A stretch of 48,914 bases of DNA, from positions 1 through 48,914 of IMG/VR virus record IMGVR_UViG_3300037202_000023; one strand, written 5' to 3'. Within the stretch, counting starts at the first letter, position 1, and the number at the start of each line of letters is the position of its first letter. Origin of the DNA: a virus. The position numbers and the translations under genes were made by a program. Positions 1 through 48,914 of the stretch are shown piece after piece. The notes under the pieces are model-generated. The model saw nothing but the letters and a program-made list of their open reading frames with translations. It did no database searches and was not told the origin of the DNA.

Positions 1-1425
1 GTGCGTGAAGGCGTCGAGGGCGAGCAGGGGCGCCGGGGCGTACCTGGACTGCTCGGGCTCACCGGACCGACCGGACCGACCGGACCGATCGGGCCGGTCG
101 GTTTGGGAGCCCGCGGGCTACAGGGCGATCCGGGCGAGGATGGGCGCCAGGGCGTGCCGGGGCCACTAGGTCAAACCGGCTTGACAGGCACCACGGGCAT
201 CCAAGGTGCACCCGGTGTATCTGTGGTGCGTGAGGGTATCGAGGGCGAGCAGGGGCGCCGCGGCGTACAGGGTCTTGTCGGGGCCCCTGGCGCGCAGGGC
301 GTTCCGGGCGTTGCGGCGCATCGTCCGTACCATGACGAGCCGCACATGTTCGGCCGCGTGCGCTCAGATTTCCGCAACATCGATGGGCCGGTAGTCATAA
401 TGAACGCCGGACCCGCCAACGCTCTTACAATTGCGAGCGGAGTTAGCGCTTGGGGTATAAGCATTGTAAGCCCCAATAACGCGGGTCTGTCTTATGGAAT
501 GCTGATTACGGCGGGGACGAGCGGCGCCGATGTGGCTCTGCAGGTTCGCTCCGCTGCTGGAAACAATCTCCTACTGGTCTATGGTGACGGAAGCGGCTTC
601 CTCGGATACGCCACACCGGGCGCCGTATTTACCTGGAATGCTGCCGGCGCTGTGACGGTAAACGTCCCGGCAAGCGGCCTGCAGTTTAACATCCTGGATG
701 CCAACGGCTACGGCGTCTACGTCTCTCAGGAAGACTCACTGAATTTCAACTACGGGCGCAACAGCACATCCGATGGGTATATCAACTATCACGGGTACGC
801 CGATGGGGCCACGCAGTTTCGGAGCCTGAATATCTGTAACGGCAAGACAGGACAACTAGCGCGTTTTGACGCCACCGGCATTCCGCTGACGCTCTACGGC
901 AACAACGAGGTGCTACAGTTACACACCAATGTCGCGCGCGGCTCCGGGCAGAACTACCTAGAGTTTGATGACCCCTCGGGGATGAAGGGGTACTTTGGCT
1001 ATGGCTCGGGGACCAACGACAACTTCTACATATACAACGGCCTCGCGAATATAGCGTTTTTTGCGAGTGGCGGACTGGTAATGACTCTTAGCGGTGCACT
1101 CGGGACGGGGGCCGTTCAAGCAACGGCCGGTGTGCTGAGCACTGTTTCCGACGAACGCGCCAAGAACAACATCCACCCCTTCACACATGGGCTCGCCGAG
1201 ATACTTAAGCTTAAGCCTATCCTGCATGGCTACGACAAAAAACTTTCAGGGATTGACACGCCCAGGACTGACTACCCCGGTTTCTCCGCGCAGAATGTCC
1301 AGGGCGCCATACCGGAAGCTGTCGAGGCCGGGGCCGATGGCATGCTGAGCCTCTCAGACCGCGGCATTTTGGCAGCGCTTGTGAACGCTGTACAAGAACT
1401 GGCCGCCAAGATACCATCCAAGTAG
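1..1425 (+). CDS. Tail fibre/spike, C-terminal part (collagen-like repeats plus S74 chaperone); 5' end cut by window
   Basis: Residues 1-102 are Gly-X-Y collagen-like repeats, followed by a beta-rich receptor-binding region and, from about residue 380, an intramolecular chaperone of the Peptidase_S74 type. The S74 signature is visible as SDERAKNN, with the presumed cleavage serine S383 and its lysine partner K388. In this family the chaperone trimerises the fibre and then cuts itself off. The GTG at base 1 codes an internal valine of a repeat, not a start: the same VREG repeat recurs at base 226, and the gene at 47551-48914 ends in the same repeat in the same frame. The two pieces are most likely one gene. 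Which receptor it binds is not readable from sequence. Confidence 0.88.
   Translation: MREGVEGEQGRRGVPGLLGLTGPTGPTGPIGPVGLGARGLQGDPGEDGRQGVPGPLGQTGLTGTTGIQGAPGVSVVREGIEGEQGRRGVQGLVGAPGAQGVPGVAAHRPYHDEPHMFGRVRSDFRNIDGPVVIMNAGPANALTIASGVSAWGISIVSPNNAGLSYGMLITAGTSGADVALQVRSAAGNNLLLVYGDGSGFLGYATPGAVFTWNAAGAVTVNVPASGLQFNILDANGYGVYVSQEDSLNFNYGRNSTSDGYINYHGYADGATQFRSLNICNGKTGQLARFDATGIPLTLYGNNEVLQLHTNVARGSGQNYLEFDDPSGMKGYFGYGSGTNDNFYIYNGLANIAFFASGGLVMTLSGALGTGAVQATAGVLSTVSDERAKNNIHPFTHGLAEILKLKPILHGYDKKLSGIDTPRTDYPGFSAQNVQGAIPEAVEAGADGMLSLSDRGILAALVNAVQELAAKIPSK
91..275. repeat. Near-identical copy of the window's last 185 bases
   Basis: Bases 91-275 match 48730-48914 with one visible mismatch (A at 149, G at 48788), and the reading frame agrees in both. 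Before base 91 the two copies diverge, so this is not a simple terminal overlap of identical ends. The unit lies within a collagen tandem array whose VREG-EGEQGRRG motif repeats at a 225-bp step (bases 1 and 226). Confidence 0.9.
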
Positions 1426-1434
1426 AGACACATC

Positions 1435-2358
1435 ATGGCAAACACAGCTTCAACTACCACGGCTATCAGCAACGCAGCGACGGCGAACTTTCGCACGTGG
1501 GTGGCGGAAATCATCGCGCAGTTGATCGCGGTCGGCCTGACGCAGACGGCAGACACCGGGCAGATAAACACTGGGACGGTGAACAAGTCGGGGTCTACCA
1601 GCACGGCAGTTGGATACGCCATCTTTCGATTCAATGACACCCTGCAATCCTCTTCGCCGATCTACCTTCGCCTCGATTTCGGCAACGGGTCCGCCCTGTC
1701 CAACCCCGCGGTATGGCTTACTGTCGGCACCAGCACCAACGGTGCCGGCGTGCTCGGCGGCGTTGTGGTCACTCAGTGCGCGTGCTTCGTAGACCAAGCG
1801 CCTAATTCGACATCCACGACGTACCTATCCCGGTTCGTCTACAACCCGACGTACGGGTTTTTGGCGATGGCCTGGAAGATAGGCTCCAATGCGAACGGGG
1901 TGTACTCGGCGATGGGGGGATTTATTATAGGTAGAAGCAACGACGCCACGGGGGCGGCGACAGCAGATGCGGCCTTTGTAATCACAAACTCAAGCACTAC
2001 CTCTGGCAACGCCAGTGGGGGGTACTTGCAGTGCATCAGCTTCCTTAATTCTGCGTTGTACCCCATGTCCAGTGGGACGCCGGCCTGGGCTTCAGACTGG
2101 CAGTATTTACCGTTCTACCAAGAGCTGTCAACGACATCGTTGATAGGGACTAACATCCAGGTCGGCATGACTTTCTACACCACGCCGAACATAGAACTCA
2201 GTGACCACATGGCAATAGCGTATTTGGCCGACATACCCGTCAGCACAACCGTCTCCATGACTTTGGTGGGGTCAACCTCGAAGACGTACATTGGCGTCGG
2301 GTACATATTCGGGTCCTATGCGTTCGCAAACTTGGGCAACGTGATTCTCTGGCAATAA
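1435..2358 (+). CDS. Putative virion (tail-associated) protein
   Basis: A 307-residue protein that begins nine bases after the tail-fibre stop. It is rich in Thr, Ser, Ala, Gly and aromatic residues, with no signal peptide, no membrane segment and no enzymatic motif that I recognise. The N-terminus (about 1-45) looks helical and the rest looks like beta-sandwich structure. Its position between the fibre and the lysis genes suggests a tail tip, fibre accessory or adhesion protein. The N-terminal stretch MANTASTTTAISNAA resembles the start of the next small gene (MSTYTIISNTNKALL), hinting at a shared attachment segment. Function is inferred from context only. Confidence 0.75.
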   Translation: MANTASTTTAISNAATANFRTWVAEIIAQLIAVGLTQTADTGQINTGTVNKSGSTSTAVGYAIFRFNDTLQSSSPIYLRLDFGNGSALSNPAVWLTVGTSTNGAGVLGGVVVTQCACFVDQAPNSTSTTYLSRFVYNPTYGFLAMAWKIGSNANGVYSAMGGFIIGRSNDATGAATADAAFVITNSSTTSGNASGGYLQCISFLNSALYPMSSGTPAWASDWQYLPFYQELSTTSLIGTNIQVGMTFYTTPNIELSDHMAIAYLADIPVSTTVSMTLVGSTSKTYIGVGYIFGSYAFANLGNVILWQ

Positions 2359-2359
2359 C

Positions 2360-2527
2360 ATGTCTACCTACACGATCATCAGCAACACCAACAAAGCTCT
2401 GCTCACGTCGTTCGTGACGACGCTCCTTGCGGGTGCGCCGAAGGCTGTCACTCCGCTGGTCAAGCCCATAAGCAACCCCGCCGCGGGCGGTGGGGGTGGC
2501 GGCGGGTCGGCCGGCTATGCCATTTGA
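2360..2527 (+). CDS. Small Gly-tailed protein (55 aa)
   Basis: ATG at 2360 opens one base after the previous stop and reads 55 codons to TGA at 2525-2527. The first 40 residues (MSTYTIISNTNKALLTSFVT...) form a helix-like segment, and the tail has a run of seven glycines. I recognise no family. Tight packing between two virion-type genes supports a real, co-translated gene. It could be a truncated relative of the N-terminal segment of the preceding protein. Confidence 0.5.
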   Translation: MSTYTIISNTNKALLTSFVTTLLAGAPKAVTPLVKPISNPAAGGGGGGGSAGYAI

Positions 2528-2574
2528 TATCCCCATTTAAACCGAGTAACATTCACTCACCTTAGGAGAACACC

Positions 2575-2952
2575 GTGCAGAACAGCAGACTTCAGATCCC
2601 GGCCGTCGCGGCGAACGTCACAACGAGCACGCTGTTGCTCAACCCGTTCATTACGTCCCTCACGGGGCCTACTGGGTTCGTGGCGACGCAGCCGTACATC
2701 CTGGTGCGCCACATCCGCGCGGTAAATACCTCGACCACGACCCAGTACACCGTCACGTGCTTCTACGGTACGGCGAACACCCTGGCGGCCATCTGGTCGG
2801 CAGCGGCGGTCGCGGCCTCGAGCTACATCGATTGGTACGGCGAGCTGAAGCTCACCGGCACGTCCACGTCGGCCGGCTTCCTGCTGTGGGGTGGCGCGAG
2901 TAACGCGGCGATATATTTTAACTTTGACGACGCTGAGATCGGGTTCCAATAA
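2575..2952 (+). CDS. Putative virion protein, beta-rich (125 aa)
   Basis: It starts at GTG 2575 with a good AGGAG ribosome site at about 2563. The protein has alternating hydrophobic/Thr-Ser strands (QYTVTCFYGTANTL, GELKLTGTSTS) like small phage head or tail decoration proteins, and no signal peptide. It ends three bases before the first membrane gene of the lysis cassette. Structural role is inferred from composition and position; no family recognised. Confidence 0.65.
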   Translation: MQNSRLQIPAVAANVTTSTLLLNPFITSLTGPTGFVATQPYILVRHIRAVNTSTTTQYTVTCFYGTANTLAAIWSAAAVAASSYIDWYGELKLTGTSTSAGFLLWGGASNAAIYFNFDDAEIGFQ

Positions 2953-2955
2953 GTC

Positions 2956-3216
2956 GTGAGCGCGATGCTTGATGACTTTGCAGAAGTGCGAGCGCTGCTA
3001 GCGATGGCGGCGCTCGCTTCCCTGATCGTTATGGTCTGGACCGGGCACATCACCGGCATGGTTTTCGGAGCGTGCTTCACAACGGTTTTCGGCTGCTACA
3101 CGGCGCACTCCTGCATTGACGACAAGATACCGAATCGCCCCGAATTGCGAGAGCGCGAGCACGTAGAGAGCGTACTCGCCATTCAAGAGAAAACCGATGC
3201 CAGCCATACCCCTTAA
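2956..3216 (+). CDS. Membrane protein, putative holin (86 aa)
   Basis: Two hydrophobic helices (about residues 12-31 and 33-50) are separated by a short polar turn, followed by a charged C-terminal tail. This is the plan of a small class II-like holin. It starts at GTG 2956 (an ATG three codons in is possible) and overlaps the i-spanin gene by 20 bases. Holins form the inner-membrane lesion that triggers lysis. The gene lies directly before spanin and lysozyme genes, but a second membrane protein in the cassette (3968-4468) is an equally good candidate, so the assignment is tentative. Confidence 0.55.
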   Translation: MSAMLDDFAEVRALLAMAALASLIVMVWTGHITGMVFGACFTTVFGCYTAHSCIDDKIPNRPELREREHVESVLAIQEKTDASHTP

Positions 3217-3691
3217 GGACTACCTCTACGCGGGCGCAATTGCGGTGCTGTTGATCGCGTTCGGCCTCTTCATAAGGCACGAGCGCAGCGTCGGCGCAGC
3301 GAAGGTCGTGGCCGCGGACCAGAAGGCCGTCGCGGCCCAGGTCGAGCGCAACGCGGCTGTCCAGACCATCGCGAACGTCGCTACTCAACTCGCTCAGGTG
3401 AAATATGAAAACGCGATTGCTGCTCCTATTGCTCACGTTGCCCCTGTCAACTGCTTGCGTCACATCCCACGCAGTAGTGGCCCCCTGCCCGGCACCCCCA
3501 GTGGTGCAGTCAGTGGAGACAACGCCACCATCATCGGAAGCGCAAATCCGAGCAGCGCTCCTGCCGTATCAGGACCAGACCTTGCCACAGCCTTAGTCAC
3601 CATAGGTCGCGATGACGACGCTAAGATCAAAGCATTGCAGGACATTATCGCCGGCTTGCGCGCGGAAATGGAGAAATCAAATGTCAAGTGA
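3197..3691 (+). CDS. i-spanin, Rz-like inner-membrane spanin subunit
   Basis: A 164-residue protein with one N-terminal membrane anchor (about residues 8-27, LYAGAIAVLLIAFGLFI) and a periplasmic part. The first periplasmic portion (28-75) is a charged Ala/Gln/Val coiled-coil-like helix, typical of Rz proteins. Spanins fuse inner and outer membranes in the last step of Gram-negative host lysis. A lipoprotein gene sits wholly inside it in the +2 frame (3405-3596), the classic embedded Rz/Rz1 arrangement. The stretch that overlaps the nested gene is Pro/Ser/Thr-rich with little structure, as expected for dual-coded DNA. The C-terminal 25 residues return to a helical pattern. Confidence 0.82.
   Translation: MPAIPLKDYLYAGAIAVLLIAFGLFIRHERSVGAAKVVAADQKAVAAQVERNAAVQTIANVATQLAQVKYENAIAAPIAHVAPVNCLRHIPRSSGPLPGTPSGAVSGDNATIIGSANPSSAPAVSGPDLATALVTIGRDDDAKIKALQDIIAGLRAEMEKSNVK
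3405..3596 (+). CDS. o-spanin, Rz1-like outer-membrane lipoprotein, nested in the i-spanin gene
   Basis: A 63-residue protein with Lys/Arg at the start, a poly-Leu core and the lipobox LSTAC, so Cys18 would be lipidated. The mature part is short and Pro-rich (APCPAPPVV), as in Rz1 proteins. It is coded entirely inside the i-spanin gene in another frame. Known o-spanins pair through their C-terminus with the i-spanin to bridge the periplasm. Lipobox, size, proline content and nesting all agree, so confidence is high. Confidence 0.87.
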   Translation: MKTRLLLLLLTLPLSTACVTSHAVVAPCPAPPVVQSVETTPPSSEAQIRAALLPYQDQTLPQP

Positions 3692-3971
3692 GCCTTTCAC
3701 CGCGCAAGACGCGAATAACCTCATTCAGATCGCCCGGTCCGCCCCGCTGCAGAACATGGCCGCGGCCGAAGCGGTAAACGCGCTGCTCACGAAGTTCGCC
3801 GCGTTCGCGAACGAGTGGTTCTCGCCGCCCAAGCCGGCCGCGCCGATTGGGCCGCCTGACCCGATCGTTGACCCGCTGGTGCCGACGCGCCTCGGGATGA
3901 TTAAGGCCGGTATCCAGGTTAACCCGCCAGCGACCGACGAAGAACTGTTTGAGCTTGGAAGAACGCGATGA
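3681..3971 (+). CDS. Hypothetical protein (96 aa) in lysis cassette
   Basis: ATG 3681 overlaps the end of the i-spanin gene by 11 bases, and the stop overlaps the next start (ATGA). Residues 1-50 look helical (QDANNLIQIARSAPLQNMAAAEAVN), then comes a Pro-rich linker and a short C-terminal segment (TDEELFELGRTR). No membrane segment or catalytic motif is visible. The location between spanins and a holin-like gene suggests a late role, but the function is unknown. Confidence 0.65.
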   Translation: MSSEPFTAQDANNLIQIARSAPLQNMAAAEAVNALLTKFAAFANEWFSPPKPAAPIGPPDPIVDPLVPTRLGMIKAGIQVNPPATDEELFELGRTR

Positions 3972-4468
3972 CCGATCTCAGCTCAGCGGCCAATATGGCG
4001 ATAATCGCCGGGGCAGTGGTGTCGTCATTCGGCACCCTGCTCGCTGGCGTTGCCGCGGTGGGCGGCTGGCGCTCGTCGCTGAGAAACGGCCGTGCCGTGG
4101 ACCAAGCGAACGCGCAAGGCGCGAAAACCGCCGAGAAGATTCAAGAGATCCACGTGCAGACTAATAACATGAAGGACCAACTCGTTGCTGCGGTAGGTAT
4201 CAACGCGCGGAAGTCGGGCATCGAGCACGAGCAGCAGATGCAGATCGCGAGAGAGATGCAGACCTCCCTCCTGGTGGCAGCGTTGGCGGACCCCAAGGCT
4301 ACAGCGGCGGAGAAATCGGACGCGGCGGCACTCGCCAGTAGGCCGGTAGCTGTCGCAACAGAAGCCACGGCGACCGTGGCGGGAGCACCGGCCCCGGTTC
4401 CGGTCACTATCGTGGCGCACACGCCGGTCCCCGTGACGCAGACACCGGCAACGGATGCCTCGCTATGA
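3968..4468 (+). CDS. Membrane protein with coiled coil, holin-like candidate (166 aa)
   Basis: One N-terminal hydrophobic helix (about residues 8-32, AIIAGAVVSSFGTLLAGVAAVGGW) is followed by a long Gln/Glu/Lys-rich helical region (40-110) and an Ala/Pro/Val/Thr-rich low-complexity tail. A single TM plus long soluble helix could be a class III-type holin or an antiholin-like regulator. It overlaps the lysozyme gene by four bases (ATGATG/TGA), so the two are translationally coupled, which favours a lysis role. No firm family match. Confidence 0.6.
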   Translation: MTDLSSAANMAIIAGAVVSSFGTLLAGVAAVGGWRSSLRNGRAVDQANAQGAKTAEKIQEIHVQTNNMKDQLVAAVGINARKSGIEHEQQMQIAREMQTSLLVAALADPKATAAEKSDAAALASRPVAVATEATATVAGAPAPVPVTIVAHTPVPVTQTPATDASL

Positions 4469-4899
4469 TGCTCGGTCTAGCCGGCCGCAAGCTGATACAG
4501 AGCTACGAGAAGTGCTGCCTGACGGCGTACCAGGACGAACGCGGAATCTGGACGATCGGATGGGGACACACGGGCAAGGACGTGTACCAGGGGCTCGTCT
4601 GGACGCAGGCGCAGGCCGACTCCTACTTCCTCATTGATACAAGCATGGCGCAGTGCATCGTCAACAAGACTATTCACTGCGCAGTGAATCAGAACCAGTT
4701 CGACGCGATGGTGTCCCTGGCATTTAACATAGGCGAGACGGCGTTCGGATGCTCAACGCTCGGGCGCATGGTAAATGGCGGCGACTTAGTGGGCGCCGCG
4801 ATGCAATTCCCCCTTTGGGACCACGCTGGCGGCCACGTGAGCGAAGGGCTCGAGACTCGGCGCGAGGCAGAAGCGGCCCTTTTCAAGACCCCGGTTTGA
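4465..4899 (+). CDS. Endolysin, GH24 (T4-lysozyme family) muramidase
   Basis: A 144-residue single-domain lysozyme. The T4-type catalytic triad has the expected spacing: E15, D24 and T30 in SYEKCCLTAYQDERGIWTIGWGHT, and the GWGHT signature follows. The later FDAMVSLAFNIG segment is also typical of GH24. The family cleaves the beta-1,4 bond between MurNAc and GlcNAc in peptidoglycan. There is no signal peptide or signal-anchor, so release would depend on a holin. Five Cys residues is high for a phage lysozyme and may mean disulphides once in the periplasm. Length is normal for the family. Confidence 0.93.
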   Translation: MMLGLAGRKLIQSYEKCCLTAYQDERGIWTIGWGHTGKDVYQGLVWTQAQADSYFLIDTSMAQCIVNKTIHCAVNQNQFDAMVSLAFNIGETAFGCSTLGRMVNGGDLVGAAMQFPLWDHAGGHVSEGLETRREAEAALFKTPV

Positions 4900-4907
4900 T
4901 TTAGCGG

Positions 4908-4936
4908 TTGATAGGGACTACCCTGTACGGTAGCAA
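4908..4936 (+). promoter_or_regulatory. Possible promoter for the lipoprotein gene
   Basis: TTGATA at 4908-4913 (one mismatch to the sigma-70 -35 box), a 17-base spacer, then TAGCAA at 4931-4936 as a weak -10. The predicted transcript starts just before the AGGAG site of the lipoprotein gene. An inverted repeat CTACC/GGTAG lies in the spacer. A private promoter is what a cargo gene would have, but the -10 is poor. Confidence 0.35.
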
Positions 4937-4952
4937 ATCCCAGGAGCATCAC

Positions 4953-6101
4953 ATGTTTAAGACCCTTTTTGCACTCTGCGTAGCAGCGATGCTCACAGCC
5001 TGCGGTGGCAACGCCCTGATGGCCGGCCCCGAAGTCGCCACGTATTGCCCCAACGCACTCCAAAGTACGTGCCCTGGCGACACCAGCAGCTCAACGAGCT
5101 CGTCCAGCTCGTCCAGCGGCGCGACCAGCAGTTCCACCAGTTCATCCAGCGGTGACACCGGCAGCTCGACCAGTTCATCCAGCGGTGACACCAGCAGTTC
5201 CACCAGTTCATCCAGTTCCTCGGGTGGCTCCAGCACCTCGAGTAGCTCGTCCAGTTCGTCCAGTTCGTCCAGCTCGTCCAGTGGCTCGAGCAGCTCGTCC
5301 AGCTCGTCCAGCGGCCCGCTTGTGCCACTTGGCGCGGTCCAGACGGTAGGCGACTTCGGTGGTACGGCCGGTATGACCAACACGGGGACCCTGACCACGA
5401 TCGTTGGCGACCTGGGAACGAACACGACAACCACGTCGTCGCTCACGGGTTTTCATGACACCACGGGTAATATCTTCACAGAGACCACGGCGAACATTGG
5501 CACCGTGACGGGCACGATCTACTCCTGCACCGTCTCCACGGTCGGATCTGATGACGCCTCAGTCAACGCGGTGAAGTGCGCGACCGGCGCCCCCAACGCG
5601 ACGCAAATGTGGCAGGACGCAGACACTGCGTACTTGCAGTTGCAGGCGATGCCGTTCTCCGCGCCGACGTTGGGCGACAGCTTGGCCGGGCTCACCCTCG
5701 GCGTAGGCTACGGCTGCACGGTCAGCCCATGCGTCTACCAGTCCGCCCCCGGATCGTTCTCGATCGTTGGTGGGGACTTGACGCTCACTGGCTCGAGCAC
5801 TGACGTGTTCGTGTTCCAGATGGCCTCGAGCCTTACGGTAGGCGATGCCAATGGCGGGGCCTGCGCGAACGTGACCCTCGCTGGTAGCGTGCAACCGAAG
5901 AACGTGTTTTGGGAAGTTGGCTCCGGGGCGACGATCAACGCGCCCGGTGGGTGCACCTTCGTCGGAACCGTAATCGCGAGCGCGGGTGTCGAAGTCTCGA
6001 CAGTTGGTAACGTCGGTATCACGGATATCGAGGGCCGGCTCATGTCGCTGAATGCTTCAGTGACCATTGTCGATACGGTCATCAACGTACCGGCGCCTTA
6101 A
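4953..6101 (+). CDS. Secreted lipoprotein with Ser-rich stalk and DUF3494 (ice-binding-like) domain
   Basis: A 382-residue protein. Start chosen at ATG 4953 because AGGAG lies 7 bases upstream and it gives a clean signal peptide; an earlier in-frame start does not. Residues 1-16 are a lipoprotein signal with lipobox LTAC, giving lipidated Cys17 followed by GG. Residues about 40-122 are almost pure Ser/Thr with GDT breaks, an extended stalk. The rest matches the DUF3494 pattern: GGDLTLTGSSTDVFVFQM, then NVFWEVGSGATI and TFVGTVIASAGVEV, near-repeats of a beta-solenoid. This family includes ice-binding proteins and adhesin-like surface proteins. It is not a lysis or virion gene by layout and looks like cargo that would be displayed on the infected cell. 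Actual ice binding is not shown. Confidence 0.85.
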   Translation: MFKTLFALCVAAMLTACGGNALMAGPEVATYCPNALQSTCPGDTSSSTSSSSSSSGATSSSTSSSSGDTGSSTSSSSGDTSSSTSSSSSSGGSSTSSSSSSSSSSSSSSSGSSSSSSSSSGPLVPLGAVQTVGDFGGTAGMTNTGTLTTIVGDLGTNTTTTSSLTGFHDTTGNIFTETTANIGTVTGTIYSCTVSTVGSDDASVNAVKCATGAPNATQMWQDADTAYLQLQAMPFSAPTLGDSLAGLTLGVGYGCTVSPCVYQSAPGSFSIVGGDLTLTGSSTDVFVFQMASSLTVGDANGGACANVTLAGSVQPKNVFWEVGSGATINAPGGCTFVGTVIASAGVEVSTVGNVGITDIEGRLMSLNASVTIVDTVINVPAP

Positions 6102-6547
6102 GGATTGTCGAGCCTCATAGTCTGCACCTTGCCGCCGCAGTTCGGGTCGATCAGACACGCGATCTGCACGGCCTTAACGGCTGTGGCGTGCATGTACATC
6201 GCACCGAGCGCCGCCTTGCAGCCGGTGCCAATCGCGTAGAACGGCTCGAGGACTTGCTCGGGCTCGAGGCTCGAGTCCCACTCCCACAGGCCGGTCTTGT
6301 CGAGCACAAGGCACGTCCAATCAACCTTCGCATCCGTGATGGCCTCGGGCGGCTTCTTGGGCCTCGTGCCGTACCAGCGGACGAACACGATGCCGGGCGC
6401 CGATGCGCCGGCCGTCGCGATGACACACCCGTCCTTGCGGAACAGCTTGACGCTCGAGTCGAAGAACCGAATGCCCGACTCCTTGCCCTCGACAGTCACG
6501 CGGCTGTCCGCGGCGATCACCCCGTCGCGGTAGGCGATGACTGTCAT
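6098..6547 (-). CDS. Ntn-hydrolase / proteasome beta-like (HslV-like) phage protein
   Basis: A 149-residue protein beginning MTVIAYRDGVIAADSRVT, the start of the proteasome/HslV fold. After Met removal Thr1 would be the nucleophile, and K33 and D13 fall near the expected catalytic Lys and Asp. The C-terminal AIGTGCKAALGAMYMHATA and NCGGKVQTMRL are also characteristic. HslV is a compartmental protease working with an ATPase; no such ATPase is seen here, so it may act alone, self-process or borrow a host unfoldase. It is the last gene of the leftward unit; its stop overlaps the convergent lipoprotein gene by four bases with no obvious terminator between them. Substrate unknown. Confidence 0.8.
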   Translation of the reverse strand: MTVIAYRDGVIAADSRVTVEGKESGIRFFDSSVKLFRKDGCVIATAGASAPGIVFVRWYGTRPKKPPEAITDAKVDWTCLVLDKTGLWEWDSSLEPEQVLEPFYAIGTGCKAALGAMYMHATAVKAVQIACLIDPNCGGKVQTMRLDNP

Positions 6548-7761
6548 TTCTGCACACTAGCCCAAGGGCTAATAGCCTTGGCGCTTCCCTTCTCGCAATT
6601 CACCGGCATGCGGAACGTGATGCCATGTCTAGGGTGATTCAGCCACAAAGCTTGCTGCGGTTCCTCAAAGCTGAAGTTGTTGGTGTACGCGTATTCGTCG
6701 TATCCCTTGAGCGAGCCGTTGACAATCAGCGTACGGGTGTGGATGTACTGGTGCCAATGGCCCACGATCATCGTGTCGTAGCCCATGCCGATTTGCTGGT
6801 TTCGCGAGCGCTTTTTCTGGTTGCCGCGTGTAAGTGGGCCGAGGGCGCCGATTATGGAGTCGCCGCCGCGGAACTGGTCGCCGTGAGACAGAAGAAATTT
6901 GTAGTCCCATACACGATATAGGGCATCAGAACCGTCAGGAATGTAAAAGGTAACATGTTTATCTCCCTCGAAATGCTTCGCCAGGAACTTGTAGATAAGC
7001 CAGTCGAACGACGTGTGGTGCCGGTCCTTGTTCCAAATCTTGCGCGTGTCGCGCCCGTGGTTGCCAGTGACGCACGGGATGAACACCGAGCCGAAGGTGT
7101 CGCGCAGTGTGTTGATCGCGGCTATCAGCTCGCCGTACACTTCGAGCACCACGGGCATCGAATTCAACTCATTCGTTGCGGTCAGCTCGTCATGGATGTT
7201 GCCAGATATGATGTCGCCGCCGAGCGGGACCACGATGCCGGGGTAGTCCATTTGCGGACTGATGATCCTGCACAGATGGACTGCAGTGTCGATCGTGTAG
7301 CGCAGGCGCGTGCGAGCGATTGCCATGTTGAACTTGTTCACACCCCCGATCTGCGCAGGAAACACGCGCTCACCCCAGTGGAAGTCGCTCAGCATGAGTG
7401 TGGGGACGCCGGGCGATGACGCTTTGGCGAGTGCCGCTTGGGTCCATTTCGGTGGCTCCACGTCCTCGACTTCATCGCGCAGCGCACCGATCGCTTCCTT
7501 GACTGCCTCAACTTCAGTGCTGGTCTGCTGCGACTTTTTAAGCTCTGTCTGCAGTTCCTTGATCTTGCCCTTCAGGATGCGCGGGTGATCGGGCCCCATG
7601 CCGTTCGGCACGAGTCCGAGCGCCTTGGCGTTGCGCATGCGGCTACGGAAGGTCTCGAGGTTTAGGTGGAGAGCTGCCGCCGCGGCGACAACGGAGCCGT
7701 GAGTCTGCACCGCGTCAACAAGCGATTGCAGCTCGGCCTTGGAGATCATCTGTGCAGCCAT
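6544..7761 (-). CDS. Calcineurin-like metallophosphoesterase with N-terminal HTH and coiled coil
   Basis: 405 residues. ATG 7761 is preferred: GAGGTG lies just upstream, while longer versions read Arg/Gly-rich noise. Residues 8-50 resemble a helix-turn-helix (VVAAAAALHLNLETFRSRM), 60-100 a coiled coil, and 120-340 the metallophosphoesterase core. All metal motifs are present: D126-F-H128, G182-G-D in LGGDIISG, GNH at 233-235, H293 and GHWH at 334-337. The family hydrolyses phosphomonoesters or diesters, including nucleic acid. Similar HTH-MPE proteins are common in phages with DUF2800/2815 replication modules; the DNA-binding front end suggests a nucleic-acid substrate. It overlaps the Ntn gene by four bases. 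Confidence 0.88.
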   Translation of the reverse strand: MAAQMISKAELQSLVDAVQTHGSVVAAAAALHLNLETFRSRMRNAKALGLVPNGMGPDHPRILKGKIKELQTELKKSQQTSTEVEAVKEAIGALRDEVEDVEPPKWTQAALAKASSPGVPTLMLSDFHWGERVFPAQIGGVNKFNMAIARTRLRYTIDTAVHLCRIISPQMDYPGIVVPLGGDIISGNIHDELTATNELNSMPVVLEVYGELIAAINTLRDTFGSVFIPCVTGNHGRDTRKIWNKDRHHTSFDWLIYKFLAKHFEGDKHVTFYIPDGSDALYRVWDYKFLLSHGDQFRGGDSIIGALGPLTRGNQKKRSRNQQIGMGYDTMIVGHWHQYIHTRTLIVNGSLKGYDEYAYTNNFSFEEPQQALWLNHPRHGITFRMPVNCEKGSAKAISPWASVQK

Positions 7762-7787
7762 ACGCACCTCTTTGGCTGATACCCTGT

Positions 7788-8207
7788 CTATAGTAACACA
7801 ACGTCGGCAGCGCACGCGTCCTGCCCCTGCCCCTGCCCCTGCAGCGACGGCTCCGTTATGCCGGGGATAGGCTTCGCCTGCGGATGGTTCTTGACCCACT
7901 CTTCCTTCTCGAGCTGCGTCTCGAGCAGCGCCAATGCGCGCCACGCGTTGCCGGCCAAATGCCGCGCGCCGCCCACGTCGAAGCGCTCGCCCATCGCGTC
8001 GTCAATCATATGGCGCAGTTGCGTGTTGCGATGGTCCCTGCCCTTACTCTTATCCCAGTGCAACGGCTCGTTTCCATTATGTTTCTTATTACCGGCGAGG
8101 CTGTGTCGGGCAATCGCTGCTAAAGCGCGAGGGAAGTATAGGATAGCGCCGTCCATTATTGGGCAGGATTTACGTTCTTCGTCAGTTTCACCGAATATGC
8201 TGGTCAT
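7788..8207 (-). CDS. DUF5664-type dATP/dGTP diphosphohydrolase-like protein
   Basis: 139 residues with the family core: RKSCPIMDGAILYFPRALAAIARHSLAG, the HWDKSKGRDH segment and GARHLAGNAWRALALLE. The family is annotated as dATP/dGTP diphosphohydrolase N-terminal-like and probably adjusts purine deoxynucleotide pools. Start ATG 8207 has GGGAGAA upstream. It precedes the metallophosphoesterase by a short gap. I looked for PurZ-like and other 2-aminoadenine genes in the window and found none, so there is no support for a Z-DNA pathway. The C-terminal Gln/Gly repeat (QGQGQGQ) is odd and comes from a CCCCTG repeat at about 7819-7842. Confidence 0.72.
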   Translation of the reverse strand: MTSIFGETDEERKSCPIMDGAILYFPRALAAIARHSLAGNKKHNGNEPLHWDKSKGRDHRNTQLRHMIDDAMGERFDVGGARHLAGNAWRALALLETQLEKEEWVKNHPQAKPIPGITEPSLQGQGQGQDACAADVVLL

Positions 8208-8583
8208 GGTTGTTCTCCCGGTTAGTAGTCAAAATCACGTTGTTCGGCGCATAAGGCCCAGTGTCGCCATTGCGCGCCATGCAAAGTTGGTATGGCAATC
8301 GGCCGCGCAAGCTGAATTTAGCGCCCCATATCGCTCGCCAAGTCTCATAGTTAAACAACCACTCTATTCCGCGCTCTCTTGCGCGGTTTCTTTGTTGACT
8401 ATACGCCCGGCGCTCGCGGGGCCATGCCGCGTATCTTAACTTTTCTCGCGCCAAACACTCTGCGCGGTGCTGCGCGTAATATCGGCGTGCTGTGGCAGAC
8501 AGAACGGCTTTAACTTCCGGCGTCTGCCGGTGCGCCTTAGCGACCGCGATATAGTAGGCGGCCTTCTGCTCAGCGCGCGACAT
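8188..8583 (-). CDS. Putative homing-endonuclease-like protein with basic N-terminal module
   Basis: 131 residues. The N-terminal 65 residues are strongly basic and helical (AYYIAVAKAHRQTPEVK, RRYYAQHRAECLAREK), like the N-termini of the other nuclease genes in this window. The C-terminal half RARERGIEWLFNYETW ... LCMARNGDTGPYAPNNVILTT matches a widespread free-standing phage protein related to HNH homing nucleases. No full HNH metal site is obvious, so it may be a degenerate or unusual nuclease. It overlaps both neighbours by 14-20 bases, as an inserted gene might. Confidence 0.6.
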   Translation of the reverse strand: MSRAEQKAAYYIAVAKAHRQTPEVKAVLSATARRYYAQHRAECLAREKLRYAAWPRERRAYSQQRNRARERGIEWLFNYETWRAIWGAKFSLRGRLPYQLCMARNGDTGPYAPNNVILTTNRENNHDQHIR

Positions 8584-8803
8584 GATGGAGTCTCCTTATG
8601 CGGTTGAACATTCTGCGCAGGTAGTAGCTGCGCACCAGGGAAATGATTGTGTAGAGTAACCCGATCTCAAAATTCTTGCCGAGCGTCAGCGTCTTGAACC
8701 CGAACATCGGCAGGATCAGAATGTTCGCCATGAAGTTGATGCCGAAGCCGATGAAGATATTCGCCCACGCTTCAAGGATCGATCCGAGCTTTGTCTGGTA
8801 CAC
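8570..8803 (-). CDS. Small inner-membrane protein, DUF7220-like (77 aa)
   Basis: Starts at GTG 8803 with AAGGAG seven bases upstream. The pattern TKLGSILEAWANIFIGFGINFMANILILPMFG ... EIGLLYTIISLVRSYYLRRMFNR has two membrane helices and a basic C-terminus and resembles a family of short phage membrane proteins (DUF7220). Its role is unknown; phages often keep it in the replication region. It sits between a small soluble gene and the nuclease-like gene. Confidence 0.75.
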   Translation of the reverse strand: MYQTKLGSILEAWANIFIGFGINFMANILILPMFGFKTLTLGKNFEIGLLYTIISLVRSYYLRRMFNRIRRLHHVAR

Positions 8804-8814
8804 GTTGCTGCTCC

Positions 8815-9039
8815 TTAACCGCGCGCTCGAGCTGCTGCATAAGCCGAAGCTGCATCAACTCGACGCTGGTTTTTCTCGCGGTTAGCCAGTAGGGCAGCAC
8901 GCCTTTTGGCGCGGGTGTCGTTAAAGGATCGTAAGGCATCGTTTATCCCCTTGCGTGTACACACGTCGAGCCATTTGTGCGCGCTCGGCCGGCAGCCGCA
9001 GGGCAAGCGCGCCTTCAAATTTGCGTGGCGGCCCATCAT
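8815..9039 (-). CDS. Hypothetical basic protein (74 aa)
   Basis: Short Arg/Lys/Ala-rich protein starting MMGRHANLKARLPCGCRPSAHKWLDVC; the CGC...C cysteines could bind a metal. Its start overlaps the helicase stop (ATGA), so it is translated with the helicase. No family recognised. Confidence 0.6.
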   Translation of the reverse strand: MMGRHANLKARLPCGCRPSAHKWLDVCTRKGINDALRSFNDTRAKRRAALLANREKNQRRVDAASAYAAARARG

Positions 9040-10463
9040 CGCTCCCTGTTCATCGCGTTGAGCAGGGCTTCCTGCACGCTGACCTTCGACTTGTGTCGGG
9101 CGATGACCTCCACGTCTAGCGTCTTCCGCGCGATGATGTCGTAGACAAATACCGCTCGATCGAAGCCCGCCTGGAACTGTCGCATCGGTCCAATTCTTTC
9201 AAGCATCTGTATGCGCTGGCCCAAGTCCCAACCGTGACCGAATCGAACAAGAATGTTCGTGGCAAGGTGAAGTCCGTCAACGCCGTGGCCCAGGCTTTTC
9301 GGATGTGCGATACCAAGCTGCGCTTCCCCGGCTTTGAACTTCGCCAGTCCGGCCGGCTCGGCCAGGATAGCAGCGGCCGGGAACGCTTTGAGGATACGGG
9401 CGGCGTCCGATTTAAATTGGTACGCGACCAGAACCGGAGCGCCGCCCGACTCTGCGACGATCTCGCGAAGGATCTCGATTTTGGCATCGTGGACTTCTTC
9501 CCATTGGGGGTAAGTAGTGTAGATCGCGCCGTTGGCTAGTTGCAAGCATTTATTACTCAACGCCGCTTCATTGAAGACTTCGACTTCCGTGCCAGTTGCC
9601 AGCTCAGCGAACAGTGTTTTCTCTAGACGGTCGTATATTCGCCGAGCGCCAGGGGGCAGGTTGAACTCCATCGGTACAACAATGGGCGTGTGGAGATCGA
9701 AGTAGTCCTTTGCGTCGAGTGTCAAGCATATATCTTTGAGCGCGGCGTGTATCTCTTTCTCCGAGTGGGGGAAGGGTTCTATGCGCCGGCTATAAGGGTT
9801 TTGTTTGAACCACCGCGACATGAAGGCGCCATGTGTCAGACCGAGCCGTTGGCCCCTATCGATGAACCACATTTGCCCCCACAAATCGCCCAAGCCGTTC
9901 GGCGCTGGTGTGCCGGTGAAATTCACCCACCTATCCACTAGCGTGTGCGCGACTCGCGCGATTGCGTATGCCCGGACACTGCTGCGGCCCGACCGGCTTG
10001 GGCGCCCATCGGCAGCGGTGCTTGGCGAGTGGCGCCCGGCGAGCCGGAAGCCCTTAAGCGCGTCCGATTCGTCCGCTATGACCGTCCTGAATGGAAACTT
10101 GTCTTGCAGTGTCTGGACTAACCAAGGAAGCAGCTCATAGCTGATCGTGTATACGTCTGCGAATGGCCGAGCGCGTAGGATCTCGAACCTTTCCCCTGGC
10201 GTACCGCCGATCCAGCGGATTTTCATGTGGTTGAAGTTCTCCCACTTCTCTGCGTCCTCGTGCCATACGTCACGCGCTACGCGCATTGGGCCACACACGA
10301 GCGACGGCCCTTTGGACAAGCCGAGCAACGGTAGCATATCGGCTACTAGCAAGCCGCTCGATGTCTTGCCGGTGCCGCATCCAGCGAATATGCAACAGCG
10401 CGGGTTGTCCAGCATGAACTGGATCATGGGTTTCTGAATAGGCCGCGGCACCAGAATGGTCAT
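9036..10463 (-). CDS. SNF2/DEAD-type superfamily 2 DNA helicase
   Basis: 475 residues. Walker A AGCGTGKT is at 27-34 and Walker B ADESDALK at 130-137 (DESD in place of DEAH). Motif III FTGTPAPNG follows, and the second RecA-like domain ends with GWDLGQRIQMLERIGPMRQ, the motif V/VI region. This type is part of the phage replication module with DUF2800, DUF2815, VRR-NUC and family A polymerase, where it may remodel forks or recombination intermediates. It overlaps the VRR-NUC gene by four bases. Motif VI reads QMLERIGPMRQ, whereas many relatives read Q...GRI.R.GQ, so the arginine finger is shifted or weaker. Confidence 0.9.
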   Translation of the reverse strand: MTILVPRPIQKPMIQFMLDNPRCCIFAGCGTGKTSSGLLVADMLPLLGLSKGPSLVCGPMRVARDVWHEDAEKWENFNHMKIRWIGGTPGERFEILRARPFADVYTISYELLPWLVQTLQDKFPFRTVIADESDALKGFRLAGRHSPSTAADGRPSRSGRSSVRAYAIARVAHTLVDRWVNFTGTPAPNGLGDLWGQMWFIDRGQRLGLTHGAFMSRWFKQNPYSRRIEPFPHSEKEIHAALKDICLTLDAKDYFDLHTPIVVPMEFNLPPGARRIYDRLEKTLFAELATGTEVEVFNEAALSNKCLQLANGAIYTTYPQWEEVHDAKIEILREIVAESGGAPVLVAYQFKSDAARILKAFPAAAILAEPAGLAKFKAGEAQLGIAHPKSLGHGVDGLHLATNILVRFGHGWDLGQRIQMLERIGPMRQFQAGFDRAVFVYDIIARKTLDVEVIARHKSKVSVQEALLNAMNRER

Positions 10464-10957
10464 ATACCAATCTCAACGAAGAAGGCGTCAACCTCTTCGA
10501 CGCTCTTGAGAAGCCACACACGCTGCCCGCACTTGCGCAATGCTTCGTGGTACCGTATCTGCCACTCTTCAGTGTGGCTCTTGCGCGGGCGTTTAAGTTC
10601 TACGAAATACGTCGGATGACCGGGGAGAACGACTAGTCGGTCAGGAGCGCCCTTTCTATTTGGGTCCACAAACTTGGGGCACATACCGCCAGCGGCTTCG
10701 GTTCTAAGCCTTAAGTGCTCTTCTACCGTGGACTCTTTAACGCTGTTTTTTAACCGGTAGTTGTTTCGGTCGTATTGCCTGCGCTTTTCTACCCATGAGG
10801 GATCGCGCCGTAGCTTAGCATATAAGGCGTTTGTTGACTCCCGGTATGCCTCCGGGTTGCTGCGTCTTTTTCCCTTTTGCCTAGCGTTATAAGCCGATAC
10901 CTGCTCGGGGTGCGCGGCCCGCCAAGCGCGGTGATATTCGCGTTTCTCTGGTGTCAT
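10460..10957 (-). CDS. VRR-NUC nuclease with extra basic N-terminal module
   Basis: 165 residues. The C-terminal 95 residues are a VRR-NUC (PD-(D/E)XK-like) domain: EEHLRLRTEAAGG, GAPDRLVVLPG, TYFVELKRP with the E-x-K catalytic pair, and a final EVDAFFVEIG. Phage VRR-NUC proteins act on branched or replicating DNA. The N-terminal 70 residues (EKREYHRAWRAAHPEQVSAYNARQ) are not part of usual short VRR-NUC proteins, which start near the EEHL helix. They match the basic N-terminal module of the HNH and endonuclease VII genes of this window, so this looks like a fusion. It is coupled by ATGA overlaps to polymerase and helicase genes. Confidence 0.85.
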   Translation of the reverse strand: MTPEKREYHRAWRAAHPEQVSAYNARQKGKRRSNPEAYRESTNALYAKLRRDPSWVEKRRQYDRNNYRLKNSVKESTVEEHLRLRTEAAGGMCPKFVDPNRKGAPDRLVVLPGHPTYFVELKRPRKSHTEEWQIRYHEALRKCGQRVWLLKSVEEVDAFFVEIGI

Positions 10958-13029
10958 TTCCGATACCTATAGCCCATAATCCCTTTTGCGGTCATGGGCA
11001 GCCCTTCAGCCCAAAAGGAACTGGTGCACATGATCTCGCTAAGGCGCTCGGGGGTGAACTCTGCCGAGTCCGGGGGCTCGCATAGCAGTTCATCGTGCAC
11101 AGTCAATATAGGATTATACCCTTCATCCGCCGCTGCCATGAGACCATCAAACAAAATATCTGTGGCACTTGCCTGTACGATGTTCTCCGCGAGCTTTCCA
11201 GAGTACGTGCTGATGCGGTGCCACTGCCGGGTGTAGGGATTTATCCCGATAAAGCTCAGCTCGCGGTCATCCTGATGGACAGCCGGGTAGCACAGATACC
11301 GGCCGCTCGGCAAACGGATACGGACCCACGATCCGCGCCGATCTACGGTGACGCGTCCAACATTTATCGCACAGTCTGGTGAGCGGATAACTGCGAATAC
11401 CGCGTTCTCCAGGGCGTACCAAAATTTCACAATGGCAGGATGCGCAGCACGCCACAGTAGGACCAGACTCTGACAGACTATCCATGTGCGTTGCTCCAAT
11501 CCGTAGATGCGGTTGCGCTTCACCGCTTTGTGCCACGCCTCGGTGGCTTGCGCCTTGACATCGTACGGCAGCGTTGACCATGCCGCGGCGGCCATCGCGT
11601 CGAGGTTCAAGTGGTACGTGTCGGCCAGCGAGCAATATGCGCCGACGCCGCCGTAATACTGCAGCGCCAGCTCTTGCACCTTGCCGCATTGCCTCCACTG
11701 CGCAACCGCGTCATCCCAGTCGAACCAATCGAGATCCTTGCCGAAGGACCGCGCGATGCTGGACTTGTACAAGTCCGGGCCGACGCCCATGTCGTAATCG
11801 CGGAACGCCTCTAGTTTCCACTCTTCGCCTGCAAGCCACGCCATTTTTCGTGACTCAATACCTGCAAGATCTGCCCACAATAGCTTACGCCCCGAAGGTG
11901 CCACAATGAGCCCCCGTAGGCTTGACGCCGCCAGCCCCATCGTTTCTGCCGGATTGAAAATATCGCCAGCGCCAATCCGCGTAAGGGCGATGAAAGTGTC
12001 AATGTCGTGTTGCTCGTGCTTAGGACGCGGCAGATTGTGGGGCTGAAAAACGCGTCCGGCCCAACGACCCGTACGTGCTGCCCCACAGAAAAGTAGTAGG
12101 CCGCGAAGTCTACCTTCAATTTGCATGTTGCCGACGCGGGCGTACTTCGCTGTAGACGCTTTGCTCGCCTGCTGACGGATGCGGAGTAATTCTTTGATGC
12201 CTTCAGGCAAGCTCTCGTCCTCAAGCCTTCGTTCCACAGTATCAGCGGTAAGATCAGGCAGTGTAACGCCGTACGCAGCGCAGTAAGCGATAAGTCGATT
12301 GCGTTGAGTAGTCGATTCCACGCTCGAATGTTCCAGAATTTCATCGTATGTCAGCTCCTTCGTTCGTTCAGCAAGCGCGCGTTTAGCGGCGTCCGTGAGC
12401 GCCACGGCCTCGGCTGCGAACTGAGTGTCGAACGCGACGCCGCGGTCGTTCATCCTCTGGTCAAGCGCCCACAGCGACCACATGCGCGGCGTGCTGTTCC
12501 ACTTCGGCAACTTGTAATACACCGCGCGCATCGACGTGATATCGGACCCGCCGTACTTTAGGAACTCGAGCCACTCGAGCGGGTGAGACTTCCAATCATT
12601 GTACGTGCCGTCGTCCTTGGGGACGCAGAATAACATTATTAAGGGCTTGCCGGCTGCGTCCTTGGCCTCTTCCATCGGGACCTTAAGAATGTGGCAGAGC
12701 TTGTCCAATCCGCCAGGAAGACCATGAAATCGCGCTAGCGCAGCCGTGCACCGATACTTTTCAATCGGAAACGCGGGCCACCACGTTGTCGTTTTCATCA
12801 ATAATGTTCGGTCGAATTCCGCGACATGGAACCAAAGCTCATCCGCGGCCTGCGCAGCGGCTACAAACTCGTGCGGCACGCCGTCAGCCATATCCCATAC
12901 CTTTACAGGGCCATCGTCCACGCACCATTGAACTGTCATTACCGCGGCGTCGGGCGCCGAAGCATATTTGTACACCCCGCGTTTTAGCGGGGTGCTCGAG
13001 CGGGTTTCGGTATCAGCGAATAGCCGCAC
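10954..13029 (-). CDS. Family A DNA polymerase with 3'-5' exonuclease domain
   Basis: 691 residues; start GTG 13029. The exonuclease domain has FADTETRS (D6, E8), FHVAEFDRTLL (D73) and YGGSDI (D163). The polymerase domain has conserved RTGRWAGRVFQPHNLPRP (319-336), motif A ADLAGIESR (D387), motif B K450...YYGGVGAY and motif C VHDE (D646). Both catalytic Asp residues are present, so it should be active in synthesis and proofreading. It lacks a 5' nuclease domain, like T7 polymerase, and is the replicase by context (helicase, SSB, primase-helicase nearby). The preceding HNH gene overlaps its start by 17 bases. Confidence 0.95.
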   Translation of the reverse strand: MRLFADTETRSSTPLKRGVYKYASAPDAAVMTVQWCVDDGPVKVWDMADGVPHEFVAAAQAADELWFHVAEFDRTLLMKTTTWWPAFPIEKYRCTAALARFHGLPGGLDKLCHILKVPMEEAKDAAGKPLIMLFCVPKDDGTYNDWKSHPLEWLEFLKYGGSDITSMRAVYYKLPKWNSTPRMWSLWALDQRMNDRGVAFDTQFAAEAVALTDAAKRALAERTKELTYDEILEHSSVESTTQRNRLIAYCAAYGVTLPDLTADTVERRLEDESLPEGIKELLRIRQQASKASTAKYARVGNMQIEGRLRGLLLFCGAARTGRWAGRVFQPHNLPRPKHEQHDIDTFIALTRIGAGDIFNPAETMGLAASSLRGLIVAPSGRKLLWADLAGIESRKMAWLAGEEWKLEAFRDYDMGVGPDLYKSSIARSFGKDLDWFDWDDAVAQWRQCGKVQELALQYYGGVGAYCSLADTYHLNLDAMAAAAWSTLPYDVKAQATEAWHKAVKRNRIYGLEQRTWIVCQSLVLLWRAAHPAIVKFWYALENAVFAVIRSPDCAINVGRVTVDRRGSWVRIRLPSGRYLCYPAVHQDDRELSFIGINPYTRQWHRISTYSGKLAENIVQASATDILFDGLMAAADEGYNPILTVHDELLCEPPDSAEFTPERLSEIMCTSSFWAEGLPMTAKGIMGYRYRK

Positions 13030-13381
13030 GACGCTCTGCTGTTCTGACGCGATGGCAGCAAGCGCAAACCAAATCGCACTTGGCGATTTCCGCGAGGACC
13101 GAATCCATCGCGCGCATATGCGCGTTGCCTATTGAGAACTCTTTTTTACCGCGTACGTGGTCGAAGTCCATTGCGCAAGGCGGAAAGACGTGTTTGCAAT
13201 CCATGCACGGTTTGCTTTTCTCAAGCGAGAGAAAGGACGTAAACCACTTATCCCGCTCGGCGGCGCGTCTTTTATTGCCGGCCCTACTAGTGTCTGAGGC
13301 GTGGTTTGTCTTGTTGTGCGCGCGAGCCGCAGCAGGGTTAGCCGTACGCCATTCGCGAAGATATTCAGCTCGTGTTTTCAT
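13013..13381 (-). CDS. HNH endonuclease (putative homing nuclease)
   Basis: 122 residues if started at ATG 13381 (GGGGGAAG eight bases upstream); a start at 13462 would add 27 residues. The N-terminus TRAEYLREWRTANPAAARAHN is the same basic module as in other nucleases here. The HNH core is CMDCKHVFPPCAMDFDHVRG ... CDLVCACCHRVRTAERR: two CxxC pairs for a structural zinc, DH as catalytic pair, and CCHR in the finger. It sits between SSB and polymerase genes and overlaps the polymerase start, a typical insertion place for a free-standing homing nuclease. The 80 bases between the SSB stop and ATG 13381 hold no other gene. Confidence 0.8.
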   Translation of the reverse strand: MKTRAEYLREWRTANPAAARAHNKTNHASDTSRAGNKRRAAERDKWFTSFLSLEKSKPCMDCKHVFPPCAMDFDHVRGKKEFSIGNAHMRAMDSVLAEIAKCDLVCACCHRVRTAERRAAIR

Positions 13382-13461
13382 GACTTCGGCACTTCCCCCG
13401 CGCGCCCTTGCCGTGTCTTTCACCGGCATCGCAGGCGCGCAGGGGTCCTGCACCCAGTTCA

Positions 13462-14031
13462 TCAGCCCATGAGAGGGTCTTCAGAAGCAGGGGCGCCAAT
13501 TTCATCTGGAAATTCGCTGCTATCAGCAGGCTTGCCGCCGCTGAACGCGTCGCCATCGGCGAACCACTGCACGCCGCTCAGCTCGCAAGTCGTGCCCTTT
13601 GAGACATTATCGAACGCCTTGAGGACCACGATCGCGTTGACGTAGCAGCCGCTGTACACGATGCCGCTGTCCTGCGAGATCGGCAAGCGGTTCTGGTCGA
13701 ACACGGTCGGCTTCGCGAACGAATTGGCGCTCAGCGCCCAGTTCCCCGCGAACCCTTCGTACTCGTCCTTCAGGTTGCCATCGCGCAAGGCCCATTTCTG
13801 CTGCGCCTCGGCAGCTTTCTGGATCGAAGCAGTCTTGGCGCCCCACAGCGCGGTTGCCTCCGCGGTCAGGATCTTGCGAACCTGCGCGAGCTGCGGGTGG
13901 TCGGGGCCTGCGAGCAGGGTGACGCGGAACTTCTCTTTGGCGTCCGGGCCAGCCTTGGGCGGCTTGCTCTTGGCCCATAGCCCCTGGCCGAAAGCGAGGC
14001 GCCAGTTCAACAGTAAAATGCGTGTGCTCAT
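13462..14031 (-). CDS. DUF2815 single-stranded DNA-binding protein
   Basis: 189 residues that match the DUF2815 plan: early ILLLNWRLAFGQGLW, central WALSANSFAKPTVFDQNRLP, YSGCYVNAIVVLKAF and late LSGVQWFADGDAFSGGK, then an acidic C-terminal tail (SSEFPDEIGAPASEDP). The family is a T7 gp2.5-like SSB; the acidic tail usually recruits polymerase and helicase partners. In this phage it lies between DUF2800 and polymerase, the standard order of the module. It overlaps the next upstream gene by four bases. Confidence 0.88.
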   Translation of the reverse strand: MSTRILLLNWRLAFGQGLWAKSKPPKAGPDAKEKFRVTLLAGPDHPQLAQVRKILTAEATALWGAKTASIQKAAEAQQKWALRDGNLKDEYEGFAGNWALSANSFAKPTVFDQNRLPISQDSGIVYSGCYVNAIVVLKAFDNVSKGTTCELSGVQWFADGDAFSGGKPADSSEFPDEIGAPASEDPLMG

Positions 14032-14234
14032 GGTGTGTGCTCCTGAATTGAAGATGAAGATGAATTTAAAACTGAGCCGCGGATTCTAGCCCCTTTGTGC
14101 CAGGGGCGCAACTCTTTGAATCGCTCAACGTACTTCGCGGGCGTCACAGACTCGGTGACGAGCGACCAGTGCTTGCCTTTCTTCACCCAACGGTGAACCT
14201 CGATGTTTTTGGGCGCTGCCCGCTCGTCCTTCAT
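14028..14234 (-). CDS. Hypothetical protein (68 aa)
   Basis: Starts MKDERAAPKNIEVHRWVKKGKHWSLVTES and ends in a Ser-rich segment. Mostly charged and soluble, no recognised motif. Overlaps both neighbours by four bases (ATGA), so it is part of a translationally coupled chain leading into the SSB gene. Confidence 0.65.
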   Translation of the reverse strand: MKDERAAPKNIEVHRWVKKGKHWSLVTESVTPAKYVERFKELRPWHKGARIRGSVLNSSSSSIQEHTP

Positions 14235-14434
14235 AGGGCCTCGAACGTCGGGATCGGGCGCTCGCCGACTCGGGCGTCAAGCAGACCTTCGTCGCCGCCG
14301 AAGTCGTAAGCCTCGCGCGCCGAGTCGAAGTGCAGCGCTTCGCTCTCGACTGGGGTGGGGAACAGCTTGCCCGTCTCCCGGTTGCGCGCGACGTAGAACT
14401 CGCGGCCCTGCTTATCGGTGAATAGTACGAACAT
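14231..14434 (-). CDS. Hypothetical protein (67 aa)
   Basis: Starts MFVLFTDKQGREFYVARNRETG; the pattern suggests a small beta-hairpin or SH3-like fold with a Glu/Asp-rich C-terminus. No family recognised. Its start and stop overlap its neighbours (ATG of this gene shares bases with the stop of the 14434-14745 gene). Confidence 0.62.
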   Translation of the reverse strand: MFVLFTDKQGREFYVARNRETGKLFPTPVESEALHFDSAREAYDFGGDEGLLDARVGERPIPTFEAL

Positions 14435-14745
14435 CAGTTTATATCCTTCTTGCTTTTCGGCCCTTCTTCGCTCTGATCCTGCTCATTCATCTTCTGAATG
14501 ATGCGCAGCGCGTTTTCGCGTATCGCGCCCATACAGTTCGACAGCACCGTATCGGGATTGGTGTCGGTCATCAGCGATATCGTGGCGATGTTCTCGGCCA
14601 TGAACAGCAGGATGCCGTTCAATGTGACGTTCGCCGATAGCTTTGGCAACTTTGCAAGGTGCGCGTCGAGCGCAAGCACCAGCGCGTGCGCGACGGCGTG
14701 GACTTCCGCCTCTTCCTTTCCGACTGCGTTTCGCATGTTACCCAT
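14434..14745 (-). CDS. Hypothetical helical protein (103 aa)
   Basis: Predominantly helical: EEAEVHAVAHALVLALDAHLAKLP and a central hydrophobic helix (LNGILLFMAENIATISLM), with a charged tail QSEEGPKSKKDIN. It lies in the DUF2800-DUF2815 gap. It may be a small regulator or partner of the replication module. No family recognised. Confidence 0.62.
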   Translation of the reverse strand: MGNMRNAVGKEEAEVHAVAHALVLALDAHLAKLPKLSANVTLNGILLFMAENIATISLMTDTNPDTVLSNCMGAIRENALRIIQKMNEQDQSEEGPKSKKDIN

Positions 14746-14746
14746 G

Positions 14747-15013
14747 TCAGTTCACGAGCTGGATCAGCCCGCCCCCTTTCTCTTCGCCCTGGTTGTCGAT
14801 CTTCACGAGCCGATCGGCCAGCGTGAAGATGGCGAACGCAGCGCCCAAGGCGATGGCCGGATCGCTTGGGTGATCGACCCGCAGCTTTTGGAATATCTTC
14901 TCGAACTGCACCGCGGCGTACTTCGCGCGCTCCCGGGCATCGGGCGGCAGCGCGCGTATCAGCTCGCTGACTTGCTCGAGGGTTGTATCAATATCGTTAT
15001 TCAGCAGTGACAT
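14747..15013 (-). CDS. Hypothetical helical protein (88 aa)
   Basis: Helical soluble protein (MSLLNNDIDTTLEQVSELIRALP ... KYAAVQFEKIFQKL ... AIALGAAFAIFTLADRLVKI). It overlaps the end of the DUF2800 gene by 17 bases and is followed by the next gene after one base. Similar composition to its downstream neighbour; function unknown. Confidence 0.62.
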   Translation of the reverse strand: MSLLNNDIDTTLEQVSELIRALPPDARERAKYAAVQFEKIFQKLRVDHPSDPAIALGAAFAIFTLADRLVKIDNQGEEKGGGLIQLVN

Positions 15014-16316
15014 CGGCTTCTCCTACTTTGAACTCGTCGGCGGTTGCCGACGCAACGTACGCCTCACGGGGATCCGAGCCCCACGCGACGGCCGGCGCTC
15101 CGCGCGTCTTACCGATAAGGGGTACGAAGAAGTCAGCCCACAGCGCCTTGGTCTTCGCCTTATCGAGCAGCTTCGCAGCAGCAGGAACAGTAATTATGCG
15201 GGCCGGGGCGTATGCCTTGTCGATCGGCAGCTGGCCGATCAGCGCCTGCTCGGCGGCCTTCTCGTTGAGCCATTGGCGCTTGCCCTCGGCGCCCTGCACC
15301 ATCTTCATGGCGAGCCCGTCCGGGCCAATGAGCTGGTCGCCGCGCATGACGCGCGTCTGCACTTCGCTGCGCACGGCGCGGCACCAGTCCTCGATCAGCG
15401 ACAGTACAGCGTACTTGGCGACAATATCCGTGTTTTGTGCGGAGATTGGCGACAGATTCTCCGCAGCCATCGACGCGAACTCGGCGCCAACGTCGGCCTG
15501 CACCTTGGCGGCGAGCGCGGGGCACTCGGTCTTGGCCTTGCACCAGCGGCACTGCTTCGTGCCCGGCTTTAGGTAGGCGATATCCATACCCGCGCATTTA
15601 CCAGCGGCCATGACAGCGACGCTGGTTTGAATGGCCTCGCGCGCGTACAGCGCAAACCCCTCGAGCACGTGCAAGGGCACGCGGATCGTGTCAATGTGGT
15701 CGAGCCGCGGCTGCACGATGGTCAGATTGGCATGCGTGAACGGCCCGAACATTTCGAGCAGGTCGAACCCGCCAAGCGCGTACATCATGAGCTGGTAGTT
15801 TGGCACGATCCACGGCAGCACTTCGCCGGCCACGTGGAACGAGAACTCACCCACCGGCTCGGTCGCGTACGCCTGCGCGGCGAACACGCGCTCGCCCATG
15901 CCGTACTTCAGGTCGATGGTGTCGAACTCGCCGGGCAGCGCAATGCCCGCGTCCATCGTGCCGCCCGCGTCGGCGCCGAGGCGCTCGCACAGGTCCACGG
16001 ACTGCTCGACCAGGATGTGGCCCTTCGTGCCGGCGCGGTCGCGCACGTATCGGGTATACACCGTTACGTAATCAGCCATCGATTCGTCTACGGTAAAAAC
16101 ACGCTCCCCAATCTGGATCTGCTGACCGATGTAATCCTTCGGCTCGGTCAAAGTCGGAGCTGTGAGCGCTCGGCTCGCAAGCTCATGGGCGGCGCTGCCC
16201 TCGGCAGCAAATTTACCTGCATCCGTGTCTTCCAAATTGGCAGCAAACGTCATAGACCCTGGGCAAACCAAAAACCTATGCGCTGCTGAAGCAGCAAATA
16301 AACGGTGTGCGCTCAT
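14997..16316 (-). CDS. DUF2800 protein, Cas4/RecB-like PD-(D/E)XK nuclease
   Basis: 439 residues from ATG 16316 (CGGAGGTC upstream). The N-terminus has the family signature SAAHRFLVCPGSM ... AAEGSAAHELASRAL. The nuclease core includes the TMDAGIALPGEFDTIDLKYGMGE region (D and E/K active-site positions) and a C-terminal cysteine cluster KPGTKQCRWCKAKTECPAL that resembles the Fe-S or zinc cluster of Cas4/AddB nucleases. DUF2800 proteins sit with DUF2815 SSB in many phages and probably process DNA ends during replication or recombination. It is translated in a chain with endonuclease VII upstream (four-base overlap). Confidence 0.88.
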   Translation of the reverse strand: MSAHRLFAASAAHRFLVCPGSMTFAANLEDTDAGKFAAEGSAAHELASRALTAPTLTEPKDYIGQQIQIGERVFTVDESMADYVTVYTRYVRDRAGTKGHILVEQSVDLCERLGADAGGTMDAGIALPGEFDTIDLKYGMGERVFAAQAYATEPVGEFSFHVAGEVLPWIVPNYQLMMYALGGFDLLEMFGPFTHANLTIVQPRLDHIDTIRVPLHVLEGFALYAREAIQTSVAVMAAGKCAGMDIAYLKPGTKQCRWCKAKTECPALAAKVQADVGAEFASMAAENLSPISAQNTDIVAKYAVLSLIEDWCRAVRSEVQTRVMRGDQLIGPDGLAMKMVQGAEGKRQWLNEKAAEQALIGQLPIDKAYAPARIITVPAAAKLLDKAKTKALWADFFVPLIGKTRGAPAVAWGSDPREAYVASATADEFKVGEADVTAE

Positions 16317-16741
16317 GTTGACCTCCGAAGGTACGCTATTGCACATTCCAAACCGAGAATATCATCGCCAAGTTTTCCGATTGCAGTGTTGCACGCTACA
16401 CAGAGCCACCCACGAAACGCGTTGTTTTCATGGTCGTGGTCTAGGCACTTTGCGGGGCGTCCACAACCAGGTCGTTCGCATATTTCCGGCATGGGCCATA
16501 ACGGCTCGGGAAGCCCCGCCCATCTGCGCGCTATCGCCGCGCGCTTTTCTGGGTTCGCTTTGTTCCATTTGCGAGCGTTTGCGTTTACCTTATCAGCGTT
16601 AACCGCGTACCATTTCGCGTTGTATGCGCGCGCTTTCTCCGGGTCCGCAAGGCGCCGTGCGCGAGATTGCGCGTTTAGCTTCTCGCGATTTGCGGCGCCC
16701 CACGCGCTGCGATAGGCCGCTTTTTGCGCTGGCGTTTTCAT
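16313..16741 (-). CDS. Recombination endonuclease VII-like nuclease
   Basis: 142 residues from ATG 16741. C-terminal part ICERPGCGRPAKCLDHDHE ... FRGWLCVACNTAIGKLGDD matches T4 endonuclease VII: CxxxxC and CxxC zinc ligands, catalytic DHDH and the N of CNTAIG. The family resolves branched DNA such as Holliday junctions, though free-standing homing versions exist. The first 75 residues hold three copies of a basic ANPEKxxAYNxxW-type motif, the same module as in neighbouring nucleases. The start codon overlaps the stop of a 25-codon ORF (ATGA). Confidence 0.87.
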   Translation of the reverse strand: MKTPAQKAAYRSAWGAANREKLNAQSRARRLADPEKARAYNAKWYAVNADKVNANARKWNKANPEKRAAIARRWAGLPEPLWPMPEICERPGCGRPAKCLDHDHENNAFRGWLCVACNTAIGKLGDDILGLECAIAYLRRST

Positions 16742-16815
16742 CCGCGTATCGCTGCGCGCTTGTGGCGCTGCGCGGCGCGCTTGAGCTTCGAGCCCGGAGG
16801 GACGACTGATGTCAC
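16738..16815 (-). CDS. 25-codon basic ORF coupled to endonuclease VII (tentative)
   Basis: GTG 16815 overlaps the stop of the upstream membrane peptide (GTGA) and the stop overlaps the endonuclease VII start (ATGA). It codes GSKLKRAAQRHKR, almost the same as the C-terminus of the 77-residue protein at 18469-18702 (GSKLKRAALRHKR). The DNA of this stretch (16757-16796) matches 18488-18527 at 36 of 40 bases. It may be a leftover of a duplicated gene end rather than a functional gene. Confidence 0.4.
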   Translation of the reverse strand: MTSVVPPGSKLKRAAQRHKRAAIRG

Positions 16816-16928
16816 GCCACAATCCTCGCGTACGCGTAGGCCCATGCGCTGCAGGCTGCGACCGTAACGGCGACCAGCGGCCAGCGCATGAAGACGTTGA
16901 TGACGAAGGAATTCAGGGGGGTGTACAT
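16812..16928 (-). CDS. 39-residue membrane peptide of the surface-polysaccharide module
   Basis: ATG 16928 lies one base after the stop of the secreted protein gene, with AGGGGAAG upstream. It reads MYTPLNSFVINVFMRWPLVA and continues as a hydrophobic Ala/Val-rich helix ending AYARIVA. A single membrane segment is likely. Close coupling to the secreted protein and glycosyltransferase suggests an accessory subunit, but no family is known to me. Confidence 0.5.
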   Translation of the reverse strand: MYTPLNSFVINVFMRWPLVAVTVAACSAWAYAYARIVA

Positions 16929-16929
16929 G

Positions 16930-17409
16930 TTACTTCCCCTTGAGGTTCCAGCCGAACCAGTAGCTGACGTACGCTTGCACGCCGAAACCGTTCATGCTGC
17001 CATCGGACGCGGGGACATCGAGGGTGCCGTTCCAGCCAGCGCCCCAATGGTGCTCGTCCACGCCCTCAATGCCGAGGGTGATGATACCGTCGCTGAAGTG
17101 GCGATCTAGGCGCGCGCCGAATGCGGCTTGCACCTTGTCGTTGTATGTCAGGTGGTTCATGTCATCGCCGAACCGGACGCTGCCGTACGTGTCGAACGTG
17201 AGCGTGTTGCCGGCGAACCGGAACCAATCGATACCCTGCGTGAGACTGGCCGCGTACAGCACGTTGTTGGACTCGGGCGACAGCTTGAGCACGCTGCTTG
17301 GGCCGGTGATCGACGCGTAGGACGATCCGGGGTATGCGATCGGGCCGTCGTAGGCGATGGCCGTGGATGCGGCTAACGTGGCGACGATGGCAAGCACAAT
17401 TTTCTTCAT
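16930..17409 (-). CDS. Secreted protein, probable outer-membrane beta-barrel-like partner of the glycosyltransferase
   Basis: 159 residues from ATG 17409 (strong AAGGAG). Residues 1-19 are a Sec signal peptide (MKKIVLAIVATLAASTAIA, cleavage before YDG). The mature part alternates polar and hydrophobic residues in beta-strand fashion (SLTQGIDWFRFAGNTLTFDTYG, ITLGIEGVDEHHWGAGWNG) and ends VSYWFGWNLKGK. This looks like a small barrel or the C-terminal barrel region of NfrA-type export proteins; that likeness is my impression, not a search result. It lies 10 bases downstream of the glycosyltransferase gene, so both are made together and could form a synthesis-plus-export pair. Confidence 0.6.
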   Translation of the reverse strand: MKKIVLAIVATLAASTAIAYDGPIAYPGSSYASITGPSSVLKLSPESNNVLYAASLTQGIDWFRFAGNTLTFDTYGSVRFGDDMNHLTYNDKVQAAFGARLDRHFSDGIITLGIEGVDEHHWGAGWNGTLDVPASDGSMNGFGVQAYVSYWFGWNLKGK

Positions 17410-17419
17410 AGGGATCTCC

Positions 17420-18478
17420 TTAAGTTTGGTCAAACGCGTAACGCTCACACTTGTTCCATGCCAGGATTTTCTTGCGGCACAGAATGATCTCGATAAACCC
17501 CCGCAGGAACGCGTAGAGATTTACGAACGAAATCCAATAGAAAAACGGCAGCTTGTACATTACGTCCCAACGCTTAGTCTTGAGCGCGACCAGCGCGCCG
17601 ACGCTCAGGTACACCGCGGCGTCAATCGCGAGCCCGAACCCCGATATCTTCGGGGGGAAAACGCGCAACAGCAGGATCAGCGTGGATATACGATTCAGCA
17701 GCAGAACGTCCAGCACTAAGTACATCATGTACCAGTCAACCGGGCGCTTGCGCGTGAACCCAAATGTCTTGTGCTTGAGGATGATCTGCCAGAACCCCCG
17801 GTTCCATCGCATGTTCTGCTTCATGTAGTCGCCGAACGTCGCGGGATCCTGCGTGATGACGCCGGCCCCGTGCACGTATTTGATCTTGCCCTTCATTCGG
17901 TGAACCTGGATGGTCAGGTCCATGTCCTCGGCGAGCGTGCCCGCGTCGATAGTCAGCTTCGCCAGCTCGGACAGCTTGTACATTGACGCGCAGCCGGGCG
18001 AGACTGTAATCACGTTGAAATTGTTCTGACCGCCCTTGATTACTTCGTGCGAGAACGTGTACTCATACGCTCGCAGCGCGGAGTACACATGGTTGTTCTT
18101 TGCCGACTTAACCTGCCCGATCAGCAGCGCCGCGTCGGGGTTCTGCTCGGCAGCCTCGAACATCACATTGAGAAATTGCGACTCGACCTTAGAGTCCGCG
18201 TCAATGAATACGACATGCGTGTACCTATTCTGCAATTGGAAGTGCGCGAGTCCGTGGTTCTGCGCGTTGGCCTTGCAGCCGCCCTTCTCGGGGACCATGT
18301 ACACGTTCACCAGTTTGTCGAGCGCAAGACGCGCGGTGCGGTCAGTGGACATGTCATCCACGACGTAGATATCGCGCGGGTCGAAGCCGGCATCGCAGAG
18401 CGAATCTATCGTGCCCTCGATTACGCGTTCTTCGTTGAACGCCGGGAGCAGCACGCAGATTTTAGGTTCTAACCCCAC
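17420..18478 (-). CDS. Processive family 2 glycosyltransferase (polysaccharide synthase-like)
   Basis: 352 residues from GTG 18478. All motifs of processive GT2 enzymes are present: PAFNEE near residue 12, DD at 41-42 in VVDDMSTD, DAD at 93-95, the catalytic ED at 184-185 in TLAEDMDL, and Q221-N-M-R-W225 (QxxRW). The C-terminal third has about three membrane helices (250-272, 280-300, 309-333). This plan is shared by hyaluronan, chitin-oligosaccharide, poly-GlcNAc and NfrB-type synthases, which polymerise sugars and push the chain through the membrane. The substrate cannot be read. There is no N-terminal TM and no PilZ domain. A gene like this could change the coat of the infected cell. Confidence 0.87.
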   Translation of the reverse strand: MGLEPKICVLLPAFNEERVIEGTIDSLCDAGFDPRDIYVVDDMSTDRTARLALDKLVNVYMVPEKGGCKANAQNHGLAHFQLQNRYTHVVFIDADSKVESQFLNVMFEAAEQNPDAALLIGQVKSAKNNHVYSALRAYEYTFSHEVIKGGQNNFNVITVSPGCASMYKLSELAKLTIDAGTLAEDMDLTIQVHRMKGKIKYVHGAGVITQDPATFGDYMKQNMRWNRGFWQIILKHKTFGFTRKRPVDWYMMYLVLDVLLLNRISTLILLLRVFPPKISGFGLAIDAAVYLSVGALVALKTKRWDVMYKLPFFYWISFVNLYAFLRGFIEIILCRKKILAWNKCERYAFDQT

Positions 18479-18702
18479 GTCACGTGTCGCTTGTGGCGCA
18501 GTGCAGCTCGCTTGAGCTTCGAGCCCGCGGGCCTGATCGGGCCGCCCATGCGGGTGCCGAGCCGGCGCTTGCGCTCGCGTGTCCCCCGCCGCATCTTCGC
18601 GAGCACGGCGATGTAGAACAATTGCAGTAGGTGCACGCGCGTGCCGAAAAAGGGGGCTGGCCGCGGCCGCCAGCCGAACCCATCAGCGTCGATTTTGTAC
18701 AC
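18469..18702 (-). CDS. Hypothetical basic protein (77 aa)
   Basis: Starts at GTG 18702 directly after the previous stop and overlaps the glycosyltransferase start by ten bases. Very basic: RRGTRERKRRLGTRMGG and GSKLKRAALRHKR. It has a short hydrophobic stretch (VHLLQLFYIAVLAKM) that could insert in a membrane. The C-terminal motif is duplicated at 16757-16796. Function unknown; nucleic-acid or membrane binding possible. Confidence 0.55.
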   Translation of the reverse strand: MYKIDADGFGWRPRPAPFFGTRVHLLQLFYIAVLAKMRRGTRERKRRLGTRMGGPIRPAGSKLKRAALRHKRHVTWG

Positions 18703-19044
18703 TTATGCCAGCTCGAGGATTGCGGCGGCTTTGTCGTGGACGGCCTGAACGTCAGCAGGCTTGACTTCCGAAATGGCCTTCGCGCCATGATCGGCAAGCA
18801 GCTTGACGGCATCGGCTCGCTTGTTAGCCTGAATGAGCGCGACAATCTTTTCGGCCATTTCCTTGTGGGTAACAGCGGCGGCTTCGGCGGGTGCCTCGGC
18901 CTGGGCAGGGGCGGCAGCGGCAGGCTTGGCAGCCGGCTTCACAGCCTTGGCGGGCGCAGCGGCGGCGGCGGGTGCCGCGGCTGGCGTCTTGGCGCCGCCC
19001 TCTAGGGCAACGGCAATACGCTCAAGAATTGACTCAATTGACAT
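18703..19044 (-). CDS. Ala/Pro-linker protein with small C-terminal helical domain (113 aa)
   Basis: Residues 1-16 form a short helix (MSIESILERIAVALEG), 17-55 a low-complexity Ala/Pro/Lys linker, and 58-113 a compact helical domain (MAEKIVALIQANKRADAVKLLADHGAKAISEVKPADV). Similar C-terminal domains occur in small phage proteins near replication genes. It could be a scaffold or DNA-replication accessory protein. It lies between primase-helicase and the surface-polysaccharide module. Confidence 0.7.
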   Translation of the reverse strand: MSIESILERIAVALEGGAKTPAAAPAAAAAPAKAVKPAAKPAAAAPAQAEAPAEAAAVTHKEMAEKIVALIQANKRADAVKLLADHGAKAISEVKPADVQAVHDKAAAILELA

Positions 19045-19086
19045 AGTAGGGTCTCCTTGTTGGGTGTATCAAAATGTATTCGCAAA

Positions 19087-21225
19087 TTACATCAACAATG
19101 GGTCAAGGTCAAGCGTTATTTCAACGGGCGCATCGGTCGGCGCGTACCAGGGGCGGTAGTGGCTGTTGGCGAGCTTCATCAGCTTGCCGCTTGTGTACCC
19201 GCAGTCCTTGAGCGCGTTCGCGATCCGCTTCTCGTTGAACTCGGTCGGGTCCAAGCGCGCGGTGTGTCTCAAATGCTCTATCACAATCTTGACCGTGATG
19301 AAGCGGCGCCCGTAACGGTCCACCAGCGCGGCCTCCGGGGGTACGTCGCCAATGTACTCCGTCAATATGTCGCGCGTACGGCGCTCTTCCTGCTCGGCCA
19401 ACGTCTCGGCCTCGGGCCAGTCCCACCAGCGCGGCGAGATTTTGTACTCCGCAACGGCCTCGGCGAATAGCTGATCGCGGTTTGCCGCGACCCACGCGTC
19501 GTCGGCCTTCGTGCAACGTATCGGGAAAAAGCGGCAGTTGCCCGTCTGGTCCTTGAGATACCCGCAGCCGTGCTCGGGGTTGAGACTCGCGACGAACACA
19601 GTGCGCCGCGGGTGATCCGTGGCGATGCGCCCGTACGAATTGCGGAAGTGGTCATTGTCATTGGCAATGAACTGCTTCAGGCGCCCAACGTCTGTGCGCT
19701 TTAGAAACCATCCTTCCGTGAACTCGCCGAGCCATAGGCCATTGAGCTGTTGCTCGCAGTCCTTGTCCTTGGCTTCCGCCAGTAGTTCGTGGAACAGCCG
19801 GCGATGCGGCACCATAGCGCGGAACGTCTTGGACTTGCCTAAGTCCTGCTCGCTCTCGAGAATAATCGCGCTCTTAACGAACACGCCGGCCTCGAATGCG
19901 CGGGCGACCATTGACACCAGCCAATTGCGGCCGACCGCCGCGGTGTAGACCGCGGGTTGCTCACTGCCGAACGCGTCCACGATCCACGTCGCGAGCCGCG
20001 GCGTACCGTCCCACACCAGCGTCGTGAGCCAGTCCCTGACGCAATTGACCACGTTCGACTGCGCCGCGCGCTTGACCGCGTGGCAGGTCGTATCGTAGCT
20101 CACGGTAGGAAGCTTGCCAGCGCTGCTCTGTAGCAGCGCCCATATCCCCACGGTGTCGGTGTCGGTCATCGGCTCGCCCTTCAGCATGAGCCGGTCCAGG
20201 AATTCATCGTAGGCCAGCGGCAGGCTTTCGTCCCGGATCCATGAGGTTAGGACCTTGATAGCGTTGTCCGCGTTCGAGCGATTCTCGCCGCTGCGGTCCT
20301 TGCTGAGCGCCAGCGGCGCCCGCGGTTGCCTCTTTACTGGCGCATTAAGGCCGCTGGACTCGATTAGAGGGTCAGATGGCACGTCGGTGCCCTCGGGGAA
20401 CTCGTCGGCCTCGGCCGGCTGCTCGGTCTCGAGGCTCGCCGCGGTCACTACCCGCTTGCCGCCGCCACTCGAGAACGAGACCCAGTGCGCCCGCAGATCG
20501 TCCACGCCCTTGTACGGCTTGCCCTTGGCGCTCCACTCGTTCCAGACCGCGAGCCCGGTAGAGCTGCCGCCCGTGGCATGGTGCAACGCCATACCCGCTT
20601 TGAGCCACAGCTCATAGCCGCAGCTCGGGTCACGCATCGCCAGCAAAGCCCGCAGACGGTCCACATCGGCCGATCCCGGTGGGGGCGCCACCACGGTAAC
20701 GGGTGAGCCTACCTCGCCCCGCCAAGCGGCCAGGAGGGCCGCAGGGATGGCTTGGGGCGAACGCCAGTCGGCCAAGAGCCCGCAGCGCCACTCATACGGC
20801 TTTTTCGTTACCGGATGGACGCCAAAGGCGACATCCTGGACCGACTTGCCATCTGCGGTCGCCGAGCGCAGCTCGAGACCAGAGCCGGTAGGTTTAATGG
20901 TGCGTTGCGGGACGGATAGGCGGAACACGAGCTTGGCGCGATTGTATCGGCCGCTAACAATCTGCACGGCGTAGTCATCTGCGAGCAGCGCGTCTAGGTC
21001 CACGCCACGCTCGGCGAGCCATATGCGGGCCGCTGGCATGTCGTCAACGTCTAGGCAGCAAGTCTTGCTCTGTACATGGAGGATGCCGGCGCCGTCGAGC
21101 CCTTCTACCGCATCGGTTGGTATCGGGTGCTCGTTCCATGAAGCGTACTTTGGGGCCTTACTACCGGGCTCGATAGCGCAGAGCGCATAGCCGGCCTCGG
21201 ACAATTCGAGTGGCGTTGGTGTCAT
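19087..21225 (-). CDS. Primase-helicase: prim-pol plus PriCT-2 plus VapE-type SF3-like helicase
   Basis: 712 residues. An N-terminal primase-polymerase domain (1-170) carries CCLDVDD (59-62) for metal binding and HVQSK nearby. Residues 194-251 match a PriCT-2 primase C-terminal domain (DPSCGYELWLKAGMALHH). The C-terminal half is a virulence-associated E helicase with DYxxxCxxVxxxAQ-type start and WLTTLVWDGTPRL. The P-loop is ILESEQDLGKSKTF (GKS at 463-465), which lacks the usual Gly-rich lead, a feature of this family. It likely makes primers and unwinds the fork for the family A polymerase. Confidence 0.9.
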   Translation of the reverse strand: MTPTPLELSEAGYALCAIEPGSKAPKYASWNEHPIPTDAVEGLDGAGILHVQSKTCCLDVDDMPAARIWLAERGVDLDALLADDYAVQIVSGRYNRAKLVFRLSVPQRTIKPTGSGLELRSATADGKSVQDVAFGVHPVTKKPYEWRCGLLADWRSPQAIPAALLAAWRGEVGSPVTVVAPPPGSADVDRLRALLAMRDPSCGYELWLKAGMALHHATGGSSTGLAVWNEWSAKGKPYKGVDDLRAHWVSFSSGGGKRVVTAASLETEQPAEADEFPEGTDVPSDPLIESSGLNAPVKRQPRAPLALSKDRSGENRSNADNAIKVLTSWIRDESLPLAYDEFLDRLMLKGEPMTDTDTVGIWALLQSSAGKLPTVSYDTTCHAVKRAAQSNVVNCVRDWLTTLVWDGTPRLATWIVDAFGSEQPAVYTAAVGRNWLVSMVARAFEAGVFVKSAIILESEQDLGKSKTFRAMVPHRRLFHELLAEAKDKDCEQQLNGLWLGEFTEGWFLKRTDVGRLKQFIANDNDHFRNSYGRIATDHPRRTVFVASLNPEHGCGYLKDQTGNCRFFPIRCTKADDAWVAANRDQLFAEAVAEYKISPRWWDWPEAETLAEQEERRTRDILTEYIGDVPPEAALVDRYGRRFITVKIVIEHLRHTARLDPTEFNEKRIANALKDCGYTSGKLMKLANSHYRPWYAPTDAPVEITLDLDPLLM

Positions 21226-21267
21226 CGGTAGGCGGGGCCTTGGTTTAGTGTGAGCAGCGTATCACAG

Positions 21268-21501
21268 TTACGCGGCTGGTGGCGACTCTTGCTCGAAAAC
21301 ATGGATAATCGGGCGCTCGTCTTTGCGCGTTTCGATCACAACGAAGTGCGAATACGCGCCCGGATTCTCGCGCACCGATAGCTCCATTGCTATTTCGGTG
21401 TGCGCCTGTGAGAACATGAGCCGCGACTTGGGCGTACCGTCGCGTCTGACAGACATCAGCGTCCAATGGCTTGAGACGCCGATTGTGGGTAGTTCGCTCA
21501 T
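21268..21501 (-). CDS. Hypothetical protein (77 aa)
   Basis: ATG 21501 has CTGAGGT upstream. Soluble mixed alpha/beta composition (SSHWTLMSVRRDGTPKSRLM, AYSHFVVIETRKDERPIIHV). Not recognised. It is the last of the block of tiny early genes; 42 bases separate it from primase-helicase, with no clear promoter or terminator. Confidence 0.65.
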   Translation of the reverse strand: MSELPTIGVSSHWTLMSVRRDGTPKSRLMFSQAHTEIAMELSVRENPGAYSHFVVIETRKDERPIIHVFEQESPPAA

Positions 21502-21505
21502 AGTG

Positions 21506-21667
21506 TTACCTCAGTATGGGGTCAATGTCAGGCTCGGCCGTCGCACGTGCGTGGTCGGCCAAGGCTTGTGCGTGCGCTGCGCGGTACTCTTCAAAATGCA
21601 CTGGGCATAGTTGCACCCACTGGTGCCCGTCGTTGCGGCATCCGCACTTGCGCTTTTCAATAGCCAT
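21506..21667 (-). CDS. Small Cys/His protein, putative zinc binder (53 aa)
   Basis: ATG 21667 is preferred because it gives an 11-base overlap with the upstream gene; ATG 21721 would overlap by 65. CGCRNDGHQWVQLCPVHFEEY has CxC...H...CxxH spacing suggesting a small zinc site. Tail is helical with AQALADHARATAEPD. Function unknown; small early phage zinc proteins often bind host factors. Confidence 0.55.
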   Translation of the reverse strand: MAIEKRKCGCRNDGHQWVQLCPVHFEEYRAAHAQALADHARATAEPDIDPILR

Positions 21668-21869
21668 CGGATGTAGGCAGGGCGCGTCTGTAATAATTAC
21701 CATCGCCCAAGCTGACAGCACCGTCGAATATCGGGCGCCCGTTCGTATTCCTGGGGCGCTTCGCTTGTTTCTTGCGCATGCGCTCGCGACACGTGCACGC
21801 GATTCGCCTGTCGTGGTCAGCGTCCACGTCCAGGATCACAGCGCAGTCTGCGTCATGTATGGCGCGCAT
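21657..21869 (-). CDS. Hypothetical protein (70 aa)
   Basis: MRAIHDADCAVILDVDADHDRRIACTC and a basic middle RERMRKKQAKRPRNTNG, ending in GAVSLGDGNYYRRAL. ATG 21869 shares a base with the stop of the upstream gene (TAATG type). No family recognised. Confidence 0.55.
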   Translation of the reverse strand: MRAIHDADCAVILDVDADHDRRIACTCRERMRKKQAKRPRNTNGRPIFDGAVSLGDGNYYRRALPTSDGY

Positions 21870-22051
21870 TATGCGTATGTGTCCAGCCGTTCGCGCGACA
21901 CCAGCGCTTCAACGTAAGCGCGCGACGCGCCCGTTACTTCGACCGCATGCCGCACGCTCAGTTCGCGCCCGCTCCAATCGGTGAACGCCGCGCGGTACGC
22001 TTCACGGATTCGTGCGTCGAGCGCTGGCCTGTAAATATGATCAATTGTCAT
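21869..22051 (-). CDS. Hypothetical protein with possible HTH (60 aa)
   Basis: Helical protein; VRHAVEVTGASRAYVEALVSRERL has the look of a helix-turn-helix (T-G-A-S turn). A small early DNA-binding regulator is possible. Overlaps the upstream gene by 11 bases and the downstream one by 1. Confidence 0.58.
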   Translation of the reverse strand: MTIDHIYRPALDARIREAYRAAFTDWSGRELSVRHAVEVTGASRAYVEALVSRERLDTYA

Positions 22052-22187
22052 TTACTGGTGCCCCTGGTGTATCCGTGTCGTATTTCCACTCGAAAGGTTC
22101 CGTGTCCGTGCAACACGCGGCTGCACCCTCGGGTGTGGCCCATTCTGTGCCGCAGTCCTCGCACGCATGTATATCAGGGTTAAGCAT
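22041..22187 (-). CDS. Zinc-ribbon-like small protein (48 aa)
   Basis: Start ATG 22187 overlaps the upstream stop within ATGCTTAA; a longer ORF reaching 22265 would overlap the upstream gene heavily. HACEDCGTEWATPEGAAACC has CxxC ... CC, fitting a rubredoxin-like or zinc-ribbon knuckle, followed by an acidic tail (TDTEPFEWKYDTDTPG). Function unknown. Confidence 0.55.
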   Translation of the reverse strand: MLNPDIHACEDCGTEWATPEGAAACCTDTEPFEWKYDTDTPGAPVNDN

Positions 22188-22368
22188 CACGCGCAAGAAC
22201 CTCGCGCATCTTAGCCCGGCCCTCGCGCTCCATTTGCAGTCGCCACAGTGAGCGCGCACGGTCAAGCTCGCGGATGGCCTCGGCCATGTGCCCGCGCAGC
22301 GTGGCGCGATTCGCTAGTGCGCAATGCCAGCGCACGAGCGAATCGAGGTGTATCACGTTACCGGTCAT
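22180..22368 (-). CDS. Hypothetical helical protein (62 aa)
   Basis: Charged helical protein (RATLRGHMAEAIRELDRARSLW, MEREGRAKMREVLARDA), probably a coiled coil. ATGA overlap with the upstream gene. No family recognised. Confidence 0.6.
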   Translation of the reverse strand: MTGNVIHLDSLVRWHCALANRATLRGHMAEAIRELDRARSLWRLQMEREGRAKMREVLARDA

Positions 22369-22586
22369 GCGCTCAGACCGAGAAAGCGCAGCAAGTAGAA
22401 ACGGTCAGGCTTCGCGACGTGCGGGTCATATCGGCGCCCCGCGCATACGAACCCCGCGCCTTTGTCGGCCAGCCGCTGCAAGCGCGCGTCTCGCGCAATC
22501 TCTTCCGCAGTCTGACCATTCGGCCGCGCGTATTTCGCATCGTACGATAGCTCACGCACGCCGCCGAGTCCCTTTGAATTTTTCAT
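22365..22586 (-). CDS. Hypothetical protein (73 aa)
   Basis: Start ATG 22586 overlaps the upstream stop by four bases; the longer upstream extension runs through the neighbour gene. MKNSKGLGGVRELSYDAKYARPNGQTAEEIARD then AGFVCAGRRYDPHVAKP. Soluble, not recognised. Confidence 0.6.
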   Translation of the reverse strand: MKNSKGLGGVRELSYDAKYARPNGQTAEEIARDARLQRLADKGAGFVCAGRRYDPHVAKPDRFYLLRFLGLSA

Positions 22587-22768
22587 AGTGCATACCTCCG
22601 CTGAATGTCGCCAATTGATTGAGTAACAATGTCCACAGTCACGAGCGCAACGTCCCGGATGCAGCATCTATGGCGCATCGCTGCCTCGCACGCGTCATCG
22701 CTATTCGCGGCATAGATTAGTCGCACGTAACGGCGCCCGTCCACTAGGTCCAATGTTACGCGGTACAT
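22583..22768 (-). CDS. Hypothetical protein (61 aa)
   Basis: MYRVTLDLVDGRRYVRLIYAANSDDACEAAMRHRC; beta-alpha pattern common to tiny phage proteins that bind partners. One-base overlap with the upstream gene. Not recognised. Confidence 0.6.
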   Translation of the reverse strand: MYRVTLDLVDGRRYVRLIYAANSDDACEAAMRHRCCIRDVALVTVDIVTQSIGDIQRRYAL

Positions 22769-23148
22769 CAGATAATACTCAGCACGCGCCCGTCTGCAAG
22801 TACAGTGCGATCGCCGGCCGCGTCGGGCGTTTCAGCAATGGTGCCGATCGGCTCATACAGTCCGCTTGCCGCAATCCACAATTCCGCGTGGCCGAACCAT
22901 ACCCACAGAATCGATTCTTGCTCATACCGACGCGCCAATTGCTTGAGGTTTATTTGATCCTCAAACCGCGTCGCCTTGACCATATATGACCGTTCGGGCA
23001 CGTTTTTGTATACACCATTGGCGTCTATTGCCTCAATGCCATAGCGCACGAGATCAGCGCCGAGGCATGCGTGGCGCGCCCGGTTTTCATCGGCCGTGCG
23101 GTTTGCCGTGCAACCGCTGATAAATGCCGCGTTACTGAAATCTATCAT
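22768..23148 (-). CDS. Hypothetical protein (126 aa)
   Basis: ATG 23148 has a strong GGAGGCGAC ribosome site, giving a start well inside the open frame. Contains FISGCTANRTADENRARHACLGADLV and a beta-rich C-terminus (ILWVWFGHAELWIAASGLYEPIG). Largest of the tiny early block. A perfect inverted repeat stands 38 bases upstream of it. Not recognised. Confidence 0.7.
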   Translation of the reverse strand: MIDFSNAAFISGCTANRTADENRARHACLGADLVRYGIEAIDANGVYKNVPERSYMVKATRFEDQINLKQLARRYEQESILWVWFGHAELWIAASGLYEPIGTIAETPDAAGDRTVLADGRVLSII

Positions 23149-23185
23149 ATGTCGCCTCCGTTCAATTGCGCGTCTAGGCGACGCG

Positions 23186-23211
23186 CGGCGGACATAGTAT
23201 CGGGTCCGCCG
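23186..23211. repeat. Perfect 8-bp inverted repeat in early-gene gap
   Basis: CGGCGGAC at 23186-23193 pairs with GTCCGCCG at 23204-23211 over a 10-base loop. On the leftward transcript a T5 run lies before, not after, the hairpin, so it does not fit an intrinsic terminator for the genes read through it. It lies in one of the few gene gaps (23149-23225) and may be an RNA processing or protein-binding site. Confidence 0.5.
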
Positions 23212-23225
23212 AAAAATGCAAGAGA

Positions 23226-23285
23226 TCATACGCCGTGATGCCTAAGCGCCCATACCAGCACGCAAAACAAAATTGCGCCGATCAT
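23226..23285 (-). CDS. 19-residue membrane peptide (tentative)
   Basis: MIGAILFCVLVWALRHHGV from ATG 23285, overlapping the upstream stop (ATGA). A single hydrophobic helix with a basic/His tail. The same coupling and size are seen in two peptides of the head region (33038, 33736). May be a tiny membrane effector; chance ORF not excluded. Confidence 0.4.
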   Translation of the reverse strand: MIGAILFCVLVWALRHHGV

Positions 23286-23470
23286 GCGAGCCACTCGCGC
23301 GCTTGCCGTTTGCGCGCGACGGTGCGCCAATTGTACCGGCGAGCGGCTGCCAGATTGGCACGCGCTACGTTGACCCAGGCGCAAGCGCCGCTCGCGCGGT
23401 ACTGTGCCATTGCATCGCGCGCAGCGGCGAGCGCATTGCGCTTGAAATTCCGCGAGCTTGAATAATTCAT
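23282..23470 (-). CDS. Hypothetical Ala/Arg-rich protein (62 aa)
   Basis: MNYSSSRNFKRNALAAARDAMAQYRASGACAW then ANLAAARRYNWRTVARKR; very basic, helical and likely nucleic-acid binding. ATGA-type overlaps on both sides. Not recognised. Confidence 0.58.
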   Translation of the reverse strand: MNYSSSRNFKRNALAAARDAMAQYRASGACAWVNVARANLAAARRYNWRTVARKRQAREWLA

Positions 23471-23805
23471 GACAGCACCATACCGTCAATGAATTCAAGC
23501 GGACACACACCCCCGGGATAACGCTCTTTCGCGAGCCATTCGCCTTTGCGCTGGTAGACTACCCAGTCACTGCGCCACGCGCGCAATGCTTCATTAATGC
23601 GGCGCTTCGTAGTCACCGTGCGGAAGCCTCCGCTGTCCAGCGTAATGGCGCCATCCGGTGCGCGCTTCGCCACGAGCGTATTGTGCAGGCGTACGCACTG
23701 GGCGCCGCTGTCGTCTACATAGGCCACAGTGTTGTTGCTCGTGAGACCCGGAAGGTTAATGCGTCGGTCGCGGGCAATGGGCGCCGGTTTGATTGTCGAT
23801 AACAT
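23467..23805 (-). CDS. Hypothetical protein (112 aa)
   Basis: The middle part TVTTKRRINEALRAWRSDWVVYQRKGEWLA resembles small proteins found in many phage early regions; it begins with beta strands around VRLHNTLVAKRAPDGAI. Four-base overlap downstream. Function not known. Confidence 0.68.
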   Translation of the reverse strand: MLSTIKPAPIARDRRINLPGLTSNNTVAYVDDSGAQCVRLHNTLVAKRAPDGAITLDSGGFRTVTTKRRINEALRAWRSDWVVYQRKGEWLAKERYPGGVCPLEFIDGMVLS

Positions 23806-23806
23806 A

Positions 23807-23983
23807 TTATGTTAGCCTTGGCTGGCGTTTTAACACGGGAACCATACGGCAGGGCGCCGGCCCTTTCTGCGCGGGGTCTCGCAAATCCATAACATTGCGC
23901 AGCTTGACAGAGACTGGTTTGTCGTCATGGCGAAAGTATCCCGCGAGCAGTGCGCCCTTCGGCCATTTACGAAATATGCTCAT
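23807..23983 (-). CDS. Hypothetical protein (58 aa)
   Basis: ATG 23983 overlaps the stop of the membrane peptide upstream (ATGA), so it is preferred over earlier starts. MSIFRKWPKGALLAGYFRHDDKP with a basic C-terminus. Not recognised. Confidence 0.58.
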   Translation of the reverse strand: MSIFRKWPKGALLAGYFRHDDKPVSVKLRNVMDLRDPAQKGPAPCRMVPVLKRQPRLT

Positions 23984-24093
23984 GAAAATATACTCCATAT
24001 TGCGTACACAATGAGACCGGCAAATCCGCCAAGGAATAGCACATCTATCCCGTGCAAGCCTATTACGGATATGATCCAGGCAAGCGCGCTCAT
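23980..24093 (-). CDS. 37-residue membrane protein
   Basis: ATG 24093 to TGA 23980 with four-base overlaps at both ends (ATGA). The peptide MSALAWIISVIGLHGIDVLF continues LGGFAGLIVYAIWSIFS: two short hydrophobic segments or one long one. Its perfect fit between two coupled genes makes it likely real. Role unknown. Confidence 0.58.
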   Translation of the reverse strand: MSALAWIISVIGLHGIDVLFLGGFAGLIVYAIWSIFS

Positions 24094-24317
24094 ATGCAAA
24101 CCTTTTGCGCGACTTGTGCCCACAGAAAAGCATCGGCAAAAACCTTGCGCTCGCGCGTGGTCCCGGCTTCGATCACTTCGGGCGTTGATGCAATCGCGGC
24201 TGCCAAGTCTGCATCAAGCTCCACCACGTCCAGCACGGGCGCGCTCTTCGGTGGCACCACGCCACAATCGCGCGCTTGATAATCCGCATAGCTATCTGCG
24301 ACCAACTTAGTTTTCAT
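24090..24317 (-). CDS. Hypothetical acidic protein (75 aa)
   Basis: MKTKLVADSYADYQARDCGVVPPKSAP then LDVVELDADLAAAIASTPEVIEA; acidic helical middle, no motif recognised. Four-base overlaps on both sides. Confidence 0.62.
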   Translation of the reverse strand: MKTKLVADSYADYQARDCGVVPPKSAPVLDVVELDADLAAAIASTPEVIEAGTTRERKVFADAFLWAQVAQKVCI

Positions 24318-24649
24318 TTGCGCGCCTGCAAGCGCAGCGCGTCGCGCTCGGCCATAAGCTGCGCAATGATTACGTCCTTGGCAGCAAGCGCGGCCGTCAC
24401 TGCGGCGCCCAAGTCTATAGGCTTGGGCGCTTTGATGAATTCAGCGCGAGGCTTGTTAAGCGCCGCATTGAACGCGTCCACGACAGATGCAACCGATGCA
24501 GCGTCGCCCGGATCCGCTTCAACGGTGACGCTCGATGCATTGCGCGGCGCTTCTCTATGCGCTTGCAGTTCCGCATCCGAGAGCGATGCGCCATACAGAG
24601 TGCATTCGTACGTTTTGCCGTCCGCAATCATGTGGGCAATGTACCTCAT
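24314..24649 (-). CDS. Hypothetical protein (111 aa)
   Basis: Start ATG 24649 overlaps the upstream stop. N-terminal beta region (MRYIAHMIADGKTYECTLYG) followed by a long helical tail (DVIIAQLMAERDALRLQARK). Not recognised; may be a coiled-coil partner protein. Confidence 0.62.
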   Translation of the reverse strand: MRYIAHMIADGKTYECTLYGASLSDAELQAHREAPRNASSVTVEADPGDAASVASVVDAFNAALNKPRAEFIKAPKPIDLGAAVTAALAAKDVIIAQLMAERDALRLQARK

Positions 24650-24801
24650 GATTGCACCGTGACGTGTTCGAAGTCTGATTCGTACCACTCGCACACCTCG
24701 ATTTGAGCCTCGCGCATCGCGATACGCTCGCGCTCAATGCGCCGATCATCGAGCGACTTGCTCCCAAGCGCCGACCAGTTTTCAAATGTGGGTTCGTTCA
24801 T
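24646..24801 (-). CDS. Hypothetical acidic protein (51 aa)
   Basis: ATG 24801 has AGGA nine bases upstream. MNEPTFENWSALGSKSLDDR then a charged helix RIERERIAMREAQIEVCEWY and acidic end. Not recognised. Confidence 0.55.
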   Translation of the reverse strand: MNEPTFENWSALGSKSLDDRRIERERIAMREAQIEVCEWYESDFEHVTVQS

Positions 24802-24806
24802 TTTGT

Positions 24807-24962
24807 TTAATCCTGTCGCTGTAGAATTTCGAGTGCCCACACTTGCAGAGTGTGGATATGATGCGCAATCGACGTGCGTACTGTCGGGCATGCTTCGACC
24901 GCGCGCTGTGCCTCTAGTCGCAGTATCTGCGATTTTAGCGTGTCTAGTGCTGGCGTCATCAT
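24807..24962 (-). CDS. Hypothetical helical protein (51 aa)
   Basis: ATG 24962 overlaps the upstream stop (ATGA) and reads MMTPALDTLKSQILRLEAQR to TAA 24807. A single amphipathic helix plus IAHHIHTLQVWALEILQRQD. Placement in the overlap chain supports a gene that is easily missed because of its size. Confidence 0.52.
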   Translation of the reverse strand: MMTPALDTLKSQILRLEAQRAVEACPTVRTSIAHHIHTLQVWALEILQRQD

Positions 24963-25162
24963 TTGACTTCCGTTTTGTCGCAAGTGTACGCGACCACGAT
25001 TTGATTGCGCACCTGTATTTCATTGCTAGGCGTCCAATTGTTCGCAGCGTCGGCCGCAGCGCGACACGCGGACTCAACGGAGTACGTGGTAACGTGCACG
25101 TCCTTGTGCGCCGAGTCCTTGCCACCGATGATAAGGACAAGAGTTAAAATCCAGATTGTCAT
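24959..25162 (-). CDS. Small secreted or membrane-anchored protein (67 aa)
   Basis: N-terminal hydrophobic segment MTIWILTLVLIIGGKDSAHK, then a soluble domain with two Cys (SVESACRAAADAANNW, VAYTCDKTE) that could form a disulphide in the periplasm. An early exported protein may act on the cell envelope, for example in superinfection exclusion; this is inference. Similar plan to the 33533-33739 protein. Confidence 0.6.
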   Translation of the reverse strand: MTIWILTLVLIIGGKDSAHKDVHVTTYSVESACRAAADAANNWTPSNEIQVRNQIVVAYTCDKTEVK

Positions 25163-25287
25163 AGGGTCAATGCCTCAATGATGGTTAAGTGTAGGGCGCG
25201 CAATGCCTCGAGCAATTCGTAGTGCTCCGCGGGTGTCGCCTTGTCGATGCGCTCGCGCGCCAGTAGATAGATGCAGCGAACGGTCAT
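25159..25287 (-). CDS. Hypothetical helical protein (42 aa)
   Basis: ATG 25287 to TGA 25159, four-base overlaps with both neighbours. MTVRCIYLLARERIDKATPA then a helix EHYELLEALRALHLTIIEAL. Its start region is duplicated at 25601-25623 (22 of 23 bases). Not recognised. Confidence 0.52.
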   Translation of the reverse strand: MTVRCIYLLARERIDKATPAEHYELLEALRALHLTIIEALTL

Positions 25288-25565
25288 AACCCACGACCGC
25301 CGAGAACCCCGCCCTCTCCGTCGCGAGCGCGATAGAATGTGTGAAGCGCATCAATGTAGGCGTCGTACGCCCGTTTAATTTGTGGATCGTTCGCCATATC
25401 ACGGTCAAACTTATCCGCAGCGCCCTTGCGCTCCAATTCGCATGCTTTAAACCAGACAAATCTATCCGCGCGCGGGTATTTCTCGCGCAAACTAGTCTCG
25501 AAAATGCGCTCGGCGTCGGACGCAACTTCGCGTAGATCGTTAATGAATGGCTTGGCTAACGTCAT
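25284..25565 (-). CDS. Hypothetical charged helical protein (93 aa)
   Basis: MTLAKPFINDLREVASDAER then YPRADRFVWFKACELERKGA and DPQIKRAYDAYIDALHTFYR. Charged helices, soluble; not recognised. Second real gene of the leftward unit. Confidence 0.65.
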   Translation of the reverse strand: MTLAKPFINDLREVASDAERIFETSLREKYPRADRFVWFKACELERKGAADKFDRDMANDPQIKRAYDAYIDALHTFYRARDGEGGVLGGRGL

Positions 25566-25581
25566 ATGTAACCTTTGGGTC

Positions 25582-25623
25582 TTAACCGGATAAGCATGGA
25601 AGATAGATGCAGCGAATGGTCAT
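25582..25623 (-). pseudogene. 13-codon fragment, duplicated start of the 25159-25287 gene
   Basis: Reads MTIRCIYLPCLSG and stops. The first 23 bases (25601-25623) match the start of the 25287 gene (25265-25287) with one mismatch, after which the sequences part. It looks like a remnant of a duplication or a recombination joint between small early genes. Confidence 0.5.
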
Positions 25624-25625
25624 GA

Positions 25626-25856
25626 CTACGTGCCTACGTAATACACAGTGCGCACTCGGCCATCCGGTACGCCTAAGCTCTCATACTTGCGCAATTGACC
25701 GGCCAGCGCAAATCTGTACGCGCTGCCAGCACCGTGAGAGGCAATGTGCGCCTTGTATGCCGCATCACGAGCCTTGCGTGCGATGCCTTTAGCGTTGGTC
25801 ATATCAGACGCTGCGCCATTGTCTAGGTAGTCAAGAGGGTCGAAGGCTGTTTGCAT
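25626..25856 (-). CDS. First gene of the leftward early unit, hypothetical (76 aa)
   Basis: The second ATG (25856) is preferred because AAAGGA lies seven bases before it; ATG 25862 would leave only one base. MQTAFDPLDYLDNGAASDMT then a basic helical middle (NAKGIARKARDAAYKAHIAS) and a beta-like end VRTVYYVGT. Downstream of the predicted leftward promoter, so likely the earliest protein made. Not recognised. Confidence 0.62.
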   Translation of the reverse strand: MQTAFDPLDYLDNGAASDMTNAKGIARKARDAAYKAHIASHGAGSAYRFALAGQLRKYESLGVPDGRVRTVYYVGT

Positions 25857-25886
25857 GGCCATGTCCTTTGGTTAGTTGCTCGGCTC

Positions 25887-25915
25887 ACTGTAAGAGTATG
25901 CACAGCGCGTGCCAA
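25887..25915 (-). promoter_or_regulatory. Leftward early promoter (predicted)
   Basis: On the minus strand, TTGGCA (forward 25910-25915; five of six to the sigma-70 -35 consensus), a 17-base spacer, then TACAGT (forward 25887-25892; four of six to -10). The start of transcription would be about 20 bases before the first leftward gene. Another TTGACA lies further upstream (forward 25956-25961) but has no good -10. Host-type promoter fits the absence of a phage RNA polymerase. Confidence 0.55.
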
Positions 25916-26016
25916 TGCACGTATCAATGGGTTACAAGGCATAAGTGACAAGCTTTGTCAATCCATGACAATTTGCTGGTCTGCACATGACAATTAGCGG
26001 CATGTGAGTAACTAAG

Positions 26017-26047
26017 TGTTACTATTTACTAGCCTCGAGCGCTGTGC
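26017..26047. repeat. 31-bp perfect direct repeat, copy 1
   Basis: Begins TGTTACTATTTACTAGCC and ends GCGCTGTGC. Identical to 26210-26240, 193 bases away; the flanks differ. It contains a GTTAC motif and the palindromic CTCGAG. Confidence 0.9.
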
Positions 26048-26209
26048 GGGTATCGCATGAACAGGTATTTTCGCTCATCGCGGAAACATTGCGGGGACGC
26101 ATAGGAAGAATACACGTAACATATGTGTTACCTGTTACCTTATAGCTTAAAGCTCTTAACAATCAATGGGTTATAACGGTAACAGATAGGGTAACACATA
26201 AAAACGACC

Positions 26210-26240
26210 TGTTACTATTTACTAGCCTCGAGCGCTGTGC
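26210..26240. repeat. 31-bp perfect direct repeat, copy 2
   Basis: Identical to 26017-26047. Both copies sit in the non-coding control region near copies of ATCAATGGGTTA. Perfect identity over 31 bases implies selection or recent duplication. Confidence 0.9.
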
Positions 26241-26396
26241 TAATAGAATCAATGGGTTATGAAACCGCGGGCCGCATGCCTGCACTATGCGTCAATAGGG
26301 CGAGGGGGGCGACCCCCAAAACGGGGGACCCAATAGGGATAGGGGTGGAGCGAAAACTTCCTGCTAAGCGCTCACAGCAATTTTTTCGACAACCTA

Positions 26397-26477
26397 CATA
26401 ATGCAGGCCACCCCCCGGCTATTTTAGGGGTGCCGGGGGGTATATTTTTGCGGAGGGCCGGGGGGCCTGCTATTATG
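26397..26477. repeat. Large inverted repeat upstream of terminase (possible packaging site or terminator)
   Basis: Inner arms CCCCCCGGC (26411-26419) and GCCGGGGGG (26432-26440) pair perfectly over a 12-base loop. Outer arms CATAATGCAGGCC (26397-26409) and GGCCTGCTATTATG (26464-26477) pair with one extra base. GCAGGCC..CCGGC can also pair with GCCGGGGGGCCTGC (26457-26470), giving a second fold. G and C runs continue upstream (26304-26327). Its place 42 bases before terS fits a cos/pac site or a block between divergent units. Confidence 0.65.
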
Positions 26478-26518
26478 TGCACATTGCCCCGAATCAACGC
26501 ATATGTGGAGTGCGCGTA

Positions 26519-26953
26519 ATGGCACGAGTAACTCTTCTGCACGATGCCTCTGCGCTTGCGCGCGAGCACACGGTCGATGCGATCAACAAAATCGCGACGC
26601 TCATCAACTCGATGGACCCACGCGTCGCGCTCGAGGCCGCGAAGACGATGCTCGACCGCGCGCACGGCAAGCCCCTGAGCGCTGTGATAGTTGTTCCGGG
26701 CAATCGGAAGAATCAGGCGACGCTCTCCGCGATGACCGACGCGCAATTGATGGAGGAACTCGAGGCCGGCGAGGATCCGCTGCCCGTACTGCCGCCACCG
26801 GGGCCGGATATTGTGGAATTCAACGGCCCGCGCATTGGGTGGGACGACCCGACGCTCTCCGCAATCGCTCAGGACGGCGCGCAGGTCCTGTTCGACAAGC
26901 GGGGCAACCCGATCGTGATAACCGTTCCGCCGATCGATCCGATACTGCGGTGA
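26519..26953 (+). CDS. terS: Terminase small subunit
   Basis: 144 residues; ATG 26519 has GGAG eight bases upstream. The N-terminal part ALAREHTVDAINKIATLINS ... RVALEAAKTMLDRAHGKP is the pattern of small terminase or terminase-associated DNA-binding proteins in podoviruses. The C-terminal half is Pro-rich and acidic, probably contacting the large subunit. It overlaps the large subunit gene by four bases (GTGA). It would recognise the packaging site, which may be the inverted repeat directly upstream. Confidence 0.8.
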   Translation: MARVTLLHDASALAREHTVDAINKIATLINSMDPRVALEAAKTMLDRAHGKPLSAVIVVPGNRKNQATLSAMTDAQLMEELEAGEDPLPVLPPPGPDIVEFNGPRIGWDDPTLSAIAQDGAQVLFDKRGNPIVITVPPIDPILR

Positions 26954-28614
26954 GCGACAAGCTCACTATCGCGCAGGAGGTTCACCGCCGCACGCGCGCT
27001 CGCGCGAGCCTGATAGAATTCTCGCAGTCGATCATCATTCCCGGAATTCCAAATCTCGCGGAGATGCACGACGAAGAGGACCCGCTGACGGGCAAACTGA
27101 TAAACAACCTGGAGGGTATCCCGTGGCAGTTCAAGCCGGTCGAGAGCCAGATCGCTCTGCACCATGCGCTCATGATGAATCACATTCAACGCACTATGCT
27201 GACGCCGCGCGGCAGAGGCATGATATTCGCGCCTCCTGGGACCGCGAAGAGTACCTACGCCTCAGTCCTGGGTTCGTCATGGTATATGGGGAAATTTCCG
27301 GGTTCGCAAATCCTCTTGGGCTCGTACGCGACTGGGATCGCGGCCAAGCAGAGTCGCAGAGTACGATCGATATGTCGTGACCCGGATTACTCAGCGCTTT
27401 GGGAAGAACGCCCGACGCTCAACGACGATCAACGCGCCATCGATGACTGGTCACTCTCTACCGGCTCTGGCCTGCTCGCTGCAGGACTCTTGGCGGGTAT
27501 CACGGGCAACCGTTTCGATGGCGCGGTGATAGATGACCCCACGGCGAACCGCGAGCAGGCGGACTCTGCGACGGTCTGCGACAAGGTGGCGAGCGAATTC
27601 ATCGACACCGTTCTCACCCGCGCCAAGCCGAAAATGTGGGTGCTCCTGATCCAGACCCGGTGGTCGGAAATCGACCTGGCGGGCTCGATCCTGCCCGCGG
27701 ATTACAACGGCGAGTCGGGCATGATTAAATGCCGCGACAACCAAGTGTGGGACGTGCTGTGTCTGCAAGCCGAGTGCGAGCGCAGCGACGACGTGCTCGG
27801 CCGCAGGATGGGCGAATTCATCTGGCCCGAGTATTTTCCCCCGGAGCACTGGAAAGCCTTCCGCGACAACCCGCGCGCCAAGCGCACGTGGTCCGCCCTC
27901 TACCAGCAGCGCCCGGCGCCGGGCACGGGTATTATATTTCAAAGGGACGCGCTGGAAAAAACCATGTATAACGCCGATCTGCCGCCCGGTGAGATCGGCG
28001 CGCGGCCGAAGGAATTACGGATTTACGGAGCTAGCGACTATGCTGTCACCGAAGTCGAGCAAGGGAAGAAAGATCCGGATTTCACGGAACACGCGGTCTT
28101 TGGAATGTGCCCAAAGGGGGAGCTGTGGGCGCTCGATTGGTGGTACAGTCAGGCTGAGACGAACGTCTCTGTGGACGCATTCATCGCTAAGGTCGGCCTT
28201 TGGAAGCCGAGCCGGTGGGCGCATGAGGCGGGCTTGATTGACAAAGCCTTGGGGCCATATATTCGGCGCGCGATGCGCGAGACAAAGCGGTATGTCGTGC
28301 TTGAGCCGATGCCATCGGTTCTCGATAAGGGGCTAAAACTTGAAGCGTTCCATGCGCGCGTCGGCGCAGGTGGCGTCCACTTTCCGCGGAACCGCCCCTG
28401 GGCTGAACGCGTCGTAGACCAGCTTCTGCGTTTTCCAGGCGGGCGTTTTGACGATGCTGCCGATTGTTGCGGTTTAATAGGCAGACTCGTGGATAAAATG
28501 CAGGAGCCATTTATCCACGTGCCGGAAAAACGCGAAATGCTAATCCCGTTCACCGGAAAATGGTTGGAGTGGGGAACAGGTGACACCAAACCCAAAGTCC
28601 GATACACTAGCTGA
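26950..28614 (+). CDS. terL: Terminase large subunit
   Basis: 554 residues from GTG 26950. The ATPase domain shows Walker A FAPPGTAKST (93-102) and Walker B GAVIDDPTANRE (D195, D196). The RNase H-like nuclease domain shows D363 in YGASDYAV and the late acidic pair D501-D502 in GRFDDAADCCG. The protein cuts concatemers and pumps DNA through the portal. Length and gene order (terS-terL-x-y-portal) are usual for short-tailed phages. Its C-terminal sequence class could be used to predict the packaging mode by phylogeny. Confidence 0.95.
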   Translation: MSDKLTIAQEVHRRTRARASLIEFSQSIIIPGIPNLAEMHDEEDPLTGKLINNLEGIPWQFKPVESQIALHHALMMNHIQRTMLTPRGRGMIFAPPGTAKSTYASVLGSSWYMGKFPGSQILLGSYATGIAAKQSRRVRSICRDPDYSALWEERPTLNDDQRAIDDWSLSTGSGLLAAGLLAGITGNRFDGAVIDDPTANREQADSATVCDKVASEFIDTVLTRAKPKMWVLLIQTRWSEIDLAGSILPADYNGESGMIKCRDNQVWDVLCLQAECERSDDVLGRRMGEFIWPEYFPPEHWKAFRDNPRAKRTWSALYQQRPAPGTGIIFQRDALEKTMYNADLPPGEIGARPKELRIYGASDYAVTEVEQGKKDPDFTEHAVFGMCPKGELWALDWWYSQAETNVSVDAFIAKVGLWKPSRWAHEAGLIDKALGPYIRRAMRETKRYVVLEPMPSVLDKGLKLEAFHARVGAGGVHFPRNRPWAERVVDQLLRFPGGRFDDAADCCGLIGRLVDKMQEPFIHVPEKREMLIPFTGKWLEWGTGDTKPKVRYTS

Positions 28615-28644
28615 GCATTGAGCCCGGCGTTTGGAGCGTACCCA

Positions 28645-29082
28645 ATGAGCTACCGCAATTTTTCCGGAGTCCCCGCTGCCGCGCAAGCGCAGACTGAGCC
28701 ATGGATCGAACAAAAAGCCGCGGCCCCGGAAGTCGCTTCGGCCACGCCGGCCCCTGCGCCGACGCCTGAGCCGGTTACTGCTCCGGTGGCCCCGGCCCCC
28801 GCGCCAGTCGCGCCAAACCCTACCCAAGCGCCGGCACCCCCGGCGCGGATTATACTGCCGGGGTCAACGTCGCCGCCCCCGGCTGGCTTATCGAAGCTGC
28901 AGCAGGCGGCCCTACCAGCGCCTTCACCGCAGCCAGCGCCCCGTTCGCCTTCACAGCCGGGGCGGCCAGCGAACTTCGTCAGCAATTACTCCCGTCCCCG
29001 AGCGGCGACGCAGGCCAAACAGCTCCTGCCGTCGTCAACAGATTCGGGGATTTCGCCACTATCCAAAGGTATCAAACCATGA
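28645..29082 (+). CDS. Pro/Ala-rich low-complexity protein (145 aa)
   Basis: ATG 28645 with GGAG nine bases upstream. Residues 25-110 are mostly Pro and Ala (TPAPAPTPEPVTAPVAP), predicted to be unfolded; the ends are less biased (MSYRNFSGVPAAAQAQTEPW, LLPSSTDSGISPLSKGIKP). It overlaps the next gene by four bases. Could be a minor virion or packaging linker; no family recognised. Low complexity weakens any homology claim. Confidence 0.6.
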   Translation: MSYRNFSGVPAAAQAQTEPWIEQKAAAPEVASATPAPAPTPEPVTAPVAPAPAPVAPNPTQAPAPPARIILPGSTSPPPAGLSKLQQAALPAPSPQPAPRSPSQPGRPANFVSNYSRPRAATQAKQLLPSSTDSGISPLSKGIKP

Positions 29083-29348
29083 CAATCGAAACCATAATCT
29101 CGACCATCGAGACAGACCTTGCTGCCGCCATCGCCAAGGCGAAAGCTGCGGTGCCCGCGCTCGCGCCCGTGCTCACAACGGTCGAAAGCCGCCTCGCTCA
29201 ACTCGAGGCCACAGTCACCGGCAAGATTGCCGTCGTTGACAGCGATCTCGCGTTCGTGAAAGCCAATTGGGGGAAGGTGGGGCTCGTAGTGATTGCCGCT
29301 GCCGGCATAGGCCTGATCGTGGGCCAGCTCCTGCCGCACATCCTGTAA
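29079..29348 (+). CDS. Membrane-anchored coiled-coil protein (89 aa)
   Basis: Residues 1-65 are a helical region (ETDLAAAIAKAKAAV, TTVESRLAQLEATVTGKI) and 67-86 a C-terminal membrane helix (VGLVVIAAAGIGLIVGQLL). A tail-anchored plan. It stands between terminase and portal; it could be a minor head protein, or an antiholin-like protein. Not recognised. Confidence 0.65.
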   Translation: MTIETIISTIETDLAAAIAKAKAAVPALAPVLTTVESRLAQLEATVTGKIAVVDSDLAFVKANWGKVGLVVIAAAGIGLIVGQLLPHIL

Positions 29349-29351
29349 CGT

Positions 29352-31565
29352 ATGGCGTTCGATCCCGAACAGACGGAGCCGGCCCAGGATTCCGAGCAGG
29401 AAGGGGTAGACACGTCTGAGGCCAACGATAGCGAGGCCACTACAGACACCAAGGCCGCCGAGAAGTCGGAAAAGCGCGACAAGGCCGGGGATGAAAAGGA
29501 AGAGGTTCTAGTAAAAAAGTGGTTTCGCACTTACGACCACGCCAGGAAATTTGACGAGCCGTTCCGCAAGCAAATCGCGATCGACCGGCGCTACGCGCAG
29601 GGCAAATCCGACCCCACATGGGCCGTCACGACGAACGTCATTGGGGCGCTCATTGATATTCTTACCTCGCTGATTTACGCGCGTGACCCCGACGTGTCGG
29701 TGCGCAAGAGCCCGCAGGTCGATAACGTCGGCACCATGCCGATGGAGAAACTCGCCAGGACGCTCGAGATCGTAGTCTCCCGTTTGTGGAGAGACGGCAA
29801 GCTCAAGCGCAAGGCGAAGAAATGCGTGCGCAGCATTCTCAGCGTCTCGGAAGGATGGCTGAAGTGCACGATGATCGCCGACAAGGAGCCGAACTCGGAA
29901 CTCGAGACTGCGCTCAACGATACGCGCGAGACGATGGCGCACCTTGAGGCATGCGAGAAACTTCTCGAGGACCCGGACGGTCGAAGCGAGGACGAGATCG
30001 CTGTGGAGAAAGAGGAAAAGACCGCGCGGATGGCGGAACTCGAAGACAAAGTTGAAATGACCATAAAGCGCATGTTCGCCATCGACTTCGTGCGCGCCGA
30101 ACAGATTCAGGTCTCGACCGACATTGATTCGGTCGAGGACTATCTCGATGCCAATTGGATCGGCAACGAAATCTATGTTGAGAAGGAAGACGCGCTTGCG
30201 CGATTCCCCCGCCTCGAGCTTGAGGATCTGAAAACGGCCAAGCACTACTATCAGTCGCGACCGAAGGACGCGGCGGCGAACGTAGACGACAGCGATCGCC
30301 AGTTGACAGCCGCGGACGCGGAGCAATACTCGACCAACAGCTCTGACTCGGAAGAGAATGCGCTGTACCGCGTAATCGAGATTTGGGATCGCCGCGACAA
30401 ACAGATTCGCACGCTGATGGAAGGGGTGAAAGTATGGCCGAAGGAACCTTTTGCGCCGCCCTATCCAACCAGCCGCTACTACCCCTATTTCTATACAGCG
30501 TTCTTCGAGACGGACGGCTCGAGACACGCGCAGTCCCTATCATGGCGGTTGTACAAGTTGCAGGACGAATACTCGTGCACACGGAGCAATTTTCGACTTA
30601 CGCGCGAGCGTGCGATACCCGCCACAATGTTCAACGCTACCGGGCTGGACGACACGGAAGCGAAGAAACTGGTAGATGCGAAGCACCAGGAGCTGATACC
30701 GATTCGGCCGAGCGATCCGGCGACGCCGCTCGCGAATTTGTTCGCGGCGAAACCAGTTTCAGCGGTGGATCCGAGACTCTACGACGTGCAGCCGATCAAC
30801 TCCGACATGGAGAGGGTTTCTGGCGTTCAAGAGGCCCTACAAAGTGGTGGGGCGCCTGGGACACCACCTACCGCTACCGAGGTATCAGTACAGCAGAGCG
30901 GCACGAGTGCTCGAACGACTTCGTACCGCGATAACATGGATTGGATGCTGACCGATCTCGCACAGTACACCGCCGAGCAGGCGCTTCAGGCGCTGCCGAC
31001 CAAGGCCGTGCAGCGCATGGCGGGCGCTACGGCGTTCTGGCCGAACGGAATGGACATCAACGATCTTTTCACGCTCGTTGACGTGACGATCAAGGCGGGG
31101 AGCACCGGAAAGCCGTCTCGTCAGGGCGACCAAGCCGTGTGGGGACAGGTGCTTCCGTTACTCGAGAAGATCATCGGGCAGATCGTGCAAGCCCGCGCTG
31201 GCGGCAACGTGCCACTCGCGATTTGTCTCGAGGAATTGGTTAAGGAAACTATGCTGCGCTTGGGAGACGATACGGACGTGACCCGCTTCATCCCGCAAGA
31301 GCCTCCACCCGGAAGTCCGGGTTCGGGGATGGCGCCGCACGCGCCGCCAGTGGATGTAAAGGTTCAGTTGAAAGGCGAAATATCGCCCCAAGCAGCCGCG
31401 ACGCTCTTGCAGCCGACGCTCGCGCTCGACGCGCAGACGCCACCGCCGAACAACCCGGCTGCCCCTGGCGGGCCGCCCGGCACGCCGGCCCCTGGGGGAA
31501 GTCCCGCGGGGCCGGTTCCCCCTACCCCGATGCCCGCGCCCGGTGTACAATTGACACAACACTAA
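29352..31565 (+). CDS. Portal protein
   Basis: 737 residues, the length range of podovirus portals. The N-terminus (1-50) is highly acidic and low complexity; the core has FDEPFRKQIAIDRRYAQG, a wing domain with LEDKVEMTIKRMF, and FETDGSRHAQSLSWRLYKLQDEYS, followed by the crown/clip region VSGVQEALQSGG and a Pro/Gly-rich tail. The portal is the 12-fold ring through which DNA enters and leaves and on which the scaffold nucleates. Gene order between terminase and scaffold supports the call. Confidence 0.88.
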   Translation: MAFDPEQTEPAQDSEQEGVDTSEANDSEATTDTKAAEKSEKRDKAGDEKEEVLVKKWFRTYDHARKFDEPFRKQIAIDRRYAQGKSDPTWAVTTNVIGALIDILTSLIYARDPDVSVRKSPQVDNVGTMPMEKLARTLEIVVSRLWRDGKLKRKAKKCVRSILSVSEGWLKCTMIADKEPNSELETALNDTRETMAHLEACEKLLEDPDGRSEDEIAVEKEEKTARMAELEDKVEMTIKRMFAIDFVRAEQIQVSTDIDSVEDYLDANWIGNEIYVEKEDALARFPRLELEDLKTAKHYYQSRPKDAAANVDDSDRQLTAADAEQYSTNSSDSEENALYRVIEIWDRRDKQIRTLMEGVKVWPKEPFAPPYPTSRYYPYFYTAFFETDGSRHAQSLSWRLYKLQDEYSCTRSNFRLTRERAIPATMFNATGLDDTEAKKLVDAKHQELIPIRPSDPATPLANLFAAKPVSAVDPRLYDVQPINSDMERVSGVQEALQSGGAPGTPPTATEVSVQQSGTSARTTSYRDNMDWMLTDLAQYTAEQALQALPTKAVQRMAGATAFWPNGMDINDLFTLVDVTIKAGSTGKPSRQGDQAVWGQVLPLLEKIIGQIVQARAGGNVPLAICLEELVKETMLRLGDDTDVTRFIPQEPPPGSPGSGMAPHAPPVDVKVQLKGEISPQAAATLLQPTLALDAQTPPPNNPAAPGGPPGTPAPGGSPAGPVPPTPMPAPGVQLTQH

Positions 31566-31577
31566 TCGGAGAGCCAC

Positions 31578-32732
31578 ATGCCAGAGCCCACAGTATTTGA
31601 CGCCGTTTCGGCGGCGATTGATGCCGCATCGCCAGGAGCATCACATGTTGAACCTGCTATTACGGAGGATCCAGTTGTGGATGATTCTCCTGCCGACCAA
31701 ACTGATGGTCTTGGAGATACGCTGGAAAATGTGGAGACGGGACCGGAGGGTGGCGAAGCTCCTAAAGAGGGCGAAGAAGGTGCTGGTGACGGAGAGCCAA
31801 AGACAGAAGCTGAAATTGCTGCCGCCGCTGCCGCCGCTGACGTTGAGGCTGCCAAATCCAAACCAAAAGAAGGCGAAGGTGATCCCAATAAACCGAAAGT
31901 CGAACCTGTCAAAGAGCCAGCCAAGAAACCCGACCCGGTAAACGATCCTATCCCGAAGGAACTCGCGAAGGAAACGCAGGATCGCATCCGCTCGCTCATA
32001 AAGACTACAAAAGAGACCGAGGCAAAAGCTACAGAATCGACGCAGCAGCTCGACTACATCGTCAACGGCGTGCGCGCTACGGGGATGAACCCGCAGCAGT
32101 ACGGCGAAGTGTTGTCGTTCATGACGCTGTTCAACAGTGGCGACCCGAAGCAGCAAGAGACTGCGCTCGGTCTTGTCGAGAACATCGCCGATCGCCTCGC
32201 TGCGTTGCTCGGCAAAGAGCGCACCACGTCGGACCCACTCAAAAACTTCCCGGATCTCGTCGCCGCGGTAGCGCAGGGCCAGATGACACGGGCATGGGCT
32301 GGACAGATGGCGTCCGCGCGCCGGCAGCAGGCTACGCGCTCGGATATCGAGACAACGGCGCGCACGTCGCAGGACGCTGCGGCTGCGGCAGCGCAGGAGC
32401 GCGAGACCGCGCGCGTTGACATGAACAAGTGGGAGACCGAGACGGCTGCCAAGGATCCACAGTTCAAGCTGCTCGCGCCAAAACTCGTCAAAGAGCTGCA
32501 AAAGGACTTCCAGAACATCCCCCCGAAGGAGTGGCTCCCGCGGTTCCAACAGTCGTATCGTATTGCCAAAGCGGCTGCTGGTCCGGTAAGATCAACCACT
32601 ACAGGGCAATTTGTGAAGGGTGGCGTCCCGGTCAATCAGCCGCTCCGGGCTCGCAGCTCGGCCGCTGGCGGGGCACACGCACCGAAAAGCGTAGCCGAGG
32701 CGCTCGACGCGGCGCTTGATTCAATGAAGTGA
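31578..32732 (+). CDS. Scaffolding protein
   Basis: 384 residues, highly charged and helical with an acidic N-terminal half (about 1-120, rich in Glu, Ala, Pro and Lys) and a Gln/Ala/Arg-rich middle, ending in a basic region. This composition and its place between portal and capsid genes fit a scaffold that guides procapsid assembly and leaves or is degraded before packaging. No protease gene is visible between portal and capsid. Confidence 0.78.
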   Translation: MPEPTVFDAVSAAIDAASPGASHVEPAITEDPVVDDSPADQTDGLGDTLENVETGPEGGEAPKEGEEGAGDGEPKTEAEIAAAAAAADVEAAKSKPKEGEGDPNKPKVEPVKEPAKKPDPVNDPIPKELAKETQDRIRSLIKTTKETEAKATESTQQLDYIVNGVRATGMNPQQYGEVLSFMTLFNSGDPKQQETALGLVENIADRLAALLGKERTTSDPLKNFPDLVAAVAQGQMTRAWAGQMASARRQQATRSDIETTARTSQDAAAAAAQERETARVDMNKWETETAAKDPQFKLLAPKLVKELQKDFQNIPPKEWLPRFQQSYRIAKAAAGPVRSTTTGQFVKGGVPVNQPLRARSSAAGGAHAPKSVAEALDAALDSMK

Positions 32733-32737
32733 GTCCG

Positions 32738-33028
32738 ATGTTCAAACTCGTGATGGCGATGCTGTGTTTCGTGATGGCGCTCGCAGCGTGCGTCGCTATC
32801 GTGGCCGAAGCAGACGATGCGCCCGCGGGCGGCTGTTGGGTGTGTGCCATTCGCCCACCAGCCTCGAACGATTCTCTGAAGAACCCGCACGATGACGACC
32901 CGGCCATTGAGCCGCCCGCCGAGTCGGACGTTATCCCGGAAGACACGCGGCGCGAGCCGCTGTTCAATGCACGAGACTGCGATCAAGTTCATGACGTGCT
33001 TTTGCATTGCAACCATCTAGAAACGTAG
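32738..33028 (+). CDS. Putative lipoprotein or membrane protein in head region (96 aa)
   Basis: ATG 32738 gives MFKLVMAMLCFVMALAAC, a signal with a possible lipobox LAAC (Cys18); a GTG at 32729 would add three residues. The mature part is acidic and has Cys pairs (GGCWVC, ARDCDQVHDVLLHC) that may form disulphides in the periplasm. An envelope protein expressed with head genes is out of place for assembly and may be cargo, for example for superinfection exclusion. Confidence 0.58.
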   Translation: MFKLVMAMLCFVMALAACVAIVAEADDAPAGGCWVCAIRPPASNDSLKNPHDDDPAIEPPAESDVIPEDTRREPLFNARDCDQVHDVLLHCNHLET

Positions 33029-33037
33029 GGGACTATC

Positions 33038-33097
33038 ATGTACATTTCACTCGGTTTCGTCATTCTGATCATCATTCTGATCTTGGTGTTTCGTTGA
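33038..33097 (+). CDS. 19-residue membrane peptide
   Basis: MYISLGFVILIIILILVFR from ATG 33038 with GTAGGGGA upstream. Nearly pure hydrophobic helix with a C-terminal Arg. Too short for most gene finders, but the ribosome site and compact spacing (ten bases from upstream stop, sixteen to downstream start) support it. Role unknown. Confidence 0.5.
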   Translation: MYISLGFVILIIILILVFR

Positions 33098-33113
33098 TTC
33101 ACGGAGGCTTCTG

Positions 33114-33530
33114 ATGAGCACGCAAGGGTTCGTGTACGCCACTAAGCTGCAAACAGGCGAGGTGAAGATCGGCATGAGCCGGTACGCGCATTGTGGACTC
33201 GCCGCGGCTGTGTTTTGCTCGGCTAGAGTGATCGCCCGGTGGCGAGTAAGCGACCGAGCCGCTGCTGAAAAGGCGGCGCATAGCGCGTGTCGCTTGCAGC
33301 GCGTAAGTAAGCGCGAGCTGTTTAGAGACGACGGCAGAATTATTGGCGATATCAGCGCTGTACTTGGTAGTCCAGCGGTCTACAAAGCACGAAGATCGTA
33401 CGCAATCCTAAAACCAAGAGTTGCGTTTCCGTGTAACGACTGCGGCGCGCTTATATCCCCGGTAGAGTCGTATCTGGCGGTAGCCACTTTCGGTTACCAC
33501 GTAAAGTGCGCCAACGCGCGAGGGATGTAA
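33114..33530 (+). CDS. GIY-YIG-superfamily (T5orf172-like) nuclease with C-terminal zinc finger
   Basis: 138 residues. GFVYATKLQTGEVKIGMS resembles the opening strands of the T5orf172/MUG113 branch of GIY-YIG nucleases, and ARWRVSDRAAAEKAAHSACR ... RVSKRELFRDDG fits the E...H and R-E-[LF]-F parts. CNDCGALISPVESYLAVATF then YHVKC is a four-cysteine-type finger (CxxC ... HxxC). Proteins of this type can be free-standing homing nucleases. It lies among tiny genes between scaffold and capsid, an insertion-like place. Confidence 0.6.
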   Translation: MSTQGFVYATKLQTGEVKIGMSRYAHCGLAAAVFCSARVIARWRVSDRAAAEKAAHSACRLQRVSKRELFRDDGRIIGDISAVLGSPAVYKARRSYAILKPRVAFPCNDCGALISPVESYLAVATFGYHVKCANARGM

Positions 33531-33532
33531 TA

Positions 33533-33739
33533 ATGGAAATTATAATTCTGATTATCTTGGCGTTGACCAATGGCGACGTGTACAGCAAAGTCATTCAGAT
33601 GCCGAACGCATCGCACAAGGACTGTCTCGCAGCCGGCGCGGCGTGGCTGGACTCGCAGAAACCGGAAGATTCGCCGCAGTATCTATGTCTCGTCAAGAGC
33701 GACCGGGTGCACACCGAAGACGGCGGGCCCGCGCAGTGA
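33533..33739 (+). CDS. Small secreted protein (68 aa)
   Basis: ATG 33533 opens directly after the previous stop. MEIIILIILALTNGDVYSKV is a short signal or anchor, then ASHKDCLAAGAAWLDSQKPEDSPQYLCLV with two Cys about 30 residues apart, like the 24959-25162 protein. Envelope location is inferred; function unknown. Confidence 0.55.
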   Translation: MEIIILIILALTNGDVYSKVIQMPNASHKDCLAAGAAWLDSQKPEDSPQYLCLVKSDRVHTEDGGPAQ

Positions 33740-33792
33740 TCGCTGTCATCTTCATCGTCATGATCGCTATACTGAATCACATTTACCCATGA
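33736..33792 (+). CDS. 18-residue membrane peptide (tentative)
   Basis: GTG 33736 overlaps the upstream stop (GTGA) and its own stop overlaps the next ATG (ATGA). Reads MIAVIFIVMIAILNHIYP, one hydrophobic helix. Both overlaps are exact, which favours a coupled gene. Confidence 0.42.
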   Translation: MIAVIFIVMIAILNHIYP

Positions 33793-34106
33793 TCTACAGC
33801 GTCGGCCAGCTTGCGATCATCAAGTACAGCTACTGCTTCCCGCAGTTCAACGGCGAGGTTGTTGAGATCGTAGGCCCGCTGGCTTCTCGCCCGGTGTGCC
33901 GATCGCATTCGCCAACGTGGGAGAGCGCGAAGTGGGCGGACTGCTACTTGGTGAATATCGAGGGGGCGAAGGACATGCCGCTGGCCGCGGAACCGCACCA
34001 GCTTAAGCCATTGCCGGGAGAGTACGAGCCCGGCGATATGCACGAGATTCAGCATCTGCTGGAATGGGCCCCCAGGGTGAACAAAGAGCCTGTGCCAGCG
34101 GAATAA
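33789..34106 (+). CDS. Hypothetical protein (105 aa)
   Basis: Soluble protein with an SH3/KOW-like beta start (YSVGQLAIIKYSYCFPQFNGEVVEIVG) and acidic C-terminal helix (GDMHEIQHLLEWAPRV). KOW-like turns (FNGEVVEI) suggest RNA or protein binding. Located just before the capsid leader. No firm family. Confidence 0.62.
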   Translation: MIYSVGQLAIIKYSYCFPQFNGEVVEIVGPLASRPVCRSHSPTWESAKWADCYLVNIEGAKDMPLAAEPHQLKPLPGEYEPGDMHEIQHLLEWAPRVNKEPVPAE

Positions 34107-34296
34107 TTACCTAGAGTTGACAATAGACCCGCTCTTGCAGTAGCCTTGCTGTGACTTAGTAGATACCTTGAGTGTAACCGGAGTCACTCCCGGAACGCTC
34201 GGCACCTGCCGATCGACGAACCAAGGGCTGCAATCCTTGGAGGGTGGAAGCAAAGCCATAAGGTTTTCGTTTTCACGCACTGAGGTACTTGCACAC
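34107..34296 (+). promoter_or_regulatory. Capsid leader: possible promoter and hairpin
   Basis: 190 bases without a gene before the capsid start. TTGACA is at 34117-34122 and TAGCCT at 34141-34146 (18-base spacer; weak -10). Two hairpins are possible: CCGGAG..CTCCCGG around 34178-34193 and CCAAGG/CCTTGG at 34221-34240. A dedicated capsid promoter or structured leader would fit the high demand for capsid protein. Confidence 0.38.
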
Positions 34297-35370
34297 ATGC
34301 CGTTTACAGCAGAACAGCTTTCCTACGGCGGTCGCGCCGCGATCGACTTCTACCTGAAGAACGATCCGATCGACCAGATTAACATAAACCATCCGCTTCT
34401 CAAGAAGCTGATGGCCGAGAAGAAACCCTACGTGGGTGCCTTGCAGTACGTTGTCGAGCAGCTCCGCTACTCCAACGACTCGAATTTCCAGTCCTACTTC
34501 GGCGACTCGCAGGTTACCTACAACCGCAAGCGCACGATGCAGCAGGCCAAGTACACATGGGGTTCGTTCCATGACGGCTTCGGTTTGAACGAGGACGAGC
34601 TGACCCAAAACGGGATCATCATGACGGAAGACAAGGCGAGTACGCCGAGTGCGGCCGAGAAGATCCAGCTCACGAATCTCCTGACCGAGAACAGCGAGAC
34701 GCTGAAGCTCGGCTTTCAGGAAAACTTCGACTACATGATCCATCGGGACGGCTCACAGGCCGCGACGGACATCCCTGGACTCGACGCGCTGGTTTCAACG
34801 ACTCCTACCGTGTCGCTCGTGGTCGGTGGCCTCGACCAGTCTATATATCCCTGGTGGCAGAACACCGCGATCACGGGCATCAGCACCGCAGTCGCAGGCA
34901 ACCTGACCAATCAGATGGAACTCGCATGGCGCGACTGCACACGTTATGGCGGGCTCACCCCCGACCTTATCCTGTGCGGTGAGGAATTCCTCGACGCGTA
35001 CCGCACCGACGCGAAAAGCTCGATCATCCGCAACGTGTTCGTCAAGGACGGCATGAACAAGGGTGTGACGCTGGACGGTTCGGTCGGCAGCGGTGCCAAG
35101 ACCGGCTTGTCCTTCAAGGGCCTTGAGATCGACTGGGATCCGGTGATGTCGGTGCTCGACGCACTTGATGCCCCGGCGATCCCGTGGTCGAAGCGCTGCT
35201 ACTTCCTCAACATGAAGTACCTCAAGCTGCGGCCAATTCAGGGTCATTGGATGATTTCGCGCACTCCCCCGCGCGTGTACGACCGATACGTGCACTACTG
35301 GGGCTTGACCGCGAAGGCGGCACTCACGACCGGGAAAAGGAACGCGCACGCAGTTTTAAGTATAGCGTAA
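34297..35370 (+). CDS. Major capsid protein
   Basis: 357 residues from ATG 34297 (MPFTAEQLSYGGRAAIDFYL); an open frame continues upstream but has no good site. Pattern and place fit an HK97-fold capsid protein: an early helical region with YNRKRTMQQAKYTWGSFHDGF, a central NLTNQMELAWRDCTRYGGLTPDLILCGEEFLDAYR (P-domain and A-domain), and KRCYFLNMKYLKLRPIQGHW near the end. It is likely the most abundant virion protein. Preceded by a long leader. Confidence 0.88.
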   Translation: MPFTAEQLSYGGRAAIDFYLKNDPIDQININHPLLKKLMAEKKPYVGALQYVVEQLRYSNDSNFQSYFGDSQVTYNRKRTMQQAKYTWGSFHDGFGLNEDELTQNGIIMTEDKASTPSAAEKIQLTNLLTENSETLKLGFQENFDYMIHRDGSQAATDIPGLDALVSTTPTVSLVVGGLDQSIYPWWQNTAITGISTAVAGNLTNQMELAWRDCTRYGGLTPDLILCGEEFLDAYRTDAKSSIIRNVFVKDGMNKGVTLDGSVGSGAKTGLSFKGLEIDWDPVMSVLDALDAPAIPWSKRCYFLNMKYLKLRPIQGHWMISRTPPRVYDRYVHYWGLTAKAALTTGKRNAHAVLSIA

Positions 35371-35424
35371 TTGTATATTGCATTTATTTTGAAGGCTCGG
35401 CGCACCGGGCATTTTAGGTTTAAA

Positions 35425-35574
35425 GTGACGCCAGAACAGCGTCAGGAGATTCGGGGCCTATACGCTACCGGGCGTTTCACGCAACAGCAACTTGCGGAAA
35501 AGTTTGGATGCGATCAGACTCGAATCAGTGTATTAGTTAGAACGACTGTCGAGGAATTACAATGCGCGCTTTAA
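35425..35574 (+). CDS. Small helix-turn-helix protein, possible remnant of a homing nuclease (49 aa)
   Basis: GTG 35425 start (an upstream TTG 35371 would add 18 residues). QRQEIRGLYATGRFTQQQLAEKFGCDQTRISVLV is a resolvase/HTH_23-type HTH, often the C-terminal DNA-binding tail of phage HNH nucleases. The stretch before it (35371-35424) is AT-rich, unlike the flanking structural genes, which suggests an inserted and decayed element or a small regulator. It overlaps the next gene by 13 bases. Confidence 0.55.
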   Translation: MTPEQRQEIRGLYATGRFTQQQLAEKFGCDQTRISVLVRTTVEELQCAL

Positions 35575-36629
35575 ATCTGGTTAATGACTACAGCTCGGTG
35601 GCCTACCCGGCTACCTACACCACGGCAACGGGCAGTACCACTGTCACGCAGACCACTGGTGCGGTAACGGGTTCGACGCACGGCCTCGTGCTCGGCGATA
35701 CGGTCACCTTCGACGCTCTGAATACCGCCGTTGGCGGGGGTCAGACGAATGCGGTGCCTCCGCTTCCGCTCGTCGCGGGCGTCGAGTATTGGGTCATCCC
35801 GAACTCCACGACTTCGTTCACCCTGGCGACGACCTACGCGAACGCAGTTGCGGGAACGTACATCGTCCCGGCTGGCGCGACAGTGACCACGGCGGCCTAC
35901 AACGTCAACCACTACGTTCTCTTCAACGGTCTGCCGTACATAGCGCTTGAAGACCCGCAGGGGTCGGACCCTGTGTTCGAGGGTGCGGGCGTTCCGGTTG
36001 TGAACTACACGGGCGTGACATGCACGAGCGCGTCACCCGGTGTATTCACACTGGCTCTCAACACGTCGGCGACGCTTGCCAACGGGCGCGCGGTTAAACT
36101 CGGTGGCAACGTGCCGACCGGGCTCAAGAAAAACACCGTGTACTACGTTGTGGCGACTTCGACCGACACGTTCGAGCTGGCGGCCACAGTTGGTGGCACG
36201 GCGATCAACACAACCTCGGCCTCGACGGCCGGATCTCCGACGACTGTGTACGACGTTACCGGCATGCAGCTCGGCAACGCCGAGGCCAGCGGCGAGATCG
36301 GCGACGTCAATACGTCACCCGACAGCCCATTCCTGGAGACTGATTTCAGTGTCCTGGTCGCGGCGGCGTCCTTCCTCGCGGCGAACTTCGTTACGTTCAA
36401 CATCCAGACTGCGAACGACGTGGCGGGTGCGCCCGATGTGCCAGGGGCGTGGACGAACGCTGCGTCACTCACCCAAACGGGTGTCGGTGCGATCCCGGTG
36501 CAGCTCTTAAACGTGGTCCTGCAGCAGTATGTCCGCGTGCAGGTAGCGGTTGTGACGGACAAGGCGAGCGGCACGACTGGCTCCGTGGCTGCGATCGCGC
36601 AGTTGAGCGCGTCACTGCTCGGCAACTAA
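35562..36629 (+). CDS. Virion protein with two repeated beta-domains (head decoration or tail)
   Basis: 355 residues. Two similar modules appear: GSTHGLVLGDTVTFDAL ... VEYWVIPNSTTSFTLATTY (about 35-105) and a looser copy ALNTSATLANGRAVKLG ... VYYVVATSTDTFELAATVGG (about 165-215). A GDVNTSPDSPFLETDF segment then leads to a C-terminal beta domain. The gene follows the capsid gene and ends at a terminator, so it is probably a head decoration protein. Confidence 0.72.
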   Translation: MRALNLVNDYSSVAYPATYTTATGSTTVTQTTGAVTGSTHGLVLGDTVTFDALNTAVGGGQTNAVPPLPLVAGVEYWVIPNSTTSFTLATTYANAVAGTYIVPAGATVTTAAYNVNHYVLFNGLPYIALEDPQGSDPVFEGAGVPVVNYTGVTCTSASPGVFTLALNTSATLANGRAVKLGGNVPTGLKKNTVYYVVATSTDTFELAATVGGTAINTTSASTAGSPTTVYDVTGMQLGNAEASGEIGDVNTSPDSPFLETDFSVLVAAASFLAANFVTFNIQTANDVAGAPDVPGAWTNAASLTQTGVGAIPVQLLNVVLQQYVRVQVAVVTDKASGTTGSVAAIAQLSASLLGN

Positions 36630-36646
36630 GAGGTACTTTCGACGCG

Positions 36647-36670
36647 AGCCCCGGCGCTATCCGGGGCTTT
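36647..36670 (+). terminator. Intrinsic terminator after the decoration gene
   Basis: AGCCCCGG (36647-36654), six-base loop, CCGGGGCT (36661-36668) and a short T run. An eight-base-pair GC-rich stem 18 bases after the stop. The T run is short, so termination may be partial, as usual between capsid and tail genes. Confidence 0.7.
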
Positions 36671-36695
36671 CACTCACCAACGGGAGACAGACTCC

Positions 36696-37085
36696 ATGCT
36701 GTACCAAAAGGTCAAGGTTATTCGCGATACCAACACGGTGTACAACCGAGCGGTGCCGCTTTGGGAAATTCCGGTTCTGACGTTCATTTTCGATCCAGGC
36801 AACGTACAACCGATAGGAGTTTTTGATTTGGTAGATCGGCCGTACCCGGATGCGGGTTCGGAGTACGATCGACTGGTTCGTCGCTACGGCTCGGACGCCA
36901 AGAGTGGTGTGCCGCATGTGGCCTCGGTTTACGGCAGCGCCATCGAGGGTCTTCGCTCACTAGAGCGGGCCATCGAAGAGGCGAAGGCCGACGAGGACGA
37001 GAGAAAAGCGAATGGGACCGCGCCCAAGGCCCACTACGCCAAAATCTCTCGCGAGGTTGCGGAGCACGACGAGCTGATGGCATGA
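36696..37085 (+). CDS. Hypothetical virion-region protein (129 aa)
   Basis: ATG 36696 with GGGAGAC upstream. Beta-rich N-terminus (YQKVKVIRDTNTVYNRAVPLWEIPVLTFIF) and charged helical C-terminus (EEAKADEDERKANG). It stands alone between two terminators, so its level may be separately tuned. No family recognised; minor head or tail chaperone possible. Confidence 0.68.
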   Translation: MLYQKVKVIRDTNTVYNRAVPLWEIPVLTFIFDPGNVQPIGVFDLVDRPYPDAGSEYDRLVRRYGSDAKSGVPHVASVYGSAIEGLRSLERAIEEAKADEDERKANGTAPKAHYAKISREVAEHDELMA

Positions 37086-37119
37086 TGTGGGGCTCCTGTT
37101 GCGCTAAGCGACAGTTTAC

Positions 37120-37148
37120 GGGCCGGCCCCTTTGGCTGGCCCGTTTTT
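37120..37148 (+). terminator. Strong intrinsic terminator
   Basis: GGGCCGGCC (37120-37128) pairs with GGCTGGCCC (37134-37142) over a five-base loop, with one G-T wobble, followed by GTTTTT. The best terminator of the window, separating head genes from tail genes. Confidence 0.85.
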
Positions 37149-37165
37149 AGTTTAGGGGATGAAGA

Positions 37166-38413
37166 ATGACCGCGATCCTGCCCACAGGCCAAGGCGACAT
37201 CACGAATCCCGGCTCGTGGCAGGACGCCGCGGGTAATATCCCCCCGCTGAATCTCGGCAAGGTCCCGGCCAACGCCCAATATCCGTACAACGGCGACGGT
37301 CGCTATTGGTGGACCGGCAACCTCGACAACGCGCCGGCTGGCGCCAACTACTTCATCGGCGACGAAGGGTATCTTGATACGATCGCCGGATCGATCTCGC
37401 TCGAGTGGCAGATCGCCGCGCTGAGCACTGACGGCAGCGCCATAGTCCTTTCGTCCTCGATAGATGGGGGAACGACGTGGGTCGGTACCACTTTACCGCT
37501 CGGCACTCAGGGCTTGCAGAGCGGTGCGATAGTCGTAGCGATTCCGGGGACCGTTACCGGACTAGCGATCAAGGTAACGTACAGTGGCGGCGCGGCGAAC
37601 GCGAGCGCGACGCTCAGCGAAGTCGCCGTGTCGGTGACGCGCAACGCCAACTCGCAGCCGGTGTGGGACGGGGCTAACGCGCTTGATCCTATCAACTACA
37701 ATGGAAGCGTCGTTGATGCGCCCGGCTACGACACGCTTGGCACGCTTATCACGCGCATGCTGATCCGCCTTGGGTACAGCAACCAGACGGCGACACCGCC
37801 GCCCGGCATGTCCGCGCTGCTGCAGGAATTCTTGCAGTCGTCGCAGAACTTTTTGTACCGGCGCTTCTCGGAACTTCGTACACGGCGTTGGTTCCGCTGG
37901 AAGATGGTCCCCGGCCAGCGCTTCTACTCGTTGCTCGACAACGACGAGAACGTGCTCGAGGGGCGCACCATCGATATTGACAAGCCGATCGCTGCGGTAT
38001 ACGCGCAGGACTCGCGCAATGTGTGGTGGCTGCTGGTAGAAGGCATTGACGCCGCGCTGTACACGATGCTCGCAAAACCGTGGCGCCCGGCGCGCTACAC
38101 GATTCGCAACGCGATCGAAATTTTCCCGGCGCCGGATCAGACCTACTGGTTATGGGTGCTCGGCCACTTCGGCCTGCAGTCATTCAGCGCGCCGACCGAT
38201 CAGACCACGATCGACAGCGAACTGGTATTCCTCCACGCGCTTGCGAACGCCAAGTCGCACTACGGGCAGCCGGATGCGAATAATATTGAAAGTCAAGCGA
38301 ATGCCTTAAGAGGGGAATTAGTAGCGGCCTCGCACAAGACGGCTCGGTATATTCCGGGCTCGCGCCCTGTTCCGCCAGCGGTGCGCCCGACGCTGGTGCA
38401 GTTCGAGAGCTAA
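37166..38413 (+). CDS. Head-tail adaptor / tail tubular protein A-like, with extra N-terminal domain
   Basis: 415 residues. The C-terminal half has the adaptor plan LGTLITRMLIRLGYSNQTA ... LLQEFLQSSQNFLYRRFSEL followed by RWFRWKMVPGQRFY, seen in T7 gp11 and P22 gp4-type rings. The N-terminal 180 residues form a separate beta-rich domain (GSISLEWQIAALSTDGSAIV, SATLSEVAVSVTRN) not usual for the family (about 200 residues). The adaptor sits under the portal. The extra domain may decorate the neck. Confidence 0.8.
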   Translation: MTAILPTGQGDITNPGSWQDAAGNIPPLNLGKVPANAQYPYNGDGRYWWTGNLDNAPAGANYFIGDEGYLDTIAGSISLEWQIAALSTDGSAIVLSSSIDGGTTWVGTTLPLGTQGLQSGAIVVAIPGTVTGLAIKVTYSGGAANASATLSEVAVSVTRNANSQPVWDGANALDPINYNGSVVDAPGYDTLGTLITRMLIRLGYSNQTATPPPGMSALLQEFLQSSQNFLYRRFSELRTRRWFRWKMVPGQRFYSLLDNDENVLEGRTIDIDKPIAAVYAQDSRNVWWLLVEGIDAALYTMLAKPWRPARYTIRNAIEIFPAPDQTYWLWVLGHFGLQSFSAPTDQTTIDSELVFLHALANAKSHYGQPDANNIESQANALRGELVAASHKTARYIPGSRPVPPAVRPTLVQFES

Positions 38414-38414
38414 C

Positions 38415-41400
38415 GTGGCAGAACCCGGCGGCATACCCATCGCTCTGACGGGCCTTAAAGGCGGCATAAACAGACTCAGAGTAAAAGCGGGCGCGAGCCC
38501 GTCGTCTCTGTACGATTTGGTGAACGCACGCCTAACGATCGATGGCAGCGTTGTCCCGCGCGAGGGCACGATCCGCGACGCCACGCTCGACGCGAACACT
38601 TCGGGGCTCGTGTGGTTCTCCGGGGCGCTCCAAGTCTTCGCTACATCGACGCAAACAGCGCCGGCAGGGTACAACGTCAACATCGTCGTCGGCCCCAACG
38701 GCCCGTCAGACGGAATATCATTTGTTTGGTTCGCGAAGCCTTTCCTTGGGTTCATGTACGTCGTGGTCGAATACGTCAGTGGCGCTATCGCGCACTTCTG
38801 GTTGCAGTCTGGCGGCACGTGGGCTGCGAATACGACGTACCAAGTCGGCGCCATCGTCACGCCGGTCACACCGAACGGCTACGCGTACCAAGCGGTGCGC
38901 GACACGCTTATGAACCCGACGTGGACGCCGGAAACCTTCGTGTCCGTGAATCAGATAATGGAGCCGACAGTAGCGAATGGCTACATGTACAAGGCTACGG
39001 CAGTTTCTGGCACCAATCCCCACACGGGCGAGGTAGAGCCAACGTGGCCTACCACGACGCCTTGGACCGTGCAAGAATTCGGAGACTACGCAACAGCGGG
39101 CCTAGCCGCAGCCGCGGTGGCAGACACAGCTCCGCTATCCACCAACATCACGGACCGATACGGCAACTCTCAAGACGTAGCCGGTCCCGCGTCGGCCAAG
39201 TCGTCCACGGTGGGCGCGGTGACAATTCTGCCAGCAGTGACGGGCATCCTAGCACCGTGGAAGGCGGGCGCGATTTATCCGACTGGCTCGGTCGCAGTGC
39301 CAACGACGGGGCAGGGTGCGGTAATCGGCGCGATCCCGAACGGCGACTTCGAGGCCGGCAACGATGGCAATTGGCTATTCAGCGGCTCGGGGCAGGCGTG
39401 GTCGATAAGCAACGCCGGCAACCCGTACCAAGGACACTACGAACTGATAAACGCGCCCGGCACTACGAGCGCGCTTGCCACCATGAATACCTTCGGAGTG
39501 TGCGTTCCGGGCCAGACCATCAACGCTTCGTACTACCTGACGACGGGCACTAGCGCCGGCACGGCGATTCAAGTGTCAATGAAGATGAACTGGTACAGCG
39601 ACGCGGGCGCCACCGTGTTGATATCCACTGTTGACGGAGGCTCGCAAACCAGTCACAGCGCGTGGACGCAGTTCAAACACGCGTTCGTCGCGCCCGCGAC
39701 CGCGATAACCTGCAAGGTGGCGATGCACGCGGCATCTGGCACATCCTCGCGCGACACCGCGGGCGTGGACCTGATCGCGTGGGATCTAGAAAAGCCAATC
39801 GCGACGACCAACTTTATCTATGAAGCGGTGCAAGTCGGCCCCGGCACTTCGGCGTCGAACCAGCCGACGTGGCCGATCATCGATGGCAATACGGTAGTGG
39901 ACAACACGGTGACGTGGGAAGCGGTGGGCTCGAGCATCATCAGTTGGACCGGCTTGCCGATCGAGCAATCCGGCGCGGTGGAACCGACTTGGCCGACCGT
40001 CGTTGGCACATCCGTCTCCGATGGCAACATGTCGTGGATCTGCATATCGCGGCAGATAGTGGACGCGAAGCTGCCGGCCTCTGTTGTCGTCGCGCTCGGC
40101 GCGTCAAAGATTTTCGTCGGCGACAAGGACATCGTGGCATTCAGCGCCACGGTGAACCCGACCGACTATTCATCGGCGAACAACGCCGGCTTCCTACCGA
40201 CCGGGCTCAACAACTACGGCAACAACGACGTTGCAGTGCTCACGCTCTACCGCGGGAATCTTCTCGTCATCAATTCGGGCGGCTACCAAATGTGGCAGAT
40301 CGACCCGGACCCGGCCAACATGGCGCTGCTCGATGCACAGCCTGTCGGCTCGACGTGGACGCTCGGCGCGCAGAGCGTGGCGAATGATTCGCTGCTCTTG
40401 ACGAACCTCGGCCTGCGCAATGTCGGGACGACCGGCGCGACGGCCAACATGGCTACCGGCCAGCTCGGCCAGCCGATCGACGTGTTGATACAAGCGTGCA
40501 TCGCCGCGGGGACTTACTACCCGACTTCGCTCTACTACCCGGCGCGCGGCCAGGAGTGGACCATCTTCGGGCCGCAGTGCTTCGTGCTCACCGTCAACGG
40601 CGCGAGTCAGAAGTCTTGGAGCCGGTACGTGTTCCCGGCCGCGATCACATACTGGACGCTCATGGGCGAGGTGCTCTACTTGCGCACGGCGACCAACTTG
40701 GTGTGGAAGGTCGATCAAGCCACGCTGGTCGATGACGCGCACACTGTCGCCCCGACTGACACCTTCACGATTACGTCGGCCGATGGCGCTGGCGGACACG
40801 GTGCTGAAGCTGCGCCGTTCACTGTTGTCGGTTCGATATCAAGCCCGGCTGTGACCATCGGCACGGTGCAAGGAGCCATGAATATTAGCGGCGTGTTCTA
40901 CCTCACCATCAAGGGTATCGGCGGCGTACCCCCTGACCCGGCCGCGTTCGTGTCCGTCACGTTCACGGATGACAACGGTGTGCACACGCTGCTCGCTTCG
41001 GCCGCGACAACCGGGGTGGGGTACTCCTATCAGCAAAGCTGGTGGTGGACGCTGCCGACCGGGTTCACCGCGACCCACGTGTACAGCTTCCAGATAAACT
41101 ACGCGACGTACGCCACGTTCACCAATTTCTACAGCACGATGCAGTGGCCGTACCTGGACCTCACAAAGCTTGGCTATCAGAAAGAAATGGCCGGCTTCGA
41201 TATCGCCGGCACGGGTGAAGTCACGGTGCAATTCGGGTGGGACGAAACCGATCTAACATCCTTCAGTGACAACGCCGGCTTCGGCACGTCGCTCTCGGTG
41301 ACGGCGCCGTACACGCTGAGCGCCGCGGACACTCTGCCCGGCCAGCCGATCGCGATGCCGCTCAACGCTGTCAGCTACAGCGCCATCCTCACATGGTCAC

Positions 41401-41462
41401 CGAACCAAGCGTGGAGCTGGCAGGCGTTACAGATTTACGCAATCCCGGAGCCAAGCGCATGA
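38415..41462 (+). CDS. Tail tube / stabilisation protein (T7 gp12 or P22 gp10-like), enlarged
   Basis: 1015 residues from GTG 38415. The start LTGLKGGINRLRVKAGASPS and DLVNARLTIDGSVVPREGT, and the later KIFVGDKDIVAFSATVNPTDYSS and LTLYRGNLLVINSGGYQMWQIDPDPANMALL are typical of the beta-propeller nozzle proteins of short tails. Insertions between residues 150 and 520 include repeated YxAxxVGPGTSxSNQPTWP-type and TWPTTTPWT segments that look like carbohydrate-binding-like domains. It forms the tail nozzle that closes the head and seats the fibres. Confidence 0.82.
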   Translation: MAEPGGIPIALTGLKGGINRLRVKAGASPSSLYDLVNARLTIDGSVVPREGTIRDATLDANTSGLVWFSGALQVFATSTQTAPAGYNVNIVVGPNGPSDGISFVWFAKPFLGFMYVVVEYVSGAIAHFWLQSGGTWAANTTYQVGAIVTPVTPNGYAYQAVRDTLMNPTWTPETFVSVNQIMEPTVANGYMYKATAVSGTNPHTGEVEPTWPTTTPWTVQEFGDYATAGLAAAAVADTAPLSTNITDRYGNSQDVAGPASAKSSTVGAVTILPAVTGILAPWKAGAIYPTGSVAVPTTGQGAVIGAIPNGDFEAGNDGNWLFSGSGQAWSISNAGNPYQGHYELINAPGTTSALATMNTFGVCVPGQTINASYYLTTGTSAGTAIQVSMKMNWYSDAGATVLISTVDGGSQTSHSAWTQFKHAFVAPATAITCKVAMHAASGTSSRDTAGVDLIAWDLEKPIATTNFIYEAVQVGPGTSASNQPTWPIIDGNTVVDNTVTWEAVGSSIISWTGLPIEQSGAVEPTWPTVVGTSVSDGNMSWICISRQIVDAKLPASVVVALGASKIFVGDKDIVAFSATVNPTDYSSANNAGFLPTGLNNYGNNDVAVLTLYRGNLLVINSGGYQMWQIDPDPANMALLDAQPVGSTWTLGAQSVANDSLLLTNLGLRNVGTTGATANMATGQLGQPIDVLIQACIAAGTYYPTSLYYPARGQEWTIFGPQCFVLTVNGASQKSWSRYVFPAAITYWTLMGEVLYLRTATNLVWKVDQATLVDDAHTVAPTDTFTITSADGAGGHGAEAAPFTVVGSISSPAVTIGTVQGAMNISGVFYLTIKGIGGVPPDPAAFVSVTFTDDNGVHTLLASAATTGVGYSYQQSWWWTLPTGFTATHVYSFQINYATYATFTNFYSTMQWPYLDLTKLGYQKEMAGFDIAGTGEVTVQFGWDETDLTSFSDNAGFGTSLSVTAPYTLSAADTLPGQPIAMPLNAVSYSAILTWSPNQAWSWQALQIYAIPEPSA

Positions 41463-41938
41463 TCGTAAACGCATATAGCAATCCGTTTCTGCTCGACTTC
41501 CTGATCGTCGCCGAGAAGGCACCGCAGGATGAGAGGGACCAGTTAGAAAGTCTGACAGGCGATAAGTACAACGCTGAAGGCGCCGCGGTGGGCGCCTGGA
41601 ATACGATTGGCCCCAAGTGGGTTTTCAAATCGAACGAAGGGAAGCCACTGGCCGTTGCCGGGTATGTGCAGCAGCGCCCCGGCGTGTGGCGGGATTTCAT
41701 GATCAATACGCCAGAGGCTTTCGCTGACCACTGGTTCTCCATCACCCGGCACGCGATCCGCATAATGAACGCCATGTTCCTGTCTGGGCAGGCGCACCGG
41801 CTAGAATGCGTTTCCCTGGCGAGCAGGACGAAGGCCCATAAGTGGTACGCGACCCTGGGGTTGCACAAAGAGGGTATAATGAGGGGATACTGCGCGAACG
41901 GCGCGGACGCGGTTATTTTCGCGAAGGTGAAGCACTGA
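41459..41938 (+). CDS. DUF2833-like protein (GNAT-fold internal virion protein A family)
   Basis: 159 residues. WRDFMINTPEAFADHWFSITRHAIRIMNAMF and LSGQAHRLECVSLASRTKAHKWYATLGLHKEGIMRGYCANG follow the DUF2833 plan, a GNAT-like fold found at the T7 gp13 position. ATGA overlap with the tube gene and TGATG junction with the next. In T7-like phages gp13 helps assemble the ejection proteins. Catalytic activity is not assured. Confidence 0.75.
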   Translation: MIVNAYSNPFLLDFLIVAEKAPQDERDQLESLTGDKYNAEGAAVGAWNTIGPKWVFKSNEGKPLAVAGYVQQRPGVWRDFMINTPEAFADHWFSITRHAIRIMNAMFLSGQAHRLECVSLASRTKAHKWYATLGLHKEGIMRGYCANGADAVIFAKVKH

Positions 41939-42546
41939 TGGGCACGAACAACAGCGCGGCAAATGCAGCCAATGCGGCAAACGCAGCGACACAAGCGCAG
42001 ATTCAGCAGAGCGTAGGCGCGATCAATAGCGCCTACAACTCGCCCGCGCGCCAATCGCAGTATGCGCAGTACGGGAAGTCGCTGAATGACTTCTACACGG
42101 GGCAGGTAAACCAGCAGCAGCAAGTCAACGCCCGCGACCTGATGTTCGCGAATGCGCGCAGCGGCCTCACGGGCGGCAGTGCGGCCTCGGACAACAACGT
42201 GCAGCTCCAGCAGGATTACACGAAGGGGCTATTGCAGGCGAGCCAGCAGGCGCAGGGCGGCGTGTCAGCGCTCCAGAATTCGGACATCGCGGCGAAGAAT
42301 CAGATGGTTGGGCTTGCGGAGCAGGGAGACTACACGGGCGCCATGCCGACCAATATCGCGGCCACACAGGCCGCGTCTCTCGGCGCGGCCGGCAACTACG
42401 GTACGGCGAATCAACTCGGTAACTTGTTCGCGGGCACCGCGGGCGTATACAATGCGGAGCAGACCGCGGCGGCGAATCGAAAGGCGATGCAGTCGCCGAT
42501 CGGTAGCACGTACGGGGGCGCCACGGGCGGTAGTATTTATGGGTAA
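41938..42546 (+). CDS. Internal virion (ejection) protein, Gln/Ala-rich (202 aa)
   Basis: Gln, Asn, Ala and Ser-rich protein (ATQAQIQQSVGAINSAYNSP, QVNQQQQVNARDLMFANARS), resembling T7 gp14-like internal virion proteins. It ends GGSIYG, where ATGGGTAA overlaps the next start. It likely enters the cell envelope with DNA at infection. Confidence 0.7.
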   Translation: MGTNNSAANAANAANAATQAQIQQSVGAINSAYNSPARQSQYAQYGKSLNDFYTGQVNQQQQVNARDLMFANARSGLTGGSAASDNNVQLQQDYTKGLLQASQQAQGGVSALQNSDIAAKNQMVGLAEQGDYTGAMPTNIAATQAASLGAAGNYGTANQLGNLFAGTAGVYNAEQTAAANRKAMQSPIGSTYGGATGGSIYG

Positions 42547-42865
42547 CTTTTTCCAAGGGGCAGCAGGCGCTAGCCGCACTCAGGCGGGTAGCCCGATCTA
42601 CATGCCGGGGCTCGTGGCGAACGACAACGGGTACAAGCAGACCCCGATGCCACAGTACAGCGGTGTCAACCCGTCGCTCGCGCTCGCTACGTCGGGGTAT
42701 GGTGGGTCCGTGCTGCCAGGTGGTGCCTTGGGCGATCAGATCGCAGGGTCCGCGGCACCGGCTGCAGCGCCGGTTACGGCACCGGGCGCCATGCAGCCGC
42801 GACCGACTTTGACGCCAACGCCCGCGCCAGCGGCGGCATTTGGAGGGAGATCAATTTATGGGTAA
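42539..42865 (+). CDS. Gly/Pro-rich virion protein (108 aa)
   Basis: Starts MGNFFQGAAGASRTQAGSPI and ends AAFGGRSIYG, the same ending as the previous gene, with the same ATGGGTAA overlap into the next. Central Ala/Pro-rich linker (AAPAAAPVTAPGAMQPRPTL). Possibly a minor ejection protein or linker. Low complexity limits any call. Confidence 0.6.
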   Translation: MGNFFQGAAGASRTQAGSPIYMPGLVANDNGYKQTPMPQYSGVNPSLALATSGYGGSVLPGGALGDQIAGSAAPAAAPVTAPGAMQPRPTLTPTPAPAAAFGGRSIYG

Positions 42866-43055
42866 CAGCTTCATGAACCCAGCCCTGCGCACGAGCGCAT
42901 CGATGGGCGCTCGCGATATCAACGCTCCGCAGTACACGGCGCGCGGGCAGGGCATTGCATCGCAGAAGTACCTCGACATTGCGAAGAATCTTTTGGCTGT
43001 CAAGGTAAAGAAGACGCAGCGCGGCGCGGCGTACCCACCGACAAAGGCGTTCTAA
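42858..43055 (+). CDS. Small virion-region protein (65 aa)
   Basis: ATG 42858 with TGGAGGGAG upstream. MGNSFMNPALRTSASMGARD then a helical, basic end (YLDIAKNLLAVKVKKTQRG). Unrecognised; coupled with the ejection protein genes. Confidence 0.6.
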   Translation: MGNSFMNPALRTSASMGARDINAPQYTARGQGIASQKYLDIAKNLLAVKVKKTQRGAAYPPTKAF

Positions 43056-43056
43056 C

Positions 43057-43779
43057 ATGGGTCCGGCATTCCTCATACCGCTTGCGCTCTCGATGGCCGG
43101 CACTGGGCTACAGGCGTCGAACACGATTTCTGCGAACAACAAGGCGCAAGCCTCGGCTGTGCAGGGTGTTCAGCAGCAGCAGGACCTGCGGCAGAAGGCT
43201 TCCGGTCAGGTGGGTCAAGAGATACAGGCGCTATCGAAGTCTGGTCCGCAGCAGTTGGCCGCTAAGTCAACCGGCGATTTTATCCAGCAGCTTCGCACGA
43301 ATCAGGCAGCGACCAATTCGCAGAACAGCGGCGCTCCGTCAGTGGCCGGCGCCAACGCGCGCTACGGGCAGTTGCAACAAGCGAATGACGCCAAGGTACA
43401 AGCGTTCGGCAACACGAACGCCGCGGACCTTGGGCAGATGACAGGCGCTGTGCAGCAGCGGACGAATGAAGGGTTGGGCATGAACACGCTCGCCACCGAT
43501 CTCGGCCTTGTCGGCGCGCAGAGCGGCAACGATATGTTTGTCAACAACCTGCGCACCGCTGTGGCGGGGCAGACGAATCCGTATGAGACTCTGACAGCGG
43601 GATTGCTCGGCGCTGCTGGCAAGGGCCTCGCTCAGAACATGGGCAGCGGTACATCAAGCGGTGCGCCGTCTATGACGCCAGCGACAAACTCTCAAATCGG
43701 GAGCAGCTTGTATGGTCCTGATTGGAACGGCCCTAACGGCGTGGTCAACAGCTTGCCCGCGATAAACTACGGAAGATAA
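43057..43779 (+). CDS. Internal virion (ejection) protein (240 aa)
   Basis: N-terminal hydrophobic helix (MGPAFLIPLALSMAGTGLQA), then Gln/Ala/Asn-rich helices (VQGVQQQQDLRQKASGQVG, TNQAATNSQNSGAPS). This is the plan of T7 gp14-type core proteins that insert in the outer membrane on ejection. Gene order (DUF2833, small ones, then large ones) resembles T7 gp13-gp16. Confidence 0.72.
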   Translation: MGPAFLIPLALSMAGTGLQASNTISANNKAQASAVQGVQQQQDLRQKASGQVGQEIQALSKSGPQQLAAKSTGDFIQQLRTNQAATNSQNSGAPSVAGANARYGQLQQANDAKVQAFGNTNAADLGQMTGAVQQRTNEGLGMNTLATDLGLVGAQSGNDMFVNNLRTAVAGQTNPYETLTAGLLGAAGKGLAQNMGSGTSSGAPSMTPATNSQIGSSLYGPDWNGPNGVVNSLPAINYGR

Positions 43780-43783
43780 CAAC

Positions 43784-45271
43784 ATGTCCGGTCTGCAAAC
43801 ATTGTTCGATTCGCTCTCTGGTGTGAACCGCCCGCAGCTCAACATGCAGGTGCAGCAGTCACAGCAGCTCAACTCGTTGCGCTCGGCGCAGACGGATGAA
43901 GCGATGCAGAATGCGCAGCTCCAAGTGCTCAAGGCGCAGGGTGAGCGCAAGCAGCAGGACGCGCAGGATCAGATGGAAAATAACATGATCGACTACCTTG
44001 GCCCCGGCCATGAGGCCGAAGCGCGGGCGTACACGGGCCAGATCATCGCGATGGGCGTCAAGAATCCGAACGATGTCGTACAGGCATTCCAGGGTCTGCA
44101 GACGTTGCATGCGAAGCAGACCATACAGGATCACAACTCTTCCCCCGAAGCGAAGTATGAGGCCGCGAACTCCATTGCTGGAAAAATCATGCCGAGTGCT
44201 ACCGCGCTCCCCAACGAGTATCAGGTCACTCCTGGCGCGCCGCCACCTGTTGTGGGGCAGACGCCTCTTGGCGCCGCTACGGTCGGCAACTTGAACGCGA
44301 CCGCGGGATTGCACAATGCGCAGGCCGCCAACCCCGCCGCGTTCGGCCACGCGGACCAGTCCGCAGGCGCAGCAGGGGGGCCGTCGCAATTAGATATCGA
44401 CACGATGGCCGACAAATACAACGTAACCGGCGCGCTTCCGGCTCTTGGCATGGGAGCGAGCCCGTTGCGCATGAAGATTCTGACATCCGCGGCAGCCGCG
44501 GCTCGCGGAGAGCGGCCGATGGTCGGCCAGACTGGCGCCCCTCCGGGCGGGCCAAGCGCCGCGGGCGGGCAGGCCGCCAATGCTGGGGTTTTCGCCTCCA
44601 GCAAGACCGCGATGTCCGCGGTAAGTCGTCAGTCCGCGATGGTGGATGCGTACGAGAAGACTGCGGGCATGAACTTGGATCTGGCGAACTCCTATATCAA
44701 TGGCCCTGGCAAGACTCTTGACGAGACAGGCTCGCCGCTCTTGAATAAGGCGCTGCTGCACTGGCAACAGCATGTAACCGGCGACCCGGCTACGCAGCAG
44801 TTCGTGAATGCGCTGACTACATCGCGCGACGAGTACGCGCGTGTTATCTCCGCCGCTACCGGCGCGCAGGGTATTACGGACTCGAGCCGCGCGGAAGCTC
44901 AGAACCTGTTCCCGGATAGTATATCCCCGCAGCAGCTTGGGCCGGCGATCATGACCGCCAAGCAGGAAATGGATAACCGCTCGCAGGGGCTGCATTCGCA
45001 ACTCGACACTCTTAAGCAGCACATATCCAATATCGGCAACGAAAACGTCTCATCTGGTGGCGGGCCTCCGGGCTCCGTTTCCAGGGGGGAGGCATCGCCT
45101 GTAAGCGCTCAGCCCCCTGCTAACACCGTTGCGCCGCCTGCCGGCTCCGCGCCAATGCCCGCTGCCGCGCCAACGCCCGGCGCACCGCCGCTCGGCTCGC
45201 CCAACGGTGGAGGCCCTCAACCTGGATCGCCAATATCGGCAGCCGACTATTTTGCTCGCATAGGGCATTAA
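43784..45271 (+). CDS. Internal virion (ejection) protein (495 aa)
   Basis: Helical N-terminus (LNMQVQQSQQLNSLRSAQTD, AQLQVLKAQGERKQQDAQDQ), a middle with GPSQLDIDTMADKYNVTGAL and a C-terminal region ending in a Pro/Gly-rich tail. Equivalent in place to T7 gp15. No muramidase motif is evident. Likely part of the inner-core channel through which DNA crosses the periplasm. Confidence 0.72.
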   Translation: MSGLQTLFDSLSGVNRPQLNMQVQQSQQLNSLRSAQTDEAMQNAQLQVLKAQGERKQQDAQDQMENNMIDYLGPGHEAEARAYTGQIIAMGVKNPNDVVQAFQGLQTLHAKQTIQDHNSSPEAKYEAANSIAGKIMPSATALPNEYQVTPGAPPPVVGQTPLGAATVGNLNATAGLHNAQAANPAAFGHADQSAGAAGGPSQLDIDTMADKYNVTGALPALGMGASPLRMKILTSAAAAARGERPMVGQTGAPPGGPSAAGGQAANAGVFASSKTAMSAVSRQSAMVDAYEKTAGMNLDLANSYINGPGKTLDETGSPLLNKALLHWQQHVTGDPATQQFVNALTTSRDEYARVISAATGAQGITDSSRAEAQNLFPDSISPQQLGPAIMTAKQEMDNRSQGLHSQLDTLKQHISNIGNENVSSGGGPPGSVSRGEASPVSAQPPANTVAPPAGSAPMPAAAPTPGAPPLGSPNGGGPQPGSPISAADYFARIGH

Positions 45272-45272
45272 A

Positions 45273-47549
45273 ATGCCTAACGTACTGATGCCAGATGGAA
45301 CGGTTGTCGCGATGCCGGATACGCCCGATCCAGAACTGGACGCGCGCCTGCACAACGCATTCGTGACACAGACCAACGCGAAAGCGGCCGGGCTCAACCC
45401 CGGCACGCCCGAATGGGACACGATGACGCGCGGGCGCGTCAGTCCGACTCCCCCCTCGGCAATTGACAGCCTGCTCGGTGCGCCTACCGGCACGGGCGAG
45501 GCGATCCGCACGATGGGGCAGAACGCACTCGCTGGCGGCGTGCATGGCGCCGGGGATCTACTGGGACGTTGGTTCGGCCACGGCGGCGCTCCGAACGCGG
45601 GCGCTAGCCTTGTGCACCAGCCGTCGAGCCCGGAAGCCGCGGCGTTGCTGCAGCAGACGCAGCTCGACCCGCATAACTTAGTGACGAAGGGCCTCGATGC
45701 GACTGAGAGCGGCATTGGACACACCGCTGGCGCCACCGCTGCGGATATCTTTCACCAAGCAAGGGGCACATTAGGGGATGTCGGGCAGATCGCGCAGGTC
45801 GCGGCGCCCGCGCTACAGGGACTGGGCGCTGTCCGTGCCGGCGTTGCCGGCGAGGCCGCCGCGCCAACAGCCAATCTGCTTCCGCAGGGAGGAAACGTAA
45901 TCCCACGAGCGATAGCGGGCAGCAGCGGTCAAGTGGCTAAAAGACTGTACAACCAGCAAGAGGCGAATAACATCGCTGCCGTGGAAGCGCGCGTGCCGGA
46001 AGGCACCCCCATGTCGAATAAGGCCGTAGTAGATGCGCAGCAACCGATGCACGAAGTATTTAACCGCTTTGGCGAGGCGATGCCGAAGGACATGACGCTA
46101 CCCAAAGACATTACCGACGATTTGGCCGCGCTGGACAAGGCCGAGCCGCAGCTCGCAAACATCCCTGGTCGTCCGAGTATCGACGGCCCTATTGGCGGCC
46201 AGCAACTTGTGGATAAATGGCGCCAATTGAAGAGTGAAGGTTCCGCGCAGATTGGCGCGGACGGGGATAACAGGGTAGTCCAGAATCAAATAGGCAAAGC
46301 CAAACTGGATCTGGCCGAGCGGCTTCTCAACTACGGCAGCGACCAACTACCTGAAGGTTCGCCAGTTGATAAGCAGCATCTACTGGACGCTAACCAAGCG
46401 TACTCCAAAAGCTACGCTGTACTGCACTCTATGGGGGGAAGCGACGACGTAAACGCACAGCAGCTTGGCCGCGCCTCGGCTGCGCAACCCGGTAAATTCA
46501 CGGACGGTTTGAAGGTTATAGCCGACCATGCGAATAACAATCCCACGGTTGCCGGTCCGGGGAACAAGGTGTACAACTCGCCAAACATGCTGACGGATAT
46601 AATCGGCGAGGGTGGTCACGCTCCGTGGAACCCTGTAAACGCTTTGACTGGCGTAGCTGGGTTGCGTCCGCTGTCGCGTGGCGCACTCACAAATTGGGGC
46701 CGGCACCCGAGCGACTTTGTAGACTCGCTGCGCGCTGCGCAGCCGAGCCTCGCGGAGAAGCCGATGGAGGGCCTTACACCGCCGCCCGGCACCGTGTTCG
46801 ATCAACTTCAGCACGAAATGAGCGTGCCGCAAGGCCCCGGCCCGAACCCGGATCTCAAGATGACGCCGCCGCCCGGCAACGCGCGGCCCGTGCTCAGCAC
46901 TCAGACGGATATGGTATCGCCGCAAGGGCCGGGCGGGGTGAACAAGAACCTGCCGCAGAGCCCGCCCGGAACTGGCGGCCTGCAGCCGGGGCTGTTCGAT
47001 CAGATTGAGGCGCCGCCGAGCGCGGGACCCCGCAACATGCCGCTAGGTGGCGAAATCGGTGGCAACTACGTCGAGCCCGGCTCAAAGGTATATTCCACTG
47101 GCCCGCAGAACGACCCACATTCCATGCTGTCGGTCTCGCCGCGTGATGACGGCTCGCTGCATGTCTCGAGTGTCCACACGAAACCCGAGGCGCAGGGCCA
47201 GGGCCTCGCCTCGCAGCATCTGGCCGACGCCGCGAGCGATGCCGCAGCGGACGGCACGCCGTTGCATTCTGATGTCGTCAACAGTCCTTCAATGGTGCGC
47301 ACGCTCGACAGCGCGAAGCGCAATGGTCTTGTTGACTTCGACATCAAGCACCCGGAGGCGTATCAGCGCGGACTGAATGCACCCAAGTCAAAGGCGCCTA
47401 TCAAGACACCGACCCCGCTGGTGGAGAACATCCGCCCGGCCGCCGCGCCATCTGATTATCCGGGCGGCTTCCGGCGCGACCGTGGCATGATCCAGGATGG
47501 CGCCAACTATAGGGCTCCGAGTATCAGCGACCAGATAGCGGGGCCTTGA
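45273..47549 (+). CDS. Large internal virion protein with C-terminal GNAT-like domain (758 aa)
   Basis: Extended N-terminal helical and low-complexity regions (PDTPDPELDARLHNAFVTQT; a Gly/Ala/Pro-rich middle) correspond to T7 gp16 in place. Near the C-terminus, HVSSVHTKPEAQGQGLASQH (about 631-650) plus a DVVNSPSMVRTLDSAKRNGL segment looks like acetyltransferase motif A (Q/R-G-x-G). That domain would travel in the virion and could enter the host with the DNA. The stop overlaps nothing; the fibre gene opens one base later. GNAT assignment is by eye. Confidence 0.68.
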   Translation: MPNVLMPDGTVVAMPDTPDPELDARLHNAFVTQTNAKAAGLNPGTPEWDTMTRGRVSPTPPSAIDSLLGAPTGTGEAIRTMGQNALAGGVHGAGDLLGRWFGHGGAPNAGASLVHQPSSPEAAALLQQTQLDPHNLVTKGLDATESGIGHTAGATAADIFHQARGTLGDVGQIAQVAAPALQGLGAVRAGVAGEAAAPTANLLPQGGNVIPRAIAGSSGQVAKRLYNQQEANNIAAVEARVPEGTPMSNKAVVDAQQPMHEVFNRFGEAMPKDMTLPKDITDDLAALDKAEPQLANIPGRPSIDGPIGGQQLVDKWRQLKSEGSAQIGADGDNRVVQNQIGKAKLDLAERLLNYGSDQLPEGSPVDKQHLLDANQAYSKSYAVLHSMGGSDDVNAQQLGRASAAQPGKFTDGLKVIADHANNNPTVAGPGNKVYNSPNMLTDIIGEGGHAPWNPVNALTGVAGLRPLSRGALTNWGRHPSDFVDSLRAAQPSLAEKPMEGLTPPPGTVFDQLQHEMSVPQGPGPNPDLKMTPPPGNARPVLSTQTDMVSPQGPGGVNKNLPQSPPGTGGLQPGLFDQIEAPPSAGPRNMPLGGEIGGNYVEPGSKVYSTGPQNDPHSMLSVSPRDDGSLHVSSVHTKPEAQGQGLASQHLADAASDAAADGTPLHSDVVNSPSMVRTLDSAKRNGLVDFDIKHPEAYQRGLNAPKSKAPIKTPTPLVENIRPAAAPSDYPGGFRRDRGMIQDGANYRAPSISDQIAGP

Positions 47550-47550
47550 T

Positions 47551-48914
47551 ATGGTCCAGCGCGTCCGCCTACCAGTCGTCGGTGGTCTGGTCAGGGTCCT
47601 GAGCCCGACGAACCTCGCGCCCACAACCGAGGCCCTCACGAATCTACAGGCCGCCGTGACGGCGCTCAACGCGGCTGTCCAGACCCTGCAGACCCCTAAA
47701 GTCCTGCCGGGCTCCTTCTCGCAAGGCCCGACCGGCACCGTCAAGGTGACGGCGACCATAGGCGGGTCCCCGGCGTTCATGGCGTCGGACTCGGCGCCCG
47801 CGGCGGACCCCTCCATATTGGTGCACCGCGGCAGGCGCGGCGACGAAGGCGAAGAGGGGCGGCACGGTTACAGTGGCCTTCCGGGCGCAGCAGGGGCCGC
47901 AGGAGCGGCGGGCGGCGCGGGGCGCCCCGGTAGGGAAGGGCAGCAGGGCGATGACGGCCGTAGGGGCGCTATGGGCCTTGGGACACCGGGCGCAGCAGGA
48001 TCCGCAGGAGCGGCCGGCGCGGCGGGGGTCATGGGCCATAAGGGGGACGAGGGCGACGAGGGCAGGCGGGGCTATCCGGGCACCGGTGCGGCGGGCGCAA
48101 CAGGCACCCCAGGAGCGGCGGGCGTGCCCGGCCGTAAAGGGACTGACGGCGACAGGGGCAGGCGTGGCTATCCGGGCCTCGGGGCACCGGGCGCTACGGG
48201 GGCAACCGGGGCCGCGGGCATCAACGGGGCAGTCGGCTCGGCGGTCATCGTGCGGGGCGCCACGTTCGCGGCGACTTCGGGGGCCGTCACGACCCCGGTG
48301 AACGATGTCGAGCTGATTTTCAACGCAGCCTGCACGATCACTCGCGTTACGATCCTGACCGATGGCGGTGCGGGAAGCTGCGTCATTGACGTATGGAAGG
48401 CGGCGATCGGCAGCTACCCCCCGGCCATTGGAGGCGACATAACCGGGGGCGTGCCGCCATCGATCTCGGCCGGCACCACGTACGACAACAGCACCCTATC
48501 CGGGTGGACGACGGCTGTGGCCGCAGGGGATGTCATCCTGTTGCGTCTGGCGTCTTCCAGCACGTTCACATCCATATCTATTCAAATCTCGTTGACGACC
48601 GGAGCCGCGGGGCCCGTGGTGGGCCCTCAAGGCTTCCCAGGCCGCCAAGGCGAGCCGGGGGAATTGGGGCGTATGGGCGCGCAGGGGGTTCGAGGCCCCG
48701 TTGGTAACACTGGGGCTACAGGACTGACCGGGCCGGTCGGTTTGGGAGCCCGCGGGCTACAGGGCGATCCGGGCGAGGATGGGCGCCGGGGCGTGCCGGG
48801 GCCACTAGGTCAAACCGGCTTGACAGGCACCACGGGCATCCAAGGTGCACCCGGTGTATCTGTGGTGCGTGAGGGTATCGAGGGCGAGCAGGGGCGCCGC
48901 GGCGTACAGGGTCT
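47551..48914 (+). CDS. Tail fibre, N-terminal part (collagen-like); 3' end cut by window
   Basis: Opens at ATG 47551 and stays open for 454 codons to the last base. Residues 1-50 (MVQRVRLPVVGGLVRVLSPT and a coiled-coil heptad region TNLQAAVTALNAAVQTLQ) probably attach to the nozzle. From about 90, Gly-X-Y collagen repeats run to residue 228, interrupted by a globular beta-domain (229-354, SAVIVRGATFAATSGAVTTP ... SISIQISLTTGA), and then resume. The last repeats match the start of the window in frame, so 1-1425 is most likely the same gene. No stop was seen inside. The collagen triple helix would give a stiff shaft. Confidence 0.85.
   Translation, partial: MVQRVRLPVVGGLVRVLSPTNLAPTTEALTNLQAAVTALNAAVQTLQTPKVLPGSFSQGPTGTVKVTATIGGSPAFMASDSAPAADPSILVHRGRRGDEGEEGRHGYSGLPGAAGAAGAAGGAGRPGREGQQGDDGRRGAMGLGTPGAAGSAGAAGAAGVMGHKGDEGDEGRRGYPGTGAAGATGTPGAAGVPGRKGTDGDRGRRGYPGLGAPGATGATGAAGINGAVGSAVIVRGATFAATSGAVTTPVNDVELIFNAACTITRVTILTDGGAGSCVIDVWKAAIGSYPPAIGGDITGGVPPSISAGTTYDNSTLSGWTTAVAAGDVILLRLASSSTFTSISIQISLTTGAAGPVVGPQGFPGRQGEPGELGRMGAQGVRGPVGNTGATGLTGPVGLGARGLQGDPGEDGRRGVPGPLGQTGLTGTTGIQGAPGVSVVREGIEGEQGRRGVQG
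48730..48914. repeat. Near-identical copy of bases 91-275
   Basis: One visible mismatch (G at 48788 against A at 149). The same collagen unit occurs at the two ends of the window, so the true number of copies between them is uncertain. Confidence 0.9.

Follow-up and report, generated by a model that had tools for sequence, protein, structure and literature searches.

A Recurrent Phage Gene Trio as the Probable Core of an Exopolysaccharide System Acting on the Infected Cell

Three adjacent phage genes, coding for a GT2 polysaccharide synthase of the processive type, an exported beta-rich protein (BETA) and a short peptide with a single transmembrane (TM) helix (MRxP), were analyzed in the window, that is, the whole 48,914-nucleotide stretch of viral DNA under study, and were found again in other phages. 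We consider it rather probable that these phages carry a synthase-dependent exopolysaccharide (EPS) system which coats the infected cell with glycan and has the trio as its core. Since about 20 unrelated phages contain the trio, frequently alongside other polysaccharide enzymes, such phages probably direct the cell they infect to form a sugar coat. A polysaccharide-synthesis module had already been proposed in a preliminary description of this DNA, and the grouping of the GT2 with processive enzymes, the coupling of the trio and the deacetylase, GH16 and acyltransferase genes in the operons of relatives all agree with that proposal. Sequence comparison supports the processive type of the GT2, the export signal of BETA, the conserved coupling, the deacetylase and glycanase partners and the near-restriction to phages; the identity of the sugar, the export route, the roles of BETA and the peptide and the biological benefit are what we infer.

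Genomic Context of the Trio

The window record corresponds to a tailed phage, with genes for a terminase, a major head protein, a helicase, a primase, endonuclease VII and an endolysin, and a match to an Rz-like spanin. Its DNA polymerase is BPP-1-like (44.6%), and no tRNA genes were found in the record. A Gram-negative host is likely because of this gene set, including the endolysin and the Rz-like spanin match. The trio was located on the minus strand amid replication genes (polymerase, helicase, primase, and exonuclease) and opposite the structural genes, a position that fits the early operon assumed previously.

A 40-nt direct repeat, absent from the preliminary description, brackets the trio almost exactly. 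The right copy (18488..18527), directly upstream of the GT2 start, is 90% identical to the left copy (16757..16796), which lies between the genes for the MRxP peptide and endonuclease VII. The 19-nt core of the repeat is present twice in the window, where 0.03 occurrences would be expected by chance, and no further copies were detected there. Each copy is contained in a candidate ORF for a basic peptide on the minus strand, recognized by reading and aligning the sequence. The ORF with the right copy (18469..18594) would encode 41 aa (..PAGSKLKRAALRHKRHVTWG), and its 3' end overlaps the GT2 start; the one with the left copy (16738..16815) would encode 25 aa (MTSVVPPGSKLKRAAQRHKRAAIRG) and shows stop-start overlaps with the MRxP peptide and endonuclease VII genes. 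Both peptides end alike (PGSKLKRAAxRHKR), and this common tail, together with the repeat, suggests that the cassette may have been inserted by duplication.

A terminator-like hairpin followed by a T-run (18655..18675, minus strand), which separates the module from the upstream gene (18703-19044), is suggestive only; the counts of promoters and terminators in the module region were not above those of shuffled sequences. When the three closest copies of the module were compared, pN/pS was 0.16–0.24 for the GT2, 0.25–0.43 for BETA and 0.33–0.52 for the peptide. Hence, purifying selection acts on all three genes, a result to be read with caution as dS approaches saturation.

The GT2 as a Predicted Processive Synthase

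The GT2 gene (17420..18478, minus strand) starts with GTG and encodes 352 aa, which were assigned to a HAS/PgaC-type processive polysaccharide synthase by Pfam and NCBIfam, invariant motifs, AlphaFold (AF2) and Foldseek. The Pfam matches were PF13641 (3.8e-21) and PF00535 (4.2e-19). The motifs D41, D92xD94, E183-D184-x-D186 and Q220xxR223-W224 showed no variation among 16 aligned relatives, and the catalytic set of the HAS/PgaC/NodC/BcsA processive group (D, DxD, (T/A)EDxD, and QxxRW) is complete. The AlphaFold model (pLDDT 88, pTM 0.87) runs from a GT-A domain through an interface helix with QxxRW to about three C-terminal TM helices, without N-terminal ones. This combination of GT-A domain, interface helix and TM channel helices is that of processive synthases (AF2 and Foldseek), so the earlier claim of a QxxRW processive GT2 with three C-terminal membrane helices was borne out by the motifs and the model.

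The best eight Foldseek matches of the model were all chlorella-virus HAS (E 1e-14 to 1e-13, TM 0.71–0.77), to which the GT2 is 16% identical; the closest of them reached E 1e-14 with TM 0.75–0.77. An HMM built from 16 relatives ranked HAS first in the PDB, followed by chondroitin and cellulose synthases. The alignment with PgaC covered 248 columns and extended through QxxRW (E 9e-23), whereas that with GtrB was limited to 99 columns. The kinship of the enzyme, on which the preliminary description had made its proposal depend, is thus with the processive synthases HAS, PgaC and NodC and not with GtrB. The nearest NCBIfam families were PgaC/IcaA, an XrtG-associated GT2 and NodC, all scored far under their equivalog cut-offs. 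The 422-bit cut-off of the PgaC/IcaA equivalog TIGR03937 was reached neither by the GT2 (82.9 bits) nor by its relatives (about 103 bits), which counts against EPS synthesis. In the tree, the module GT2s fell into one cluster whose deep support was weak; the window GT2 shared a fully supported clade with those of L002 and L003, and long branches led to E. coli PgaC, BcsA and NfrB. A close relationship to NfrB, envisaged earlier, did not hold, as the hhalign probability was marginal (7.7).

Because NCBIfam, the PDB profile search, AlphaFold/Foldseek, the alignments and the tree coincide, the GT2 is, as judged from sequence and model, a processive-type synthase by every test run, and one outside any named equivalog. 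Just one GT2 was present in 14 of the 15 records checked, so it does not belong to a large glycosylation cluster. Named phages gave only partial GT2 matches (about 23–31%).

BETA and the MRxP Peptide

The BETA gene (16930..17409, minus strand) starts 10 nt past the GT2 stop and encodes 159 aa including the signal peptide MKKIVLAIVATLAASTAIA. It was defined from its sequence, its conserved family (A4) and its AF2 model, and corresponds to no known family. The model is a meander of six long strands, most of them with alternating hydrophobic faces; hence, the signal peptide, the model and the gap agree with the secreted beta-rich protein reported ten bases from the GT2. No family was matched in a Pfam scan of 17 BETA members, no relative was retrieved with the BETA profile among PDB sequences, and no BETA was found in the named phages searched. 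The fold search in the PDB and BFVD gave no significant match, the weak ones being barrel-like (best E 0.04 and 0.014). The resemblance to an NfrA-like barrel end, proposed earlier by eye, was discarded (hhalign probability 0.1), and a PgaA barrel was likewise rejected, as BETA has no relation to PgaA. BETA might be an outer-membrane or oligomeric export component; its placement in the outer membrane is a guess, since it derives from six predicted strands with no significant fold match.

The gene for the MRxP peptide (16812..16928, minus strand) starts 1 nt past the BETA stop. The coupled membrane peptide described earlier was therefore confirmed, although its length is 38 residues instead of 39. 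In its family (A5), the N, R and P of the motif N...MR[FWY]P, directly ahead of the TM helix, are constant. Many relatives carry a proline-rich tail C-terminal to the helix, which would be periplasmic according to the positive-inside rule. Like BETA, the MRxP peptide matched no Pfam family. The peptide trails BETA in 19 of the 20 viral groups (the exception being L024) and in a contig of the candidate phyla radiation (CPR). A paralogous second TM peptide with the motif CMRWPALIPV was observed behind the first in L002 (1869-2063) and L003 (about 11660-11779); the L003 copies have LRWP (first) and MRWP (second).

Recurrence in Viruses and Distribution in Cellular Genomes

Alignment-based scans of IMG/VR with the GT2 and BETA as queries yielded 20 distinct contig groups, one of them that of the window. 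These range from 15 to 358 kb and have unrelated backbones, and both GT2 and BETA were present in every one of them. The order of the trio was constant and its spacing tight across about 20 viral groups, the coupling in relatives that the preliminary description had called for. When BETA alone was used for searching, a GT2 was adjacent at every locus with upstream DNA available, and BETA also followed the GT2 in the held-out loci L033, L036, L037, and L065, kept outside profile building. Such a recurrence of the same order in unrelated phages is more than chance.

The window and the sequenced stretches of L002 and L003 have the trio alone in common, plus a 24% terminase match in L003, which indicates that the module moves between unrelated phages. 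The terminase query gave matches in 3 of 12 records. The module begins right after tRNA genes in L002, L003, and L021.

Furthermore, one genome per species was scanned for 84,980 cellular species with strict peptide patterns, whose strictness could let diverged cellular homologues escape. Three relatives were obtained, and just one of them had BETA and the peptide, a Candidatus Adlerbacteria (CPR) MAG of roughly 900 kb. This sole cellular copy found (L033, 7992-10550) has the order GT2-BETA-MRWP peptide-deacetylase and looks chromosomal, because it is set between YvcK-like and EF-G genes, both identified by reading the sequence. No BETA was found in 379 other Patescibacteria genomes. According to the general view, CPR bacteria have no outer membrane; since a CPR genome is the only cellular one in which BETA was found, the case for an outer-membrane role of this protein is weakened.

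Fuller Operons and Neighboring Genes in Relatives

Several relatives carry additional genes beside the trio. Among the 20 groups, a YkuD-like protein was found in 11, a PF01522 deacetylase in eight, a GH16 enzyme in seven and an acyltransferase in two. Deacetylase and GH16 occurred together in seven groups, two of them with the acyltransferase as well; in L005 and L016, the deacetylase and a PF01757 acyltransferase sit between the GT2 and BETA. The L016 deacetylase had PgaB as its best NCBIfam match (3.6e-29) and matched IcaB too, and the best match of the L016 GH16 was ExoK (6.2e-21). The catalytic motifs were kept in both enzymes (DD...HxxxH and EIDIE, respectively). Two results count against an EPS system. 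First, the trio stands alone in the window phage as well as in its two nearest relatives, where no deacetylase, YkuD or GH16 was detected; second, an exporter with a PgaA/BcsC-like TPR barrel was not found. The host of the window phage may provide the modifying enzymes; alternatively, the polymer may serve without modification.

The YkuD-like protein conserves H...TxGCxN, and its profile retrieved no relative among PDB sequences. It is a less specific partner, since it is present in many phages without the trio. These small L,D-transpeptidase-like proteins form a phage family that is common in large phages independently of the trio (L079, L083-L086, L089-L098, L101, L102).

Regarding precursor supply, a nucleotide-sugar dehydrogenase is encoded by the 358-kb phage, the one case above cut-off in 15 viral records; no UDP-GlcNAc 2-epimerase was found in the viral records, and the SIS domain, used as a proxy for GFAT, gave one match above cut-off, in a 336-kb record. 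In L018 (2523-3299), a gene for a putative porin of the TorF family (PF09694) lies directly upstream of the GT2 and is a possible export partner. Additionally, three secreted proteins are encoded in the same order beside the operons of L009 (1300-3008) and L014 (11190-13081). Two of them are low-complexity and Gly/Ser/Asn-rich, matrix- or amyloid-like by eye, and the L009 copies matched no Pfam family. The two fullest operons, those of L005 (3509-3982) and L016 (4121-4288), are accompanied by paired tRNAs whose anticodon is CUA; they were called as Pyl and might be amber suppressors.

Discussion

The chlorovirus hyaluronan and chitin synthases are, like the phage GT2, virus-encoded processive GT2 enzymes and early ones (for the phage, by gene location), and HAS is the nearest solved structure. 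Similar to PBCV-1, one operon-bearing phage encodes a UDP-glucose-dehydrogenase-like enzyme (PMC5408694). However, the phage enzyme, besides its 16% identity, has no N-terminal TM helices and is encoded next to BETA and the MRxP peptide in one operon, and its carrier is a bacterial phage, whereas chloroviruses infect algae. In these algae, infected cells become covered with hyaluronan fibers and the attachment of other viruses is reduced, although a fitness benefit of this coat is still to be demonstrated (PMC5408694).

The Pga/Hms and Ica (PNAG) systems share with the module a PgaC/IcaA-type GT2, a small TM partner gene and, in relatives, a PgaB/IcaB-type deacetylase; the acyltransferase of L005 and L016 is of the acyltransferase-3 family, as is IcaC. 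The differences are that the module is phage-borne, scores far under the equivalog cut-offs and has no PgaA-type TPR-barrel exporter, BETA being unrelated to PgaA, and that the relatives carry the deacetylase domain alone instead of a two-domain PgaB, with GH16 replacing the PgaB hydrolase domain. NfrA-NfrB, which makes the NGR glycan and is the receptor of phage N4, also pairs a GT2 with an outer-membrane-type partner in Gram-negatives (PMC8669469, PMC8669472), but BETA shows no sequence relation to the NfrA C-terminus and the phage GT2 has no c-di-GMP domain. The operon GH16 resembles ExoK (succinoglycan-type) and other GH16 enzymes in its catalytic EIDIE strand, although it is missing in the window phage. 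Prophage GtrAB O-antigen conversion likewise relies on a phage membrane GT2 that changes the cell surface; nevertheless, GtrB aligned with the first 99 columns only and does not have the QxxRW part, neither GtrA nor GtrC adjoins the phage GT2, and the neighbors differ. The module would work like Pga/Ica or chlorovirus HAS, but falls outside PgaC, the Pga exporter and NfrAB by the tests that define them.

Other functions have to be weighed. The GT2 could make an inner-membrane glycolipid or a short oligosaccharide, displayed by BETA and the peptide so that the host envelope or the phage receptor is altered. The enzyme is short and has no N-terminal TM helices, Q/RxxRW is known also from some glycolipid glycosyltransferases, which counts against EPS synthesis, and the hopanoid glycosyltransferase HpnI appears low in the NCBIfam list of one relative; since the best matches are HAS, PgaC and NodC and the operon partners (PgaB/IcaB-type deacetylase and ExoK-type GH16 endo-glycanase) act on polymers, we regard this as improbable. 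Slightly less probable still is a remodeling of the cell wall, in which the L,D-transpeptidase-like protein, the deacetylase and the GT2 would modify murein in order to postpone lysis or keep other phages from injecting. NodB-type deacetylases do act on peptidoglycan too, and the YkuD-like protein with H...TxGCxN adjoins the trio in 11 viral groups. However, this gene is found in many trio-less phages and the window phage does not have it; the deacetylase resembles PgaB/IcaB more closely than peptidoglycan deacetylases, and murein is not a substrate of GH16 enzymes.

That the trio is a chance assemblage or a decaying remnant of host DNA, functionless in the phage, is very hard to maintain: the window copy is indeed a reduced version bracketed by a direct repeat, yet all three genes show purifying selection (with dS near saturation), their order is kept across unrelated phages, and the trio is nearly absent among the 84,980 cellular species. 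Equally remote is a glycosylation of phage DNA or virion proteins, which many phage glycosyltransferases carry out according to work cited in PMC12619734; the membrane-bound processive architecture, the exported partner, the TM peptide and the extracytoplasmic deacetylase argue against it, and no base-modification genes were noted nearby.

The best reading is therefore an early phage cassette that would make an N-acetylated beta-glycan and export it over the infected cell; its polymer, export route and benefit are what we infer. A synthase-dependent exopolysaccharide pathway is favored by the combination of synthase, TM partner, exported beta protein, N-deacetylase, endo-glycanase and acyltransferase, an N-acetylated sugar by the deacetylase in the operons, and a coat on the infected cell by the early location and the chlorovirus precedent (PMC5408694). 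Early in infection, the GT2 in the inner membrane would use a nucleotide sugar to build a beta-linked chain, which it would also extrude; the most likely substrate is UDP-GlcNAc, by itself or combined with a second sugar. The MRxP peptide could be a small membrane subunit, modeled on the PgaD/IcaD-type partners, which either supplies the helix missing from the N-terminally short GT2 or tethers the GT2 to BETA, and BETA would take the chain across the periplasm or the outer membrane. In the fuller operons, the PgaB/IcaB-type deacetylase, the optional acyltransferase and the ExoK-type GH16 glycanase would trim and modify the chain. The resulting sugar coat would most plausibly block the adsorption of competing phages or hold infected cells together, in parallel with what hyaluronan fibers may do on chlorovirus-infected algae.

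To our knowledge, virus-directed extracellular polysaccharide has been demonstrated for chloroviruses only. In a literature search confined to open-access papers and a minority of preprints, neither a phage exopolysaccharide operon nor a description of the BETA and MRxP families was found. We give about even weight to the view that the trio is a phage-specific EPS machine in which two new families (BETA and MRxP) form a minimal export path, and that it has spread horizontally as a cassette and produces a phage-specified glycan coat. If true, phages of many genome sizes would reprogram the infected cell to make extracellular polysaccharide; superinfection could then be excluded, or cells aggregated, in a new way, and the trio would possibly be a minimal trans-envelope glycan exporter. 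Viral CE4, GH16 and GT2 genes, listed singly in a survey as polysaccharide-degrading auxiliary genes, would then be reinterpreted, provided that they belong to such operons (PMC6460857).

Two further records with polysaccharide genes were observed. A bacterial pgaBCD operon beside paaF was found in CAKLQH020000010.1 (L113), labeled as Acinetobacter phage MD-2021a and probably mislabeled bacterial DNA; some of the records bearing that name proved to be bacterial pga operons. In the actinophage Microbacterium phage Merry (L116), a PgaC-like GT2 (3591-4634) and an annotated UDP-glucose dehydrogenase (6779-7450) lie about 2 kb apart and possibly constitute an independent viral uronate-polysaccharide system.
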